DNA of 55,447 nt, taken from positions 1-55,447 of the forward strand of contig CABXXT010000009.1 in NCBI GenBank assembly GCA_902516285.1. The letters are read 5' to 3'. Every line of letters starts with the position of its first letter. The stretch's first letter is position 1. The DNA comes from an uncultured SAR86 cluster bacterium. Its GTDB lineage: Bacteria > Pseudomonadota > Gammaproteobacteria > Magnimaribacterales > D2472. This document shows, piece after piece, positions 1 to 55,447 of the stretch. Under the pieces are notes generated by a model. That model did no database searches. It was not told the DNA's origin and was given only the letters and a program-made list of their open reading frames with translations. The position numbers were made by a program, and so were the translations under genes.

Positions 1-2
1 AA

Positions 3-932
3 AAGTTTTATTTGTCCGAATCTGGGAATATATATGAAATATCTGCAAAAAATGAAATGAAATCAAATCAATTTTCACCTGTAAATACTGATTTAAATAA
101 CGTAAAAATTAACAATACCTCTATAGCTGCTTTTTTATGTATGTTTCTAATATTAATTTTTATGATATTTGATGATTTTATTGGCATAAGTGCTATTTAT
201 AGATTAATTTTTCAATCCTTAGTTGTTTTTTTAATGATCATCATGAGCGAGGAATATATATCGAATGTTGGAAATCTTTTGAATACTGGAAATATTTACT
301 TAGGTAACTTTGCTATACCTTTTACAATATTTTGTGTAGTTGGTCTAATGAATGCATTCAATATGATTGATGGTCTTAATGGGATATGTGCAGCTTTTGC
401 TCTAGTGCCTATTATATTTATTACTCTATTTGGTAATCTTTCATATGGACTATTAATACCAATTGGTTCAATTTTAGGATTTCTTGCTTACAACATGGGA
501 TTTTTAGGAAAAAAAAGGCGAGTCTTTCTTGGAGATAGCGGTTCAAATATATTAGGCTTCTTAGTTGCATTTCTTTGTATTGAGTTCACTCAAAATACAA
601 ATAATCCTTATTTACTAAATCCTGTAACTGCCCTATGGTTAGTAGCAATACCATTGGTGGATTGTATAAATGTGATGATGTCTAGAATTATGAGAGGCAT
701 TGGTCCTTTTGATCCTGGCAGAGATCACTTACATCATAGGCTTCTAAGTCTTGGCATTAAACCAAAAAGAATATTTTATATATTTATATCATTCTCAGTT
801 ACGCTTTCCTTAATTGGTATTATAATACAGCAAAATTTTAGTGAGCAAGCGTATATATCTTTTTTAGCATTCTGTATCTTTTCACTAATATATCTCATAA
901 TTACTAAAACTGTATTAAATAAAAATGTTTAA
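3..932 (+). CDS. WecA/MraY-type undecaprenyl-phosphate sugar-1-phosphate transferase, 5' end outside window
   Basis: Integral membrane enzyme that would transfer a HexNAc-1-phosphate from a UDP-sugar to undecaprenyl phosphate, the first step of lipid-linked glycan assembly. Counting from the TTG at 12, the family motifs are all visible: an Asp pair (FDD, about 53-55), NAFNMIDGLNG (114-124), FLGDSGSN (172-179) and the WecA-type HLHHR box (239-243). Several hydrophobic segments separate them. The frame is open to the left edge. The segment before the Asp pair is too short for the family's first helices and lacks the usual PxxGG region, so the true start is probably upstream and the TTG at 12 is not the real start. 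Its stop overlaps the next ATG by 8 nt. It may prime the glycan built by the cluster at 12.7-30.7 kb (inference). The family call is secure; the sugar is unknown. Confidence 0.85.
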   Translation, partial: KFYLSESGNIYEISAKNEMKSNQFSPVNTDLNNVKINNTSIAAFLCMFLILIFMIFDDFIGISAIYRLIFQSLVVFLMIIMSEEYISNVGNLLNTGNIYLGNFAIPFTIFCVVGLMNAFNMIDGLNGICAAFALVPIIFITLFGNLSYGLLIPIGSILGFLAYNMGFLGKKRRVFLGDSGSNILGFLVAFLCIEFTQNTNNPYLLNPVTALWLVAIPLVDCINVMMSRIMRGIGPFDPGRDHLHHRLLSLGIKPKRIFYIFISFSVTLSLIGIIIQQNFSEQAYISFLAFCIFSLIYLIITKTVLNKNV

Positions 933-1359
933 TTTTTTTAAGAAAAAAAAACCAGAAACTCAAGAACAAAGTTCAGATTTTGAAATAGAACTTACTGCAT
1001 CTGTATTGGCCTATGAAATAGCAAGGTCTGATGGAGAGATTGACGACAATGAGTTAGAAGTTCTTATGGAGGAAATAAAGGTTATATCAAAGAAAGTTAA
1101 TAAAGATGAGGCTGAGATACTTGAAATTATTGAAAAGTATAGCAAAGATAGCGTATCTTTTTACGAGTTTGTTGAGGATATTAATAATGACTATACAAAA
1201 GATGAGAAATTATCTTTACTAAAATTTATGTGGAAAATAGCTTATGCTGATGGAAAGCTTGAAGTTGATGAAGAACGTCTAATAAGAAGGCTTGCTGACT
1301 TAATAAGAATAAAAGATATGGATGTACTTAAGCTTAAGCATATATTTAAAAACACTTAA
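925..1359 (+). CDS. TerB-like domain protein
   Basis: A small acidic, helical cytoplasmic protein of 144 residues. Two repeated motifs typical of TerB/DjlA-N-like domains are visible: a first one near residues 22-51 (IARSDGEIDDNELEVLMEEI) and a second near 104-127 (AYADGKLEVDEERLIRR). Each has the metal-binding-like pattern of Asp-Gly followed by Glu/Asp. The N-terminus is a short basic and aromatic stretch (MFNFFKKKKP). It overlaps the WecA-like gene by 8 nt, so the two are probably co-transcribed. Its end overlaps by 4 nt the convergent esterase gene. TerB domains occur in stress and membrane-associated proteins, but the role of stand-alone ones is poorly defined, so no specific function is claimed. 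Confidence 0.75.
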   Translation: MFNFFKKKKPETQEQSSDFEIELTASVLAYEIARSDGEIDDNELEVLMEEIKVISKKVNKDEAEILEIIEKYSKDSVSFYEFVEDINNDYTKDEKLSLLKFMWKIAYADGKLEVDEERLIRRLADLIRIKDMDVLKLKHIFKNT

Positions 1360-3137
1360 CTACCTGCATAGTCTATGAAACTAGCATTATCTTTTAAAAA
1401 CTGCTCTGAACTTTTTCTATCACATTGCCCCTGATAATTTTTTATCTCGTTATCATAAATATCATTACCAACGAAAGTAAACATTTGAAGTAATATTACA
1501 CACTTTTCTAAACTGCTTACCCTATTGTCTTTATACAATTCCGTTGCAAGAGATTCATATGAAACATTATCAGTTTGCATCTTTAGATTACTCTTCTTGT
1601 CAATAATCATAAAATTTCTTTCTTCATCGTAACTTATCCAATGCTTACCATTAGTTGATTTTCCCGGAACACCATTTTTTGCAAAATTTGTCCAAAGCCT
1701 CATCATATTTTTTGAAGTATAAAATTTTGAAATTCCAGGCGGGTAAATTAAGTCCGACAAAGGGTATCCGCCTACCAAATCATAACTCCCTGTAAGCAAT
1801 GGGATCTCAGTTGCATGAGCTGCACCAATAAGATTTTTAAAATCTGCTACAAATAATCTTCTATGATCATCCCAGTCAAACCTATATGCGTAAAGTTCTT
1901 TGTTCCCCGTCTTTAAAAAACTATTCAATGGATCATCCACTCCTCTTATCTTCCAAGCCATACTTCTATAATGATTAAACGCTTCAAATGCGTCTTTATC
2001 TTTTAATACAACCTTAGGTAATCCAATTATTGATCCAATAAACGAATAATCTACGTCAATAAAATATTCAGCTGTGGATAACCAAAGTTTTACTTCATCT
2101 AAATTAGACCCTGCAATAGTTGGAACTTTATTTACATGATTTTTATCTGATAATGAATTTTGAAGACCATTTTCAGAGATAACCACTCCATCAGAAGTTG
2201 TAAGTGGTAATTCCTGATACGTTTTTCTATCAACATAGTGCTTAAAAAAACTATCTGTGGATAGCCCCTTTAAAATATTCCTAATTTCTTCATTTGACAT
2301 TTCACTTTGTTTTTTTGTTATATCTTGATCTTCAAAAATTTTGTTCACAATTTCCCAGCTAGAAAAATCAGAAGTTGATGATCTGGTTTTTTGTCTATAT
2401 GCATCATCAGTAGTTGTTGAGGTTGTATATCCAGACATAGATATTGCCTTGTGGAAAAGTCCCTTAGCCTTTTTTGAACCAATTAGTGATAAAACGTTAT
2501 GGCCCCCAGCTGATTCACCAAAAATAGTAATATTATCTTTGTCCCCATTAAAAAGGCTAATGTTACCTTGAACCCAATTAAGCGCAGCAATAATATCTAA
2601 AGTACCAAAATTTGATGTTTTATCCAAATCGGTTTGCATATTTTGAATAGCAGGATGATAAAACCAGCCAAAAGGTCCTAATCTATAATTTATTCTCACT
2701 ACAATTACATTATGTTTTCTTACCATTTTAGAAAAATCATATAAATCTTTTAAACCAGATGTATTTCCACCCCCATGAATCCAAAACATAACTGGCAATT
2801 TTTCTAAACTAACTTTTTTAGGTGCAAAAATATCAAGGTAAAGACAATCTTCATTCCCAACATAGTCTCCATCTCCATCTACTCCACCCAATGAGGAGGG
2901 TCTTTGCACACAAAAATTGTTATCGATAGGTTTTATAGTTCCAGGAAATGTAATTTCTCTTGGAGCTTTCCATCTGAAAGTACCAATGGGCGGCTGGGCA
3001 TAAGGAATATCTTCCCAAATAATAACTCTATTTTTGTTTGAACCACTTACATCTCCTGAAGATGTTGAAATAGTATATTCATCTCCCGGCAAAGAAATGA
3101 AAAAAGAAATAAATATAATTAAATATAATTTTTTCAT
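1356..3137 (-). CDS. exported type-B carboxylesterase (alpha/beta hydrolase)
   Basis: Hydrolyses carboxylic esters; probably periplasmic or secreted. It has 593 residues with a short hydrophobic signal-like N-terminus (MKKLYLIIFISFFISLPG). Type-B carboxylesterase hallmarks are present: a Cys pair around 76 and 98, the EDCLYLDIF block (96-104), the oxyanion-hole HGGG (121-124) and the nucleophile elbow GESAGG (207-212, Ser209). Later come an acidic residue in GSNLDEVKLW (about 343) and a His in GAAHATEIPLL (about 440). The triad is therefore complete. Length is normal for bacterial members of the family. It stands alone on this strand, with its start facing tRNA-Pro and its 3' end overlapping the TerB-like gene by 4 nt. 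The natural substrate cannot be read from sequence. Confidence 0.9.
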   Translation of the reverse strand: MKKLYLIIFISFFISLPGDEYTISTSSGDVSGSNKNRVIIWEDIPYAQPPIGTFRWKAPREITFPGTIKPIDNNFCVQRPSSLGGVDGDGDYVGNEDCLYLDIFAPKKVSLEKLPVMFWIHGGGNTSGLKDLYDFSKMVRKHNVIVVRINYRLGPFGWFYHPAIQNMQTDLDKTSNFGTLDIIAALNWVQGNISLFNGDKDNITIFGESAGGHNVLSLIGSKKAKGLFHKAISMSGYTTSTTTDDAYRQKTRSSTSDFSSWEIVNKIFEDQDITKKQSEMSNEEIRNILKGLSTDSFFKHYVDRKTYQELPLTTSDGVVISENGLQNSLSDKNHVNKVPTIAGSNLDEVKLWLSTAEYFIDVDYSFIGSIIGLPKVVLKDKDAFEAFNHYRSMAWKIRGVDDPLNSFLKTGNKELYAYRFDWDDHRRLFVADFKNLIGAAHATEIPLLTGSYDLVGGYPLSDLIYPPGISKFYTSKNMMRLWTNFAKNGVPGKSTNGKHWISYDEERNFMIIDKKSNLKMQTDNVSYESLATELYKDNRVSSLEKCVILLQMFTFVGNDIYDNEIKNYQGQCDRKSSEQFLKDNASFIDYAGS

Positions 3138-3194
3138 AGGGGTTGGTGTGATATTGTTTATATATCAATATTATAACTTAAATATAGTAATATT

Positions 3195-3271
3195 CGGGAT
3201 GTAGCGCAGCCTGGTAGCGCACTACACTGGGGGTGTAGTGGTCGTCGGTTCAAATCCGGCCATCCCGACCA
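3195..3271 (+). tRNA. tRNA-Pro (anticodon GGG)
   Basis: A 77-nt cloverleaf. The 7-bp acceptor stem pairs CGGGATG (3195-3201) with CATCCCG (3261-3267), followed by discriminator A and an encoded CCA (3269-3271). The anticodon stem is CTACA/TGTAG with a 7-nt loop (3227-3233); the anticodon GGG is at 3229-3231. The T-loop GGTTCAAATCC is canonical, and the D-arm AGCGCAGCCTGGTAGCGC is typical of proline tRNAs. Confidence 0.97.
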
Positions 3272-3489
3272 TCTTCAATAAACAATTGGCATATTAATTG
3301 CAATAAACTTAGATATGTGGGCTAAAATGCTATCATATTTATTAAAAATACTTATAATGATCGAACGTTAATACAAAATGTTTTATTTTGAAACATAATA
3401 TTATTCCATGACTGAAACACTTTTATTTATGGAACAAAAAACATTTTTATGATTTAATACGGTAACTAGGGCTAATTAAGAGGAAAATA
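3272..3489 (+). promoter_or_regulatory. intergenic region between tRNA-Pro and the YjbE-like gene; candidate promoter and RBS
   Basis: No coding sequence seen. A perfect TATAAT lies at 3353-3358, but no good -35 hexamer sits 16-18 nt upstream, so the promoter is only a candidate. The stretch is very AT-rich. A clear Shine-Dalgarno-like AAGAGGA (3478-3484) precedes the ATG at 3490 with good spacing, which decides that start. The leader would be about 130 nt if the TATAAT is used. I see no convincing hairpin in it. Confidence 0.35.
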
Positions 3490-3993
3490 ATGGCAAAATT
3501 TATAAAATCCAGGTTTAAAGTATTGTGGGGAACTGTTTTTGCGTTCTTTTATGGTTTTCTACCAAACAATATCCAAGCAGATGATCATGAAGTCGATGAT
3601 GTAGTTTTAGAAGATGTTGATCCGATGGAGGAAGAGACAGATGATGTGGAGGATCTCGATTCAAAACCAGGTTCAGTTTCACTTAGCCCTGGTGCTATTG
3701 CTGCTGCTGTTGCAGCTGCCGCTGCTATACTAAGCGAGGGTGATGACAATGTAATCACTCCTGCTCCTGCGCCAACACCGGCTCCGACACCTGCGCCAAC
3801 ACCGGCTCCGACACCTGCACCAAGCACTGCAACAAGTACTTCTACTGACACAAGCACGTCAACTGGCACAAGTACTTCAACAGATACAAGCACTAGCACT
3901 AGCACAAGCACTAGCACAAGCACTAGCACTAGCACTAGCACAAGTACTAGCACAAGCACAAGCACCGGAACAAGTACAAGTACTGGTACCTAG
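3490..3993 (+). CDS. secreted low-complexity Pro/Ala and Ser/Thr repeat protein, YjbE/GfcA-like
   Basis: 167 residues. A signal peptide is likely: basic start (MAKFIKSRFK), hydrophobic core (VLWGTVFAFFYGFLP) and a cut near IQA-DD. Then come an acidic stretch (about 33-58), an Ala-rich helix-like segment (AIAAAVAAAAAIL, about 69-81), a short EGDDN linker, a (T/A)PAP repeat and a long Thr-Ser tail ending in TSTGT. Known E. coli YjbE and GfcA have the same plan: small, secreted, a small-residue hydrophobic segment, a Gly/Asp-rich linker, then a Thr/Ser tail. Both are first genes of capsule/EPS operons that also encode YjbH/GfcD. The gene here is convergent with a YjbH-like gene and separated from it by one terminator. 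That context supports a role in extracellular polysaccharide production; orthology is inference, because low-complexity sequence aligns poorly. Confidence 0.6.
   Translation: MAKFIKSRFKVLWGTVFAFFYGFLPNNIQADDHEVDDVVLEDVDPMEEETDDVEDLDSKPGSVSLSPGAIAAAVAAAAAILSEGDDNVITPAPAPTPAPTPAPTPAPTPAPSTATSTSTDTSTSTGTSTSTDTSTSTSTSTSTSTSTSTSTSTSTSTSTGTSTSTGT
3758..3990 (+). repeat. in-gene tandem repeats: 24-bp Pro/Ala unit and a Thr-Ser microsatellite-like tract
   Basis: A 24-bp unit encoding AP/TP dipeptides occurs twice as a perfect tandem at 3769-3792 and 3793-3816. From about 3832 to 3990 the sequence is an almost uninterrupted alternation of Thr and Ser codons (ACA/ACT with AGC/AGT), interrupted only by Asp and Gly codons. 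Such arrays can change length by slippage in whole repeat units without breaking the frame. Confidence 0.9.
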
Positions 3994-4010
3994 TAATTTA
4001 TTCATGATTT

Positions 4011-4041
4011 AAAAAGCGGGTTATTTACCCGCTTTTTTTTT
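4011..4041. terminator. bidirectional rho-independent terminator
   Basis: AAAAAGCGGG (4011-4020), a 7-nt loop (4021-4027), then CCCGC and a long T run (4028-4041). The stem is AGCGGG/CCCGCT extended by A-T pairs. It lies 17 nt after the stop of the YjbE-like gene on the + strand and 24 nt after the stop of the YjbH-like gene on the - strand. The long T run favours the + direction; the complementary A run provides a U tract for the leftward transcript. Confidence 0.9.
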
Positions 4042-4065
4042 AAAGTTAAATTTTAATTATCTTAG

Positions 4066-6194
4066 TCAATCGAGAAATCCACTCCACTGTCTAAATAGTT
4101 CATAATTGGTTGAGTTATATATAAGTCCCTTTAAATCTTTGTCATGAACTAATTTTGCTCCTCCATCTCTTGTTAGTGGAGATATTTTGAAAGTTGAATA
4201 TTCTCCACTATAACTATTTGAAAACAAATCTAAAGGAAATTGAAAGTAAAATCCTTTATCAAAGCTTCCCTCACCAAAAATTTCAGCTGGTACATCTGTT
4301 CTTGTAAAATAAATACCAGATTTGAAACCAGATTTAATCGTTCTTGACAGATCCAAAGTAAACCCATCATCTTTAGCCAAATATCTACCATAGCTCAAAC
4401 TTAAATCAACACCCTTAGCAAATCGATAACCAAAATTAATATGTCCTGTAGTGGTTTTATACTCTTGAAAATCAAGTCTTTTATCAAATGCCCTTTGTCT
4501 AACATAAAACATTTCAATGCCAATATTATAGTTTCTATTAAAAGGCTTATATAATAGTTCTCCCCCCAACCCACCATACATCTGTTCAAAAATACCAGCA
4601 GTTATCTTAGAATAAATTTCTTTATATGGGGACCAAATATAATCAAGCTGCATCCTATTAATATGAATATTATCTTCTTTAAGATACTTAACAACATCGG
4701 TTCTCACATGTTGCATCAAAGAATCTGGCTTATATAAAACATCTGAAAAATTATTAAATATTGGATAGATCAACTCTGACGATAATATAAGATTTCTATT
4801 GAATTGAATCTCGCTATTATAATTTAAATCAATACCACCAAAATAGAATTTTTCTGGACTTCCAACGTATGAGCGAACCGAAGGACTTAAAGATGAAAAA
4901 ACTACTGGAAATTTAACTTTAGGTTTAAAATCATCTTTCAAATATCCGCCAGGATCCCCAGAATCAAGTTTAGTATTTCTAATTGTTAGTTCAATTGGAG
5001 TATCTTTATTGTCAAAATATTTAGCAAGATAAGAAATTTTGTTAGTTTCAATTCCAGCATTAACGTGGCTAATATTTATAGTTTTAAGTTTTACCTCATG
5101 CTCTTTGGCAACTTCATTGGCGATGAAGGATGCATAAGATGATGATCTTATTGCATTTCTATGTTCAGAGGTTGAAATAGATATATCCAAATTGCCTTCA
5201 TCAAGATTAGATGTCTGTAATAAAAGTTTATTTTTATTTAGATTTTTTAGAAGATCTTCATAAAAATCTAATTTTTTGTTTCCGGTTTTATCTGAATTAG
5301 TTAATTCTGGAGAAAATTTAGGTTTGGTGCTTAGATTATTATTAAATGTTAGTCCGTAAGTAAAACTAAAATTAAGAGTATTTCCTTTAATATAAGAAAC
5401 ATCAAAAGTAAGATGATTATTCCATGGAAAGCTTAAACCAAAATTAATATCACTTTCTTTTTTTCTAATATCTGAAATGAAACCAAAAGAATTGCCTGCA
5501 GAAATGTCTAGATAATTAAATGGATCTAATTCTAATTTTAATTTGAGTCCTCTTGATTTTGGAATTAAATATTCAATTCCACCAAAAATTGAAGCATCCC
5601 CCCTGAACCACAAATCATAAGATGGTGATCCTCCCGAATTATAATTATCTGAACTTGATGGTCTATTAATAAGTCCCTCTGAAATAAATGAAAGAGGGTT
5701 TTCAAAAGAATCTTTTCCAGCAAATTTTCCCCACCCAAGCCCTAAAGAAAGAATTAAATTATTTAAACCTTTTGATATCACAATATATTCTTTTGTAAAA
5801 AGTCCAGTACCTGAAAAATCATCCAAACCTATTGCTATATTTGGAATTTTCGCTTTTTTGGATTTATATATGAATTTGACATTAAAACCCTTGTCTAAGT
5901 ATAGTCCCCTTTTATTTCCCCATTCTAAATCAGATGGTCTATAGTAAAAATAGCCAGCCTCTAACCAATCAAAAGGTGAGACAGATAATGTTCCATATTT
6001 CCATATATCATTTCTATTTAAAATTAGTGATACTGAGCCCTCAGGTTTTGAAAGAGCAGATGGAGTTTGTATTAATCCAATCTGGCCAAATGAATTAAAA
6101 GTTGGAGAATAGCTAGGGGTAGGATTTAAGAAAAGGTAATTTTTGTAGTCAGCAGAAACTGTAAAAGCAAAAATTAGTAAAAAAAAAATCTCAT
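4066..6194 (-). CDS. yjbH: YjbH/GfcD-like outer-membrane exopolysaccharide protein, with a probable 1-nt frameshift in its signal peptide
   Basis: Outer-membrane beta-structure protein of the YjbH/GfcD (DUF940) family, tied to export of extracellular polysaccharide. The uninterrupted frame encodes the whole mature protein. It carries the family N-terminus NSFGQIGLIQTPSA followed by a stretch ending SPFDWLEAGYFYRP, then long alternating strands. No ATG, GTG or TTG occurs in that frame near the signal peptide; the first such codon, a TTG at 5826, would delete the conserved N-terminus. The ATG at 6194 lies 8 nt after the preceding stop and reads into a T10 tract (A10 at 6179-6188 on the + strand). 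One extra T gives MRFFFLLIFAFTVSADY, a clean signal peptide joined to the long frame, for about 709 residues, near the family length of about 700. Alternatives are an ATT start at 6207 or a sequencing error. It follows the SLBB gene in the same operon. Confidence 0.8.
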
Positions 6195-6202
6195 ATTTTA
6201 GT

Positions 6203-7963
6203 CTAATTAGAATTATTCAAGACTGAAAGTGATGTAAGGCTAAGAGCAACGCTACTAATTATTGGAGCCCAGATAGAAGCCACTTGAATAGACGAAGTAA
6301 AATCTGCTGATTGAGGTACATAAATAATCGAGCCAGGATATAACAAATTTCTTTCGTTTTCAGCAACAATAAATGAAAGTCTTGATTTATTTTTCAAATT
6401 AATCGTCTCACCATTAGGGTATACAACAAAAATATTATCTAGGTCAGAAGATTCTAAGGCTCCACCAGCTTTGTTAATATAATAATTAATGTCCTTACCA
6501 GATGAATATCTAATTGCACCTGGATTGCTTATTTTTCCTTGTATAAAAACTTGCTGAGTGATATTAGGAATAATTATTCTATCTCCATCAGAAATTAATG
6601 TATCTAATGAACTGTCGTTATCTATTAAATCAAGGTCAAATTCTGCAATAACTCTGCCAGTACTTTCTGAATTTTTTATTTGATCTATAAGTAATCCAAG
6701 ATCAACACTATTTGAGCTTGCAGAGGTATTTAAAATTAAATTATCAATAAAAGTGTTATAAAGCTTTTCTTTCGATTGATTATTGATAAGCAATGCTTCT
6801 TTATTTTCTAGATATCCACCAAAAGGATAAGCCGAATCTGTGTAACCACCAGCAGTTTTAATTGCTTCACTTAATGTGGTTCCTTCCGAAAACTTGTATG
6901 TTCCAGGATTACGAACTGCTCCAATCAAATTTACTTTATTAATCTTATATTCTCTAATAAAAACTGAATCACTATCATTAAATTTAAAGTTTTCTAATTC
7001 ATCTAATGTTACTTCAAGTACTTTACTTACACCTTCTTCAATTCTTTTTACAACAATATTATTTAAGTCACTGTTTTTACTAAATCCAGCACCATATAAT
7101 AATATATCCTCAAAAGATTCATCTTTTTTTAATTCGAATACAGCTTTTCTTGTGAAACCAGATTCAAGTGAGATAATGGTGCCAATCGAGTTGACAACAA
7201 TGCTATCACCTGATCTCAACCCTAATGGAAGGTTATAAACACCTTTTATAAGAACGTCATATAAATCTAGGCTTTGCAATACAGTACCATTTCTTATATG
7301 GTCAATTTTTCTGTAGCTACCAATTTCATTTAAACCACCTGCCATGCTCAAGGCATGCAATATGTTTGCATTACCATTAAGCGTATAAATGCCAGGATTA
7401 AATGCATTTCCAGCGATCAATATACTTATGTCTCTTACATTTTTTAAGGATATGTAAACCTCGGTACCAATAAGAGCACTACTAACCTTTGCTTTAATGA
7501 GTGAACTTGCGTCATCTAGTGACAGACCAGAAAGATTAACTTTTCCTATATCAGGTAAGTTTATTGAACCATCTCTTAAAATAGAATAAGAATTTATAGA
7601 GTCTTCCTGACCTAAAAACTGTATTTCTAAAACATCTCCGAAATCTAGTATATAGGATGAGTCAAGATTTGGCTCGTTAACTGGCATAAATGATGTTTGA
7701 ACAGTATCAAAAAAATCAGAACCAAATAACTTGGTGCCATCCAAAAATCTATCAAGGCTCTCTTTATCTTCTTTATCTATAGAGGTTGATGCCCTTCTAT
7801 AAACTGGTTGTTCTGAATTCTTTTTTAATTCCATCCTCTCGAGAACATCATTTCTGATATCTTCTGGTAAACTTTCTAAAAACTCATCATCTAGTTCTTG
7901 AGCTAATATAGGCAAAGAAAGCAAAACAAGAATAAAAAATCTTACAATATTAGTCTTAATCAA
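6203..7963 (-). CDS. polysaccharide export protein with several SLBB domains (Wza/GfcE-like)
   Basis: Periplasmic/outer-membrane export protein for capsule or exopolysaccharide, 586 residues. It has a signal peptide (MIKTNIVRFFILVLLSLPILAQ) with no lipobox Cys. The polysaccharide-export domain begins near residue 104 (YILDFGDVLEIQFLG, then ILRDGSINLPDIGKVNLSG). At least three SLBB-type repeats follow, with cores at about 182-210 (ILIAGNAFNPGIYTL), about 345-373 (VNLIGAVRNPGTYKF) and about 475-500 (VFIQGKISNPGAIRY). A hydrophobic C-terminal segment could be a membrane helix. It is much longer than E. coli Wza (about 380 residues). It overlaps ihfA by 4 nt and is followed 8 nt later by the YjbH-like gene, so the pair is the distal end of the infC-ihfA transcription unit. 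Confidence 0.88.
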   Translation of the reverse strand: MIKTNIVRFFILVLLSLPILAQELDDEFLESLPEDIRNDVLERMELKKNSEQPVYRRASTSIDKEDKESLDRFLDGTKLFGSDFFDTVQTSFMPVNEPNLDSSYILDFGDVLEIQFLGQEDSINSYSILRDGSINLPDIGKVNLSGLSLDDASSLIKAKVSSALIGTEVYISLKNVRDISILIAGNAFNPGIYTLNGNANILHALSMAGGLNEIGSYRKIDHIRNGTVLQSLDLYDVLIKGVYNLPLGLRSGDSIVVNSIGTIISLESGFTRKAVFELKKDESFEDILLYGAGFSKNSDLNNIVVKRIEEGVSKVLEVTLDELENFKFNDSDSVFIREYKINKVNLIGAVRNPGTYKFSEGTTLSEAIKTAGGYTDSAYPFGGYLENKEALLINNQSKEKLYNTFIDNLILNTSASSNSVDLGLLIDQIKNSESTGRVIAEFDLDLIDNDSSLDTLISDGDRIIIPNITQQVFIQGKISNPGAIRYSSGKDINYYINKAGGALESSDLDNIFVVYPNGETINLKNKSRLSFIVAENERNLLYPGSIIYVPQSADFTSSIQVASIWAPIISSVALSLTSLSVLNNSN

Positions 7964-8232
7964 TTTAGTATCTCTTTTGTTTTAACCGATGGTTTAAAAA
8001 TAAGCTTTTTTGTGGGATTTATTATATACGATTCTAGTGTTTTTGGGTTTCTACCTATTCTTTTTGGAGTAATATGCTTAGAAAAGGTTCCAAACGCACT
8101 TAATTTAACTTTTTTTAATTTTGATTCTTTTTTTAGTATTAATAAGAATTTATCCAATAAAAGCTTGCTATCTTTCAATGTTATACCAAGCTCATTTGAG
8201 ATATTTCTAGATATAGATGATTTAGTACTCAA
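7960..8232 (-). CDS. ihfA: integration host factor alpha subunit (HU/IHF family)
   Basis: DNA-bending protein of 90 residues. The HU/IHF signature is visible as GRNPKTLESYIINPTKKLIFKPS (about 59-81), preceded by the GTFSK strand (48-52). It is assigned to the alpha subunit because it directly follows pheT, the conserved gammaproteobacterial place for ihfA, and because a separate IHF-beta lies beside rpsA at 36.3 kb. The start is a TTG whose last two bases overlap the pheT stop, indicating translational coupling. Its stop overlaps the SLBB gene by 4 nt. Confidence 0.88.
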   Translation of the reverse strand: MSTKSSISRNISNELGITLKDSKLLLDKFLLILKKESKLKKVKLSAFGTFSKHITPKRIGRNPKTLESYIINPTKKLIFKPSVKTKEILN

Positions 8233-10142
8233 TTTTTGTAGCCGGGCAACTTAACGGATTTTATCTTTAAACATTTTGATATTATATCATCAATCAATGT
8301 ATCTACTTCTTCATCTGTTATTGTTTTGATTTGTGATTGGAATATAAATCTATAACCTACTTTATTTATCTGAGTCTTGTTATTTTTATAATAATCAAAA
8401 ACATAACAATCTTTTAATAAATCATTTTTATAATTAAGAATTAAATTTTCTAAGGTTTTTAATTGAGAATTTTCTTCTATTGAAAAAGATAAATCTCTAG
8501 ATGATGAAGGAAAATCAGATACTGGAATATATTTTTTAAAAATTTTAGGCGGTGTGGACAGCTCTTTGTATTTTTGAATATCTAAATTAAAATCATCTAG
8601 CTCGATCTGCAAGAAAACTATCTCGGTTTTCAGTTTTGAGTTAATAGAATTTCGCGATACATTATCTAAAACAATTTTATCTTCTGGAACATATTTTTTT
8701 AATATTGATAAAAGATACTTCTCATTTAATTTTTTTGAAAAATCTATGTAATTTTTTCCAATTCTTCCACTCACAATAATTCCCAAAACCCGTTTTTTAT
8801 TTATGCTTTTTTCATACGTATAAATATCAGATAACTCAAAGAGTTTAATGGAGTCTTTTTGTCTTCTTTCATTAAATAAAAGATTTTCAATTAAAGAGTT
8901 TTTTAGATTTGTTCTTAGAAAAGATTTGTTTGAATCTAATGGATTATCAATCTTAATAGCAGTCTTACAACTATCTTTTACAAAAGGATTATTGATTACT
9001 TCATTGAAACCATTATCAATCAAAAGTCTTTTTATTTTGTACTCATTATTTGAGCCATATTTTTGTTCGTAATTTGTAATCTTTAATTCAGTTAAAGGAA
9101 TATTGTCATAGCCTATTATCCTGGCTATTTCTTCAGCAATATCATTTTGCGTTCTGATATCATTTCTGTATGAAGGAACTTCTACTCCAAGATTAGTCAA
9201 AATGAATCCAAGTTTTGAAAGATAATTTGTATATTCTTCCTTAGAGATTTTTATACCTATTATCTTGTTAATCAGATCTATATTTATAGGGATAATATTT
9301 TTATTAAATTCTGTATAATTGTATGAGACCATCTCAATATTTTTTACTTTTGAATGTTTAAGGACAATTTTTAAAAATCTCCTTAAAACTAGTTCATGAC
9401 AATTACGATCCGTATTTCTTTCAAATTTGTGAGCTGCTTCTGAACTTAAATCATATTTTAGTGATTTTCCAATAATTGCATCAGGTTTAAAATATGCACA
9501 CTCAACAATCACTGAAGAAGTATCAACAGAGCAAGACGTATTTTTTCCTCCAATAACACCAGCTAAATTAATAATTTGATCTTTGCAAGAAAAAACTAAA
9601 TTTTTACCTTTAAGATCTAATTTTTTGCCTAAAAGAGTTTCAAAATTGTAGCTCCCGTTAACATAATTCAATGATAAATTACCCTCAACCTTGCTAGCAT
9701 CATAGCAATGAGTTGGTTGACCTGTTTCATATGAAACATAATTAGAGACATCTGTAAAAAAATTATTCTTATTAGCATCCAAATCATTAAAGTAATCTTT
9801 AAGTTCATCCTTATATGGTTGAATTTCATAGTTTTCTAAATCAATTTTCAAGAAAGATATAGTAGGACAATCTTTACATGCTTTGTTTATAAAATCTAAA
9901 TCAAAACTTTCAATTTTTTCTTCATATCTTTCGTCATATAAACATACGTCATAAAATACAGCTAAGTCTCTAAGGATCCCATTTACAGATAAACAATCTC
10001 CTCTATTTGGAGTAAATTCCATGTCAAATATTTCATCATTAATTTCATGCTCATGTCCTAGTTGAAATAATTTGTCAGAAATATCTTCAATGGAGGGTTT
10101 TGAATGAATACGTTCTATTAAATGTTTATAAGCTATTTTCAT
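8229..10142 (-). CDS. pheT: phenylalanyl-tRNA synthetase beta subunit lacking the EMAP/OB domain
   Basis: Charges tRNA-Phe together with PheS. It has 637 residues against about 795 in E. coli. The N-terminal B1 part (MKIAYKHLIERI to about residue 34) runs directly into the B3/B4 core (FTPNRGDCLSV, 43-53). The about 110-residue OB-fold (EMAP-II-like, B2) tRNA-binding domain that normally lies between them is absent, with no sign of a frameshift. The B3/B4 core, B5 region (about 270-345), catalytic-like core and C-terminal FDX-ACB anticodon-binding domain (about 545-637, with SDFPSSSRDLSFSI) are present. The start overlaps the end of pheS by 4 nt and the stop overlaps the TTG of ihfA. Confidence 0.95.
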   Translation of the reverse strand: MKIAYKHLIERIHSKPSIEDISDKLFQLGHEHEINDEIFDMEFTPNRGDCLSVNGILRDLAVFYDVCLYDERYEEKIESFDLDFINKACKDCPTISFLKIDLENYEIQPYKDELKDYFNDLDANKNNFFTDVSNYVSYETGQPTHCYDASKVEGNLSLNYVNGSYNFETLLGKKLDLKGKNLVFSCKDQIINLAGVIGGKNTSCSVDTSSVIVECAYFKPDAIIGKSLKYDLSSEAAHKFERNTDRNCHELVLRRFLKIVLKHSKVKNIEMVSYNYTEFNKNIIPINIDLINKIIGIKISKEEYTNYLSKLGFILTNLGVEVPSYRNDIRTQNDIAEEIARIIGYDNIPLTELKITNYEQKYGSNNEYKIKRLLIDNGFNEVINNPFVKDSCKTAIKIDNPLDSNKSFLRTNLKNSLIENLLFNERRQKDSIKLFELSDIYTYEKSINKKRVLGIIVSGRIGKNYIDFSKKLNEKYLLSILKKYVPEDKIVLDNVSRNSINSKLKTEIVFLQIELDDFNLDIQKYKELSTPPKIFKKYIPVSDFPSSSRDLSFSIEENSQLKTLENLILNYKNDLLKDCYVFDYYKNNKTQINKVGYRFIFQSQIKTITDEEVDTLIDDIISKCLKIKSVKLPGYKN

Positions 10143-10864
10143 TTGAACTGTTTTAAAAAATCTAAATTTGATTTATAAAATTCTCTGATGTCACTAACTT
10201 CATATTTAAGCATTGCTATTCTTTCAATACCAAGACCAAATGCAAAGCCACTATATTTTTTTGAATCAATATTGCAATTTTCAAGAACAACTGGATTTAC
10301 TATTCCACAGCCAAGAATCTCTAGCCATTTCCCATTGTTTGATAGAATATCTACTTCAGCAGATGGCTCTGTAAATGGGAAGTATGATGGCCGAAACCTT
10401 ATTTTGATGTCTTCGCCAAAAAGCGATTTTATTATCTTGAATATCAAATCTTTTAAGTTTGCAAGACTAACATTCTTGTCTACATAAATTCCTTCTATTT
10501 GGTGAAACATTGGTAAGTGAGTTGAGTCATCATCTTTTCTGTAAACCTTCCCTCCAGAAATAAATGCTAAGGGTGGTTTTGTTTCTAGCATACCTCTTAT
10601 CTGAACAGGTGATGTATGTGTTCTAAGAACATGAGATTTTTGATTTACATAAAAAGTATCATGCATTTGTCTTGCTGGATGAGATTCTTTAATATTCAAC
10701 ATATCAAAATTAAACTCTTCTGACTCGATCTCAGGACCATTTAATATTTCAAAACCAAAAGATGTTAAAAGATTCATAATAGAATCCTTCATATGACTTA
10801 TTGGATGATCTGCACCAAACTCTTTTAATAAATTTGGGGCGCTTATGTCTTTTGATTCTGGCAT
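10139..10864 (-). CDS. pheS: phenylalanyl-tRNA synthetase alpha subunit without the N-terminal coiled coil
   Basis: Catalytic subunit of PheRS, 241 residues against about 327 in E. coli. The class II aminoacyl-tRNA synthetase core is complete: HPARQMHDTFYV, RTHTSPVQIRGM, FHQIEGIYVD, FRPSYFPFTEPSAEVDI and the motif-3 block SGFAFGLGIERIAMLKY. What is missing is the first about 85 residues, the helical coiled coil that contacts tRNA in bacterial enzymes. It is not hidden upstream: the extended frame meets a stop at 10904-10906, inside rplT, and contains no ATG. The gene begins 11 nt after rplT ends and overlaps pheT by 4 nt. Confidence 0.95.
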   Translation of the reverse strand: MPESKDISAPNLLKEFGADHPISHMKDSIMNLLTSFGFEILNGPEIESEEFNFDMLNIKESHPARQMHDTFYVNQKSHVLRTHTSPVQIRGMLETKPPLAFISGGKVYRKDDDSTHLPMFHQIEGIYVDKNVSLANLKDLIFKIIKSLFGEDIKIRFRPSYFPFTEPSAEVDILSNNGKWLEILGCGIVNPVVLENCNIDSKKYSGFAFGLGIERIAMLKYEVSDIREFYKSNLDFLKQFK

Positions 10865-10875
10865 TAGACCAGTGT

Positions 10876-11223
10876 TTAGCTTATTGCTGTTTCTACAACC
10901 TTTTTAAAAGTTGAATTATCAGAAACAGCAATATCTGATAGAATTTTCCTATCTAATATTATGTTTTTTTGGGAAAGTGCATTAATTAATTTTGAATAGG
11001 GAATGCCCATATCTCTCGACCCTGCATTAATTCTTGAAATCCAAAGTGATCTGAAAGACCTCTTTTTATTTTTTCTATCCCTGAATGCATACTGAAGCGA
11101 TTTTATATTTGACTGTTTTGCAGTTTTATACAACCTACTTCTCGCACCATAGTGACCTTTGGTAGCATTTAAAACTTTCTTGTGTTTCGCTTTTGCAGTT
11201 ACAGATTTTGTTACTCTTGGCAT
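10876..11223 (-). CDS. rplT: 50S ribosomal protein L20
   Basis: 115 residues, very basic, with the L20 family pattern: AKHKKVLNATKGHYGARSR near 12-30, then the RKNKKRSFRSLWISRINA block near 51-68. It binds 23S rRNA early in 50S assembly, and in many bacteria represses its own operon. It sits 5 nt after rpmI in the standard infC-rpmI-rplT order. Length is normal. Confidence 0.98.
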   Translation of the reverse strand: MPRVTKSVTAKAKHKKVLNATKGHYGARSRLYKTAKQSNIKSLQYAFRDRKNKKRSFRSLWISRINAGSRDMGIPYSKLINALSQKNIILDRKILSDIAVSDNSTFKKVVETAIS

Positions 11224-11228
11224 AATAT

Positions 11229-11423
11229 TTACCTATTAATTAATTTTGATGCCATTTTAAGTGTTGTTCCAGTTAACTTGTTAAGGCCTCTGTTATGTCT
11301 TTTTCTTTTTGTAGACTGCTTTGTAAGAATATGATTTCTGTTTGCACTTTTACTCTTAACAGAGCTACCTGTCTTTTTAAAACGTTTTGCAGCTCCTGAA
11401 TGTGTTTTTAACTTATAACTCAT
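11229..11423 (-). CDS. rpmI: 50S ribosomal protein L35
   Basis: 64 residues, highly basic. The family pattern is clear: [18 protein letters not shown]-like start (here [18 protein letters not shown]), [18 protein letters not shown] in the middle and a short C-terminal helix. It is the middle gene of infC-rpmI-rplT with spacers of 8 nt and 5 nt, so it is expressed with them. Confidence 0.98.
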
Positions 11424-11431
11424 AATATTCT

Positions 11432-11956
11432 TTAATTATTTCTCTTTAAAGGCGAAAGAACCATTAGTAACTGTCTACCTTCAAGAGATGGTTCTTGATC
11501 GACTTGAGCAATTTCTTTAAGCTCTAAACTTACTTTATTTAGTAAATTAAGTCCCATATCACTATTAAGTATCTCTCTTCCCCTAAACCGGACGCTTATT
11601 TTAGTCTTATCTCCGTCAAGAATAAAGCTTTTAATTTTTTTTAATTTGATATTGTAATCACCTACATCTGTAGAAGGTCTAAATTTTATTTCTTTTACAG
11701 TAGTCCTTTTGACTTTAGCTTTTGAAGAAAAATTTCTTTTCTTTTTTTCAAATACGTGTTTTCCATAATCTAATAATTTACATACAATTGGATTAGAATC
11801 AGGTGATGAGACTTGAACCAGATCTAAAGATGCAGCTTGCGCAGAATTTAATGCCGCATCAATTGAGACTAAGCCATGCTTGTTGCCATTTTGATCAATT
11901 AGCATAACCTCAGCGGCTCTGATTTTTTCATTAATTGGCGTAATATTTTTTTTCAA
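11432..11956 (-). CDS. infC: translation initiation factor IF-3
   Basis: 174 residues with both IF-3 domains: the N-domain ([52 protein letters not shown]) and the C-domain ([43 protein letters not shown]). The most likely start is a TTG at 11956; no ATG is available nearby in frame. A non-AUG start fits the family, because IF-3 discriminates against such codons and so controls its own synthesis (known for the AUU start of E. coli infC). It is the first gene of the long leftward operon reaching the exopolysaccharide genes. Confidence 0.96.
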
Positions 11957-12102
11957 TGAAGCTATGAGACTGACCTATCGTAAAAGATGTACATTATTTA
12001 CTTAACAAAATGAGATTTTAGGCAATTTTTAACATAATTCATAATTTGAAATATGATTTTAAACTAATTGATTAATTTTAAGCAAATCTTTTTACCATTT
12101 GA

Positions 12103-12699
12103 TTAGGGTTGAATTATCTTATGATCCCAATTAGTGCCATTAAGTTGGTAAACATCACGTTTATTTATTCTTGATTCATGCCCTTTCCAAAACTCAAAAT
12201 AGTATGGGGTAAAAGCAAACCCTCCCCAAAAATTCGGACATTTTAGTAAGTTTTCTGTTTCTAAAACTTCATTATACTTATTAACTACATCCTCATAACT
12301 TTGAACAAATTGAGATTGATTTGAACTTATGGCTAAAGCATTTTTATGTTTTGATCTTTTTTTAAAATATTCATCATTAAAAGACGCTGGAGTTTTCTTT
12401 ATTTTAGCTTTTATTCTAATTTGAACATCTATTGCCGACCAATAAAATAATGCAGTAATCTGTGGATGCAGTTTGAATGCTTCAGATTTTGGAGATTTAT
12501 AGTTCGAAAAAAAAATAAATTCTGCGCCTTTTAGAAGTTTAATATTTACAAATCTTGAATCTACTTCACTTTTTTCAGAGTTAAATGTAGATATAGAAAT
12601 TGCCTCTACATTCTTCTGATTCTCTAGGACTGCTATTTTATATAATTCTTTAAATAATTTGTAAGGTTTTGCTTGGTCTACATCTCTAAAATCTATCAT
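12103..12699 (-). CDS. pdxH: pyridoxamine/pyridoxine 5'-phosphate oxidase
   Basis: FMN enzyme for the last step of pyridoxal phosphate synthesis and salvage; 198 residues. FMN and substrate-binding blocks are recognisable: SRFVNIKLLKGAEFIFFSNY (about 53-72), ALFYWSAIDVQIRIKAKI (about 83-100), SNQSQ (about 127-131) and the signature PNFWGGFAFTPYYFEFW (about 155-171) followed by ESRINKRDVY. The C-terminal half matches the PdxH dimerisation region. It lies between the sugar epimerase gene (11 nt) and the infC leader; thrS, which often precedes infC, is not here. Confidence 0.92.
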   Translation of the reverse strand: MIDFRDVDQAKPYKLFKELYKIAVLENQKNVEAISISTFNSEKSEVDSRFVNIKLLKGAEFIFFSNYKSPKSEAFKLHPQITALFYWSAIDVQIRIKAKIKKTPASFNDEYFKKRSKHKNALAISSNQSQFVQSYEDVVNKYNEVLETENLLKCPNFWGGFAFTPYYFEFWKGHESRINKRDVYQLNGTNWDHKIIQP

Positions 12700-12710
12700 A
12701 TGAATTTTAT

Positions 12711-13706
12711 TTACTCTGTTTCAAAGATCTGCTTATCAGAATTATCTTCGATGAACTCGTAACGAAGTGTTCTTTTCAAAGCATCTTCAATATTTATTGG
12801 TGCTATAAATCCAGTATTTTTGATTGATGAGTCAAATTGTGTTGTACCTAAAAATTTTTTCACTCTTATGCTGCTGACTGGTAATTTTGTACCTGATAAT
12901 TTTGCAAAAACATCAGCAATGTAGCCTATTAATATACCAAAAAAAGAAGGAAGTCTTATACCAACATTGTTCTTGTTAAAGAGAGTTTCTCTTGTTTTTG
13001 CTATCAAACTATTCATATCAAAATCTGGTTTGTCAATGTAATTATATGTCTGCAGCTTCTGTTTTGATTCTATGCAATATTCTATAAAAGCTGTTACGTT
13101 ATGGACATATGCCATAGACTTTTTATTTTTACCATTTCCAAACATAACAAATTTCTTAGAAAATATTTGTTTGAGCAAATTGTAGACATTTCCTCTATTT
13201 CCTTCACCAAAAATTACAGTTGGTCTAATTATGATAAGTGATCTATTTTCTTTGTCTTCAGCTTGCCATTTTTCATATACTTTTTCAGCTAAATACTTTG
13301 TCCTGCCATAATGATTAAAATAGTTTGGTTCTCCATTTTCATCAGTGTTTGGCGGCGCAAAACCATAAATAGCTACAGAGCTAGTAAATATAATTTTATT
13401 AATATTATGCTTCCTTGCAGCATTACATATATTTTCAGCACCTTGGACGTTAACTTCATCATACTTACTAATTGGTTTAATATCATCTCTATGAACAGCC
13501 GCAAGATTAATAATTACATCTATCTCTTTATCTGCGATACAACTAAAACTTGCTGGATTGGTTACATCAACATGTAAGAAATTTTTACAATCTTCTTCGT
13601 TTATGTCTCCACAATACGTTTTATAATTTTCATGGTTAGTGTTTAATCTTTTAATAAGATTAGTTCCTACAAAACCATTTCCACCTAAGACACATATTTT
13701 TTGCAT
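12711..13706 (-). CDS. NAD-dependent sugar epimerase/dehydratase (extended SDR)
   Basis: Acts on a nucleotide-activated sugar. Residues 1-330 form an extended short-chain dehydrogenase fold: the NAD-binding GGNGFVG (8-14), the FTSSVAIYG strand and catalytic YGRTK (near 132-136), and IIRPTVIFGEGNRGNVYNLL. A mildly hydrophobic stretch near 255-275 may associate with membrane. Related enzymes are often paired with WecA-type transferases, and one lies at the window start; a shared glycan is possible but unproven. Its start is divergent from gmhA (89-nt gap) and it ends 11 nt before pdxH. Exact sugar unknown. Confidence 0.82.
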   Translation of the reverse strand: MQKICVLGGNGFVGTNLIKRLNTNHENYKTYCGDINEEDCKNFLHVDVTNPASFSCIADKEIDVIINLAAVHRDDIKPISKYDEVNVQGAENICNAARKHNINKIIFTSSVAIYGFAPPNTDENGEPNYFNHYGRTKYLAEKVYEKWQAEDKENRSLIIIRPTVIFGEGNRGNVYNLLKQIFSKKFVMFGNGKNKKSMAYVHNVTAFIEYCIESKQKLQTYNYIDKPDFDMNSLIAKTRETLFNKNNVGIRLPSFFGILIGYIADVFAKLSGTKLPVSSIRVKKFLGTTQFDSSIKNTGFIAPINIEDALKRTLRYEFIEDNSDKQIFETE

Positions 13707-13795
13707 TTTTTTATATATGATAATTTATAGTTGTTATTTTACTTAAATTAAACTAATTAAAGTAAACTATTAAAAAACATACCTAATATATTTAT

Positions 13796-14353
13796 ATGGA
13801 TACATTTTTACAGGAATACTATAGCGAATATGCCTCAAATATAAAACCAACTTGGTTATTTGAAAATTTAACTTCGTTACATAAAATCATCTGTGAGACA
13901 AGCAAACAAGGTAACAAAGTAATACTTGGTGGAAATGGTGCAAGCGCAGCAATTGCTGCGCATGCTGCTCTTGATCTAACAAAGCAAGCAAAAATTAAAT
14001 CAATTGCATATCACGATCCAGCATTAATTACAGCATATTCAAATGATTATGGTTATGATAAATGGCTGGCTAAGCTATTGGAATCACATATGAGCAAAGG
14101 TGATCTTCTTATCCTAATAAGTGTGAGTGGAGAATCGCCAAACATTGTTGAAGCTGCTAAATATTCAAGAGGAATTAAGAATAAAGTTATAACATTTACT
14201 GGAAAAAATGAAAAAAATTCTCTTAAAGAGCTAGGCGATATAAATTTTTGGGTAAATAGTGATGCTTACAATATTGTAGAAGGTATTCATATGATATGGA
14301 TTACTACGATTGTTGATATGATAATCGGTAAAAGTATCTATTCTGTCAATTAG
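13796..14353 (+). CDS. gmhA: sedoheptulose-7-phosphate isomerase (SIS domain)
   Basis: Converts sedoheptulose 7-phosphate to D-glycero-D-manno-heptose 7-phosphate. It has 185 residues with one SIS domain. The phosphosugar-binding loops are visible: ILGGNGASAAIAAHAALDLT (about 43-62), LLILISVSGESPNIVEAAKY (about 104-123) and NIVEGIHMIWITTIVD near the end. It is the only rightward gene inside the glycan cluster, with its own divergent upstream region, and overlaps the 3' end of the heptose kinase gene by 8 nt. With the two neighbouring genes it completes the heptose pathway. Confidence 0.9.
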   Translation: MDTFLQEYYSEYASNIKPTWLFENLTSLHKIICETSKQGNKVILGGNGASAAIAAHAALDLTKQAKIKSIAYHDPALITAYSNDYGYDKWLAKLLESHMSKGDLLILISVSGESPNIVEAAKYSRGIKNKVITFTGKNEKNSLKELGDINFWVNSDAYNIVEGIHMIWITTIVDMIIGKSIYSVN

Positions 14354-15347
14354 AATGAGCTTTAATATCATTACTATTGTATATTATCTTTGTTCCATCA
14401 TTTTCCATTTTTAAGTCAACTTCTTTTAATTTGATTAAAGCATTTCTTATATGATTATGTGACTTTTTTGGAGCAATAAATGTAACAAACCCTCCAGCAC
14501 CAGCTCCAAGCAATTTTCCAGCATTTGCCCCGGCACTAATACCTGTTTCATAAACATCATCAATAAAACTATTTGATATTTTGGAAGTCATAGACTTTTT
14601 AAGAGCCCAGTTTTCATTCATAAGTTCAACAACTATATCAAAATTAGACTCTTCAATTGCAGCTTTAAACTCTCTTGCTATATTAGCCATTCTTCTTAAG
14701 ATTAACTTTTTATCTCTGTTAGATGAAATCTTAGTCTGATATTCAAGAATTTTTGATGCTGATCTTGTTGACCCTAAATAAAATGAAATATTAGATTCAT
14801 TTAATGTATTTTTAAAAGAATCTGAACAATTTATATCACTTATTTTTACAGATTCATCTGGCATAAATTCGTACATTTTTAGACCACCAAAAGCAGCAGC
14901 AAATTGATCTTGTTTCCCTATGGGTTCACTACATTTATTAATTTCAATATCACATGCATCAGAGGCAATTTTGTAGCGGTCGATCTTATATTTTCTAAAT
15001 TCATATAAAGCATTCAATAATCCAACAGTATAACTACTTGATGAGCCTAGACCTGTTCCCTTACCTGGAATATCAGCAGTAGATGTTATTTCTAGACCTC
15101 CTGCTATACCTGTTAATTTTAAGCACTCTCTAACAAGTGGATGTTTTATTGCTTCAACACTGCTTACCTCTTCAACATTTGAGTAAGCAATTCTTATACC
15201 TTCATCAAATTTTTCATGTATAGAGACATACATATATTTACTTATTGAAGTTGAAATCACAGCACCAGGTTCGTTTTCATAAAATGCCTTTATATCTGTG
15301 CCACCGCCAACATAACTCATTCGAAAGGGGGTTTTACTTATTATCAT
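14346..15347 (-). CDS. hddA: D-glycero-alpha-D-manno-heptose 7-phosphate kinase (GHMP family)
   Basis: Phosphorylates C1 of heptose 7-phosphate to the alpha-1,7-bisphosphate. It has 333 residues. GHMP motifs: TPFRMSYVGGGTDI (6-19), the ATP-binding PGKGTGLGSSSSYTVGLLNA (94-113), CSEPIGKQDQFAAAFGG (about 138-154) and the C-terminal LGAGAGGFVTFIAP. The TPFR start followed by GGGTD marks the HddA/fucokinase-like group. The neighbours gmhA and the hddC-gmhB fusion make the heptose assignment strong. Confidence 0.9.
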   Translation of the reverse strand: MIISKTPFRMSYVGGGTDIKAFYENEPGAVISTSISKYMYVSIHEKFDEGIRIAYSNVEEVSSVEAIKHPLVRECLKLTGIAGGLEITSTADIPGKGTGLGSSSSYTVGLLNALYEFRKYKIDRYKIASDACDIEINKCSEPIGKQDQFAAAFGGLKMYEFMPDESVKISDINCSDSFKNTLNESNISFYLGSTRSASKILEYQTKISSNRDKKLILRRMANIAREFKAAIEESNFDIVVELMNENWALKKSMTSKISNSFIDDVYETGISAGANAGKLLGAGAGGFVTFIAPKKSHNHIRNALIKLKEVDLKMENDGTKIIYNSNDIKAHSN

Positions 15348-15390
15348 TGTCTTAAATTTAATTGAATTTGAGTGATATTTTAACTAAAAA

Positions 15391-16692
15391 TTAATCTGTT
15401 GAAAGAATATATTTGACTGCGTCATAAATATTCTTTTTTATTACAGTTGGTTCATATTTAATTTTACTTTTGTCATATTTGTCTCCTATTAGGATACTTT
15501 TGCATCCGGCGTTCTGCGCAGCGCCAATATCAAACTCACTGTCGCCAATTAACCAACAATCCTCTATATTTAGATTAAACTCCTCTTGTGCATTTATTAA
15601 CATACCTGGCTTTGGTTTTCTGCAATTGCAATTAATTTTTAGCTCCTTGACTTCTCCTTTAAAACCACTATCAGGATGATGCGGGCAATAGTAAATATGA
15701 TCAAGATACGAACCTAGTAACCCTAAATCTGATTCCATTTTATTGTGAATCCTTTCAAGTTGTTCAGGTGAACATTCTCCTCTTGCAATTACGGGTTGAT
15801 TGGTCACACATATTGCCAAAAATTTAGATTTATTAATCATTTTAATTGCATTCCCAGAATATTTTGTCAACTCAAAACCATCTAAATCATTAATATAGCC
15901 GTTTTCAATATTTATGGTTCCGTCTCTATCAAGAAAAATTGCTTTTCTTTTATTAGATGTATTTCTTGAATACACAACACCATTTTTTATATCTTGATTA
16001 ACGTTTACTAATCTTTCTGGTGTGCCCATATCTTTAATATATTCGGAAGTCTTATAAGCCAAAATATTTACTCCTTTTTTTAATAAATCGGGAAACATAT
16101 CTTGTGCTATATCAAATTTTGTATTTCCAAAATCTGAAAGATGCAAAAAAGAAGATTTATTGATTATGTACATTGCAGCATTTACTAGATTTTTCTTGAT
16201 ATTATTTTTATGAGGATGAGGGCTAAATAGTAAAACCTTATTATCTTTAATTTCAACAATATCACTATCATGAGGATGATCATTTGGGTGAACTACTATA
16301 GATATTTCTGATTCGTTATTAAAATGGAAACTAAAAAGATTGTCTATGTTCAAGTCAGAATAAACATCGGCATATAAGACTAAAAAAGTATCTTTAAGAA
16401 GATCTTTAACAGCAAGCAATGCTCCTCCAGTTCCCATTGGTATTTCTTCAACAAAATATTTAATGTTTACTCCATAACTACTCCCATCTCCAAAATAATC
16501 TTTTATTTTGTCTGACATATGATGTAAAACTATAAGTATGTTAAGACGATTATATTTTTTACATTCAATTATTAGATGTTCTAATATCGGTTTGCCTTCC
16601 ACAGGAATCATCGGCTTTGGTATATCTGAAAAATCTTTTGACATTCTTGTGCCAAAGCCTCCAGCTAAGATTACAACATCATAATTTTTCAT
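15391..16692 (-). CDS. hddC-gmhB: fusion of GDP-heptose nucleotidyltransferase (HddC) and heptose-bisphosphate phosphatase (GmhB)
   Basis: A 433-residue two-domain enzyme. Residues 1-235 are a sugar-nucleotidyltransferase domain: VVILAGGFGTRMSKDF and PKPMIPVEGKPILEH, then MGTGGAL and an ADVYSD metal site. From about 247 a HAD phosphatase begins with FLDRDGTINIENGY, continues with CVTNQPVIARGECS, the zinc-binding CPHHPD...CNCRKPKPGML loop typical of GmhB, and ends with WLIGDSEFDIGAAQNAG. The phosphatase removes the C7 phosphate and the transferase adds GMP from GTP. With gmhA and hddA this yields GDP-D-glycero-alpha-D-manno-heptose. Fusion order is transferase then phosphatase. Its start overlaps the GT2 gene by 4 nt. 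Confidence 0.88.
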   Translation of the reverse strand: MKNYDVVILAGGFGTRMSKDFSDIPKPMIPVEGKPILEHLIIECKKYNRLNILIVLHHMSDKIKDYFGDGSSYGVNIKYFVEEIPMGTGGALLAVKDLLKDTFLVLYADVYSDLNIDNLFSFHFNNESEISIVVHPNDHPHDSDIVEIKDNKVLLFSPHPHKNNIKKNLVNAAMYIINKSSFLHLSDFGNTKFDIAQDMFPDLLKKGVNILAYKTSEYIKDMGTPERLVNVNQDIKNGVVYSRNTSNKRKAIFLDRDGTINIENGYINDLDGFELTKYSGNAIKMINKSKFLAICVTNQPVIARGECSPEQLERIHNKMESDLGLLGSYLDHIYYCPHHPDSGFKGEVKELKINCNCRKPKPGMLINAQEEFNLNIEDCWLIGDSEFDIGAAQNAGCKSILIGDKYDKSKIKYEPTVIKKNIYDAVKYILSTD

Positions 16693-17507
16693 TTTAAAAT
16701 TAACTCTTTAAGAAAAAAAATAATTCTTCTTTTTGTGACGTCCAAGACATAAAAGAAATAACTAAATGAAGCAATAAATATATTGAGGCCTAGTTCATTC
16801 CTGTATGAGTGCCAAACAGTAAATTGATTATTCATTATCTTTGATGACAGAGATCCTTGCACAATCCTATAAATACATAAATCTTTTTGAAGAGCATATG
16901 CAATATTGCCCTTTCTTAGAATTAACAACCACCACAATGTATCTTCTCCATGACTTTTGCCTACAGTATTGAGAACCTCATTATCAAAACACTCCCTTTT
17001 GATCATGGCTGTACTATTTGCTATTCCTCTTCTCCTTAAATATTGATTAAAAGTATTTGAATTATGCCCTCCAATTGATGCTCTGCTCAAGTAACCTCCT
17101 GGATACAATTTTCTATATCTTGTAAACGAGAATTTGTAGTTATTTTTGAGCATAAAATTTAATTGCATCTCAAGTTTATTTTCCTTCCATAAATCATCTG
17201 AGTCTAAAAAAGCAATAAATTCACCACTTGACGCTTTGATTCCTTCACTTCTTGCTTGCGCAGGACCGTCATCTTTTTGATTATTAATAATCTTAATCCT
17301 TGAGTCTTTCTCTTTATATTTTCTTATAATGCTTAAAGTTTTGTCTTTAGAAATACCGTCAATGATTATTAATTCAAAATTCTTATAGGTTTGTTTTTGT
17401 ACAGATTCAATGCACTCACTAATATGTTTTTCAGAAAAGTATGAAGGTACTATTACAGAAATAAGAGGATTTTTTTCACTAAACTCTCTCATCAAAAATC
17501 CACTCAT
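16689..17507 (-). CDS. GT2 family glycosyltransferase
   Basis: 272 residues with a GT-A fold of family 2. Visible motifs: ISVIVPSYFSEKHISECIES near the start, ELIIIDGISKDKTLSII, then the DDGPAQARSEGIKASSGEFIAFLDSDD stretch carrying the DxD metal site (FLDSDD near 95-100). The C-terminal region is hydrophobic (NIFIASFSYFFYVLDV) and may be membrane-associated. The start overlaps the upstream epimerase gene by 29 nt; an internal ATG at residue 6 (17492) is also possible and would shorten the overlap. Donor and acceptor unknown. Confidence 0.85.
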   Translation of the reverse strand: MSGFLMREFSEKNPLISVIVPSYFSEKHISECIESVQKQTYKNFELIIIDGISKDKTLSIIRKYKEKDSRIKIINNQKDDGPAQARSEGIKASSGEFIAFLDSDDLWKENKLEMQLNFMLKNNYKFSFTRYRKLYPGGYLSRASIGGHNSNTFNQYLRRRGIANSTAMIKRECFDNEVLNTVGKSHGEDTLWWLLILRKGNIAYALQKDLCIYRIVQGSLSSKIMNNQFTVWHSYRNELGLNIFIASFSYFFYVLDVTKRRIIFFLKELILK

Positions 17508-18456
17508 TTTGTATAAGCCAGTTAGTTGTTTCTTTTATTGATTCTTTGATAGTATTCCTTGGTTTCCAGCCAAGTTTTTTTATTTTAGAAATATCTAAAA
17601 GTACAAAGGGATTGTCACCCACCCACCCTCTTTTGCCGTGACCAAAATAAAATTCTGGCTTCAGCCCTAATTCATTTACTATTAATTGTGCGCTCTCAGA
17701 TACCTCAATGTATTCTTCCATTCCAAGATTAAAAATCTCAAAAGAATTATCAAGATCTTTTGCAGGCCTGAGATCTTCACAAATTAACATTAAGGCCGAA
17801 ATACAATCATTTATATGTAAATAACTTTTTTGTGCAGTACCATCACCTAGAATTTCTAATTTTGATGAGTCATTTTTAAGTTTTTTAACAAAATCAAAAA
17901 CGTGACCATGTGGATACCTTGGACCCAATAAAGATACAAACCTAAAACAATATCCCTCCATATCAAAAGCATTGCAATATGCAGATACAAGGCCTTCGCA
18001 TGCCAACTTTGATGCCCCATAAAGCGATGTTTGAATAGGATTTGGTAAGTCTTCAGGTGTTGGAAAAGATTCAGGTTCACCTAATGCAGCAGCCGATGAT
18101 GCAAAACAAATTCTACTTGATGACTTGCTCAATCTCATTGCTTCTAAAACATTATATGTACCAATTGTATTTTGTTCTAAATCAATTTTTGTATCTTCAG
18201 TTCCTCCCCTGATATCAGCATTTGCTGCCATATGGTAAACAATATCAACTCCTTGCATACAATTACACAGATCTTCAAATTTAAGAATATCTGATTCAAC
18301 TTCATAAAATTTTTCATTTTTTCTTGCATCATCTAAGAATCTTCGGATACCCGTAGATAAATTATCTAGCCCAATTACTTCATAATTCCTTTTTAAGAGC
18401 TCATCTACAATATGGCTTCCAATAAATCCAGATGAACCTGTAACGAGTGCTTTCAA
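17479..18456 (-). CDS. NAD-dependent nucleotide-sugar epimerase (extended SDR)
   Basis: 325 residues resembling UDP-glucose/UDP-GlcNAc 4-epimerases. The NAD-binding GSSGFIG is at 7-13, VVYHMAANADIRGGTED near 70-85, a serine-rich strand ICFASSAAALGEP near 115-127 and the catalytic YGASK near 144-148. The substrate-loop FVSLLGPRYPHGHVFDF and the C-terminal KKLGWKPRNTIKESIK are also typical. The ALGEP after the Ser strand, in place of the usual VYGxP, is slightly unusual. It makes a UDP-sugar donor for the glycan; which one is not readable. Confidence 0.85.
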   Translation of the reverse strand: MKALVTGSSGFIGSHIVDELLKRNYEVIGLDNLSTGIRRFLDDARKNEKFYEVESDILKFEDLCNCMQGVDIVYHMAANADIRGGTEDTKIDLEQNTIGTYNVLEAMRLSKSSSRICFASSAAALGEPESFPTPEDLPNPIQTSLYGASKLACEGLVSAYCNAFDMEGYCFRFVSLLGPRYPHGHVFDFVKKLKNDSSKLEILGDGTAQKSYLHINDCISALMLICEDLRPAKDLDNSFEIFNLGMEEYIEVSESAQLIVNELGLKPEFYFGHGKRGWVGDNPFVLLDISKIKKLGWKPRNTIKESIKETTNWLIQNEWIFDERV

Positions 18457-18471
18457 TTCAATCCTCTTAAA

Positions 18472-19194
18472 TTAATTTTTAATTATACAAGACCATGCAA
18501 GAAACCTTCCTAATCTAAGTTTATTTAAAAATAACTTATCAAGACGTCTTGCAAAAGGAGAATGTCTTTTGAGAAGAATAGCAAATATTAATGTGAAAAA
18601 ACCATAATAATCGATTGTAACTTTATCAAAAGAGTTTTTTATAAACTTAATATCTTTAACACTTAACGGTCTTTCATCAGGAGTTCTAAGTTGGGGAGTA
18701 AAGTACCTGTAAAGTCTAATTAATGGATTTCCTGATAATGGTTCCCCAAATAAGATTTTTCCATCATTTTTTAGAACCCTCGATATTTCAGCAATTCCTG
18801 TATTTATCTCTAAATGATGAAGCACTCCTCGAGCTAGGATTAAATCGAATGTATCATTTTGATATGACATATCATGAACATCTTGGATTTCAAACTTAAT
18901 ATTTGAACTGAGTATCTTAGTTGATAGGTAATTAATAGCTTTTGTGGAAATATCGACAGAGGTTAACGAAAAATTAATATCTCTTTTCAAGGCAATAGTT
19001 TCTAACCCTGCACCTAGTTCTAAAATATTTTTATTAGCATTTAATTCAAAAACAATATCTAAGTAATCTTTATACCAATCCTCAAGCGCAAAATAGAAAG
19101 TTCCAGTAGATTCATCCCTTGTATCATGATGGAATCTTTCGTCATGCCATACTCTTTCTCTTTCAACTCTCTCTTTTATTTCATTATTTTTCAT
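18472..19194 (-). CDS. class I SAM-dependent methyltransferase
   Basis: 240 residues. SAM-binding motif I is NILELGAGLETIAL (about 55-68), followed by an acidic end of strand 2 (LTSVDIST), and motif IV-like FDLILARGVLHHLEI (about 114-128). The N-terminal RERVWHDERFHHD and the C-terminal basic hydrophobic part resemble methyltransferases found in O-antigen clusters. It lies 15 nt upstream of the epimerase gene in the same direction, so it probably modifies a sugar or the end of the glycan. Target unknown. Confidence 0.82.
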   Translation of the reverse strand: MKNNEIKERVERERVWHDERFHHDTRDESTGTFYFALEDWYKDYLDIVFELNANKNILELGAGLETIALKRDINFSLTSVDISTKAINYLSTKILSSNIKFEIQDVHDMSYQNDTFDLILARGVLHHLEINTGIAEISRVLKNDGKILFGEPLSGNPLIRLYRYFTPQLRTPDERPLSVKDIKFIKNSFDKVTIDYYGFFTLIFAILLKRHSPFARRLDKLFLNKLRLGRFLAWSCIIKN

Positions 19195-19265
19195 ATATCT
19201 AGACTTAAAACATATTTACATATTTATTTAACCATATTGTTTATTTAAAAACATTCTTTAATTAA

Positions 19266-20069
19266 TTAATCTAAAAAATCTCCATACCAAAAAATTGTTG
19301 GCAATAAGTAGTTATTCAAGTATAAATTTTTTGCACATACTAACGCCCAAAATGAAAAGGTTGAATTGGAGAGAAATAAATTCTTTGACAAGCAAAGAAA
19401 TTTAAAATCCTCTAATTCATTTTGTTTATTACTATAGTTTTTATTTGATACTGAGGGGAAAAGGGTCATTGCATCGTTTTTTGAATTAGTTACGATCCTT
19501 ATCTCAAAATGATTTTTGTCTGCAAATTTTAATGCATTTTCAACATCTTCTGTCGTTGTGAATTGAATGTGCTCTCTTTTTGCCGAATCAAATTCATTGC
19601 CTCTAATATGTATTGAATAATCACAAGATGGATTTTTATTTTTGATTGATAAATAATCTAATAAAACTTCAGAGACTTTATTGATCGCCTCAAATGAAAC
19701 ATGTTTTCTTGATTGGAAATATCCAATATCAATTGGGAAATTATTATTTAAATTATAGTATGTATTAAAATTATTTTTCTTAAGAAATCTTTTTTGAAAG
19801 AAAACATAAATTATAAAAAAAATATCTGAAAAACTTGGTTCTTTACATTCAATTTTAATTATTTTAGAAATCTTATTCATTTCAATCCAGTCGTTATGCT
19901 GAGTAAGATTTAAAAATTTATATATTATGGATTTACCTCTTGTTATATTTATTAAAGTTACATTTTTACCGTCTAATTTATGTTGATATGCCCTACTTAA
20001 TTGAAATAATTGATTTCCAATACCCCCAAATAATAAAACTTTTTTTAATTTCATTTTTACAATTTTCAT
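19266..20069 (-). CDS. GT11 family (alpha-1,2-fucosyltransferase-like) glycosyltransferase
   Basis: 267 residues. The family 11 start is clear: VLLFGGIGNQLFQLSRAYQH (11-30). The donor-phosphate-binding motif appears as SIHIRGNEF (about 147-155), close to the HxRRGDY pattern of the family but with Gly-Asn replacing Arg-Gly-Asp. The C-terminal block LFLSNSTFSFWALVCA matches the family's NSTFSWW motif. Such enzymes usually transfer fucose from GDP-fucose, and the cluster encodes Gmd and Fcl, which make that donor. A second ATG at residue 6 (20054) is an alternative start. It directly follows the GT2 gene. Confidence 0.78.
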   Translation of the reverse strand: MKIVKMKLKKVLLFGGIGNQLFQLSRAYQHKLDGKNVTLINITRGKSIIYKFLNLTQHNDWIEMNKISKIIKIECKEPSFSDIFFIIYVFFQKRFLKKNNFNTYYNLNNNFPIDIGYFQSRKHVSFEAINKVSEVLLDYLSIKNKNPSCDYSIHIRGNEFDSAKREHIQFTTTEDVENALKFADKNHFEIRIVTNSKNDAMTLFPSVSNKNYSNKQNELEDFKFLCLSKNLFLSNSTFSFWALVCAKNLYLNNYLLPTIFWYGDFLD

Positions 20070-20849
20070 TTAATCCTTAGAGTAATATTTAAATAACATA
20101 ATTCTTAACTTTGTTAGATTCTGACTACCTATAATTTTCTTTACAAAAACTTTTACGATTAAAAAAAACGACTTATTTGCAGAATATGATCTACTCTTTC
20201 CCATAATTCTCCACAAAATGTATGTCTCCCTAATATTAACAAAACTTAATTTTGACGATACTCCTTCGAGATCGTAAGAAGTAATTGGCTCATTGATAAT
20301 CACATGCCTTTTTAGTTTTCTAGCATTTGCAAAAAAAACTTGATCTGAAATTAATTTAAACTTTTCATTATAGCCTCCAAGCATTTTATAAACATCAAAA
20401 TGCACAAGAACAGATTGGTGAGGCCAAAGGCTATCTTCTGTCGGTGAAAATTTCATATTTTGCAGCCCTTTATGTCCTGCTAATTGTTCAAAAACATAAA
20501 TTTTTGCTTCTGGATTTCGATTTAGCTCTCTCAAAATTCTTTCTCTAGTTTGTGGAAGGTATATATCACCACTATTTAATATCTGTATTAATAAATTACT
20601 ACATTTTTTTATACCATAATTCATAGCTGGATAAATTCCACTAGGATTTATCCAAAAATTTGAAATCTTAAATTTTGGTTTTTCTTTATTGATATAGTTT
20701 GTTATTTTAGAAATATCATCTGAACTATCAATAATAATAAGCTCATCGTCTACCATTAATTGATTATAAATACTTTGATATGTGTAAATAAATGCAGAAA
20801 GATCGTTGTATGTGGGAATAATAACTGATATTGGTTTTCTATTAATCAT
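20070..20849 (-). CDS. GT2 family glycosyltransferase
   Basis: 259 residues, GT-A fold. The N-terminus has ISVIIPTYNDLSAFIYTYQS (about 7-26) and DELIIIDSSDDI (about 35-46). A metal-site region follows as QILNSGDIYLP (about 89-99), where Ser-Gly-Asp replaces the usual DxD, as seen in some GT2 subgroups (WcaA/colanic-acid-like). The middle carries LWPHQSVLVHFDVY, typical of enzymes that follow such a site. It ends one base before the GT11 gene begins. Donor unknown. Confidence 0.82.
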   Translation of the reverse strand: MINRKPISVIIPTYNDLSAFIYTYQSIYNQLMVDDELIIIDSSDDISKITNYINKEKPKFKISNFWINPSGIYPAMNYGIKKCSNLLIQILNSGDIYLPQTRERILRELNRNPEAKIYVFEQLAGHKGLQNMKFSPTEDSLWPHQSVLVHFDVYKMLGGYNEKFKLISDQVFFANARKLKRHVIINEPITSYDLEGVSSKLSFVNIRETYILWRIMGKSRSYSANKSFFLIVKVFVKKIIGSQNLTKLRIMLFKYYSKD

Positions 20850-20866
20850 AAGGTAAATTTCTTATT

Positions 20867-21013
20867 TTAAATATTTCTATTTGTAGATTTTTTGTATTTG
20901 TAATCAATGATGATCTCTTTAGGTATATTTAAAACTATTCTTCTAACATTTTCATGAGAATTATAATATTGAGAAAAGTTTAAAATCCTATTAATTCTCA
21001 AGGCTAAAAACAT
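20867..21013 (-). CDS. possible small ORF (48 residues) or degenerate remnant
   Basis: A short reading frame starting 5 nt after the stop of the Wzy-like gene: it begins MFLALRINRILNFSQYYN and ends in a basic, polar tail. It is not similar to anything I recognise and has no signal peptide or clear membrane segment. No strong Shine-Dalgarno sequence precedes it. It fills the only longish gap (169 nt) between the Wzy-like and GT2 genes. Either it is a real small protein or the leftover of a decayed glycosyltransferase; the sequence does not decide. Confidence 0.3.
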   Translation of the reverse strand: MFLALRINRILNFSQYYNSHENVRRIVLNIPKEIIIDYKYKKSTNRNI

Positions 21014-21018
21014 TTCAA

Positions 21019-22122
21019 CTAGAATTCCCTAATATAAATTATGATAGATGATAAAGTTAGTATCCATAAAAATCTTATTGGTTTTAGTCCATAAGATAAA
21101 AATATTATTGACACAGCCCAGCCCATAAAAGCAAGAAACATAAAGCTAAATAAGCGCAAGGTTAATAAATCAAAAGGAAGCAAAAAAAATCCTGCAGCCA
21201 TACAGAAAACCCATATTTGTAGTGTAAAAGGCCCAAGTTTTCCGTCATGTCTAATACCAAATACTTTTGACAAAACCAAAAAGGAGCATAAGAGAAGAAA
21301 AATAAATAATGAAAAGATAAGCGTGTTTTCATCAAGATTGCTTTGACTTATTTCATCTGTTAAATAAAAGCCCGCCTTATATGAAAAAATACTTATTAAA
21401 TTTAAGATATCAGAAAAGTAGATTGATGCATAAAACGCAATAAAAATAAGAAAAATTATCTTGATCCAACTTTTTCTAAAGAAAACCAGCAAAACTATTG
21501 GTAAAAATGAAGACATATGAGTTAAGAAGGATAATATTGCAAGTCCAAACCTTCTCCAGATAGAAGTAGTAACTAAAAGCATTGCTATTATTCCCAAAGA
21601 TAATCCTTGTCTAGTTGTTTGCGAAATCAATATTGGTGAAAAAAGTAAAAAAGTATTTGAAAGAAAAAATCCCGTCTCATATTTAAATAATTTTGAAAGT
21701 TTAATTGTTGAATAAGCGAAAAATGATGAGATTATCACTCCTAATAAAAAAAGTAATTCTTCAATTAAAAGGTTTGGGTTTATTGAAGAAATTATTTTGA
21801 GCAATATTGGAAGAATAACTTCAACTTTCTCAAAAAACTCAAGAGATTGATAAAATGTGCCACTAGATAAGAAAACATAGTTTGCATAATACGCTTCAAA
21901 ATCTGGTCCTGCATCAAGCGTTAAGCAAATTGATATGACAAAAAAAATAAAGGCTAAAAATTCTTCAAAAAATGAATTTTTTACACCAAAAAAACCAAAA
22001 AAAATACATGACGCATAGAGTGGAATTGAAGGATGGATAAAAGTTAAAAATGTTAAAAGGAAACCAAAAAATATTATAGTTAGTTCTCTTAAAGATAAAT
22101 ATTTTAAAAAATTGCTTAGCAT
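21019..22122 (-). CDS. wzy: polytopic membrane protein, probable O-antigen/EPS polymerase (Wzy/EpsG-like)
   Basis: 367 residues, almost wholly hydrophobic with about 10 predicted membrane helices. Short loops contain DAGPDFEAYYANYVF (about 70-84) and ISQTTRQGLSLGIIAM (about 164-179); the latter resembles the RQ-containing stretch of EpsG/Wzy-type polymerases. A pathway with Wzx and Wzz requires a polymerase, and this is the only other polytopic protein in the cluster. Polymerases diverge too far for a confident name on sequence alone. Confidence 0.7.
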   Translation of the reverse strand: MLSNFLKYLSLRELTIIFFGFLLTFLTFIHPSIPLYASCIFFGFFGVKNSFFEEFLAFIFFVISICLTLDAGPDFEAYYANYVFLSSGTFYQSLEFFEKVEVILPILLKIISSINPNLLIEELLFLLGVIISSFFAYSTIKLSKLFKYETGFFLSNTFLLFSPILISQTTRQGLSLGIIAMLLVTTSIWRRFGLAILSFLTHMSSFLPIVLLVFFRKSWIKIIFLIFIAFYASIYFSDILNLISIFSYKAGFYLTDEISQSNLDENTLIFSLFIFLLLCSFLVLSKVFGIRHDGKLGPFTLQIWVFCMAAGFFLLPFDLLTLRLFSFMFLAFMGWAVSIIFLSYGLKPIRFLWILTLSSIIIYIREF

Positions 22123-22130
22123 TAATTGAA

Positions 22131-23240
22131 TTACATTTTACCAGTTGTAAATTTTTGATAGATATCTTTTGTTTTATTTGCACAATGTTTCCATGAAAAA
22201 CGTTCTATATTTTCAAAACCAAGTTTGGCTAATTCATTTTTAAAAGAGTCGTCATAAGTTACTTTTTCAATTGAATGGAGAATTTCTTCACTTTCCAGTG
22301 GATCAAATAATAAAGCTGCATCATTGACAATTTCTGGAATAGAGCTTTTATCTGAAGCAATAACTGGACACCCAGAAGCCATAGCTTCTAAAGGAGGCAT
22401 ACCAAAACCTTCGTATAGTGACGGATATACTAATGCTAGAGCGTTTTGGTACAAATTTCTTAAAAGCTTATCATCTCCACTAAGATTGAAAATTCTATTT
22501 TCCGGTATTTTAAGATCTTTGAAAAGAATCTTTTCATCTTTTGAAAATTTTCCGCCTCCAAATGTTACTACATTTACGTCGGACTTTAGATTTTTTGAAA
22601 TGCTATATGATTTAATAAAATTAACAAAATTTTTATATCCATTTCTTGCGCCAACATAAAGCAGATATGGCTTCAAGTTTAAATCTAATTCAGCAGATTT
22701 TATTTTAAAAAAATCTTTATCAACCCCATGGTGAATTACAGAAATTTTTTCTTTTTCCACACCATAAATTTCAATAATATCTCTTTTGGTATTTTCAGAT
22801 ATTGCAATAATATGATCAGACTGTAAGATGGCTTTTCTTTTATGTTTTGAAGTTAAGTCATAAAAAGGAAAATAATTTGGAAATTTTTCATGAATTAAAT
22901 CATGAACTGTAGTGATGCTTTTAACACCTTTTAATTTTAATGAACTGTTGTACCAAGTTCTATGAATGATTTCTGGTTTCCAATATTTGATACTACTAAA
23001 ATTTTGAAATAAATTTATGCTTTCAAGAAAAAACGTTCTTGAGAATAAACCTTCTACCTTTTTACCTTTGATATATCTATCTGGTATTTCGTTTAGATAA
23101 TTATTTTTATGGAAATTAGCAAAAACTTTAATACTTAATTTGCCATCTTTAATTAGCTCCTTAAATAGATGAGTGAAATATTTTGAAACTCCTCCATAAG
23201 TTTGAATAACGAAAATTTGATTATCAAAGGCAATTTTCAT
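22131..23240 (-). CDS. GT4 family glycosyltransferase (mannosyltransferase-like)
   Basis: 369 residues, GT-B fold. The C-terminal nucleotide-sugar-binding domain is unmistakable: [27 protein letters not shown] with the EX7E motif (about 277-303) and then [16 protein letters not shown]. Linker and donor-side residues are seen at [15 protein letters not shown] (about 192-206). The N-terminal acceptor domain has [16 protein letters not shown]. It is in the group that includes many mannosyltransferases, consistent with GDP-mannose being available, but specificity is inferred. It ends 8 nt before the Wzy-like gene. Confidence 0.88.
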
Positions 23241-23246
23241 TTTCTT

Positions 23247-24218
23247 TCACTGAAATTTTAGAAGGCTTTTAACTTTTTTATACACCATGAGTAGTTTATG
23301 TTTAAAGTTGAGATCTTTTCTTAAGATAAAATCTTTTGGAGTTATAACAGTTTTTGATAGCAATACACCATCTGCTTCTTTATTTGGTTTAATATCTTTA
23401 GGATGTAAAAGTGGAAAACTTATTTCTTCAGTTGGCAGGTTTGCAAATAAGCCAGTGTCTTTTGTGTGTGTTGCTTCAGGCCCAAAGCCTATATTTGATA
23501 TGAGATTTTTATTTGGGGATATTGAGAGACCAAAATTTGACCAAATGCTAAAATTCCAAGAATAATCCCATGTATTAATTTCATTATTTGAGACCTTATT
23601 TAAAACATTTTTATAGTAGTATAATTGTGATTTATTTTGTACAACATCTTTGAGGATATTATTTAGCGATTCATCGTTTAAATTTTTAAGCTCTTTGTTA
23701 TATAAAGCCCATCTATTTGACCACGTTGCCCATCCCCAAACATTAGGTAGTCTAGAAAAATAATAACTTTCAACAATTTTTGTTTTGTCGTCTTGAAAAT
23801 TTACTCCTGAAATATGCCATATGCGCATATCATGCTCATACTTTCTTAAAAGTTCCTCACAAAAAAAGAAAAAGCTTTCTGTTGGCAAGCAATCGTCTTC
23901 AAGAATAATTCCTTTTTTTTCAGTTTTAAAAAACCATGAAATTGCTTCACTTACAGCATCTTTACATCCTAAGTTTTTGTCTCTAAATAAAGTATTTACT
24001 TCACATTCCCAGTTAATATTTTGAATAATAAACTCTCTCAATTTGATTACTATATCAAGTTCATTATTGATCTCTCTTGCTCCATCAGATGCTAGATAAA
24101 GCCTTTTAGGTTTTGATTTAGCCAAAGCCTTAAAAACTTTTTTTGTTTCTATAGGTCTATTAAAAAATAAAAATAGTATAGGAGTATCTAATGAAGAAGT
24201 TTCATTAAATTTCATCAA
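23247..24218 (-). CDS. HlpA-like nucleotide-diphospho-sugar transferase (GT-A)
   Basis: 323 residues. It has the pattern of proteins annotated as hemolytic protein HlpA-like, which are GT-A glycosyltransferase-like proteins found in surface-glycan clusters: TPILFLFFNRP (12-22), YLASDGARE near 41-49, FRDKNLGCKDAVSEAISWFF (78-97), the metal-site LEDDCLPT (106-113) and the hallmark LPNVWGWATWSNRWALY (about 157-173). The name hemolytic is historical; a sugar-transfer role fits the context better. It overlaps the downstream end of the epimerase gene by 14 nt. Start could also be ATG at residue 2. Confidence 0.75.
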   Translation of the reverse strand: MMKFNETSSLDTPILFLFFNRPIETKKVFKALAKSKPKRLYLASDGAREINNELDIVIKLREFIIQNINWECEVNTLFRDKNLGCKDAVSEAISWFFKTEKKGIILEDDCLPTESFFFFCEELLRKYEHDMRIWHISGVNFQDDKTKIVESYYFSRLPNVWGWATWSNRWALYNKELKNLNDESLNNILKDVVQNKSQLYYYKNVLNKVSNNEINTWDYSWNFSIWSNFGLSISPNKNLISNIGFGPEATHTKDTGLFANLPTEEISFPLLHPKDIKPNKEADGVLLSKTVITPKDFILRKDLNFKHKLLMVYKKVKSLLKFQ

Positions 24219-25086
24219 CGTTCCAATTTTTTTCTTTTAACTTAGATATATAGCTTTTAAGATCATACTTCGATTTCCAACCTAAATTTTCAGTTTTCTG
24301 AGTAATTAAATCGGCTGTCATTCTATTGCCCTCTCTTTCAGGAATAATTTCTATTTTTCCACCAAATAGCTTAGCCAGATCCAAGATCGAATACACCTCT
24401 CTATTTCCAATACCAAATTCATCTCCAATTGCATTTTTACCAATAAGAATTAGCCCATCAATGATGTCATAAACATGTGTAAAGTTTCTTTCTTGTGTCC
24501 CTGGTGATACTACAGTTAAAGTTTTTTGTTCTTGCATTAACTTAGTAAATTTCGCAACAACAGTTGCATATTCTCCATCTCTTATTTCTCTTGGACCATA
24601 TACATTATAAAAATATGTGATCGCATATGGAATGTTAAACCATTTTCCATAGTTAATTACCAAATCAGTATTTGAAGCTTTTGTCCAAGCATATGGACTT
24701 GCAAACCTTCCAAGGCCGCCATCCCCAAATTTTGTACTGCTCCCCGCATAAACAATCTTAGAACAAGATTTTCTCACAAATTCTAAAACATTAAATGTCC
24801 CTATCATATTTGATTCCCAGACAATAGAAATATCTTTAAAACTTTGCTCAACTCTTGAATATTCGCCCAAGTGGTAAATAATGTCAGGCTTGAAACTTAC
24901 CAATTTATTGATGTTTGACACACAGCCCTCAATATATTCCACCTTTGGAACATGATTAGTGGCCGAACCCATTAAATAATTATCAATTGAATAAACTTTA
25001 TTTTTGTTATCTTGGGCAAGTCTCTCGCACAAATGACTTCCTATAAAGCCGGCACCTCCAGTGACTAAAATATTATTTTTCTTCAT
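24205..25086 (-). CDS. NAD-dependent epimerase/dehydratase (extended SDR)
   Basis: 293 residues. NAD-binding GGAGFIG (10-16), IIYHLGEYSRVEQSF near 69-83, a Ser-rich strand VYAGSSTKFGDGG, catalytic YAWTK near 132-136, then FYNVYGPREIRDGEYATVV and the LGWKSKYDL tail. It lies 5 nt after the UDP-glucose dehydrogenase gene. Acting on UDP-glucuronate (4-epimerisation or a related step) is therefore plausible, but other UDP-hexoses are possible. Length and motifs are intact. Confidence 0.83.
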   Translation of the reverse strand: MKKNNILVTGGAGFIGSHLCERLAQDNKNKVYSIDNYLMGSATNHVPKVEYIEGCVSNINKLVSFKPDIIYHLGEYSRVEQSFKDISIVWESNMIGTFNVLEFVRKSCSKIVYAGSSTKFGDGGLGRFASPYAWTKASNTDLVINYGKWFNIPYAITYFYNVYGPREIRDGEYATVVAKFTKLMQEQKTLTVVSPGTQERNFTHVYDIIDGLILIGKNAIGDEFGIGNREVYSILDLAKLFGGKIEIIPEREGNRMTADLITQKTENLGWKSKYDLKSYISKLKEKNWNVDEI

Positions 25087-25091
25087 CTTTT

Positions 25092-26258
25092 TTAATCCTT
25101 ATTAAAAATATCTCTGGAATAAACTTTATTTTTAGCCATTCGAATCTCTGAAGTCAACCTATTAGCTAGAATGATATCTGAAGTATCTAGAAAGAAATTT
25201 AGATCATTTATTATCTTACAGCCCTCAAAATATTTTTCGCTTATGCTTGGCTCATATACAATTATTTCAATGTCAGAATGTTTGATCAAATTTAAAATTT
25301 TCATTAATGCAGATTCTCTAAAGTTATCAGAGCCTTTTTTCATTACCAATCTATAAACTCCCACAGTACTTGGTTCTTTCTCTAAAATTCTACTTACTAT
25401 AAATTTCATCCTTATATCATTTGATTCAACGATTGCTCTAATAAGTCTTTGAGGAATATTTTTGAAATTTGACAATAATTGCTTAGTGTCTTTTGGGAGA
25501 CAATAACCTCCATATCCAAAACTAGGATTGTTGTATTGATTTCCAATTCTTGGATCTAATGAAACTCCATCAATTATTTCTTTAGTATTTAAAGAATTTA
25601 ATTCACTAAAAGTATCTAACTCATTAAAATAAGATACACGCATTGCAAGATAGCTATTTGCAAATAGCTTAATTGCTTCAGCTTCTTTATTGTCTGTTTG
25701 GAGCACAGGAATATTTTCTGCATGTGCAGCCTTTTGCAATAATTTTGCAAAATTACTTCCTTTATCTGATTTATCACCAATAATTATTCTCGATGGATAG
25801 AGATTGTCATACAAAGCTTTTCCTTCTCTTAGAAATTCCGGCGAGAAGAAAATATTATCAATTTGCTTTTCTTTTTTAACCATATCAATAAAACCTAAAG
25901 GTACTGTAGATTTAACAACGATTGTGGCATTTTTGTTGAAAGCAATACTATCCTCAATTGCCATTTTAACCAGAGTTGTATCAAATTGCTCAGTTTCTGG
26001 ATTGTAATCAGTTGGTGTGCAAATTAATACATAATCAGCATTCAAATAAGCTTTTTCTTTATTCTTTGTTGCGAATAGATTTAAATCTTCGTTGGCAAGG
26101 TACTCAGTTATATCATTATCAATAATTGGTGACTTTTTATCATTTATGCAATCTACTTTTTCTTGAATTACGTCTAATGCAGTTACTTTATTATATTTAG
26201 ATAAAAGAACTGCTAAAGAAGCACCTACATAGCCTAAACCTACAACTGTAATATTCAT
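25092..26258 (-). CDS. ugd: UDP-glucose 6-dehydrogenase
   Basis: Oxidises UDP-glucose to UDP-glucuronate with NAD. The chosen ATG at 26258 gives 388 residues starting MNITVVGLGYVG, the normal family N-terminus with its dinucleotide-binding GLGYVG. An in-frame ATG ten codons upstream (26288) adds MYNGYDIKKK, unlikely to be native. Family blocks follow: VKSTVPLGF, FFSPEFLREG, KLFANSYLAMRVSYFNEL and the catalytic cysteine loop FGYGGYCLPKDTKQL. The C-terminal nucleotide-sugar domain ends the protein. Ten A residues separate the two possible starts. It precedes an SDR epimerase by 5 nt. Confidence 0.93.
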   Translation of the reverse strand: MNITVVGLGYVGASLAVLLSKYNKVTALDVIQEKVDCINDKKSPIIDNDITEYLANEDLNLFATKNKEKAYLNADYVLICTPTDYNPETEQFDTTLVKMAIEDSIAFNKNATIVVKSTVPLGFIDMVKKEKQIDNIFFSPEFLREGKALYDNLYPSRIIIGDKSDKGSNFAKLLQKAAHAENIPVLQTDNKEAEAIKLFANSYLAMRVSYFNELDTFSELNSLNTKEIIDGVSLDPRIGNQYNNPSFGYGGYCLPKDTKQLLSNFKNIPQRLIRAIVESNDIRMKFIVSRILEKEPSTVGVYRLVMKKGSDNFRESALMKILNLIKHSDIEIIVYEPSISEKYFEGCKIINDLNFFLDTSDIILANRLTSEIRMAKNKVYSRDIFNKD

Positions 26259-26296
26259 TTTTTTTTTAATGTCATAGCCATTGTACATAGGTATTT

Positions 26297-27577
26297 TTAT
26301 TTAACATAAAATAAGAAAGCCTTTACTTTTAATTTAAGTTGATTATGAAGTCTTTTATCAAAAAGATCATACATAAAATTAGCAATAAATTGTGAGATTA
26401 ATGTTGCAATTGCAGCTCCAATAACGCCCATTTTTGGTATTAAAAAAATATTTAAAACAATGTTTGAAATTGCACCTGTCAATGTCCTCTTCAATGAAAT
26501 CGTAGTTAAGTTTTCATTTATTAGATATTTTTCAGACGCAACACCTATAAAAACAAAAACCATAGATAAAGCATGTATCTTGAGAACCCTAGCTGATTCA
26601 GCATAGATATCACCAAAAAGGAGATTTACAATCAAGTCGCTAGAAAAAAATATAAACGTAGTGATAAATATAGCAAGCCAAACTAATGCTGTATAAAGAA
26701 TCTGCATTGATTGCATATAAGAGGTTAATGATTTTCTTTTTGCAGCAATTAATAATGGAAATACAGAAGTAGTTATTATTATTGGAATAAAGTAAAGTGC
26801 CTCCGATAGTTTTATAGAAATAGAGTAAATTCCAACTTCGTAGCTTCCAAAGAAATAATTTAGCATTATTTGATCTATTCTCATGTAGACTATAACTGCT
26901 AAAGCAGAAATGATTAGTGGAAATGAGTCAGAAATCAACTTTTTAGCAATATTAATTCTAAAATATTTCGGAAAAAGGCTAAAAGCATTGCGATTTAAAA
27001 CACTCAAGTATGCAATTGAAATGACTAATGCATCGATAACAAAAACTATAAAGAAAAAGTATAAGTTAGCCTCAATATAAATTAAAAAAATCTTTAAAGC
27101 TGTCGATATTGCAACTTGAACAAATTTACAAATAGCTATAACTTTCCCTAATACTTTAGCCTCAAGATAAAATTGGATTACATCAAAGCTCTGAAAAATA
27201 AGTACGCAAGACATTATCATCAAATATGAGTAATTAATTGAATCCCTGTTGCTTAGCATAAAAACAATTGCTACTGTAATTATTATAAAAATACTAAACG
27301 AAACTTTTAGCCAAAAAGAAGTAGACAAAATATTTTTTTCTTTCTCTTCATTATTGACAAAATCTCTGACCAAAATTCCATCTAAACCTAGCTTTGATAA
27401 AGCATGAATAATAGAGTAAATGGCTATTATAAAATTGAAAGTACCGAATTGAATTGGTCCTAAATAGCGAGCAAGCAATATACTAATAAGAAGTGTCGCA
27501 GCTGCTCTGAAGACATGCTCTATCATTAGCCAGTTTGTATTAAACAGGTAACGTTTAAAATCGTAAAAATTTATCAT
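26297..27577 (-). CDS. wzx: lipid-linked oligosaccharide flippase (Wzx/polysaccharide transporter family)
   Basis: 426 residues with about 12 hydrophobic segments. The start resembles the family: LFNTNWLMIEHVFRAAATLLISILLARYLGPIQFGTFNF (about 11-49), and a later loop YMRIDQIMLNYFFGSYEVGIYSISIKLSE (about 230-258) is typical of PST-family exporters. It would move the undecaprenyl-linked repeat unit to the periplasm for Wzy/Wzz. It ends 8 nt before the upstream ATG of ugd and begins 25 nt after fcl ends. Confidence 0.9.
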   Translation of the reverse strand: MINFYDFKRYLFNTNWLMIEHVFRAAATLLISILLARYLGPIQFGTFNFIIAIYSIIHALSKLGLDGILVRDFVNNEEKEKNILSTSFWLKVSFSIFIIITVAIVFMLSNRDSINYSYLMIMSCVLIFQSFDVIQFYLEAKVLGKVIAICKFVQVAISTALKIFLIYIEANLYFFFIVFVIDALVISIAYLSVLNRNAFSLFPKYFRINIAKKLISDSFPLIISALAVIVYMRIDQIMLNYFFGSYEVGIYSISIKLSEALYFIPIIITTSVFPLLIAAKRKSLTSYMQSMQILYTALVWLAIFITTFIFFSSDLIVNLLFGDIYAESARVLKIHALSMVFVFIGVASEKYLINENLTTISLKRTLTGAISNIVLNIFLIPKMGVIGAAIATLISQFIANFMYDLFDKRLHNQLKLKVKAFLFYVK

Positions 27578-27602
27578 ATTTTATATATCAAAGGATTCAA
27601 CA

Positions 27603-28562
27603 CTAACTACGAAAATTTTTTACGTTATTTTTGTACCATTGATATGTGCTTTTCAAACCATCATCAAGAGAAACTGACGGTTCCCAACCAAGTTTTGAAA
27701 TTAGCGAAATATCTAATAACTTTCTTTTTGTTCCATCTGGTTTACTTGTGTCCCACTTTATTCTTCCACTAAATTCAACAGTTTCAGCAATCTTTTTGGT
27801 TAACAATTTAATTGAGCAATCGACACCAGTTCCAACATTTATATGTGATTGCATTGGTTCTATATATTTATCAATTATATTTTTCTCTAAATTCATAACA
27901 AATATGCTTGCATCAGCCAGATCATCTACATGGAGAAACTCTCGCAAAGGTTTGCCTGTGCCCCATACGGTTACTGTCTTTAATTTTTTTTGTTTAGCCT
28001 CATGAAATCTTCTCAACAAGGCAGGTATAACGTGAGAATTTGTTTCGTGAAAATTATCATTAGGGCCATACAAATTAGTAGGCATTATTGACCTATAGTC
28101 TCTGTTATATTGACGATTGAAACTTTCACATAACTTAATACCAGCAATTTTTGATATAGCATAGGGTTCATTTGTTTTTTCAAGCCTCCCTGTCAAAAGA
28201 TATTCTTCCTTAATAGGCTGTTTTGAGTCTCGTGGATAAATACATGATGAGCCTAGAAATAGAATTTTCTTTATGTTGTTGATATGACAAGCATGAATTA
28301 TATTTGATTCAATACAAAGATTTTGATGAATAAAATCTGCTGGGAATATATTATTAGCTTCAATCCCTCCAACCTTTGCTGCGCAAATATACACCTGATC
28401 AATTTTATTTTTAGAAAAAAATTCTTTGACACAATTTTGATCTAAAAGATTAAGGTTTTCTTTGTTAACAGTTATTAAATTCAGATCTTTGTTTATGCTA
28501 AGTTTTTTTAAAATTGCATTTCCAACCATTCCGTTATGACCTGCAATGAAAACATTTTTCAT
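27603..28562 (-). CDS. fcl: GDP-L-fucose synthase
   Basis: Epimerase-reductase turning GDP-4-keto-6-deoxymannose into GDP-L-fucose; 319 residues. Family motifs: [10 protein letters not shown] (5-14), [14 protein letters not shown] (about 57-70), [22 protein letters not shown] with the catalytic Ser-Cys, [14 protein letters not shown] (YxxxK), [12 protein letters not shown] and [18 protein letters not shown]. Substrate is supplied by Gmd, encoded just upstream (22-nt gap). Confidence 0.95.
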
Positions 28563-28584
28563 AAATCTTTTTTCTTAGTTAATT

Positions 28585-29715
28585 TTAGTTTGGGTCTATT
28601 GACTCTCGAGAAATATTTATTTCATAACCATTTTCTTTTAGAAAAGCATTTTGTTTTGCTATCTTTAAGTCCTCTTTAATCATCTCTGAGCACATTTCTC
28701 TTACAGATATTTCAGGTGTCCAACCAAGTTTATTCTTTGCCTTGGTTGCATCTCCTAAAAGGGTTTCAACTTCTGCAGGTCTGAAATACTGCGGATCAAC
28801 CCTTACAATAACGTTTCCCTCTTTTAAAAATGGAGTTTTTTTCTCGTTTTCAACTTCCTTGACTACTCCAACCTCATCGACTCCGACTCCATCAAATTGA
28901 ATCTTAACACCTAGTTCCTCAAGCGACCATTTAATAAAATCTCTCACAGAATGTTGCTCACCAGATGAAATTACATAATCTTCGGGATAATCTTGTTGAA
29001 GCATCAACCATTGCATGTGAACATAATCTTTAGCATGCCCCCAGTCTCTGAGAGCATTCAAATTCCCCATATATAGACAACTTTCTAGACCTTGACTTAT
29101 GTTCGTTAGTCCTCTAGTAATCTTTCTTGTTACAAATGTCTCTCCTCTTTTTGGTGATTCATGGTTAAATAAAATTCCATTGCAGGCAAACATATTATAT
29201 GCCTCTCTGTAATTGACTGTTATCCAATAAGCATAAAGTTTTGCAACTGCATATGGAGAACGAGGATAAAATGGTGTCGACTCCTTTTGCGGTGTTTCTT
29301 GAACTAAACCATATAGTTCTGAGGTTGAGGCTTGATAAAATCTTGTATCCATTAAGCCAAGCGATCTTAATGATTCAAGAATTCGCAAAGCACCTAATGC
29401 ATCTACATTTGCAGTATATTCAGGAGTCTCAAAAGAGACAGCTACATGAGACTGAGCACCTAAATTATATATTTCACTTGGCCTTACTTTGTCAATAATT
29501 CTATTTAAGTTTAGAGCATCAGTTAGATCTCCATAGTGTAAAAAGAATCTGCTATTTTCTACATGAGGATCTGTATATAAATGATCAACTCTCTCAGTGT
29601 TAAAAGATGAGGATCTTCTTTTGATTCCATGTACTTCATACCCTTTATCAAGTAAGAATTCAGCTAAATATGATCCATCTTGTCCTGTAATTCCTGTAAT
29701 TAGGGCTTTCTTCAT
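28585..29715 (-). CDS. gmd: GDP-mannose 4,6-dehydratase
   Basis: First committed step from GDP-mannose to GDP-fucose; 376 residues. The family N-terminus is plain: [20 protein letters not shown] with GITGQDGSY (8-16), the NADP-binding [31 protein letters not shown], the catalytic strand [22 protein letters not shown] and [17 protein letters not shown]. It overlaps the start region of wzz by 4 nt. Genes making GDP-mannose itself (manB/manC) are not in the window. Confidence 0.97.
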
Positions 29716-30650
29716 GTTTCTGCACTATCATTAAATCTTTTTGAGCGAAGATAAAGAATTAAGGAAAAAATAATTGACAATAAGAATCCAAAGATTGCTC
29801 CAGAAATACAAATAATAGCTCTACGAGGCTTAAACTTATCTTCTGGTACTATAGGAGAATCAATAACCTTCAAAACATAATCCTCGCTTGCTGATATTAG
29901 CATCTGATTCTTAATTTGTGTTTCAAGTAAGCGAGCAATAGCCTCTTTGACCTCACTTAGTCTTGCATTTTGAAGATTTTCATTCAGAAAAATAACGGAT
30001 TTAATAACTTCCTCTTCACTTTTTTCTCTCATGCTTTTATTAATGTTATCTATTAAAATTTCTACCCATTGCTTGGCAATGTATGGTGATCGATGTTCGA
30101 CTGATACAAGAATGAACTTAGTTTTATTATCCTGAGTAATAGTAATGATCTTATTAAATTCTTTGTAAGCTTCTTGAGCAGAGGGTATTTTTTTCTTTGG
30201 AAATGAAACTTTCCTTATCCATGTTTTTGTCGAATCTTGGAACATATTTTCTTTATAAATTATTTTATTCGTCTCAGGAATCCACTGTTTTACTGCTAAC
30301 AAATTCTCCAAATTAATATAGGGTAAAAAATGCTCTGAGAAAAATTTAAATGAATCAAGTCTTTTGAGTGCTTCAGAGGATTTATCAATACTTTGTCCTG
30401 GTATGCTAATACCGGATATTGAAGCCAATCCAGATAGTGAGCTAAGTTGAGATTTAAGTGAGTTATCATCATCAACAGGTGCCAGTACTGCTGAAGATTG
30501 ATAATAGTTTGGTAATGATAATGCAACTATTACAGATATAATTATTGACAGTGAGGTTAGTGAAACAACTAAAATCCTATTTTTCCAAACAGCAGATATT
30601 AAATCTTGGATCTCTAGATTTTCTTCGTATTCTTTTTTGAGATATTCCAT
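29712..30650 (-). CDS. wzz: Wzz-type polysaccharide chain-length determinant
   Basis: 312 residues. Inner-membrane polysaccharide co-polymerase topology: N-terminal cytoplasmic segment, first membrane helix about 29-50 ([21 protein letters not shown]), a long periplasmic domain, and a second helix near 280-303 preceded by the proline-rich [16 protein letters not shown] typical of Wzz. No C-terminal tyrosine kinase domain is fused. It is the first gene of the leftward glycan operon and starts only 19 nt after the 3' end of tRNA-Leu. Confidence 0.92.
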
Positions 30651-30669
30651 TTATCTTTACTCAATATAT

Positions 30670-30756
30670 TGGTGCCCAGAGCCGGACTTGAACCGGCACG
30701 AAGTCACCTTCGAGGGATTTTAAGTCCCTTGTGTCTACCAATTCCACCACCTGGGC
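30670..30756 (-). tRNA. tRNA-Leu (anticodon UAA)
   Basis: 87 nt on the minus strand with a long variable arm. The acceptor stem pairs GCCCAGG (from 30756) with TCTGGGC; discriminator A and encoded CCA occupy 30673-30670. The anticodon stem AGGGA/TCCCT closes a CTTAAAA loop; anticodon TAA corresponds to 30722-30720. The T-loop GGTTCAAGTCC is canonical. Its place after pgsA and tRNA-Cys matches the E. coli order glyW-cysT-leuZ, but no tRNA-Gly is seen here. Confidence 0.97.
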
Positions 30757-30792
30757 ATTACAAAAAAACAATTATAGTTTAAAAAAATAAAA

Positions 30793-31005
30793 TTAGTCAT
30801 TTAGATCAAAATAAATTTTCCAAGATTCTATGTTGTAGCAATAACACATAATTACTTCAGACATCACTTCATCTAAATTTTTTGTATTTGAATAGTTCGT
30901 TATCTTATCAAATGCTAATGCTAATGCTTCTTGAAAAAGATCACTAGGCCGTTTTACATATTGTGATCCAAAATAACCAAGTTCTTTAGCAACAATATAT
31001 CTCAT
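30793..31005 (-). CDS. unknown 70-residue protein between tRNA-Cys and tRNA-Leu
   Basis: I do not recognise this protein. It starts MRYIVAKELGYFGSQYVKRP, is soluble-looking with no signal peptide or membrane helix, and has a probable helical middle (DLFQEALALAFDKITNY) and a C-terminal VIMCYCYNIESWKIYF containing two Cys. A fair Shine-Dalgarno-like AGGGGA lies upstream of the ATG at 31005 at usable spacing. It is enclosed by two tRNA genes on the same strand, so it is probably transcribed in the same precursor and released by tRNA processing. Confidence 0.6.
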   Translation of the reverse strand: MRYIVAKELGYFGSQYVKRPSDLFQEALALAFDKITNYSNTKNLDEVMSEVIMCYCYNIESWKIYFDLND

Positions 31006-31054
31006 TTAAATATCCCCTATTAAAATCATTTTGAATTATATCATCTCCTATACA

Positions 31055-31128
31055 TGGAGGCTGAAGCCGGAATCGAACCGGCGTAAACGGCTTTGCAGGC
31101 CGCTGCATAACCACTCTGCCATCCAGCC
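31055..31128 (-). tRNA. tRNA-Cys (anticodon GCA)
   Basis: 74 nt on the minus strand. The acceptor stem pairs GGCTGGA (from 31128) with TTCAGCC; discriminator T and encoded CCA (31057-31055) follow. The anticodon loop CTGCAAA carries GCA, corresponding to 31096-31094. The T-arm GCCGGTTCGATTCCGGC is canonical. It is downstream of pgsA, as in other gammaproteobacteria, although a nucleotidyltransferase-cupin gene intervenes. Confidence 0.97.
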
Positions 31129-31177
31129 AAAATAAATATACAGCATTGTATAACAATTATATTTATTATTAGAGAAA

Positions 31178-31951
31178 TTATTTTGGTGAGTAATATTCTG
31201 TTCTTTCAATATCATCCTCTATACATGCTTCACCATACTGTATTTCAATAAGATGACATGTATCTTCAAAAGGATTTGTTATTTGATGCCAATGGCCCAA
31301 TGGAACAAGATAATGGTCAAATTTATTGAGTTGTATGTTTTCTTTTTGTTCAGGATCTTTTTTACTGTAATTTACAACACATGATCCCTTGCTAACCATC
31401 CAAATTTCACTTCTTTTGAAATGTTTTTGAAAACTCATTCCTTTTCCAGGATGAACAATTAATTCTTTGACTTTTACTTGCTCTTCTTCGAATAGGTTAT
31501 AAAAGGCTCCCCACAGCCTTTCTTCATAATAATACTGCCATTTTTTAAGAATCCATGAAGATGAATTTTTTTTATCCTCCCCTCCAACACTGAATATAAA
31601 CTCAATGCCACCTACAGACATCTCAGGAATGTTTTTATCATTCCTGTCACCACCATTTGCAAAGAATAATTTATCATTTGGAAACATTAATTTTGCTTTC
31701 TCAAGAGCATCAATACAACTTCCAGCTTCGTCATCTTTAAAATCAATAACTTCATCAACGAAACCAATGCTTTCGATAATTGCCTTTCTTTCAATAAAAG
31801 GCATAAAAAATTTACTTTTTTTATTTACAAGCCATTCATCACTATTCAACGCAACAATTAATTTATCACCAAGTTCTTTTGCAGATTTTAAATAAGCTAT
31901 ATGTCCAGAATGTATCGGATCAAATCCTCCACTAACTATAACAATTTTCAC
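31178..31951 (-). CDS. cytidylyltransferase-like domain fused to a mannose-6-phosphate isomerase-type cupin
   Basis: 257 residues in two domains. Residues 1-135 form a nucleotidyltransferase of the HxGH class: VSGGFDPIHSGHIAYLKSAK (5-24, HSGH), then ALNSDEWLVNKKS and the ISSxK-like signature replaced by NSSSWILKKW near 129-138. From about 145 the sequence matches the C-terminal cupin of ManC/type II phosphomannose isomerase: ERLWGAFYNLF, VKVKELIVHPGKGMSFQKHF, SEIWMVSKGSCVVNYS, LVPLGHWHQITNPF and IEIQYGEACIEDDIER. It may make or bind a CDP- or ADP-activated sugar, perhaps for the glycan cluster nearby; the reaction is not predictable. It is inserted between pgsA (49-nt gap) and tRNA-Cys. Confidence 0.75.
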   Translation of the reverse strand: MKIVIVSGGFDPIHSGHIAYLKSAKELGDKLIVALNSDEWLVNKKSKFFMPFIERKAIIESIGFVDEVIDFKDDEAGSCIDALEKAKLMFPNDKLFFANGGDRNDKNIPEMSVGGIEFIFSVGGEDKKNSSSWILKKWQYYYEERLWGAFYNLFEEEQVKVKELIVHPGKGMSFQKHFKRSEIWMVSKGSCVVNYSKKDPEQKENIQLNKFDHYLVPLGHWHQITNPFEDTCHLIEIQYGEACIEDDIERTEYYSPK

Positions 31952-32000
31952 TTTGATTACATATTATATTTAAACGTCTATATTGTAATTGATAATTTAA

Positions 32001-32546
32001 TTAGTTTCTCTTTTTAAAAGTATTTAATGTATATAAATAGCCTGTGTATAAAGTTACAAGCAATGAAATTAACATAAATATATCACCTATTATTACAAGC
32101 AACATAATGTTAAAAGCTAAAGCAATTAGGTAAATAAATATAGTCAATAGTTGAATCAAAGTTTTTATCTTGGCTATAAATATAACTTTAGTAGCCTCAA
32201 CATTTAAATTTCTTGAATTAAAGTCTCTTAAAGCGCTTACCCAAATCTCCCTTGAAATGATACATGAGCCTACAAAACCAATTAAGTAACTAGACAAATT
32301 TATAGAAAGACCAAAGAAAAGAAAAATAACAAGGATCTTATCTGCTATTGGATCAAGTATTTCACCTAGTTGTGATGTCAAAGAGAATTTTCTAGCTAAA
32401 TATCCGTCAAGATAATCAGTTAATCCAGCCATAATAAATAAGATCAAGGCAACTTGAAGGTATTTATCAATCATTAATAAAAGAAATATGACAATAGCAA
32501 ATACAATTCTTGAGAGAGTTATTAAATTAACTAGAGCTACTTTCAT
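32001..32546 (-). CDS. pgsA: CDP-diacylglycerol-glycerol-3-phosphate 3-phosphatidyltransferase
   Basis: Inner-membrane enzyme committing CDP-diacylglycerol to phosphatidylglycerol; 181 residues, four or more membrane helices. The CDP-alcohol phosphatidyltransferase motif D-x2-DG-x2-AR-x8-G-x3-D-x3-D is intact within DYLDGYLARKF...GEILDPIAD (about 43-68). The short N-terminal VALVNLITLSRI matches PgsA. It overlaps uvrC by 4 nt, the conserved gammaproteobacterial pair. Confidence 0.95.
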   Translation of the reverse strand: MKVALVNLITLSRIVFAIVIFLLLMIDKYLQVALILFIMAGLTDYLDGYLARKFSLTSQLGEILDPIADKILVIFLFFGLSINLSSYLIGFVGSCIISREIWVSALRDFNSRNLNVEATKVIFIAKIKTLIQLLTIFIYLIALAFNIMLLVIIGDIFMLISLLVTLYTGYLYTLNTFKKRN

Positions 32547-34324
32547 TTCAATTTTTCTTTTATCTTCATGGCTATTTTTTTATTGATACCTCTAACGCTT
32601 GTTAATTCTTCTTTAGATGCTAATTTAATGTTTTTTATGTTTTTAAATTTTTTAAGTAGTTTTTGCTTTTTGATTTTACCTATTCCGTCAATGTTATCCA
32701 ATTCTGACTTGGTTATTTTACTCCTTTTGTTTTTTCTTTGTGCTTTAATTGCAAACCTGTGTGATTCGTCGCGTATTTCTTGCAATAATAAAAAAGCCTT
32801 TGAGTATTTATCTAATTCAAGAATTCCAGTCTTTCCAATAATAGTTTCAGTAGCCTTAACTCTATTTACTCCCTTGACAATAGAAATTACTTCAAGATCG
32901 TTATGCTTTGATTCATCAATTACCTTTTTAACAAAGTTTAATTGAGATTTTCCTCCATCTATAAGAAGCAAATCAGGTTTTATTTTTGGATCATCATAAT
33001 ATTTAAGTCTTCTTTTAATAACATGTTCCAATGACCCGGGATCATTTGCTGAGAGGTTTTTAGGAATATTAAACAATCTATAATTATTTTTTGAGGGGCC
33101 TGTTTTTGAGAAAACAACACATGATGCCACAGCGTTATCACCAGAAATATGGCTTACATCATAACCTTCAATTCTATTGATATCTTTCATGCCTAAATAA
33201 TTGCCCAGCTCATTTAACGCAAAAGTATATTTGTCCTCTTTGCTTATATGATTCTTTATTACTTGCATTGCATTTAAATTACATAAATTAAATATCGGTC
33301 TAATTGATTTGCTAGGTGAATGAATTATTTTTACTACTTTTTTATGTTTTGCTTGGAACATGTTTTCAAGAATTTTTTTGTCTTCTAAGGCATAAGCACA
33401 AAGAATTTTTTTAGGAATGTCTATCTGATTATCATAGAAGTTAAATATGGCACTTTGATATACATCATCAAAAGAGTCGAAATGTGCTTGTTTAATTAGG
33501 TGTGTTTTAGTACCCCTAATTTTTCCATTTCTTACTACAATTATGGATATACCAAGATAGGTCATTTCAGAGCTGACTGAAAAAATGTCAATGTCATTAG
33601 CCTGGGTAACTACCGATTGTTCTTCCTTTAATAAACTTAATCTTTTAAGACGGTCTCTTATATCAGCAGCCTTTTCGAAATCAAGCTTTGATACAGCTTT
33701 TTCAATATCACTTGTAAGTGTTTGAATAGTTTTAGTGTCTGAAGACGAAAGAAATGATTTTGCGTTGGTAATATCTTCAAAATAATCAACTTTGTTTATG
33801 TTTTGAACACACGGAGCAGAACATCTTTTCATTTGAAATTCTATACAAGGCCTAGTCCTATTGACAAAAGTATTATCGCTACAATTTCTTATTTTGAAAA
33901 TCGTTTGAATTTCTTTAATAGATTTTTTTACTGCTTCTGAGCTTACAAAGGGTCCAAAATATTTTTTATCAACAGCATTTTTTGTTCTTTTAGAGTATAC
34001 ACCTGGAAATTCATGGTCTAACGAAAAATAAATATAAGGATATGTTTTGTCGTCTCTTAATAAAATATTAAATTTTGGCTTATTTTCTTTAATAAGCATT
34101 TGTTCAAGTAGTAATGCTTCAACTTCGTTTTTAGTAGTGAATGTCTCTATTTTGTTTGTCAAAAATTTTATTTGAGAAGTTTTTCTATCTTTGAAGGACT
34201 TTCCAAAATATGAAGAAACTCTTTTTTTTAAATTTTTAGCTTTGCCGATATAAATTATTTCTGAATTGTTAAAGAATTTATAAACACCTGGAGTATCTGG
34301 GACTTTTTTTAAATTAATAGGCAT
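32543..34324 (-). CDS. uvrC: UvrABC excision nuclease subunit C
   Basis: Makes both incisions in nucleotide excision repair; 593 residues, near the family length. Order of domains: GIY-YIG nuclease at the start (DTPGVYKFFNNSEIIYIGKAKNL), a Cys-rich region (IEFQMKRCSAPCVQ), the UvrB-binding UVR motif (KLDFEKAADIRDRLKRL), the RNase H-like nuclease (IEGYDVSHISGDNAVASCVVF, LLLIDGGKSQLNFV) and a C-terminal helix-hairpin-helix pair (NIDGIGKIKKQKLLKKF, SVRGINKKIAMKI). Translationally coupled to pgsA. Confidence 0.97.
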   Translation of the reverse strand: MPINLKKVPDTPGVYKFFNNSEIIYIGKAKNLKKRVSSYFGKSFKDRKTSQIKFLTNKIETFTTKNEVEALLLEQMLIKENKPKFNILLRDDKTYPYIYFSLDHEFPGVYSKRTKNAVDKKYFGPFVSSEAVKKSIKEIQTIFKIRNCSDNTFVNRTRPCIEFQMKRCSAPCVQNINKVDYFEDITNAKSFLSSSDTKTIQTLTSDIEKAVSKLDFEKAADIRDRLKRLSLLKEEQSVVTQANDIDIFSVSSEMTYLGISIIVVRNGKIRGTKTHLIKQAHFDSFDDVYQSAIFNFYDNQIDIPKKILCAYALEDKKILENMFQAKHKKVVKIIHSPSKSIRPIFNLCNLNAMQVIKNHISKEDKYTFALNELGNYLGMKDINRIEGYDVSHISGDNAVASCVVFSKTGPSKNNYRLFNIPKNLSANDPGSLEHVIKRRLKYYDDPKIKPDLLLIDGGKSQLNFVKKVIDESKHNDLEVISIVKGVNRVKATETIIGKTGILELDKYSKAFLLLQEIRDESHRFAIKAQRKNKRSKITKSELDNIDGIGKIKKQKLLKKFKNIKNIKLASKEELTSVRGINKKIAMKIKEKLK

Positions 34325-34345
34325 TACAAAAAAATATTTCTGGTA

Positions 34346-35641
34346 TTAATCTTTGTTGGATAAATATTTTTTAGTATAAATCTTACCTGCACTGACTCCA
34401 AATTGATCAAAAGGATTTATTTCTAACATTGCTGCTGTAATATATGTTCTATGCTCCCATGAAGCTATAAGATAACCCAGGGTATATGCATCAACTTTAT
34501 TCAGTAAAAAAAGATTTAGAGGAATATTGCCATTTATTTTTTCTTCAGCCTTTAATAAATCGTCTGTCCCATCTGACAAAATTTTTGCCTGAGTGACAGC
34601 TTGGGCATATGCCAGGCTTTTTAAATTTTCTTTAGAAGCAATAATATCTGCGCAAATATCTTGAGTGCCTTGATGCAATAATTGAAAATAAGAATGTTGT
34701 GCGGTTGGTCCATAGCCACCAAAGATTATTTGTCCTGTTTTCTGAAAAGCAGAATTTTTATTGGGTTGTTTTCCTAATGATTCCATTTCAAGCTGCTGAA
34801 TATAATCTGGAAATGATCTTAATTTCCAACTATATGATAAAACCACTCTAGCAGTTTTATTTTTTGAATTATTTAACCAGATATCGCTATAAGATAATAT
34901 TTTAATAAATTCTAAGTACTTTTTATTACTTTGAAGATCTAAATCTGCCTTATTGCCACCCATGAGAAAGTTATCTGGCTCAAAAGTTGCATCTAGAAAA
35001 GCAGGAACAGCAATATCAGACCATATTGAGTATCGTCCTCCAATCTCATTATCAAATTTTATGATGTGTTTGAAATTATATTTAGATGCCTCTGAATCAT
35101 TTGCTGTGATCGCTATAAATTTATTCATATCTCCAGACCACTTAATTGCATCTTTTAGAGTCTCAATTGTTTCATCGGTTGTGAATGACTTTGACGAAAT
35201 TATAAATAGAGTCTCACTTTTTTTAAGATTAGAGGTTTTCTCTGTAAATTCGTGTGGATCTGAACCTGTTATAAATAAATGATTTAAATCTGTTTTAGAT
35301 CTAATTAAACTTTCAATCAATAACTTTGGTCCTTCAAATGAACCTCCGATTCCAAGAACAACAATATTGAGCACACCATCAAGAAGTCCATTATTTAAGC
35401 ACTTAGATAAGTTTTCAGAAGGCCAATTAGGTTTATTTGCTCTGTATTTTGGATGCCATGCAGCACGGTCTTCAGTGTAATTGACATTTTTACCAGCAAA
35501 TAGTTCTTCTATCTTTGAATTAACATTAAGCTCTTCAAATTTTGTATTAAATTCATTGAAAATTGAATTGTTAAATTCTTTTAAATATGGCTCATATCTT
35601 AAAATATCATTTTCAAAAAAATAATTATTTAGCGTATCCAT
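34346..35641 (-). CDS. pgi: glucose-6-phosphate isomerase, short form
   Basis: Interconverts glucose 6-phosphate and fructose 6-phosphate; 431 residues against about 549 in E. coli. Family blocks are visible: NYTEDRAAWHPKYR (ENR/AxLHxxxR equivalent), VVLGIGGSFEGPKLL, SKSFTTDETIETL, GGRYSIWSDIAVPAFL (signature 1), GPTAQHSYFQLLHQGTQ and FDQFGVSAGK (signature 2 region). The reduced length comes from shorter N-terminal and peripheral parts; the catalytic residues seem kept. It lies 2 nt after pyrF and 21 nt before uvrC. Confidence 0.93.
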   Translation of the reverse strand: MDTLNNYFFENDILRYEPYLKEFNNSIFNEFNTKFEELNVNSKIEELFAGKNVNYTEDRAAWHPKYRANKPNWPSENLSKCLNNGLLDGVLNIVVLGIGGSFEGPKLLIESLIRSKTDLNHLFITGSDPHEFTEKTSNLKKSETLFIISSKSFTTDETIETLKDAIKWSGDMNKFIAITANDSEASKYNFKHIIKFDNEIGGRYSIWSDIAVPAFLDATFEPDNFLMGGNKADLDLQSNKKYLEFIKILSYSDIWLNNSKNKTARVVLSYSWKLRSFPDYIQQLEMESLGKQPNKNSAFQKTGQIIFGGYGPTAQHSYFQLLHQGTQDICADIIASKENLKSLAYAQAVTQAKILSDGTDDLLKAEEKINGNIPLNLFLLNKVDAYTLGYLIASWEHRTYITAAMLEINPFDQFGVSAGKIYTKKYLSNKD

Positions 35642-35643
35642 AA

Positions 35644-36315
35644 TTAATTAATACTTTGGTGTATTTTATTTAACGCTTCTGAAACATCTTCAGCAGAAGT
35701 TATAGGTCTTCCAATAACTATATGATTTGAACCAAGGTCTATTGCTTGCTTGGGAGTCATTACTCTGCTCTGATCATCATTCACATCTAACAAACGTATT
35801 CCAGGAGTAACCGAAAGAAGCGACTCTCTTGCAGTCACAAGTTCAAGTTCATGAGGAGAACATACAACTCCATCAATTTTAGCTTCTTCTGCTATATCAA
35901 GCATTGCATTTACTTGATTAGTAACTGTTCTTTGATAAATTTGATTTGTATCTAAATCAGATAGGCTTGTTAAAGCAGTAACTCCGAAAACTTTTATGTT
36001 AGTTCCTTTTAATGCTTCCATTGCAGATTCCATCATAAGTTTTCCTCCTGATATATGAACGGTAAGCATATTTATTGGAAGGGTTGCTAATCCCTCTATG
36101 GATTTTTTTACAGTATTTGGGATATCATGAAGCTTTAAGTCTAAGAAAATATCAAAGCCTCTCTTTGCAGCTGAATAAATAGTATTATGGCCAAGTGAAT
36201 TAAAAGAGACGCTCCCAATTTTTACCATACAAAGGTTTGGATTCAATGCCCCAAGAATTCTATCAAATGAAGCTTTTTCGTACTCATCAATAGCTACTAT
36301 GATTGATTTAGCCAT
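35644..36315 (-). CDS. pyrF: orotidine 5'-phosphate decarboxylase
   Basis: Last step of UMP synthesis; 223 residues forming a TIM barrel. The catalytic D-K-x-x-D array is in IFLDLKLHDIPNTV (about 55-68), with substrate-binding VAIDEYEKASF at the start, VSPHELE-like VCSPHELELV, TPGIRLLD near 169-176 and the phosphate loop HIVIGRPITSA near the end. It follows ihfB by 22 nt; lapA/lapB, which separate these genes in E. coli, are absent. Confidence 0.96.
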   Translation of the reverse strand: MAKSIIVAIDEYEKASFDRILGALNPNLCMVKIGSVSFNSLGHNTIYSAAKRGFDIFLDLKLHDIPNTVKKSIEGLATLPINMLTVHISGGKLMMESAMEALKGTNIKVFGVTALTSLSDLDTNQIYQRTVTNQVNAMLDIAEEAKIDGVVCSPHELELVTARESLLSVTPGIRLLDVNDDQSRVMTPKQAIDLGSNHIVIGRPITSAEDVSEALNKIHQSIN

Positions 36316-36337
36316 GTTAATAATATTAAACCAAAAT

Positions 36338-36628
36338 TTACTTTTCTAACAATGATTTAGAAGGTTTAAAATGCATTGTTGCTGTTTCTCCTAAATAAGA
36401 TATTTCTTTAGTTTTTGGATTAATAAATTTTCTTGGCCTTATAAGTTTTTTTGAAAAAGTACCAAAACCTCTTACCTCTACCTTACCATCTAATGCAATT
36501 GTTTCCACAATACAATCTAAAATAACATTAATTGCATCTTTGATCTGAGATTTGGTTAATTCTGGAAATTCTTTACAAAGAGCAAGTACTATATCTGATC
36601 TGGTAAAAGTTTTTATATTTTTATTCAC
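36338..36628 (-). CDS. ihfB: integration host factor beta subunit
   Basis: 96 residues of the HU/IHF family: TRSDIVLALCKEFPELTKSQ (about 9-28), the KVEVRGFGTFSKKLI strand pair and the DNA-intercalating arm RKFINPKTKEISYL. Position directly after rpsA, which it overlaps by 8 nt, is the conserved location of ihfB. Pairs with the ihfA product encoded at 8 kb to bend DNA. Confidence 0.95.
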   Translation of the reverse strand: MNKNIKTFTRSDIVLALCKEFPELTKSQIKDAINVILDCIVETIALDGKVEVRGFGTFSKKLIRPRKFINPKTKEISYLGETATMHFKPSKSLLEK

Positions 36629-37928
36629 TCAGTTTTAATGAAATTCTTTCTCTTTCTGCATCAATTGCAAAAACAATACATTCAAGTTTTTGATCTTTTT
36701 TATATTGATCTAGTGATTTTTTAGGATCTTCCTCATCTGAAATGTCTGAAAGATGAATTAGGCCATCAATATCACCTTCTAAACCAACAAAAATTCCAAA
36801 GTCAGTTATCGACTTTATTACACCATTAACATTATCTCCAATACTATATTTGTTACTAAAATCTACCCATGGATTAGGTTTGGTTTGCTTCAAGCCTAGT
36901 GAAATTCTTCTTTTGTCGTGTTCTATTTCAAGAATCATTACTTTTATTTTTTGTGACATTTCAACTACTTTTGAGGGATGGATATTTTTGCTTGTCCAAT
37001 CTAACTCTGATAAATGTATTAGACCTTCAATACCCTCCTCTATCTGGGCAAAACAACCATAGTCTGTAATATTAGAAACTTCTGCCTCATATATTCCTCC
37101 AATTGAATATTTAGACTCGACATTTTCCCATGGATCATTCTGAATTTGTTTTAACCCCAAAGAGACTCTAAGTTTCTCTTTATCAAAGTTTAGGACTTTT
37201 ACATCTATTTCTTCACCAAGATTTAAATGATCTGATGGATTAGTGACTCTCGACCATGAAATATCAGTTATATGAAGTAGGCCATCTAGACCGCCTAAAT
37301 CTATAAAAGCACCATAATCTGTAATATTTTTTACAACACCTTTGACAATTTGACCTTCGTCGAGATTTTTTAATAACTCTACTTTCACCGCTGAATTATT
37401 TTTTTCTAACACCGCTTTTCTTGATAAAACAACGTTATTTCTTTTATAGTCTAATTTAATTACTTTAAAATCTTGAACAGTATTTTCAATATCTGGTGCT
37501 TCTTTTACTGGTCTCACATCTACTAATGAGCCAGGTAAAAATGCTTTAACCATGTCAACTTCGACAGCAAAACCACCTTTAACTCTATTATGAATTTTGC
37601 CAGTTACAAATTCTCCAGTCTCTAATGCTTCCTCAAGCATTTTCCAAGTTGTAATTTTTCTTGCTTTTTCCCTTGAAATTCGTGTTTCCCCATATCCGTC
37701 CTCAACTGCCTCTAGTGCAACTTCAACCTCATCACCAACATTAATTTCAACTTCGCCATCATTATTTTTAAATTCATCAAGCGAAATAATTCCTTCTGAT
37801 TTCAAACCTACATGAACAGTTACCCAATCATTATCAACATCTAAAACAACTCCTGAAACTATAGATCCAGGTTTCATATCTAATGTTCCTAAATTTTCAT
37901 CTAATAATGCTGCAAAAGATTCACTCAT
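36621..37928 (-). CDS. rpsA: 30S ribosomal protein S1 with five S1 domains
   Basis: 435 residues; E. coli S1 has 557 and six domains. Five OB-fold S1 repeats are visible: about 20-87 and 105-172 (the divergent ribosome-binding pair), 190-259 (NITDYGAFIDLGGLDGLLHI), 277-347 (NITDYGCFAQIEEGIEGLIHL) and 364-433 (SITDFGIFVGLEGDIDGLIHL). The sequence stops just after repeat five (LKLSE). It helps unfold and load mRNA on the 30S subunit. It starts 1 nt after cmk ends and overlaps ihfB. Confidence 0.96.
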   Translation of the reverse strand: MSESFAALLDENLGTLDMKPGSIVSGVVLDVDNDWVTVHVGLKSEGIISLDEFKNNDGEVEINVGDEVEVALEAVEDGYGETRISREKARKITTWKMLEEALETGEFVTGKIHNRVKGGFAVEVDMVKAFLPGSLVDVRPVKEAPDIENTVQDFKVIKLDYKRNNVVLSRKAVLEKNNSAVKVELLKNLDEGQIVKGVVKNITDYGAFIDLGGLDGLLHITDISWSRVTNPSDHLNLGEEIDVKVLNFDKEKLRVSLGLKQIQNDPWENVESKYSIGGIYEAEVSNITDYGCFAQIEEGIEGLIHLSELDWTSKNIHPSKVVEMSQKIKVMILEIEHDKRRISLGLKQTKPNPWVDFSNKYSIGDNVNGVIKSITDFGIFVGLEGDIDGLIHLSDISDEEDPKKSLDQYKKDQKLECIVFAIDAERERISLKLSE

Positions 37929-38588
37929 TTAATAATATTCCTTTTCAATCAACTTTTTAACGTGCAAAAACACCTCTTCTGCAGACATATTTGATGAGTC
38001 GACTACGTGAGCATCATCTGCGGGAAAGAGAGGTGATAAGTGTCTTGAACTATCATTAAAATCTCTCTTTTCAATATCTGCTATCAGATCGGGCATATTA
38101 ACTTCTTGACCACGATTCTGCAACTCTAAATATCTTCTTTTTGCTCTTACTTTTGTTGAGGCGGTTAAAAAAATTTTCAATCTTGCATCCTTGAATACTA
38201 CTGTCCCCATATCCCTGCCATCAGCAACCAAACCTTTGGAAGAATAAAAATTCCTCTGAGTACTGAATAAAGTTTGTCTTACTTCTTCTTTTGAACTCAG
38301 TTTAGAGGCAAGCTTTGCAATATCTTCAGTTCTAATATCATTAGAAATATTTTTTGATTTATATATGATCTCAATATTCATATTTTTAAGTTCAAACTTT
38401 ATTTCCTCACTTATCTTCTGCTTTATTTCATCATTATCAAGTTTTAAGTCTGTAAAATATGCATACAATCTATAAAGTGCTCCACTATCAAGAATATCTA
38501 GATCAAATTGACTAGAAATTTTTTTTGCTAAAGATCCTTTGCCTGATGCAGATGGACCATCGATAGTAATTACATCAATCTTTTTCAT
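37929..38588 (-). CDS. cmk: cytidylate kinase
   Basis: Phosphorylates CMP and dCMP. The ATG at 38588 is preferred (MKKIDVITIDGPSASGKGS), because the family begins just before the P-loop GPSASGKGSLA; an upstream in-frame ATG at 38603 adds only MVCAL and lies deeper in aroA. Other blocks: LDSGALYRLYAY, the VADGRDMGTVVF nucleotide-binding loop and KRDFNDSSRHLSPL. About 219 residues. Overlaps the end of aroA by 14 nt and is followed by rpsA, the classic cmk-rpsA pair. Confidence 0.95.
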   Translation of the reverse strand: MKKIDVITIDGPSASGKGSLAKKISSQFDLDILDSGALYRLYAYFTDLKLDNDEIKQKISEEIKFELKNMNIEIIYKSKNISNDIRTEDIAKLASKLSSKEEVRQTLFSTQRNFYSSKGLVADGRDMGTVVFKDARLKIFLTASTKVRAKRRYLELQNRGQEVNMPDLIADIEKRDFNDSSRHLSPLFPADDAHVVDSSNMSAEEVFLHVKKLIEKEYY

Positions 38589-39888
38589 TAATGCACATAC
38601 CAAGGTTATTCATTAACATAGTAAAATTTGGAAATGAAGTTTCTATATTTTTACAGTCTCTCACAATTATGCCATTCTTTGATCTTGCTCCAGCTATCAG
38701 AAAACTCATTGCGATCCTATGATCATCAAAGGAATTAATGGTTTCAGATGTATCTATTTCGCCACCACATCCCTCTATAGATAAACCATCATCAAATAAT
38801 TGATGGCTTATTTTTAATTTTGATAGTCCGTCAGTAATAGCATTTAATCTATCAGACTCTTTTACCTTTAGCTCTGATGCATTCTTTATTGTTGTAGTAC
38901 CCTCAGCAAATATTGCAGCAACGCTCAAAATAGGTATTTCATCAATAATATTTGGAATAATTGTTTCTGGAACATTTACACCTTTTAATTCAGATGATGA
39001 AACATGTATATCACCAACTTCTTCATTACATTGAATTTTTTTATTAGATATTTTAATAGCTGCTCCCATTGATAAAAGAATCTCAATTAGTCCACTTCTA
39101 GTTTTGTTTAGACCAACATTCTTAATAGTCACATTTGAGTTTGTAGCTATTAGTGTTGCAACAATAATAAAAGAAGCTGATGAGAAGTCTCCAACTACAG
39201 AATAAGTATTTCTAGACTCGAGGTTAGTTTTCTTCAATATTATTGCTCCTGGATTTTTTGAGTCGCCATATTTAATGTCTCCACCAAAATATTCAATCAT
39301 TCTTTCAGTATGATCCCTAGTTATTTTTGGTTCAAAAATCTTTATCTCTCTATTTGATGAAGCTGCAGCTAGTATTAGACAGGATTTAACCTGTGCGCTT
39401 GCAATTGGCATTCTATATTCAAAACAGTTAATTATTTTTCCACCTAAAGTTTTTATAGGCAATTTTCCATCATTAGTTTCAATGCTAACTCCCATTTCTT
39501 TTAGAGGATCTACAACTCTTAACATTGGCCTATCTGATAATGATGAATCGCCAACCAATTTTGCATTCAAGCCTAGACCAGATAACAAGCCAAGCATAAG
39601 TCTTGCCCCAGTTCCTGAATTACCTAAATCTAATTCTTCGATAGGATTTGTGAAAGGATCTTTTCTTTTACTGAGAATAATTTTTTTATCCTTTTTTAAA
39701 ATCGAAGCACCAATTTTATTTAAAGCATTGAGTGTAGAGTTTGGATCATAAGCATCTAGAAAACCATCTACTATCAAATCACAATTCAATAACGATCCAA
39801 GTATTAAAATTCTTTGAGAGATTGATTTATCTCCTGGACATATAATTTCGCCCTTTAAACAATTAGTTTGATTAGATATAAGATTCAA
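38575..39888 (-). CDS. aroA: 3-phosphoshikimate 1-carboxyvinyltransferase (EPSP synthase), class II-like
   Basis: Sixth step of the shikimate pathway; 437 residues. Blocks seen: CPGDKSISQRILILGSL near the start, LDLGNSGTGARLMLGLLSG (about 85-103), LSDRPMLRVVDPLKEMGV, MPIASAQVKSCLILAA, RDHTERMIEYFGG and, near the end, ESDRLNAITDGL and DDHRIAMSFLIAG. The NSGTGARL loop and the SAQVKS/RDHTE blocks resemble class II enzymes (for example that of Agrobacterium CP4) more than E. coli AroA. Class II enzymes often tolerate glyphosate; tolerance here is inference only. Overlaps tyrA by 4 nt. In pseudomonads the two are fused; here they are separate. Confidence 0.95.
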   Translation of the reverse strand: MNLISNQTNCLKGEIICPGDKSISQRILILGSLLNCDLIVDGFLDAYDPNSTLNALNKIGASILKKDKKIILSKRKDPFTNPIEELDLGNSGTGARLMLGLLSGLGLNAKLVGDSSLSDRPMLRVVDPLKEMGVSIETNDGKLPIKTLGGKIINCFEYRMPIASAQVKSCLILAAASSNREIKIFEPKITRDHTERMIEYFGGDIKYGDSKNPGAIILKKTNLESRNTYSVVGDFSSASFIIVATLIATNSNVTIKNVGLNKTRSGLIEILLSMGAAIKISNKKIQCNEEVGDIHVSSSELKGVNVPETIIPNIIDEIPILSVAAIFAEGTTTIKNASELKVKESDRLNAITDGLSKLKISHQLFDDGLSIEGCGGEIDTSETINSFDDHRIAMSFLIAGARSKNGIIVRDCKNIETSFPNFTMLMNNLGMCINEKD

Positions 39889-40757
39889 AATTTATCTTCT
39901 TTAAAGGTCTTTATCTCTTCCAGTTCGTCTTTTAACATATCTTGGTGTGAGAGCATCTCAGGAATTTCTTTTGTTTCAGTAATTAGCTCTAAAAGGTTAT
40001 TTATTGAAACCTGCATACCCGCGAGGGCTTTTATAATATCAACTCTGTTAATAGTAAAAATATCTCTCCACATTTCAGGATTAGACCCACTTAATCTTAT
40101 AAATTCTTTCAATCCTCCACCAGCATTATCGCCAACTTTTGTGTTAGCTAACCTTATTGAATCTATTAACGCAAACGCAATTAAATGAGGAAGATGGCTT
40201 GTCATTGCAAAGATTAAATCATGCTCACTAACACTCATTAATTCAGTTCTCATTTGAAGTGCATCTTTCCAAAAATTTTCAACTTTCTCAACATGATTTT
40301 TTTCAGCTTTAAATGGATTACATATTATATTTTTTTTGTTAAAGAATAAGTTGGCATCTGCTGCACTTGGGCCTGACTTATCAGATCCCGCTATCGGATG
40401 TGAAAGAATAATATTTGATACATTATCCAATTGAATATGGTTCTTTACGCTGCAAGTTTCCGTGATTGTTATTTCTGTATTCCAGATATCATATAGATTA
40501 TTTAAAACATCTAAAGTCTGTTTTGGTGGAACTGATATGATAATTAAATCTATGTCGTTTGAGATTGGTTCTTGACTTATTTGATCTAATGACTCCAACC
40601 CTTCATGAATTATTTTTTCATTCAGCGCCACTTTGATGTTAGATTCACATAGGTCATATCCATAAACTTTTAAACCTTTTTGCTTAGCAGCTAAGCCAAT
40701 CGAAGCACCTATCATTCCTATTCCAATAATAAGAATGGTTTCAACATGATTACTCAT
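39885..40757 (-). CDS. tyrA: prephenate dehydrogenase
   Basis: Tyrosine branch: prephenate to 4-hydroxyphenylpyruvate with NAD. It has 290 residues. The dinucleotide fold is IIGIGMIGASIGLAAK (10-25), then IIISVPPKQTLDVL, and the active-site block SHPIAGSDKSGPSAADANLF, with HxIAG(S/D) His and Ser typical of the family. The helical dimer domain follows (MTSHLPHLIAFALIDSI). No chorismate mutase or ACT domain is attached. Overlaps pheA and aroA by 4 nt each. hisC, often between pheA and tyrA, is missing. Confidence 0.94.
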   Translation of the reverse strand: MSNHVETILIIGIGMIGASIGLAAKQKGLKVYGYDLCESNIKVALNEKIIHEGLESLDQISQEPISNDIDLIIISVPPKQTLDVLNNLYDIWNTEITITETCSVKNHIQLDNVSNIILSHPIAGSDKSGPSAADANLFFNKKNIICNPFKAEKNHVEKVENFWKDALQMRTELMSVSEHDLIFAMTSHLPHLIAFALIDSIRLANTKVGDNAGGGLKEFIRLSGSNPEMWRDIFTINRVDIIKALAGMQVSINNLLELITETKEIPEMLSHQDMLKDELEEIKTFKEDKF

Positions 40758-41842
40758 ATGTATTCTGGGTATGAACCAAAGTTTCTTATTATTGCACCAG
40801 TTTCATTTACTTCTTTAATGACAAGACTTAATTTTCTGTCTTTAATGTGGCCCTCGCAGTCAATAAAAAAATCATGAGAATTGGTATTTCCTCGAGATGG
40901 ACGAGTCTCAATCTTACTTAAATTAATCTTTCTTTTATCAAAAGGCTTCAAAACAGACATTAAAGATCCTGGTTTATTAGGTGTCTGGATTAAAAAAGAA
41001 GTTTTGTCTCTGCCTGTTTTTTCAACATCTATTTTTCCTATTACAAGAAATCTTGTTTTATTTTCAGAATAATCTTGAATATTTTCTTTAATCAGCTTCA
41101 ATTTATAATTTTTAACTGCCATAGCATTTACTATGCACAAGATATTCTTATTCTCCTTGGCATACTGAGCAGCAACTGCAGAGCTTGGCATTTCAAGTCT
41201 TTTTATATTACCAATGTTTCTTTCAATCCATTTTGAACATTGACCCAATGCTTGAGGATGTGAGGCAATAGCAAAAGCATCTTTAATATTTAATTTATTT
41301 CCTGCTGCAAGCTGATGTTCAATATCCAAATAAATCTCGCCAATAATTTTTATATCTTCATTATCAGCAAGGCAATTTAATGTTGTATTAATTACGCCCT
41401 CAGATGAATTCTCAACAGGTACAACTCCTATATTTACTTCATCATTTAGAGTCTGAAAAAACACATCTTCAATTGTGCTTGTTGGTATTCTCATTACTTG
41501 CGATCCAAATTGATTATGAACAGCAGACTCTGAGTGTGTGCCCTCAGGTCCCAAAAAAGCTACTTTCAAAACTTCTTCAAGGGAAAGACAGCCTGAGATA
41601 AGTTCCTTAAAAATAATTCGAATTTTTGAATCAGGTAACAAGCCTTTTTCATTAGCTTTTAAAATATTTCTTAAGATCTTCGACTCTCTATCTGGTTTGT
41701 AGTAAGAATCTTTTGGACTTAATTTTGATTTTAATTTCCCTATGTCTACTGCGTATGATGCTCTTTTTTGAATAAGTGCATAGAGATCCTGATCAATTGC
41801 ATCAATACTATTTCTCAAATTTTTAAGTTTTTTAATAGTCAT
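40754..41842 (-). CDS. pheA: bifunctional chorismate mutase/prephenate dehydratase
   Basis: Phenylalanine branch enzyme, 362 residues in three parts. Residues 1-90: AroQ chorismate mutase (LRNSIDAIDQDLYALIQKRASYA, FKELISGCLSLE). About 93-270: prephenate dehydratase (VAFLGPEGTHSESAV, NIGVVPVENSSEGVINTTL, IASHPQALGQCSKWI and NKTRFLVIG). About 280-362: ACT regulatory domain (KTSFLIQTPNKPGSL, SKIETRPSRGNTNSHDFFIDCEG), which carries the phenylalanine-binding ESRP-like ETRPS motif, so feedback inhibition is expected. Overlaps tyrA by 4 nt. Confidence 0.96.
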   Translation of the reverse strand: MTIKKLKNLRNSIDAIDQDLYALIQKRASYAVDIGKLKSKLSPKDSYYKPDRESKILRNILKANEKGLLPDSKIRIIFKELISGCLSLEEVLKVAFLGPEGTHSESAVHNQFGSQVMRIPTSTIEDVFFQTLNDEVNIGVVPVENSSEGVINTTLNCLADNEDIKIIGEIYLDIEHQLAAGNKLNIKDAFAIASHPQALGQCSKWIERNIGNIKRLEMPSSAVAAQYAKENKNILCIVNAMAVKNYKLKLIKENIQDYSENKTRFLVIGKIDVEKTGRDKTSFLIQTPNKPGSLMSVLKPFDKRKINLSKIETRPSRGNTNSHDFFIDCEGHIKDRKLSLVIKEVNETGAIIRNFGSYPEYI

Positions 41843-41847
41843 TAAAA

Positions 41848-42924
41848 TTATCCATACTTTGATTCAAAATACTTCATAAACTCTATCAATTCCTCTACTC
41901 CCTTTAAAGGCATTGCATTATATATGCTAGCTCGCATTCCTCCAATAGATCGATGCCCTTTTAGGCTAAGCAAGCCATTTGTATTTGATTCTTCTAAAAA
42001 TAAAGAATCTAAACCACTTTCTGCTAATACAAATGTTACATTCATTATTGATCTATTATTTATATCTACAGGATTACTGTAAAATGATGAACCATCTATA
42101 TATCCATATAATTTTGACGCCTTTTTGTGATTAAGTTCCTTAAAGTAATCTAATCCACCAGAATTTTTAATCCATTTGAAGACTTTTCCCGCCATGTACC
42201 AAGCAAAAGTTGGTGGTGTGTTTAACATTGAATTAGACTTTGAATGCTGTGAATATCTTAAAAGATTTGGAAGACTATTATCGTCCATACTCATAAATTC
42301 TTTATCAATAATTACTATGGTTAGGCCTGCTGGCCCAATATTTTTTTGTGCTCCTGCGTATATTAATGAGAATTTACTTATATCAATCGGCTCACTCAAA
42401 ATCACAGAAGACATATCAGCAATTAAAGGTTTATTTATATTTGGTACATCGTGAATAGCATTACCTTGGATTGTTTCATTAGGGCAATAATGAACATATG
42501 ATGCATTTTCTGAAATTTCTAATTTTTCTATATCTGGCGCACATGTAAAATTAGAATCTTCTGATGAATATATTTCATTAATATCAATAATTTTTGATCC
42601 CTCAGCGTGAGCCTTTTTAGTCCAAGTCCCAGTTGTAACATAATCAGCTGTTCCTGTGAGATGTTTAAAATTCATTGGTATCATTGAGAATTGATAAGTT
42701 GCACCCCCTTGAAGGAACAGAACTTCATAATTATTTGGAATATTTAAAATTTCAATCAGATCGCTTTTCGCCTCATGAGCTATCTTTGTGTATATTTCTG
42801 AGCGATGGCTCATTTCCATCACTGAAGTACCAGAATTCTTGTATTCTAATAGCTCTGATTTAAGATCTTGAAGAACTTCTTCAGAGATTGCTGCAGGGCC
42901 TGCACAAAAATTCCACTGCCTCAT
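41848..42924 (-). CDS. serC: phosphoserine aminotransferase
   Basis: PLP enzyme of serine (and pyridoxal phosphate) synthesis; 358 residues. Start WNFCAGPAAISEEVL, VMEMSHRSEIYTKI, LFLQGGATYQFSMIPMN, the PLP-lysine block LIYAGAQKNIGPAGLTIVII (Lys in GAQKN, about 195) and the C-terminal SIGGMRASIYNAMPLKGVEEL are all family-typical. It sits 4 nt after gyrA and 5 nt before pheA in the conserved order. Confidence 0.97.
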   Translation of the reverse strand: MRQWNFCAGPAAISEEVLQDLKSELLEYKNSGTSVMEMSHRSEIYTKIAHEAKSDLIEILNIPNNYEVLFLQGGATYQFSMIPMNFKHLTGTADYVTTGTWTKKAHAEGSKIIDINEIYSSEDSNFTCAPDIEKLEISENASYVHYCPNETIQGNAIHDVPNINKPLIADMSSVILSEPIDISKFSLIYAGAQKNIGPAGLTIVIIDKEFMSMDDNSLPNLLRYSQHSKSNSMLNTPPTFAWYMAGKVFKWIKNSGGLDYFKELNHKKASKLYGYIDGSSFYSNPVDINNRSIMNVTFVLAESGLDSLFLEESNTNGLLSLKGHRSIGGMRASIYNAMPLKGVEELIEFMKYFESKYG

Positions 42925-42928
42925 GATA

Positions 42929-45460
42929 TTAATCTTCTTCTTTGGGGATGGTTACACACTCCATAAGTTTTTCACCTTCTTTAGGAGTAATTATTTTTAC
43001 CCCTTGAGTATTTCTGCTCAATGTCGGGACTTGAGAAACATTAGTACGTATCAACGTACCTTTATCACTTATCAACATAATCCCATCTTCTTCTTCTACA
43101 AGAGTTGCTGTAACCATTAAACCATTTCTTTCACTAGTCTTGATAGATATTACTCCTTGGCCACCTCTGTTATGTGTAGGAAAGTCATCTAATTGAGTTT
43201 TCTTTCCATATCCATTTTCTGAAACACATAGAACCGTTTTTGACGAATCAGCAACGTTAAGTGATATTAATACCTGATCTTTTTTTAGCTTGATACCCTT
43301 AACGCCTCTGGCAGTCCTTCCCATTGGTCTTACTTTTGATTCTTTAAATCTTATAAGCTTACCTGCAGACGATGCTAAAAGAATTTCCTGATTACCATCT
43401 GTAATTGCAGTACCTATTAATTTATCATCTTCATCAAGATTAATTGCTTTTATTCCTGATTTCCATTTTCTTGCGAAAAGGCTCAAATTTGTTTTTTTTG
43501 TAATCCCCTTTCTTGTAGCCATAAAGATATAATGTTTGTCTGAGAATTCTTTCACTGGAAGTATTTCGCTTACCCTTTCATCATCATCCAAATTTAACAT
43601 GTTAACTAATGGCCTACCTTTAGAGGTTCTAGATGCGACTGGGATTTCATAAACTTTTAACCAGAAAACTTTTCCCTTCGAAGTAAAACAAAGTATTTGA
43701 ACATGGCTACTTAGAACATATAAATTTTGAATTAAATCCTCTTCTTTTACAGAAGCTGCTGCTTTTCCTTGGCCACCTCTTCTTTGTTCTCGATATTCAT
43801 CAAGAGGTTGAGTTTTTGCATAACCACTTCGTGAGACAGTTAATACTCTAATTTCCTCAGGTATTAAATCTTCATTTGTTATCCCTCTTCTAGTGTCATT
43901 AATTAATGTTTTTCTTTCATCACCAAAGTTACTTTTTATTTCTTCAAGCTCTTTCACCATGAGCTTGATTAGTGTTTCCTTATCATCAAGAATCTTTTGT
44001 AACCCAATTATTTTCTCAACAATTTCAGAAAATTCTTTACTCAAGTTTTCTTGTTCTAATCCTGTAAGCCTACCAAGCCTTAATTCAAGTATTGCCTTTG
44101 CTTGATCTTGTGATAATTTATATTTTTTTCCTTTTAATCCAAGATCTTTACTCAAACCTTTTGGTTTGCACGCATCACTACCAACTTTTTTAAGCAGAGC
44201 CTCAACAGGTCCTGATTTCCATATTTTTTTAGTAAGTGCTACAGCTGCAATTTTTGGATCTTTTGATTTTTTAATGATGGCAATAATTTCATCGATGTTA
44301 GCGATAGCTACCATTAAGCCCTCTACAACATGGCCTCTATCTTTTGCCCTTTTTAAATCATACTTAGTCCTTTTGGTTATAATGTCCTTACGATGTTTCA
44401 CAAATGCTTGAAGCATCTCTTTGAGATTTACTTCTTTGGGTTGTCCCTCTGATAAAACTGTAAAATTAATTCCAAAAGATTGCTCTAGTTGTGTCTGAGC
44501 AAATAGATTGTTTTCAAGAACATCAGCAGAATCTCCTTTTCTGATTTCAATTACAACTCTAAGGCCATCTTTATCAGATTCGTCTCTAATTTCTGTTATT
44601 CCTTCAATTTTTTTCTCTTTGACCAGTTCAGCAATTTTTTCAAGCATTTTTGCTTTATTTACCATATAAGGTATTTCATTGATAATTAACGACTGCTTGC
44701 CAGATTTGTCCTCTTCAATAGAAGTATTTGACCTAATATGAATTATTCCTCTTCCTGTCTTATATGCCTCATATATGCCAGCTTTTCCATCAATTGTTCC
44801 ACCAGTAGGAAAATCAGGACCAGATATGTGCTTGATAAGTTCATCAATAGATATTTTAGGATTATTAATTAAATTAACGCAGCCATTAATAACCTCTGTT
44901 AAATTGTGTGGTGGGATATTTGTAGCCATTCCAACCGCAATTCCAGAAGAACCATTAACAAGTAGATTTGGTATTTTTGTTGGTAAAACATCTGGAATAT
45001 GTTCACTACCGTCGTAATTTGGTGAAAAAGATACTGTTTCTTTTTCAATGTCACCAAGCATTTCATCAGAAATTTTTGCCATTCTAACTTCTGTATATCT
45101 CATGGCCGCTGGAGGATCTCCATCGATTGAACCAAAGTTACCCTGTCCTTCTACTAGTGGGTATCTCATTGAAAAATCTTGTGCCATTCTGACCATTGCA
45201 TCATATACAGCTGAATCACCATGAGGATGATATTTTCCAATTACATCGCCAACAACTCTCGCAGATTTTTTGTAAGGTTTATTATAAAAATTTCTTAAGT
45301 CATACATAGCAAATAAAATTCTTCTATGGACAGGTTTTAGTCCATCTCTTATGTCAGGTAATGCTCTGCCATGAATAACACTTAAAGCATAGCTTAAATA
45401 AGATTGCTTAAGCTCATCTTCAATGTTTACAGATAGTATTTCTTTCGCAAAATCACTCAT
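42929..45460 (-). CDS. gyrA: DNA gyrase subunit A
   Basis: 843 residues. Breakage-reunion domain: [33 protein letters not shown], the quinolone-resistance region [15 protein letters not shown] (Ser and Asp at the positions of E. coli Ser83 and Asp87, i.e. the sensitive-type residues) and the catalytic Tyr in [10 protein letters not shown]. The C-terminal beta-pinwheel carries the GyrA box, QRRGGQGKA, that allows DNA wrapping and separates it from ParC. It heads the run gyrA-serC-pheA-tyrA-aroA-cmk-rpsA-ihfB-pyrF-pgi. Confidence 0.98.
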
Positions 45461-45501
45461 TTTTTGCTCGAGTAGTCCTTAAAATTTTGACGGATTTATC
45501 C

Positions 45502-45535
45502 CCTCAATTATGTAAATATTTTAACATAATTAGGG
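45502..45535. promoter_or_regulatory. imperfect palindrome upstream of gyrA
   Basis: AATTATGT (45506-45513) and ACATAATT (45524-45531) form a perfect 8-bp inverted repeat. It can be extended by CCCT/AGGG on the outside with one bulged C, giving about 12 bp. It lies between the pntB stop and the gyrA start. There is no T run, so it is a poor terminator; an operator or the gyrA promoter region is possible. Confidence 0.4.
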
Positions 45536-45541
45536 TCTGAT

Positions 45542-46921
45542 TTATTCTTTAAATTCAGATACAAGACCACCTATAGAATCTTTTGCATCACCGAATAACA
45601 TCCTAGTATTTTCTTTGAAAAATAAGGGATTTTGTACTCCTGCAAAACCAGATGACATTGATCTTTTTAAGACAAAAACAGTTCTTGCATTATGTGCTTC
45701 TATAATTGGCATACCATATATTGGACTTCCAGGCTCTTCTGTTGCAGATGGATTTACAACATCATTTGCACCTATAACAACAGCAACATCAACAGTATCC
45801 ATCATCGGATTTACATCCTCAGGCTCTACTAATACATCATAAGGTACATTTGCTTCTGCTAATAAAACATTCATATGTCCTGGCATTCTTCCTGCAACTG
45901 GATGAATACCATATTTCACTTCTGTTCCATTTGATTCAAGAAGTTCACCAAGTTCTCTTACAACATGTTGTGCCTGGGCAACAGCCATACCATAGCCAGG
46001 AATTACTAAAACAGAATTTGCATTTTCCAATATTAGATATGCATCTGAAACATTAATGGGTTTAACTTCTCCTGTCTCTTCAGATTTTGAGCTTGGAGAT
46101 GAGGCAGCATAACCAACAAAAAGAATATTTCCAATAGATCTATTCATAGCTTTAGCCATAATTATGGTTAAAATTAAACCACTTGCACCTACTAAGGATC
46201 CTGCAACAATTAAAACATTATTTAGCAGCAGCAAACCTGCAAATGCTGCAGCTATTCCAGAAAAAGAATTTAAAAGTGATATAACAACAGGCATATCTCC
46301 ACCACCAATTGGTAAAACAAATCCAACTCCACCTAACAAAGTCAAAACAAGCAAAATTGTAAAAAAGTCAAAAGTTGGTATGAATATTTCTGTTAGTGCA
46401 GCTGAGTAAAAAAGATAAACCAAAGAAATATAAAAAATCGTAGTAAATAATTTTGTAATTATTGATGTTTTTGCAATCTTAAGTCTTTCTGATAATTTGC
46501 CGTAGGCGATAATACTCCCAGAAAAGGTAACACCTCCAATATAAACTGTTAACATTATTAATATATATTGAAAAGAATTATCAATAGACGAATTAAACTC
46601 AGACCAGGCAATAAAGAATGTTGCCAATCCTCCAAAACCATTAAAAAGAGCAACCATTTCTGGAATTGATGTCATTTTTACCTTTAACGCAATTAATGAG
46701 CCAACTAATGCTCCTATAGATATTCCAATTATGATCAGCAGCGGATTAAAAATATTTATTAGTGTTACAGATACTGCGATTAGCATTGCAAGTGCTGACA
46801 AAAAATTACCTCTTACTGCAGTGTCTTCTTTCCCTAGCATCTTAATTCCTGATATAAATAAAATAGAGGAAAAAATATAAATTATGTTTTGAAATGATGA
46901 GATATTGTCTATGAAATTCAT
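45542..46921 (-). CDS. pntB: proton-translocating NAD(P) transhydrogenase beta subunit
   Basis: 459 residues. The first 265 residues are a membrane domain of about eight or nine helices (GGVTFSGSIIAYGKLSERLKI and FVLPIGGGDMPVVISLLNSFSG are family hallmarks). Then comes the cytosolic NADP-binding domain III (VLVIPGYGMAVAQAQHVVRE, GIHPVAGRMPGHMNVLLAEA, VVIGANDVVNPSA, VFVLKRSMSSGFAGVQNPLF). Couples proton flow to NADPH formation. Begins 2 nt after the small alpha-2 gene ends. Confidence 0.97.
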   Translation of the reverse strand: MNFIDNISSFQNIIYIFSSILFISGIKMLGKEDTAVRGNFLSALAMLIAVSVTLINIFNPLLIIIGISIGALVGSLIALKVKMTSIPEMVALFNGFGGLATFFIAWSEFNSSIDNSFQYILIMLTVYIGGVTFSGSIIAYGKLSERLKIAKTSIITKLFTTIFYISLVYLFYSAALTEIFIPTFDFFTILLVLTLLGGVGFVLPIGGGDMPVVISLLNSFSGIAAAFAGLLLLNNVLIVAGSLVGASGLILTIIMAKAMNRSIGNILFVGYAASSPSSKSEETGEVKPINVSDAYLILENANSVLVIPGYGMAVAQAQHVVRELGELLESNGTEVKYGIHPVAGRMPGHMNVLLAEANVPYDVLVEPEDVNPMMDTVDVAVVIGANDVVNPSATEEPGSPIYGMPIIEAHNARTVFVLKRSMSSGFAGVQNPLFFKENTRMLFGDAKDSIGGLVSEFKE

Positions 46922-46923
46922 TT

Positions 46924-47196
46924 TTATTTTTTCTTAAACATTCTTAGCATTCTATTAGTAACTAAATAACCACCAAAAACATTGATAGATGCAAATGTTA
47001 CAGCAAGAAATGCCAATATTTCTTGTAATTGCGTGTCAGATCCCAAAGACAATGCACCTACTAATGCAATTCCAGAGATTGCATTTGCGCCAGACATCAA
47101 TGGAGTATGCAAAGTACTAGGTACTTTTGAGATTAACTCAAGGCCTAAATAAATTGATAATATTAAAACAAACCCAAGTAGAATATATGTTTCCAT
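46924..47196 (-). CDS. pntAb: NAD(P) transhydrogenase alpha subunit, membrane part (separate gene)
   Basis: 90 residues with three hydrophobic helices. The family block TPLMSGANAISGIALVGAL is at about 32-50, and VFGGYLVTNRMLRMFKKK ends the protein. In E. coli this segment is the C-terminus of a single PntA; here it is a separate gene, as in Rhodospirillum-type enzymes. It shares one nucleotide with the end of the preceding gene and is followed by pntB. Confidence 0.95.
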   Translation of the reverse strand: METYILLGFVLILSIYLGLELISKVPSTLHTPLMSGANAISGIALVGALSLGSDTQLQEILAFLAVTFASINVFGGYLVTNRMLRMFKKK

Positions 47197-48314
47197 TATT
47201 GAAACCTCTCATTTGTGATTTTACCTTCAAAGACCAAAACACTACTTTTGATAATTTCATCTTCAAAATCAAATTTGATATTAGACAATTCAACATCATA
47301 AAAATCAGCAATCCAATTATTGTAGTTGTTAGATAATGCTAAAGATGCATGATTAGAAACTTTGGAAGCTATATTAGAAATACCAATTATCTTTACACCA
47401 TTTCTTTCTACAATTTTATCGATTGCTGAGCCTTCAACATTTCCGCCAGATTCAACTGCCATGTCAAAAATTACACTTCCTGGTGCCATTTTATCTATCA
47501 TCTGATTATCAACAAGAAGAGGAGCAGGTCTTCCAAAAAGCTGAGCAGTTGTAATTACAATATCTGATCGTGCGCAAACATTTGATTGTAATTCTTTTTG
47601 CTTATTAATTTGTTCTTCTGAAAGTTCTTTTGCGTAACCTTGATCTGTTTCCCCAGTTTCTCCAAGATCAATTTTTACAAATTTGGCACCAAGAGAGTTA
47701 ACCTGCTCTTCCACAACATCTCTTGTATCAAATGCTTCCACTCTAGCACCCAATCTTTTTGCAGTTGCGATGGCCTGAAGTCCTGCAACTCCAACTCCGA
47801 TTACAAATACTTTAGCAGGTTTCAATGTACCTGCAGCTGTCATCATCATGGGCAAAGCTGTCGATAAATGTTTAGCAGATTCTATTACAGCAACATATCC
47901 TGCAAGGTTAGCTTGAGAACTCAAAACATCCATTTTTTGAGCTCTAGTAATTCTTGGGATAAATTCCATACTGACAAGATTTATATTTTTGTCTGAACAT
48001 GACTTAATGAAAGCATTATTGTTAAACGGATTTACCATACCTAATATTGTTGAACCAGATTTAACTAGTTCTAGCTCTTCAGAACTAAGTGATTCGTTTG
48101 TTAGTAAAAAATTTGCATTTTTTAGACAATCATTTCTAGAATGTTTTTTTAAACCAATATCCTCAAATGCACTATCATTTACATTAATACCAGAGCCAAC
48201 TCCCTCCTCAAACCAAACTTCTATTTCAAGATCAATTAGAGTTTTAATAGTATCAATATGAATTGGGGACCTAGTATCAGTATGATTTGTCGATTTGAGT
48301 GCAGAAATAATCAC
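47196..48314 (-). CDS. pntAa: NAD(P) transhydrogenase alpha subunit, NAD-binding part
   Basis: 372 residues, soluble domain I related to alanine dehydrogenase. Markers: MEFIPRITRAQKMDVLSSQANLAGY (about 116-140), the NAD-binding fold KVFVIGVGVAGLQAIATAKRLGA (about 169-191), FDTRDVVEEQVNSLGAKF and APLLVDNQMIDKMAPGSVIFDMA. It stops where domain I ends, confirming the three-gene arrangement. Its start faces ubiG across a 169-nt divergent intergenic region. Confidence 0.96.
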   Translation of the reverse strand: MIISALKSTNHTDTRSPIHIDTIKTLIDLEIEVWFEEGVGSGINVNDSAFEDIGLKKHSRNDCLKNANFLLTNESLSSEELELVKSGSTILGMVNPFNNNAFIKSCSDKNINLVSMEFIPRITRAQKMDVLSSQANLAGYVAVIESAKHLSTALPMMMTAAGTLKPAKVFVIGVGVAGLQAIATAKRLGARVEAFDTRDVVEEQVNSLGAKFVKIDLGETGETDQGYAKELSEEQINKQKELQSNVCARSDIVITTAQLFGRPAPLLVDNQMIDKMAPGSVIFDMAVESGGNVEGSAIDKIVERNGVKIIGISNIASKVSNHASLALSNNYNNWIADFYDVELSNIKFDFEDEIIKSSVLVFEGKITNERFQ

Positions 48315-48334
48315 AATTTAAATTCAATATAATA

Positions 48335-48438
48335 ATTTGTAGTGAAGTTAATCTTAACAGCTCTATTAAGTCAATTAAATTAAAAAATACCAATTTAAAG
48401 TAAATTTAGATGCAGATAACTGTAGTTTCACTACAAAT
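48335..48438. promoter_or_regulatory. divergent intergenic region with a 12-bp exact inverted repeat
   Basis: ATTTGTAGTGAA at 48335-48346 and its exact reverse complement TTCACTACAAAT at 48427-48438 sit about 80 bp apart in the 169-nt region between pntAa (leftward) and ubiG (rightward). The right copy also contains a local TGTAG-N5-CTACA palindrome (48421-48435). Both copies face outward to opposite genes, as expected for a shared operator or matched promoter elements. Confidence 0.4.
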
Positions 48439-48483
48439 ATAGTTTTTTTATTTGTTCTTTAATAAATTTTTACGAGTTAAAAT

Positions 48484-49185
48484 ATGGCCATGTCAAACAT
48501 TGATCAACAAGAAGTAAAAAAATTTTCTGATATCGCTGAAAGTTGGTGGGATAGAAATGGTGACTTTAAACCACTGCATGTTATTAATCCACTGAGAGCG
48601 TCCTACATTAGTGAAAAAATTAATCTAGAAAATAAGAATGTATTGGATGTTGGTTGTGGAGGTGGTCTTTTGTGTGAGGCTATGTTTGATCAAGGCGCAA
48701 TTGTAACTGGCATTGATGCAGCAGGACCTGGAATTGAGGTTGCAAAAATACATTCTCAAAAAAATAACAAAAATATTGACTATTTTGAAAAAACAGCAGA
48801 AGAATTGATCACTGAAAAGAAAAACTATTATGATGTCGTTACATGTCTTGAAGTATTAGAGCATGTTCCTGATCCAGGACATCTTGTAAAAGTTTGTGTT
48901 GATCTTTTAAAACCAGGTGGTTTTCTTTTTCTTTCAACTATTAACAAAAATCCAAGATCATGGATTACTGCAATAGTCGGTGCAGAATATATTTTTAATA
49001 TCCTCCCAAAGGGAACTCATGAATTCAGCAAGTTCATTAAGCCGTCTTCTTTGGCAAAATTTGTTAGAGAAGCAAATGCAGAATTAATTGAAACAAAGGG
49101 CATGTTCTATAATCCTTTGACTCATAAAGCAAATCTGAATAATGATCTTGGTGTAAATTATCTCATGTATGCCAGAAAATCATAA
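48484..49185 (+). CDS. ubiG: ubiquinone biosynthesis O-methyltransferase
   Basis: Both O-methylations of ubiquinone synthesis; 233 residues. UbiG-specific N-terminus FSDIAESWWDRNGDFKPLHVINPLR (about 14-38), SAM motif LDVGCGGGLLCEAMF (54-68), GIDAAGPGIEVAKIH, VTCLEVLEHVPDPGHLV and the C-terminal VNYLMYARKS. Starts rightward operon ubiG-gph-yciK, conserved in gammaproteobacteria; overlaps the next gene by 17 nt. An ATG two codons later (48490) is an alternative start. Confidence 0.96.
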   Translation: MAMSNIDQQEVKKFSDIAESWWDRNGDFKPLHVINPLRASYISEKINLENKNVLDVGCGGGLLCEAMFDQGAIVTGIDAAGPGIEVAKIHSQKNNKNIDYFEKTAEELITEKKNYYDVVTCLEVLEHVPDPGHLVKVCVDLLKPGGFLFLSTINKNPRSWITAIVGAEYIFNILPKGTHEFSKFIKPSSLAKFVREANAELIETKGMFYNPLTHKANLNNDLGVNYLMYARKS

Positions 49186-49834
49186 AACTAAACTTGTCTT
49201 ATTTGATTTGGATGGAACTCTTGTAGATACAGCTCCAGATTTTTTGATATCGCTTAATAATATTTTAAAAAAATATAATCGACCTAAGGCTTCAATTGAA
49301 GGAATAAAACATCATATTTCAGAAGGAACCTCAAAATTAATTAAGTTTTTTTTTGAAATAGACGAAACTGATTTAAATTTTAAAAAATATAGATCTGAAT
49401 TCCTTGCAGAATATGAAAAAAACTTAACAAATGAGTCAAGACTTTTCTCTGGAATACCTGAGCTCATAGAATTCTTAGATTTAAACTCTATTAGATATGG
49501 AGTGGTAACAAATAAGTTTTATAAATATGCAAAGCCTGTCTTAGATTCTTTTTCAGAACTTAAAAATATTAAAACGATTGTATGTCCTGATCATGTTCAA
49601 ATCTCTAAACCAGATCCTGAAGGAATATTGCTAGCCTGTAAATGCTTGAGTATAGCTCCAGAAGAAACAATATATCTTGGTGATCATCCAAATGATTTGA
49701 AGGCAGGACTGGCTGCCGGAACAAGGATACTTGGATGCTCTTATGGATATTCATTAGAAGAAATTTTTTTAAAAGAAAATGATTATCCCTTTGTAAATGA
49801 AGTGTCAGAAGTCATATCAAATCTTAATCTATGA
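49169..49834 (+). CDS. gph: phosphoglycolate phosphatase-like HAD hydrolase (Gph/MupP)
   Basis: 221 residues of the HAD superfamily. Motif I LFDLDGTLVDT (11-21), motif II YGVVTNKF (about 110-117), the lysine in KPDPEGILL and motif IV YLGDHPNDLKAGLAAG. A helical cap lies between motifs I and II. Located between ubiG and a YciK-like gene, the place where pseudomonads have MupP (MurNAc 6-phosphate phosphatase); either substrate, or both, is possible. Confidence 0.88.
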   Translation: MPENHKTKLVLFDLDGTLVDTAPDFLISLNNILKKYNRPKASIEGIKHHISEGTSKLIKFFFEIDETDLNFKKYRSEFLAEYEKNLTNESRLFSGIPELIEFLDLNSIRYGVVTNKFYKYAKPVLDSFSELKNIKTIVCPDHVQISKPDPEGILLACKCLSIAPEETIYLGDHPNDLKAGLAAGTRILGCSYGYSLEEIFLKENDYPFVNEVSEVISNLNL

Positions 49835-50574
49835 ATATTGATATTGAAGATACAAAATTTTTATTAAATAAAAATATTCTAATTACAGGTGCATCAAGAG
49901 GAATTGGAAAATGTTTAGCACTTAATTTCAGTAAGTATGGCGCAAATACTATCCTATTATCAAAAGATGAAAAACTTTTAGATCAGGTTTATGACGAAAT
50001 CAAAAGTAAATATAAAACTAATCCAATGATAATAACGTGTGATTTGTATAATCTTGATGAGAATTATTGTCAAGAAATTACAAACAGTATTCAAAAGACA
50101 TATGGCAATCTTGATGCGCTTATTAATAATGCTGCTATTGTTGAGAAATTGTCGACAATTGAAAATTACGACTTAGAAACATGGGAAAAAGTTATAAAAG
50201 TTAATCTCACAAGCTCTTTCTTACTATCTAGATTTTTATTACCAATTCTTAAAATTTCTGAAATACCAAGGATTATATTTACATCATCAGGTGTTGCTAA
50301 AAAAGGAAGTTCATTTTGGGGAGCTTATTCTATTTCAAAGGGTGGAATTAAAATCCTTGCTGAAATCTTAAAAGATGAGGTTGAGACAACCTCGAAACTG
50401 AAAATCTTTAATTTTGATCCAAAAGCAACAAGAACTAATATGAGAGCTCATGCCTTTCCAGCCGAAGATCCTCTTCAATTAAAAAAACCAGATGAATTAA
50501 TTAAATACTATCTTTGGATGTTGTCTGAAGAAAGTTCTGGCTCAGAAAATAATTATATTGAATACGAAGATTAA
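49831..50574 (+). CDS. yciK: short-chain dehydrogenase (YciK-like)
   Basis: 247 residues of the classical SDR family. Cofactor site ILITGASRGIGKCLALNFSKYG (about 15-36), the NNAAIVEK loop (NNAA), catalytic IFTSSGVAKKGSSFWGAYSISKGG with Ser and YxxxK, and FDPKATRTNMRAHAFPAEDP, a stretch seen in YciK-type proteins. Overlaps gph by 4 nt. Physiological substrate not known for the family. Its 3' end overlaps the convergent glycosylase gene by 4 nt. Confidence 0.87.
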   Translation: MNIDIEDTKFLLNKNILITGASRGIGKCLALNFSKYGANTILLSKDEKLLDQVYDEIKSKYKTNPMIITCDLYNLDENYCQEITNSIQKTYGNLDALINNAAIVEKLSTIENYDLETWEKVIKVNLTSSFLLSRFLLPILKISEIPRIIFTSSGVAKKGSSFWGAYSISKGGIKILAEILKDEVETTSKLKIFNFDPKATRTNMRAHAFPAEDPLQLKKPDELIKYYLWMLSEESSGSENNYIEYED

Positions 50575-51182
50575 ATAGTTACATTTTCATCTTCGAGAAT
50601 TCTCCACAAAAATAAGCACATATAACTTCTGAATGGACTAAATTTTTCATAAAAACTTTGGTTATATGTTTTCAAATCAAATATTTTTAAATGAGCATTT
50701 TTTAATCCCAAGTCAAGAATTGAGAATATATCTGGGTCACCAACATAAAAAATACGAGACATTTCTATGGACCACGGACCTATTCCTTTTAGCTTAATTA
50801 AAAAATCATAATACTGGTTATAGTCCATTTTTATTAGATCTTTTTTTTTCATATCTATTAATTCTTGATTAAAAATAATTCCATTTAAATATTCAATTTT
50901 TTGTCTAGATAATCCAGCAGACTTAAATTTTTTATTCAAACTATCATTTGGTTTTTTGTAATTGCTTTCATTAAGTATTTTTTCAGTTCTTTTCCAAATT
51001 GCAGCAGCTGATTTGACTGATAGTTGTTGTCCGACAATTATTTTTACTAGATGGTGAACAAATTTCATATTAGATGTTTTTATTTTTAGAGGGCCAACTT
51101 TTTTAATATGTGTAGCAAGTTCTTTAAAGTCCATGCTTATCGATTTTTTTAAAAGAAAATCAAAAGCCTTTTTATGTTCCAT
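50571..51182 (-). CDS. DNA-3-methyladenine glycosylase II-like (HhH-GPD) protein
   Basis: 203 residues. Base-excision repair glycosylase fold: KIIVGQQLSVKSAAAIWKR (about 48-66), GLSRQKIEYLNGII, the helix-hairpin-helix FLIKLKGIGPWSIEMSRIF (about 127-145) and the catalytic-Asp region IFSILDLGLKNAHL (Asp of LDLGL). It lacks the N-terminal AlkA regulatory fold, like the compact MagI/AlkA-type enzymes. Preceded by the RluB-like gene, which it overlaps by 11 nt. Confidence 0.85.
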   Translation of the reverse strand: MEHKKAFDFLLKKSISMDFKELATHIKKVGPLKIKTSNMKFVHHLVKIIVGQQLSVKSAAAIWKRTEKILNESNYKKPNDSLNKKFKSAGLSRQKIEYLNGIIFNQELIDMKKKDLIKMDYNQYYDFLIKLKGIGPWSIEMSRIFYVGDPDIFSILDLGLKNAHLKIFDLKTYNQSFYEKFSPFRSYMCLFLWRILEDENVTI

Positions 51183-51897
51183 AGTTCTTAATTAATTCAA
51201 TTTCTTTATTTGATAAACTTAGATATTGGCCTCTCTTTAAACTCGAAGGCATAAATATTGGTCCAAATCTAGTTCTTTTTAATCTGCTAACCTCAAGACC
51301 CATTGCATTGAAAATTTTTCTTACTTCTTTATTTCTTCCAGTCATTAGACAAACCGAAAACCATTGATTTGAAGATATTTTTTCACCTTCAACAATATCT
51401 GACAATTTATATTTCTGGCCTTTTATATTAATACCCTCAAGCATTTTTTCTTTAATCTCCTGATTAAATTCACCTCTAGCTCTTACGAGGTACTCTCTAT
51501 CAATTAGTGATGAGGGGTGCATACAAAAGTTTGCAAATTTACCATCATTAGTAAAAAGCATTAATCCTGAAGTATTGATATCTAATCTACCAATTGAGAT
51601 CCATCTTGTATCATCATCTTTGCTCGGTAATAAATCAAAGACAATAGGCAAGTTTTTTTCTTTTTTATTTGAGGATAGAACTCCTTCTGGTTTGTTTAAC
51701 ATTAAGAGTTGTGTTTCTTGATCAATGAATTTGTAAATTTTTCCATCAAACTCAACTATATCTTTTTTATCGACAGATGCACCAATTACAGCGATAGCCC
51801 CATTAACTTTAATTTTTTTTGATTTAATTAGCTTTTCGCAATATCTTCTTGATCCCAATCCTGATTTTGCAAGGAACTTTTGCAGTCTTTCTGCCAT
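51172..51897 (-). CDS. rluB: 23S rRNA pseudouridine synthase, RluB-like
   Basis: 241 residues. N-terminal S4 RNA-binding domain (RLQKFLAKSGLGSRRYCEKLI), then the RsuA/RluB catalytic core: LMLNKPEGVLSS (about 65-76) and the catalytic-Asp block ISIGRLDINTSGLMLFTNDG, followed by MTGRNKEVRKIFNAMGLEVSRLKRTRFGPI, which is typical of RluB/RluE-type enzymes. RluB modifies U2605 in E. coli; the closest substrate here is inferred. It follows scpB by 3 nt, a gammaproteobacterial arrangement (scpA-scpB-rluB). Confidence 0.9.
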   Translation of the reverse strand: MAERLQKFLAKSGLGSRRYCEKLIKSKKIKVNGAIAVIGASVDKKDIVEFDGKIYKFIDQETQLLMLNKPEGVLSSNKKEKNLPIVFDLLPSKDDDTRWISIGRLDINTSGLMLFTNDGKFANFCMHPSSLIDREYLVRARGEFNQEIKEKMLEGINIKGQKYKLSDIVEGEKISSNQWFSVCLMTGRNKEVRKIFNAMGLEVSRLKRTRFGPIFMPSSLKRGQYLSLSNKEIELIKNYGT

Positions 51898-51900
51898 AAT

Positions 51901-52458
51901 TTAAACTGCTTCAGATATTACTTCTTTATCTTCAATGTCAACAATATCAGGAAGCTGAGGCAGATCCGAGATATTTTTCATATCAAGATCATCAAGGAAA
52001 TTTTTTGTTGTAACATATAAAGCTGGCCGTCCTGGAACATCTCTGTAACCAGATACTTTTATCCAATTTCTTTCTAACAATGTTCTTATGCTTCTAGTAC
52101 TGACTGTGACACCCCTGATGTCCTCGATATCTCCTCTTGTGACAGGTTGTTTATATGCAATAATTGATATAGTTTCCATTAAAGCTTTAGAAATTCTCGG
52201 AGTTTTGTCGCTCCATAAATGTCCAATGCTTGAACTATGCTCTTCTTTAATTTGAATTCTATACCCTGATGCTACTTCCTTTATTTCAATTGAAGTATCT
52301 TTATATCTATCTTCAAGAACATTTATTGATTTTTTTATTTCAGACAATTCAATACTCATTCCGTCACTTTCAAGTATGCCTCTTAATTCAGATAACCTAA
52401 TTGGTCTAGCTGCTCCATACAAAATTGCTTCAATACTATTAATAATTTTAAGATTCAA
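51901..52458 (-). CDS. scpB: segregation and condensation protein B
   Basis: Kleisin-interacting subunit of the SMC-ScpAB complex; 185 residues with two winged-helix domains. Family blocks: SIEAILYGAARPIRLSELRGIL (about 7-28), GYRIQI, RISKALMETISIIAYKQPVTRGDIEDIRGVTVS (about 90-122) and the GRPALYVTTKNFLDDL segment. Overlaps scpA by 11 nt. The presence of ScpAB implies an SMC protein rather than (or beside) MukBEF, as in many non-enteric gammaproteobacteria. Confidence 0.95.
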   Translation of the reverse strand: MNLKIINSIEAILYGAARPIRLSELRGILESDGMSIELSEIKKSINVLEDRYKDTSIEIKEVASGYRIQIKEEHSSSIGHLWSDKTPRISKALMETISIIAYKQPVTRGDIEDIRGVTVSTRSIRTLLERNWIKVSGYRDVPGRPALYVTTKNFLDDLDMKNISDLPQLPDIVDIEDKEVISEAV

Positions 52459-53254
52459 AACTCGAGCTCCTTTTGGACTTAATGAATAACTCTTCGCTTC
52501 TATTTTGAATTAGATCAATATATCCATCTTTTGCTAATTCAAGAGATGCTAGCAAGGTAACAACTACTCCTTTTTTGCCCTCTGATTTTCTTAAAGTTTT
52601 TGAAAAGCTAAGTATTTTATTTTCTTTTAAAAATTCTAAGATTATCTGAATTCTTTCTTGAGTAGAGAGCTCCTCAAAATCAATTAAGTGATTCGATTTA
52701 TAGTTTGGCCTATTAAGTACTTCTTTAATTGTTGATATAAGCTCGTGTTCTGAGATTGTGAATTTTTTCTTCTCAAGGGTTTCAACATCAGGAATTTGTG
52801 CAGATGCAATATAAAAATCTCTATCAACCAATGGGAGTATTGCAATTTTTTCAGCAACTGACTTATATCTTTGATATTCCTGTAATCTTCTTATTAGTTC
52901 AGCTCTCGGATCATCTTCATATTCTTCAGATGACTCCTTTGGTAGCATTAATCTTGACTTGATTTCAGCTAATGTTGCTGCCATTACTAAATAATCTGCA
53001 GCAAGTTCAAATTTTAAAGAATCAACCATCTCAATATACTCAAGATATTGATCTGTGATAGTCGAAATATTTAAATCTAAAATATTAATATTCTCTTTTC
53101 TTATAAGGTATAGCAAAAGATCCATTGGGCCTGAAAAAGATTCTAGACAAAGCTCAAGTGCATTAGGGGGTATGAAGAGGTCCTCTGGCAAACTATCAAA
53201 TTGTTTTCCCAAGATGGTCGGAAGTTCTGACTGTACAGGACTAATATTTTGCAT
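52448..53254 (-). CDS. scpA: segregation and condensation protein A (kleisin)
   Basis: Kleisin closing the SMC ring; about 268 residues from ATG 53254. A TTG at 53263 would add only three residues and is less likely. The family start is typical: LCLESFSGPMDLLLYLIRKENINILDLNISTITDQYLEYI, then DYLVMAATLAEIKSRLMLP; acidic middle; and the C-terminal winged helix (VVVTLLASLELAKDGYIDLIQN). It overlaps scpB by 11 nt and is divergent from the DAHP synthase gene. Confidence 0.95.
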   Translation of the reverse strand: MQNISPVQSELPTILGKQFDSLPEDLFIPPNALELCLESFSGPMDLLLYLIRKENINILDLNISTITDQYLEYIEMVDSLKFELAADYLVMAATLAEIKSRLMLPKESSEEYEDDPRAELIRRLQEYQRYKSVAEKIAILPLVDRDFYIASAQIPDVETLEKKKFTISEHELISTIKEVLNRPNYKSNHLIDFEELSTQERIQIILEFLKENKILSFSKTLRKSEGKKGVVVTLLASLELAKDGYIDLIQNRSEELFIKSKRSSSFES

Positions 53255-53259
53255 AAAAC

Positions 53260-53427
53260 ACAATATAATGTTATTTGAGTATATATTAATACAATATATT
53301 GTGTATTTCCTTAAAAAAATGTTTTTATATCAAGTTTTATTGAAGTAAGAATTTTCAATAATTTGTTTATATTATCTTGCTTTCATTTAATAATAAGCAT
53401 CCACTAGTAATTTTAAATTTTAAAAAT
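53260..53427. promoter_or_regulatory. divergent intergenic region with two similar palindromic boxes
   Basis: Between scpA (leftward) and aroG (rightward). ACAATATATTGT at 53292-53303 is a perfect 12-bp palindrome. A near copy, ACAATATAATGT (11 of 12 the same), is at 53260-53271, centred 32 bp away (about three helical turns) and just ahead of the scpA ATG. They could be operator sites, or only AT-rich promoter -10 elements (one contains TATAAT). No recognisable TyrR or TrpR site. Confidence 0.35.
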
Positions 53428-54477
53428 ATGAATTATTCGACAGATAATACAAGAATCATTGATCGTAGAAAGGTCCCTGCTCCCTATGAGCTTGTGAATA
53501 AATTTCCAATTAATGATGAAATTGCAAAACTTGTATACGGAACAAGAAATGAAATAAGTCAAATTTTGCATGGGAAAGATGATCGTCTTTTTGTTGTCGT
53601 TGGACCTTGTTCGATTCATGATCCAGAAAGTGCAATCGAATATGCCACTAAGCTTGCGGAACAAAATTCAAGATTAAAAGAAAATTTGCTCATAATTATG
53701 AGAGTATATTTTGAAAAACCTAGAACAACTGTAGGCTGGAAAGGATTAATTAATGATCCAGATATAAATGAAACATACGATATAGCTAAAGGAGTTGAAA
53801 TGGCAAGGAAACTTCTTATTGAAATTGCTAATCTAAAACTTCCTGCAGGAACTGAATTTTTAGATCCCATATCACCACAATATGTCACAGATATAATATC
53901 TTGGGGTGCAATTGGTGCAAGAACTGCAGAAAGTCAGATTCATAGAGAGTTAGCGTCAGGCTTGTCCTGTCCCATAGGTATTAAGAATGGGACTAATGGT
54001 GGACTTAAAGCTGCTATAGATGGAATCCAAGCTGCAAATCATTCACATGTTTTCCTGGGAGCAACAAAAGAGGCTGATATTGCTATGCTTAAAACAGCTG
54101 GGAATCATGACTCACATATTATTTTACGTGGAGGAAAAAATCCTAATTATGACCAGCAATCTGTTGAGGCTACTTTGACTGCTTTGAGAGAAGCAGATGT
54201 AAATGAATCTATTATGATAGATGCTAGTCATGGAAATAGTCAGAAAAAATTTAAACAACAAATTCCTGTAATTGAAAATATTTCAGAACAAATAAAGCTT
54301 GGTGATAAGAATATTAAGGGGATAATGATTGAAAGTCATTTAAATGAAGGTAATCAAAAAATATCAGACAATTTAACATATGGGCAAAGCATCACTGATG
54401 CGTGCATGGGTTGGGAAGATACAGTTAACTGTTTAAACAAACTAAATGATGCTGTTATAGAAAGAAGGAGTAGGTAA
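53428..54477 (+). CDS. aroG: 3-deoxy-7-phosphoheptulonate (DAHP) synthase, class I
   Basis: First enzyme of the shikimate pathway. The ATG at 53428 gives 349 residues beginning MNYSTDNTRIIDRRKVPAP, matching the AroG/F/H N-terminus; an upstream in-frame ATG at 53377 would add 17 residues with no family counterpart. Blocks: VVVGPCSIHDPESAIEYA, IIMRVYFEKPRTTVGWKGLINDP, AGTEFLDPISPQYV, SGLSCPIGIKNGTNG, HIILRGGKNPNY and IDASHGNSQKK with metal ligands Cys, His, Glu and Asp. Which aromatic amino acid inhibits it cannot be read. It is 3 nt before the DnaT-like gene. Confidence 0.95.
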   Translation: MNYSTDNTRIIDRRKVPAPYELVNKFPINDEIAKLVYGTRNEISQILHGKDDRLFVVVGPCSIHDPESAIEYATKLAEQNSRLKENLLIIMRVYFEKPRTTVGWKGLINDPDINETYDIAKGVEMARKLLIEIANLKLPAGTEFLDPISPQYVTDIISWGAIGARTAESQIHRELASGLSCPIGIKNGTNGGLKAAIDGIQAANHSHVFLGATKEADIAMLKTAGNHDSHIILRGGKNPNYDQQSVEATLTALREADVNESIMIDASHGNSQKKFKQQIPVIENISEQIKLGDKNIKGIMIESHLNEGNQKISDNLTYGQSITDACMGWEDTVNCLNKLNDAVIERRSR

Positions 54478-54480
54478 GTA

Positions 54481-55272
54481 TTGTCAAAAAGTAAACTCTC
54501 TTTTTCTTCAGAAGTAGCTGAAACCCTTGGATTACATTGCGCAATTGTCCTAGATTTTTATGAAAAAGAAAATTTTAATAAAATCTCCTCAAGTAATGAA
54601 CTTACAAATCAACTTGCAAAACATATCAGTTTTATAGACGAAGGCTCTTTAGCTAAGTCAATTAATAAATTAGTAAAATATAAATTTATTAATTTTGAGA
54701 ACAAAAAAAGTAATCATAATTATGAGGTTAAGGAACCAACTTCGAATAAAACCTTTTCTAGACTTTCACAAGATTGGATGCCCTCAAAAGAAAGTTTAGA
54801 CATAATTAAAATGACAAAAATTAGTAAAGAGTTTTTAGATATTAAGTTAAAAGAATTTAAAGTATATTGGATAGAAAGAGCGCAACAAAGAAACAATTGG
54901 AATATCACATTTATTGATTTTATTAGAAGGGAATGGGCAAAAGAATCCAGTTCTAATAAGGGTTTGCCATTTTCTATTGATGAAAGATGGTATCCAGGTG
55001 AAGAAGTATTTGATATTCTTGAATTGTCAAATATATCAAAAGATTCTGCGTTAAAATACTTAAGAGAGTTCATCCTTTATTGGAAAGATAATGGATCAGC
55101 ATTCACTACATGGAATTCAAAGTACATTGAACATGTTAAAAGAAGATATACTCACAAATACATAGATAATAATGAAAAAAGTACAAAACATTCTGAACCA
55201 GGTAAATACTCGAAAGCATTCAACGAAAGGAAAGAAGATGATTCATGGGCAAAAGAAATTAAATTCGACTAA
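54481..55272 (+). CDS. protein with two tandem DnaT-type domains
   Basis: 263 residues. The N-terminal about 85 residues look like a winged-helix replication-protein domain (LGLHCAIVLDFY, SLAKSINKLVKYKFINFE). Two clear copies of the DnaT C-terminal-type domain follow: residues 97-152 (DWMPSKESLDIIKMTKI... ending FIRREW) and 168-223 (RWYPGEEVFDILELSNI... ending HVKRRY). Each has the W-x-P start and the Trp/basic end. The start is a TTG with a good AAGGAG (54465-54470). DnaT helps load the replicative helicase during restart. The next gene resembles phage lambda P, so this is probably half of a helicase-loading pair. Confidence 0.8.
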   Translation: MSKSKLSFSSEVAETLGLHCAIVLDFYEKENFNKISSSNELTNQLAKHISFIDEGSLAKSINKLVKYKFINFENKKSNHNYEVKEPTSNKTFSRLSQDWMPSKESLDIIKMTKISKEFLDIKLKEFKVYWIERAQQRNNWNITFIDFIRREWAKESSSNKGLPFSIDERWYPGEEVFDILELSNISKDSALKYLREFILYWKDNGSAFTTWNSKYIEHVKRRYTHKYIDNNEKSTKHSEPGKYSKAFNERKEDDSWAKEIKFD

Positions 55273-55447
55273 AGAAGAGTTTATAAAAACTATAGATCTT
55301 TTGTTTCTTAAGCTTGAGCTAGCCTATCATTATCAGTTTTATAAGGTTTTTGGAACTGACGAAAGATTGAGTGAAGGAAAAAAAATTTGGGCTACTAGTT
55401 TGAAGAATATTGATAACGAGGTAATTATAAAAGCTGTGGAAGATGTA
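55238..55447 (+). CDS. lambda P-like helicase loader (3' end outside window)
   Basis: First 70 residues of a protein that runs off the right edge, starting MIHGQKKLNSTKEEF. The ATG at 55238 has an AAAGGAAAG Shine-Dalgarno-like run and overlaps the DnaT-like gene by 35 nt, showing translational coupling. The stretch FYKVFGTDERLSEGKKIW followed by a short helix has the feel of the lambda P family (Trp after a basic helix, then a second helix). The resemblance is partial and read by eye; a DnaC-type or unrelated protein is possible. Confidence 0.5.
   Translation, partial: MIHGQKKLNSTKEEFIKTIDLLFLKLELAYHYQFYKVFGTDERLSEGKKIWATSLKNIDNEVIIKAVEDV

Follow-up and report, generated by a model that had tools for sequence, protein, structure and literature searches.

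How bacteria without DnaC load their replicative helicase is an unsettled question, and it is raised by two genes at the right-hand end of a 55,447-nucleotide contig from an uncultured SAR86 cluster bacterium. The window, by which we mean this whole stretch, ends with a gene for a protein carrying DnaT repeats and the overlapping start of a gene for a protein resembling lambda P (hereafter P). The original prediction saw in the pair a possible chromosomal helicase loader. That reading is supported by the homology of P, the conserved chromosomal slot, and the lack of detectable DciA in the order; the loader function itself we infer from homology, context and the lack of alternatives. The explanation that we consider probable as a whole is that SAR86 has a chromosomal helicase-loader pair of the DopC/DopE kind in place of DciA, with P reduced in the genus g224 and in two (f2 and f4) of the four families f1 to f4.

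The upstream protein had been described as two DnaT-type domains behind a winged-helix-like N-terminus. The domains are confirmed by a Pfam scan, in which PF17948 matches over two stretches (E 2.3e-32, 111 bits); the curated cut-off of this family is 25 bits, so the protein belongs among DnaT-domain proteins. When the predicted model is compared with the PDB, the match of the second domain to solved DnaT (Table 1) extends over 66-67 residues. At the N-terminus the AlphaFold2 model (pLDDT 78, pTM 0.40) has four helices, in residues 10-66, and in the PDB this part is matched best by the DNA-binding regulators Zur (Z 5.0) and Fur (Z 4.5). The helices and these weak matches agree with the description, and a winged helix as such is plausible from the model. 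Relatives of the protein are present in 51 of 60 SAR86-order genomes searched. The tandem of DnaT domains, which had been taken for unusual, is the usual state in this family, and three domains are found in a Litorivivens protein (L145), in G062 and G100, both outside the order, and in one f2 member. The Pfam scan detects the DciA domain (PF05258) in neither protein of the pair. Close to the C-terminus lies a WA motif, present within the last 25 residues at 101 of 104 P-carrying loci (some genomes enter this count twice) and in 0 of 26 P-less proteins, whose last 25 residues are largely the new tail discussed below. Further inward, the P-less proteins of f2 have SSW, or SW and then another residue, and those of f4 mostly have no W.

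Table 1. Features of the helicase-loader candidate locus in the window
Feature	Coordinates	Strand	Basis
DnaT-repeat protein (DopC-like), 263 aa, TTG start	54481..55272	+	PF17948
N-terminal helical domain, residues 10-66, possibly winged helix	54508..54678	+	AlphaFold2
DnaT domain 1	54760..54957	+	PF17948
DnaT domain 2	54970..55155	+	PF17948; solved DnaT, Z 8.7
DDSWA near C-terminus of DnaT protein; predicted contact with N domain of P	55237..55251	+	
Lambda-P-like protein (DopE-like), start only, 92 aa open ORF	55172..55447	+	phrog_109 via intact copy L003
DAHP synthase, constant upstream neighbour in SAR86-type loci	53377..54477	+	PF00793, E 3.9e-93
ScpA, chromosomal neighbour	52448..53263	-	PF02616, E 1.9e-25
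ScpB, chromosomal neighbour	51901..52458	-	PF04079, E 1.4e-48

The P ORF, read from an ATG at 55172, lies in another frame than the DnaT ORF, shares 101 nt with it and is truncated where the contig ends, at base 55447. An intact copy of 215 aa is available from G029 (L003), whose upstream protein is 97% identical to that of the window. This copy matches the phrog_109 profile, 'P-like helicase loader', with residues 5-186 aligned to positions 2-194 of 236 (E 1.7e-15). With PF06992 (Phage_lambda_P), SAR86 P gives E 4.8e-5 and 23.6 bits, under the cut-off of 26 bits; by sequence it is P-like without counting as a PF06992 member. The related protein in L145 exceeds the PF06992 cut-off with 34.5 bits. 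The AlphaFold2 model of G029 P (44 sequences; pLDDT 76, pTM 0.46) is helical throughout; its linker at 193-197 is of low confidence, and the C-terminal helix spans 203-212. The closest solved fold is DnaB-bound lambda P (Z 10.6, rmsd 6.0, 158 residues aligned), followed by the helicase loader G39P (Z 9.1, rmsd 1.7, 67 aligned), both values falling in the range about which the fold-comparison tool warns for helical bundles; the next rows have Z of 5.9 or less. For a second lambda P chain the alignment covers residues 117-215 and so takes in the tail, though only at Z 6.7 and rmsd 7.5. A sequence search of solved structures gave no match for P0003, and G39P at E 0.13 with alignment A1. The completed protein, checked against the chance that it belongs to an unrelated family, is thus P-like by profile, predicted fold and gene order, as had been expected from its first residues.

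The P ORF comes after the DnaT ORF in 31 of 31 loci kept, two of which are the window itself, and in all 31 an ATG is found 101 nt inside the upstream gene (98 in L031). A second ATG near -38 is common, and the position of the start is our choice among the candidate ATGs. In one f3 lineage (L106-L113), P has no ATG or GTG near the start, and a TTG within the last part of the DnaT gene would suit, as viewed in three loci. The median dN/dS of P is 0.123 (29 usable of 36 pairs), which by sequence places P under purifying selection, though dS is saturated (median 2.2).

The chromosomal setting of the pair recurs as well. The order DAHP synthase, DnaT protein, P where present, and a membrane-fusion gene is found across the SAR86 order, the last gene having been read in a subset of SAR86 loci. 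A scan of named genomes with the P alignment confirmed 124 loci, of which 80 were kept and sorted by gene content into 66 of SAR86 type (most of them bearing the title 'SAR86 cluster bacterium') and 14 others, whose titles give Cellvibrionales (4), Pseudomonadales (2), Spongiibacteraceae (1), Litorivivens lipolytica (1) or, for six, unclassified Gammaproteobacteria. A DnaT-protein match adjoins P in 77 of the 80. L138 starts at the P gene, and the non-SAR86 loci L144 and L150 have a good P match with no DnaT-protein match beside it. Of the 66 SAR86-type loci, 64 have DAHP synthase immediately upstream and two are situated at contig edges; the gene has no match in the 14 non-SAR86 loci, some with little upstream sequence. 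In six of these 14, dnaB is found at most about 1.1 kb from P (two checked by Pfam). The slot of DAHP synthase, a three-domain DnaT protein and P is shared by G100, a genome of 3.2 Mb (L098:3451-4011). In L156 and L164 the DnaT gene is split into overlapping frames, possibly by sequencing errors, and so is DAHP synthase in L156.

Other loaders were sought in the same order. DciA (PF05258) is detected in 0 of 60 SAR86-order genomes and in 232 of 276 genomes of the class, four of which belong to the SAR86 order. This detection rate disfavours a DciA missed through divergence, a very divergent DciA being formally possible. PF01695, the domain family of DnaC and DnaI, matches in 58 of the 60 genomes. 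The matching ORFs are of 389-518 aa, about 770-809 aa, 415-442 aa and 316-333 aa, with short partial matches in one ORF of 230 aa and one frame with stops. Those of 389-518 aa lie at about base 500 in five single-contig genomes and are taken for dnaA. We read the set, by size and place and not by identity, as DnaA, Lon, ClpX and other AAA+ proteins; by this assignment no DnaC/DnaI-like ORF was recognised in the 60 genomes. The presence of a canonical dciA or dnaC and a prophage location, which together would have told against the original prediction, were looked for: DciA is undetected, PF01695 matches only ORFs sized like DnaA or other AAA+ proteins, and the pair lies outside any prophage.

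The DnaT gene, in turn, is nearly universal in the order, being found in 102 of the 116 genomes with a completeness of 80% or more, and in 39 of the 40 with 90% or more. A DAHP synthase match was obtained in 0 of the 14 genomes without it, in a search that held no positive genome, the positives coming from another program and from loci of all four families. An assembly gap is therefore likelier than a real loss of the DnaT gene in the 14. One of them, G044, is a single contig and 93% complete.

The original prediction called for co-occurrence of the pair across the clade, and this holds in part. Of the genomes that carry the DnaT gene, 50 of 50 in f1 and 25 of 25 in f3 have P, as against 0 of 18 in f2 and 0 of 9 in f4 (counts tallied by hand from tables). 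In G024, a further f1 genome, P stands at the start of a contig, with no DnaT gene. Relocation of P elsewhere in f2 and f4 was considered and dropped, since whole-genome searches with P profiles found none. Instead, a P-like C-terminal motif ends the DnaT protein in all 26 P-less proteins read (17 of the 18 in f2 and 9 of 9 in f4). This motif is LxxL[RK]xK[HY]xI; for example, the DnaT protein of G038 ends with NIKDLRKKYKI and G029 P with LFEKLRKKYKI. A partial step is seen in the f1 genus g224, in which six of seven genomes have a P match: here the ORF is of 145-151 aa and comprises the N domain and the tail, without the WSHP body. Outside the order, P of G062 is shortened, with a tail-like stretch off the very end (only E 0.22), and P of G100 ends without a recognisable tail. 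In our reading P has been repeatedly reduced to a helicase-binding tail, which would have reached f2 and f4 by gene fusion. This erosion of P, and the two families with the tail of P on the DnaT protein, are new relative to the first reading of the locus.

The number of such events was approached with a tree made from DnaB and DAHP synthase (32 rows, 804 columns). Its topology is ((f2,f3),(f1,f4)), and every family forms one side of a branch with 100% bootstrap. A single clade of f2 and f4 is rejected (p-AU 0.000743), and hence two separate fusions, in f2 and in f4, would be needed on this sequence tree. Four changes of P state are required in all, counting G062; the branches of G062 and G100 are long, and G044 was not counted. 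In a tree of P itself, for which 6 of 9 prophage-like candidates had been dropped beforehand (15 bits or less with three queries), 18 of 19 chromosomal P proteins stand apart from phage P with weak support (64/98), and G100 lies among the phages. One clade of all chromosomal P, such as a single domestication would give, is not rejected by the test (p-AU 0.517).

Capture of the tail from P has to be weighed with convergence, or with a motif ancestral to the DnaT protein, because with 11 residues the motif is short, and K and L are frequent in it. With a matrix made from the last 11 residues of 18 distinct f1 P tails, every one of the 26 P-less proteins scores higher than all 740 C-termini of the background (ORFs of at least 150 aa from the loci, many of them mutually related), and 88 of 88 DnaT control proteins with P fall far below the fused tails, none coming near. 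When the 17 distinct fused tails are shuffled, 0 to 1.5% of 5000 shuffles score as high as observed. Matrices from other sources recognise few fusions, as convergence would have it: that from f3 tails places 4 of 11 f2 and 0 of 9 f4 proteins above the background maximum, and that from Cellvibrionales-type tails 1 of 11 and 3 of 9. The latter matrix is a weak test, since of genuine P tails it accepts just 5 of the 32 from f1 and 0 of the 39 from f3. With a local profile of 24 tail residues the fusions likewise score weakly (best E 0.0067; median 6.5; two of the 20 above E 100). The f2 tails fit those of the sister family f3 better than the f4 tails do. The convergent or ancestral origin leaves aside, however, that the tail is present exactly where P is missing, at the exact C-terminus, and in genes that otherwise overlap P. 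We regard it as unlikely, and capture from P as the preferred account.

As to the pair as a whole, it might be part of a prophage or a decaying phage remnant, since phages and other genomes of the class also carry P-like genes. The same slot between housekeeping genes across the order leads us to reject a prophage origin and bears out the domestication that the original prediction had read from the neighbouring genes; the low dN/dS of P and the near-universal presence of the DnaT gene leave the phage account hardly credible. A further rival is a role confined to replication restart, with SAR86 DnaB loading itself at oriC or doing so via DnaA. In E. coli, DnaT acts with PriA in replication restart, and DnaT domains are known from the restart primosome. 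Small genomes can, moreover, be without both dciA and dnaC/I, as stated in a passage of PMC5109545. The near-universal presence in the order, the P-type loader partner and the dnaB neighbour in 6 of 14 non-SAR86 loci nevertheless fit a general loader better, and restriction to restart seems improbable to us.

For a general loader, the following scheme is proposed. The DnaT protein would be the DNA-binding adaptor, bringing single-stranded DNA by way of its helical N-terminus and DnaT repeats. The prediction is that the WA motif at its C-terminus holds the N domain of P and that the extreme C-terminal helix of P latches onto the site of DnaB formed by the linker helix and docking helix (LH-DH). 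The complex of DnaB and lambda P offers a precedent, since the lasso-like segment of each P puts a helix on a site of the DnaB linker helix and CTD (an excerpt of PMC6391071); in the same excerpt the direction of the P chain, with the C-terminus last, is given as tentative, and cross-linking was used to test it. The LH-DH module is also the site of DnaC, lambda P and DciA, according to a portion of PMC9912922. In this way the pair would bring DnaB to single-stranded DNA at oriC or at restarted forks, taking the place of DciA in SAR86. In g224 the body of P would have been lost with the N domain and tail remaining; in f2 and f4 P would have been lost and the tail motif ends the DnaT protein, so that the predicted loader would be of one piece and lack the part for cracking the ring of DnaB. 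Loss of the body, or of all except the tail, would thus leave a docking-only loader. Every protein contact in the scheme, the loading and the essentiality of the pair we infer from the observations above. We lean cautiously towards the more specific claim that in two SAR86 families, with a partial step in g224, a phage loader has been stripped towards its DnaB-binding C-terminal helix, yielding a one-protein loader with neither AAA+ motor, DciA fold nor ring-cracking body.

DnaB itself differs among the families. The conserved Trp of its docking helix (W294 of E. coli DnaB, by alignment) is kept in 7 of 7 f2 and 4 of 5 f4 proteins and in two of Cellvibrionales type, and is absent from f1 (0 of 10), f3 (0 of 5), G062 and G100 (DnaB genes L227-L254). 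The pattern may bear on the docking of P or of the fused tail.

If the pair works in this manner, a highly abundant marine group uses a phage-derived loader, and the lineages would represent an evolutionary deletion series of that loader, from full P by way of N domain and tail to the tail only. The last state would imply that docking to LH-DH and binding of single-stranded DNA are enough to load a bacterial replicative helicase, a testable claim on the minimum needed for loading that parallels DciA. Our literature search found no publication joining SAR86 with DciA or 'helicase loader', and no description of the reduction of P or of tail capture, the content of Brezellec et al. 2017 being outside its scope.

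Among known systems, the SAR86 pair fits the DopC/DopE kind. DopC and DopE are said to be domesticated lambda O/P-type genes proposed as loaders in other bacteria, and loading of DnaB by DopE was reportedly expected and not demonstrated. The proposal, which the original prediction had mentioned, is in print: a part of PMC13326638 names DopE and cites Brezellec et al. 2017 (Genome Biol Evol 9:1561). Cellvibrionales without both dciA and dnaC/I were reported in 2016 by the same group (a passage of PMC5109545). The likeness lies in paired chromosomal genes, one of them derived from lambda P (here by phrog_109, E 1.7e-15, and a conserved slot), in hosts with neither dciA nor recognised dnaC/dnaI, and P with DnaT-repeat genes is found here in Cellvibrionales and Litorivivens records too. 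The differences are that SAR86 is a carrier as well, and that two SAR86 families are without the body of P and have its tail at the end of the DnaT protein.

With the O/P pairs of phages lambda and PAJU2, the SAR86 pair shares P homology and genes that overlap or abut. Lambda P reads PL...KIAEIKAKF near its end, which by eye resembles the SAR86 tails. Phage O proteins have PF04492 and no DnaT domain, whereas the DopC-like protein has DnaT repeats and gives no PF04492 match at E 0.1; with PAJU2 O it shares an SWA ending, and a derivation from lambda O is a possibility. PAJU2 O (L257:1692-2501) ends NDTSWA and a prophage-like DnaT-domain protein (L099, G295) ends QDTSW, both upstream of P. In Marinomonas phage P12026 (L258), a replication initiator without a DnaT or PF04492 match, a P-like protein and a DnaB-like helicase are consecutive in an operon. 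In E. coli, DnaT and a loader gene are neighbours. The DnaT domain is common to both systems, but DnaC is an AAA+ protein, whereas the SAR86 partner is P-like and no DnaC-like ORF was recognised. G39P of phage SPP1 (PDB 1no1) resembles the N domain of P in fold (Z 9.1, rmsd 1.7, 67 residues), with a sequence match of just E 0.13; unlike G39P, SAR86 P possesses, besides this domain, a lambda-P-like body and a tail that is conserved. DciA is an unrelated protein, with PF05258 in 0 of 60 order genomes, yet it works in the manner predicted for the f2 and f4 protein, being a loader without AAA+ that is aimed at the LH-DH module of DnaB and, in the crystal, leaves the canonical DnaB structure unchanged (a portion of PMC9912922).
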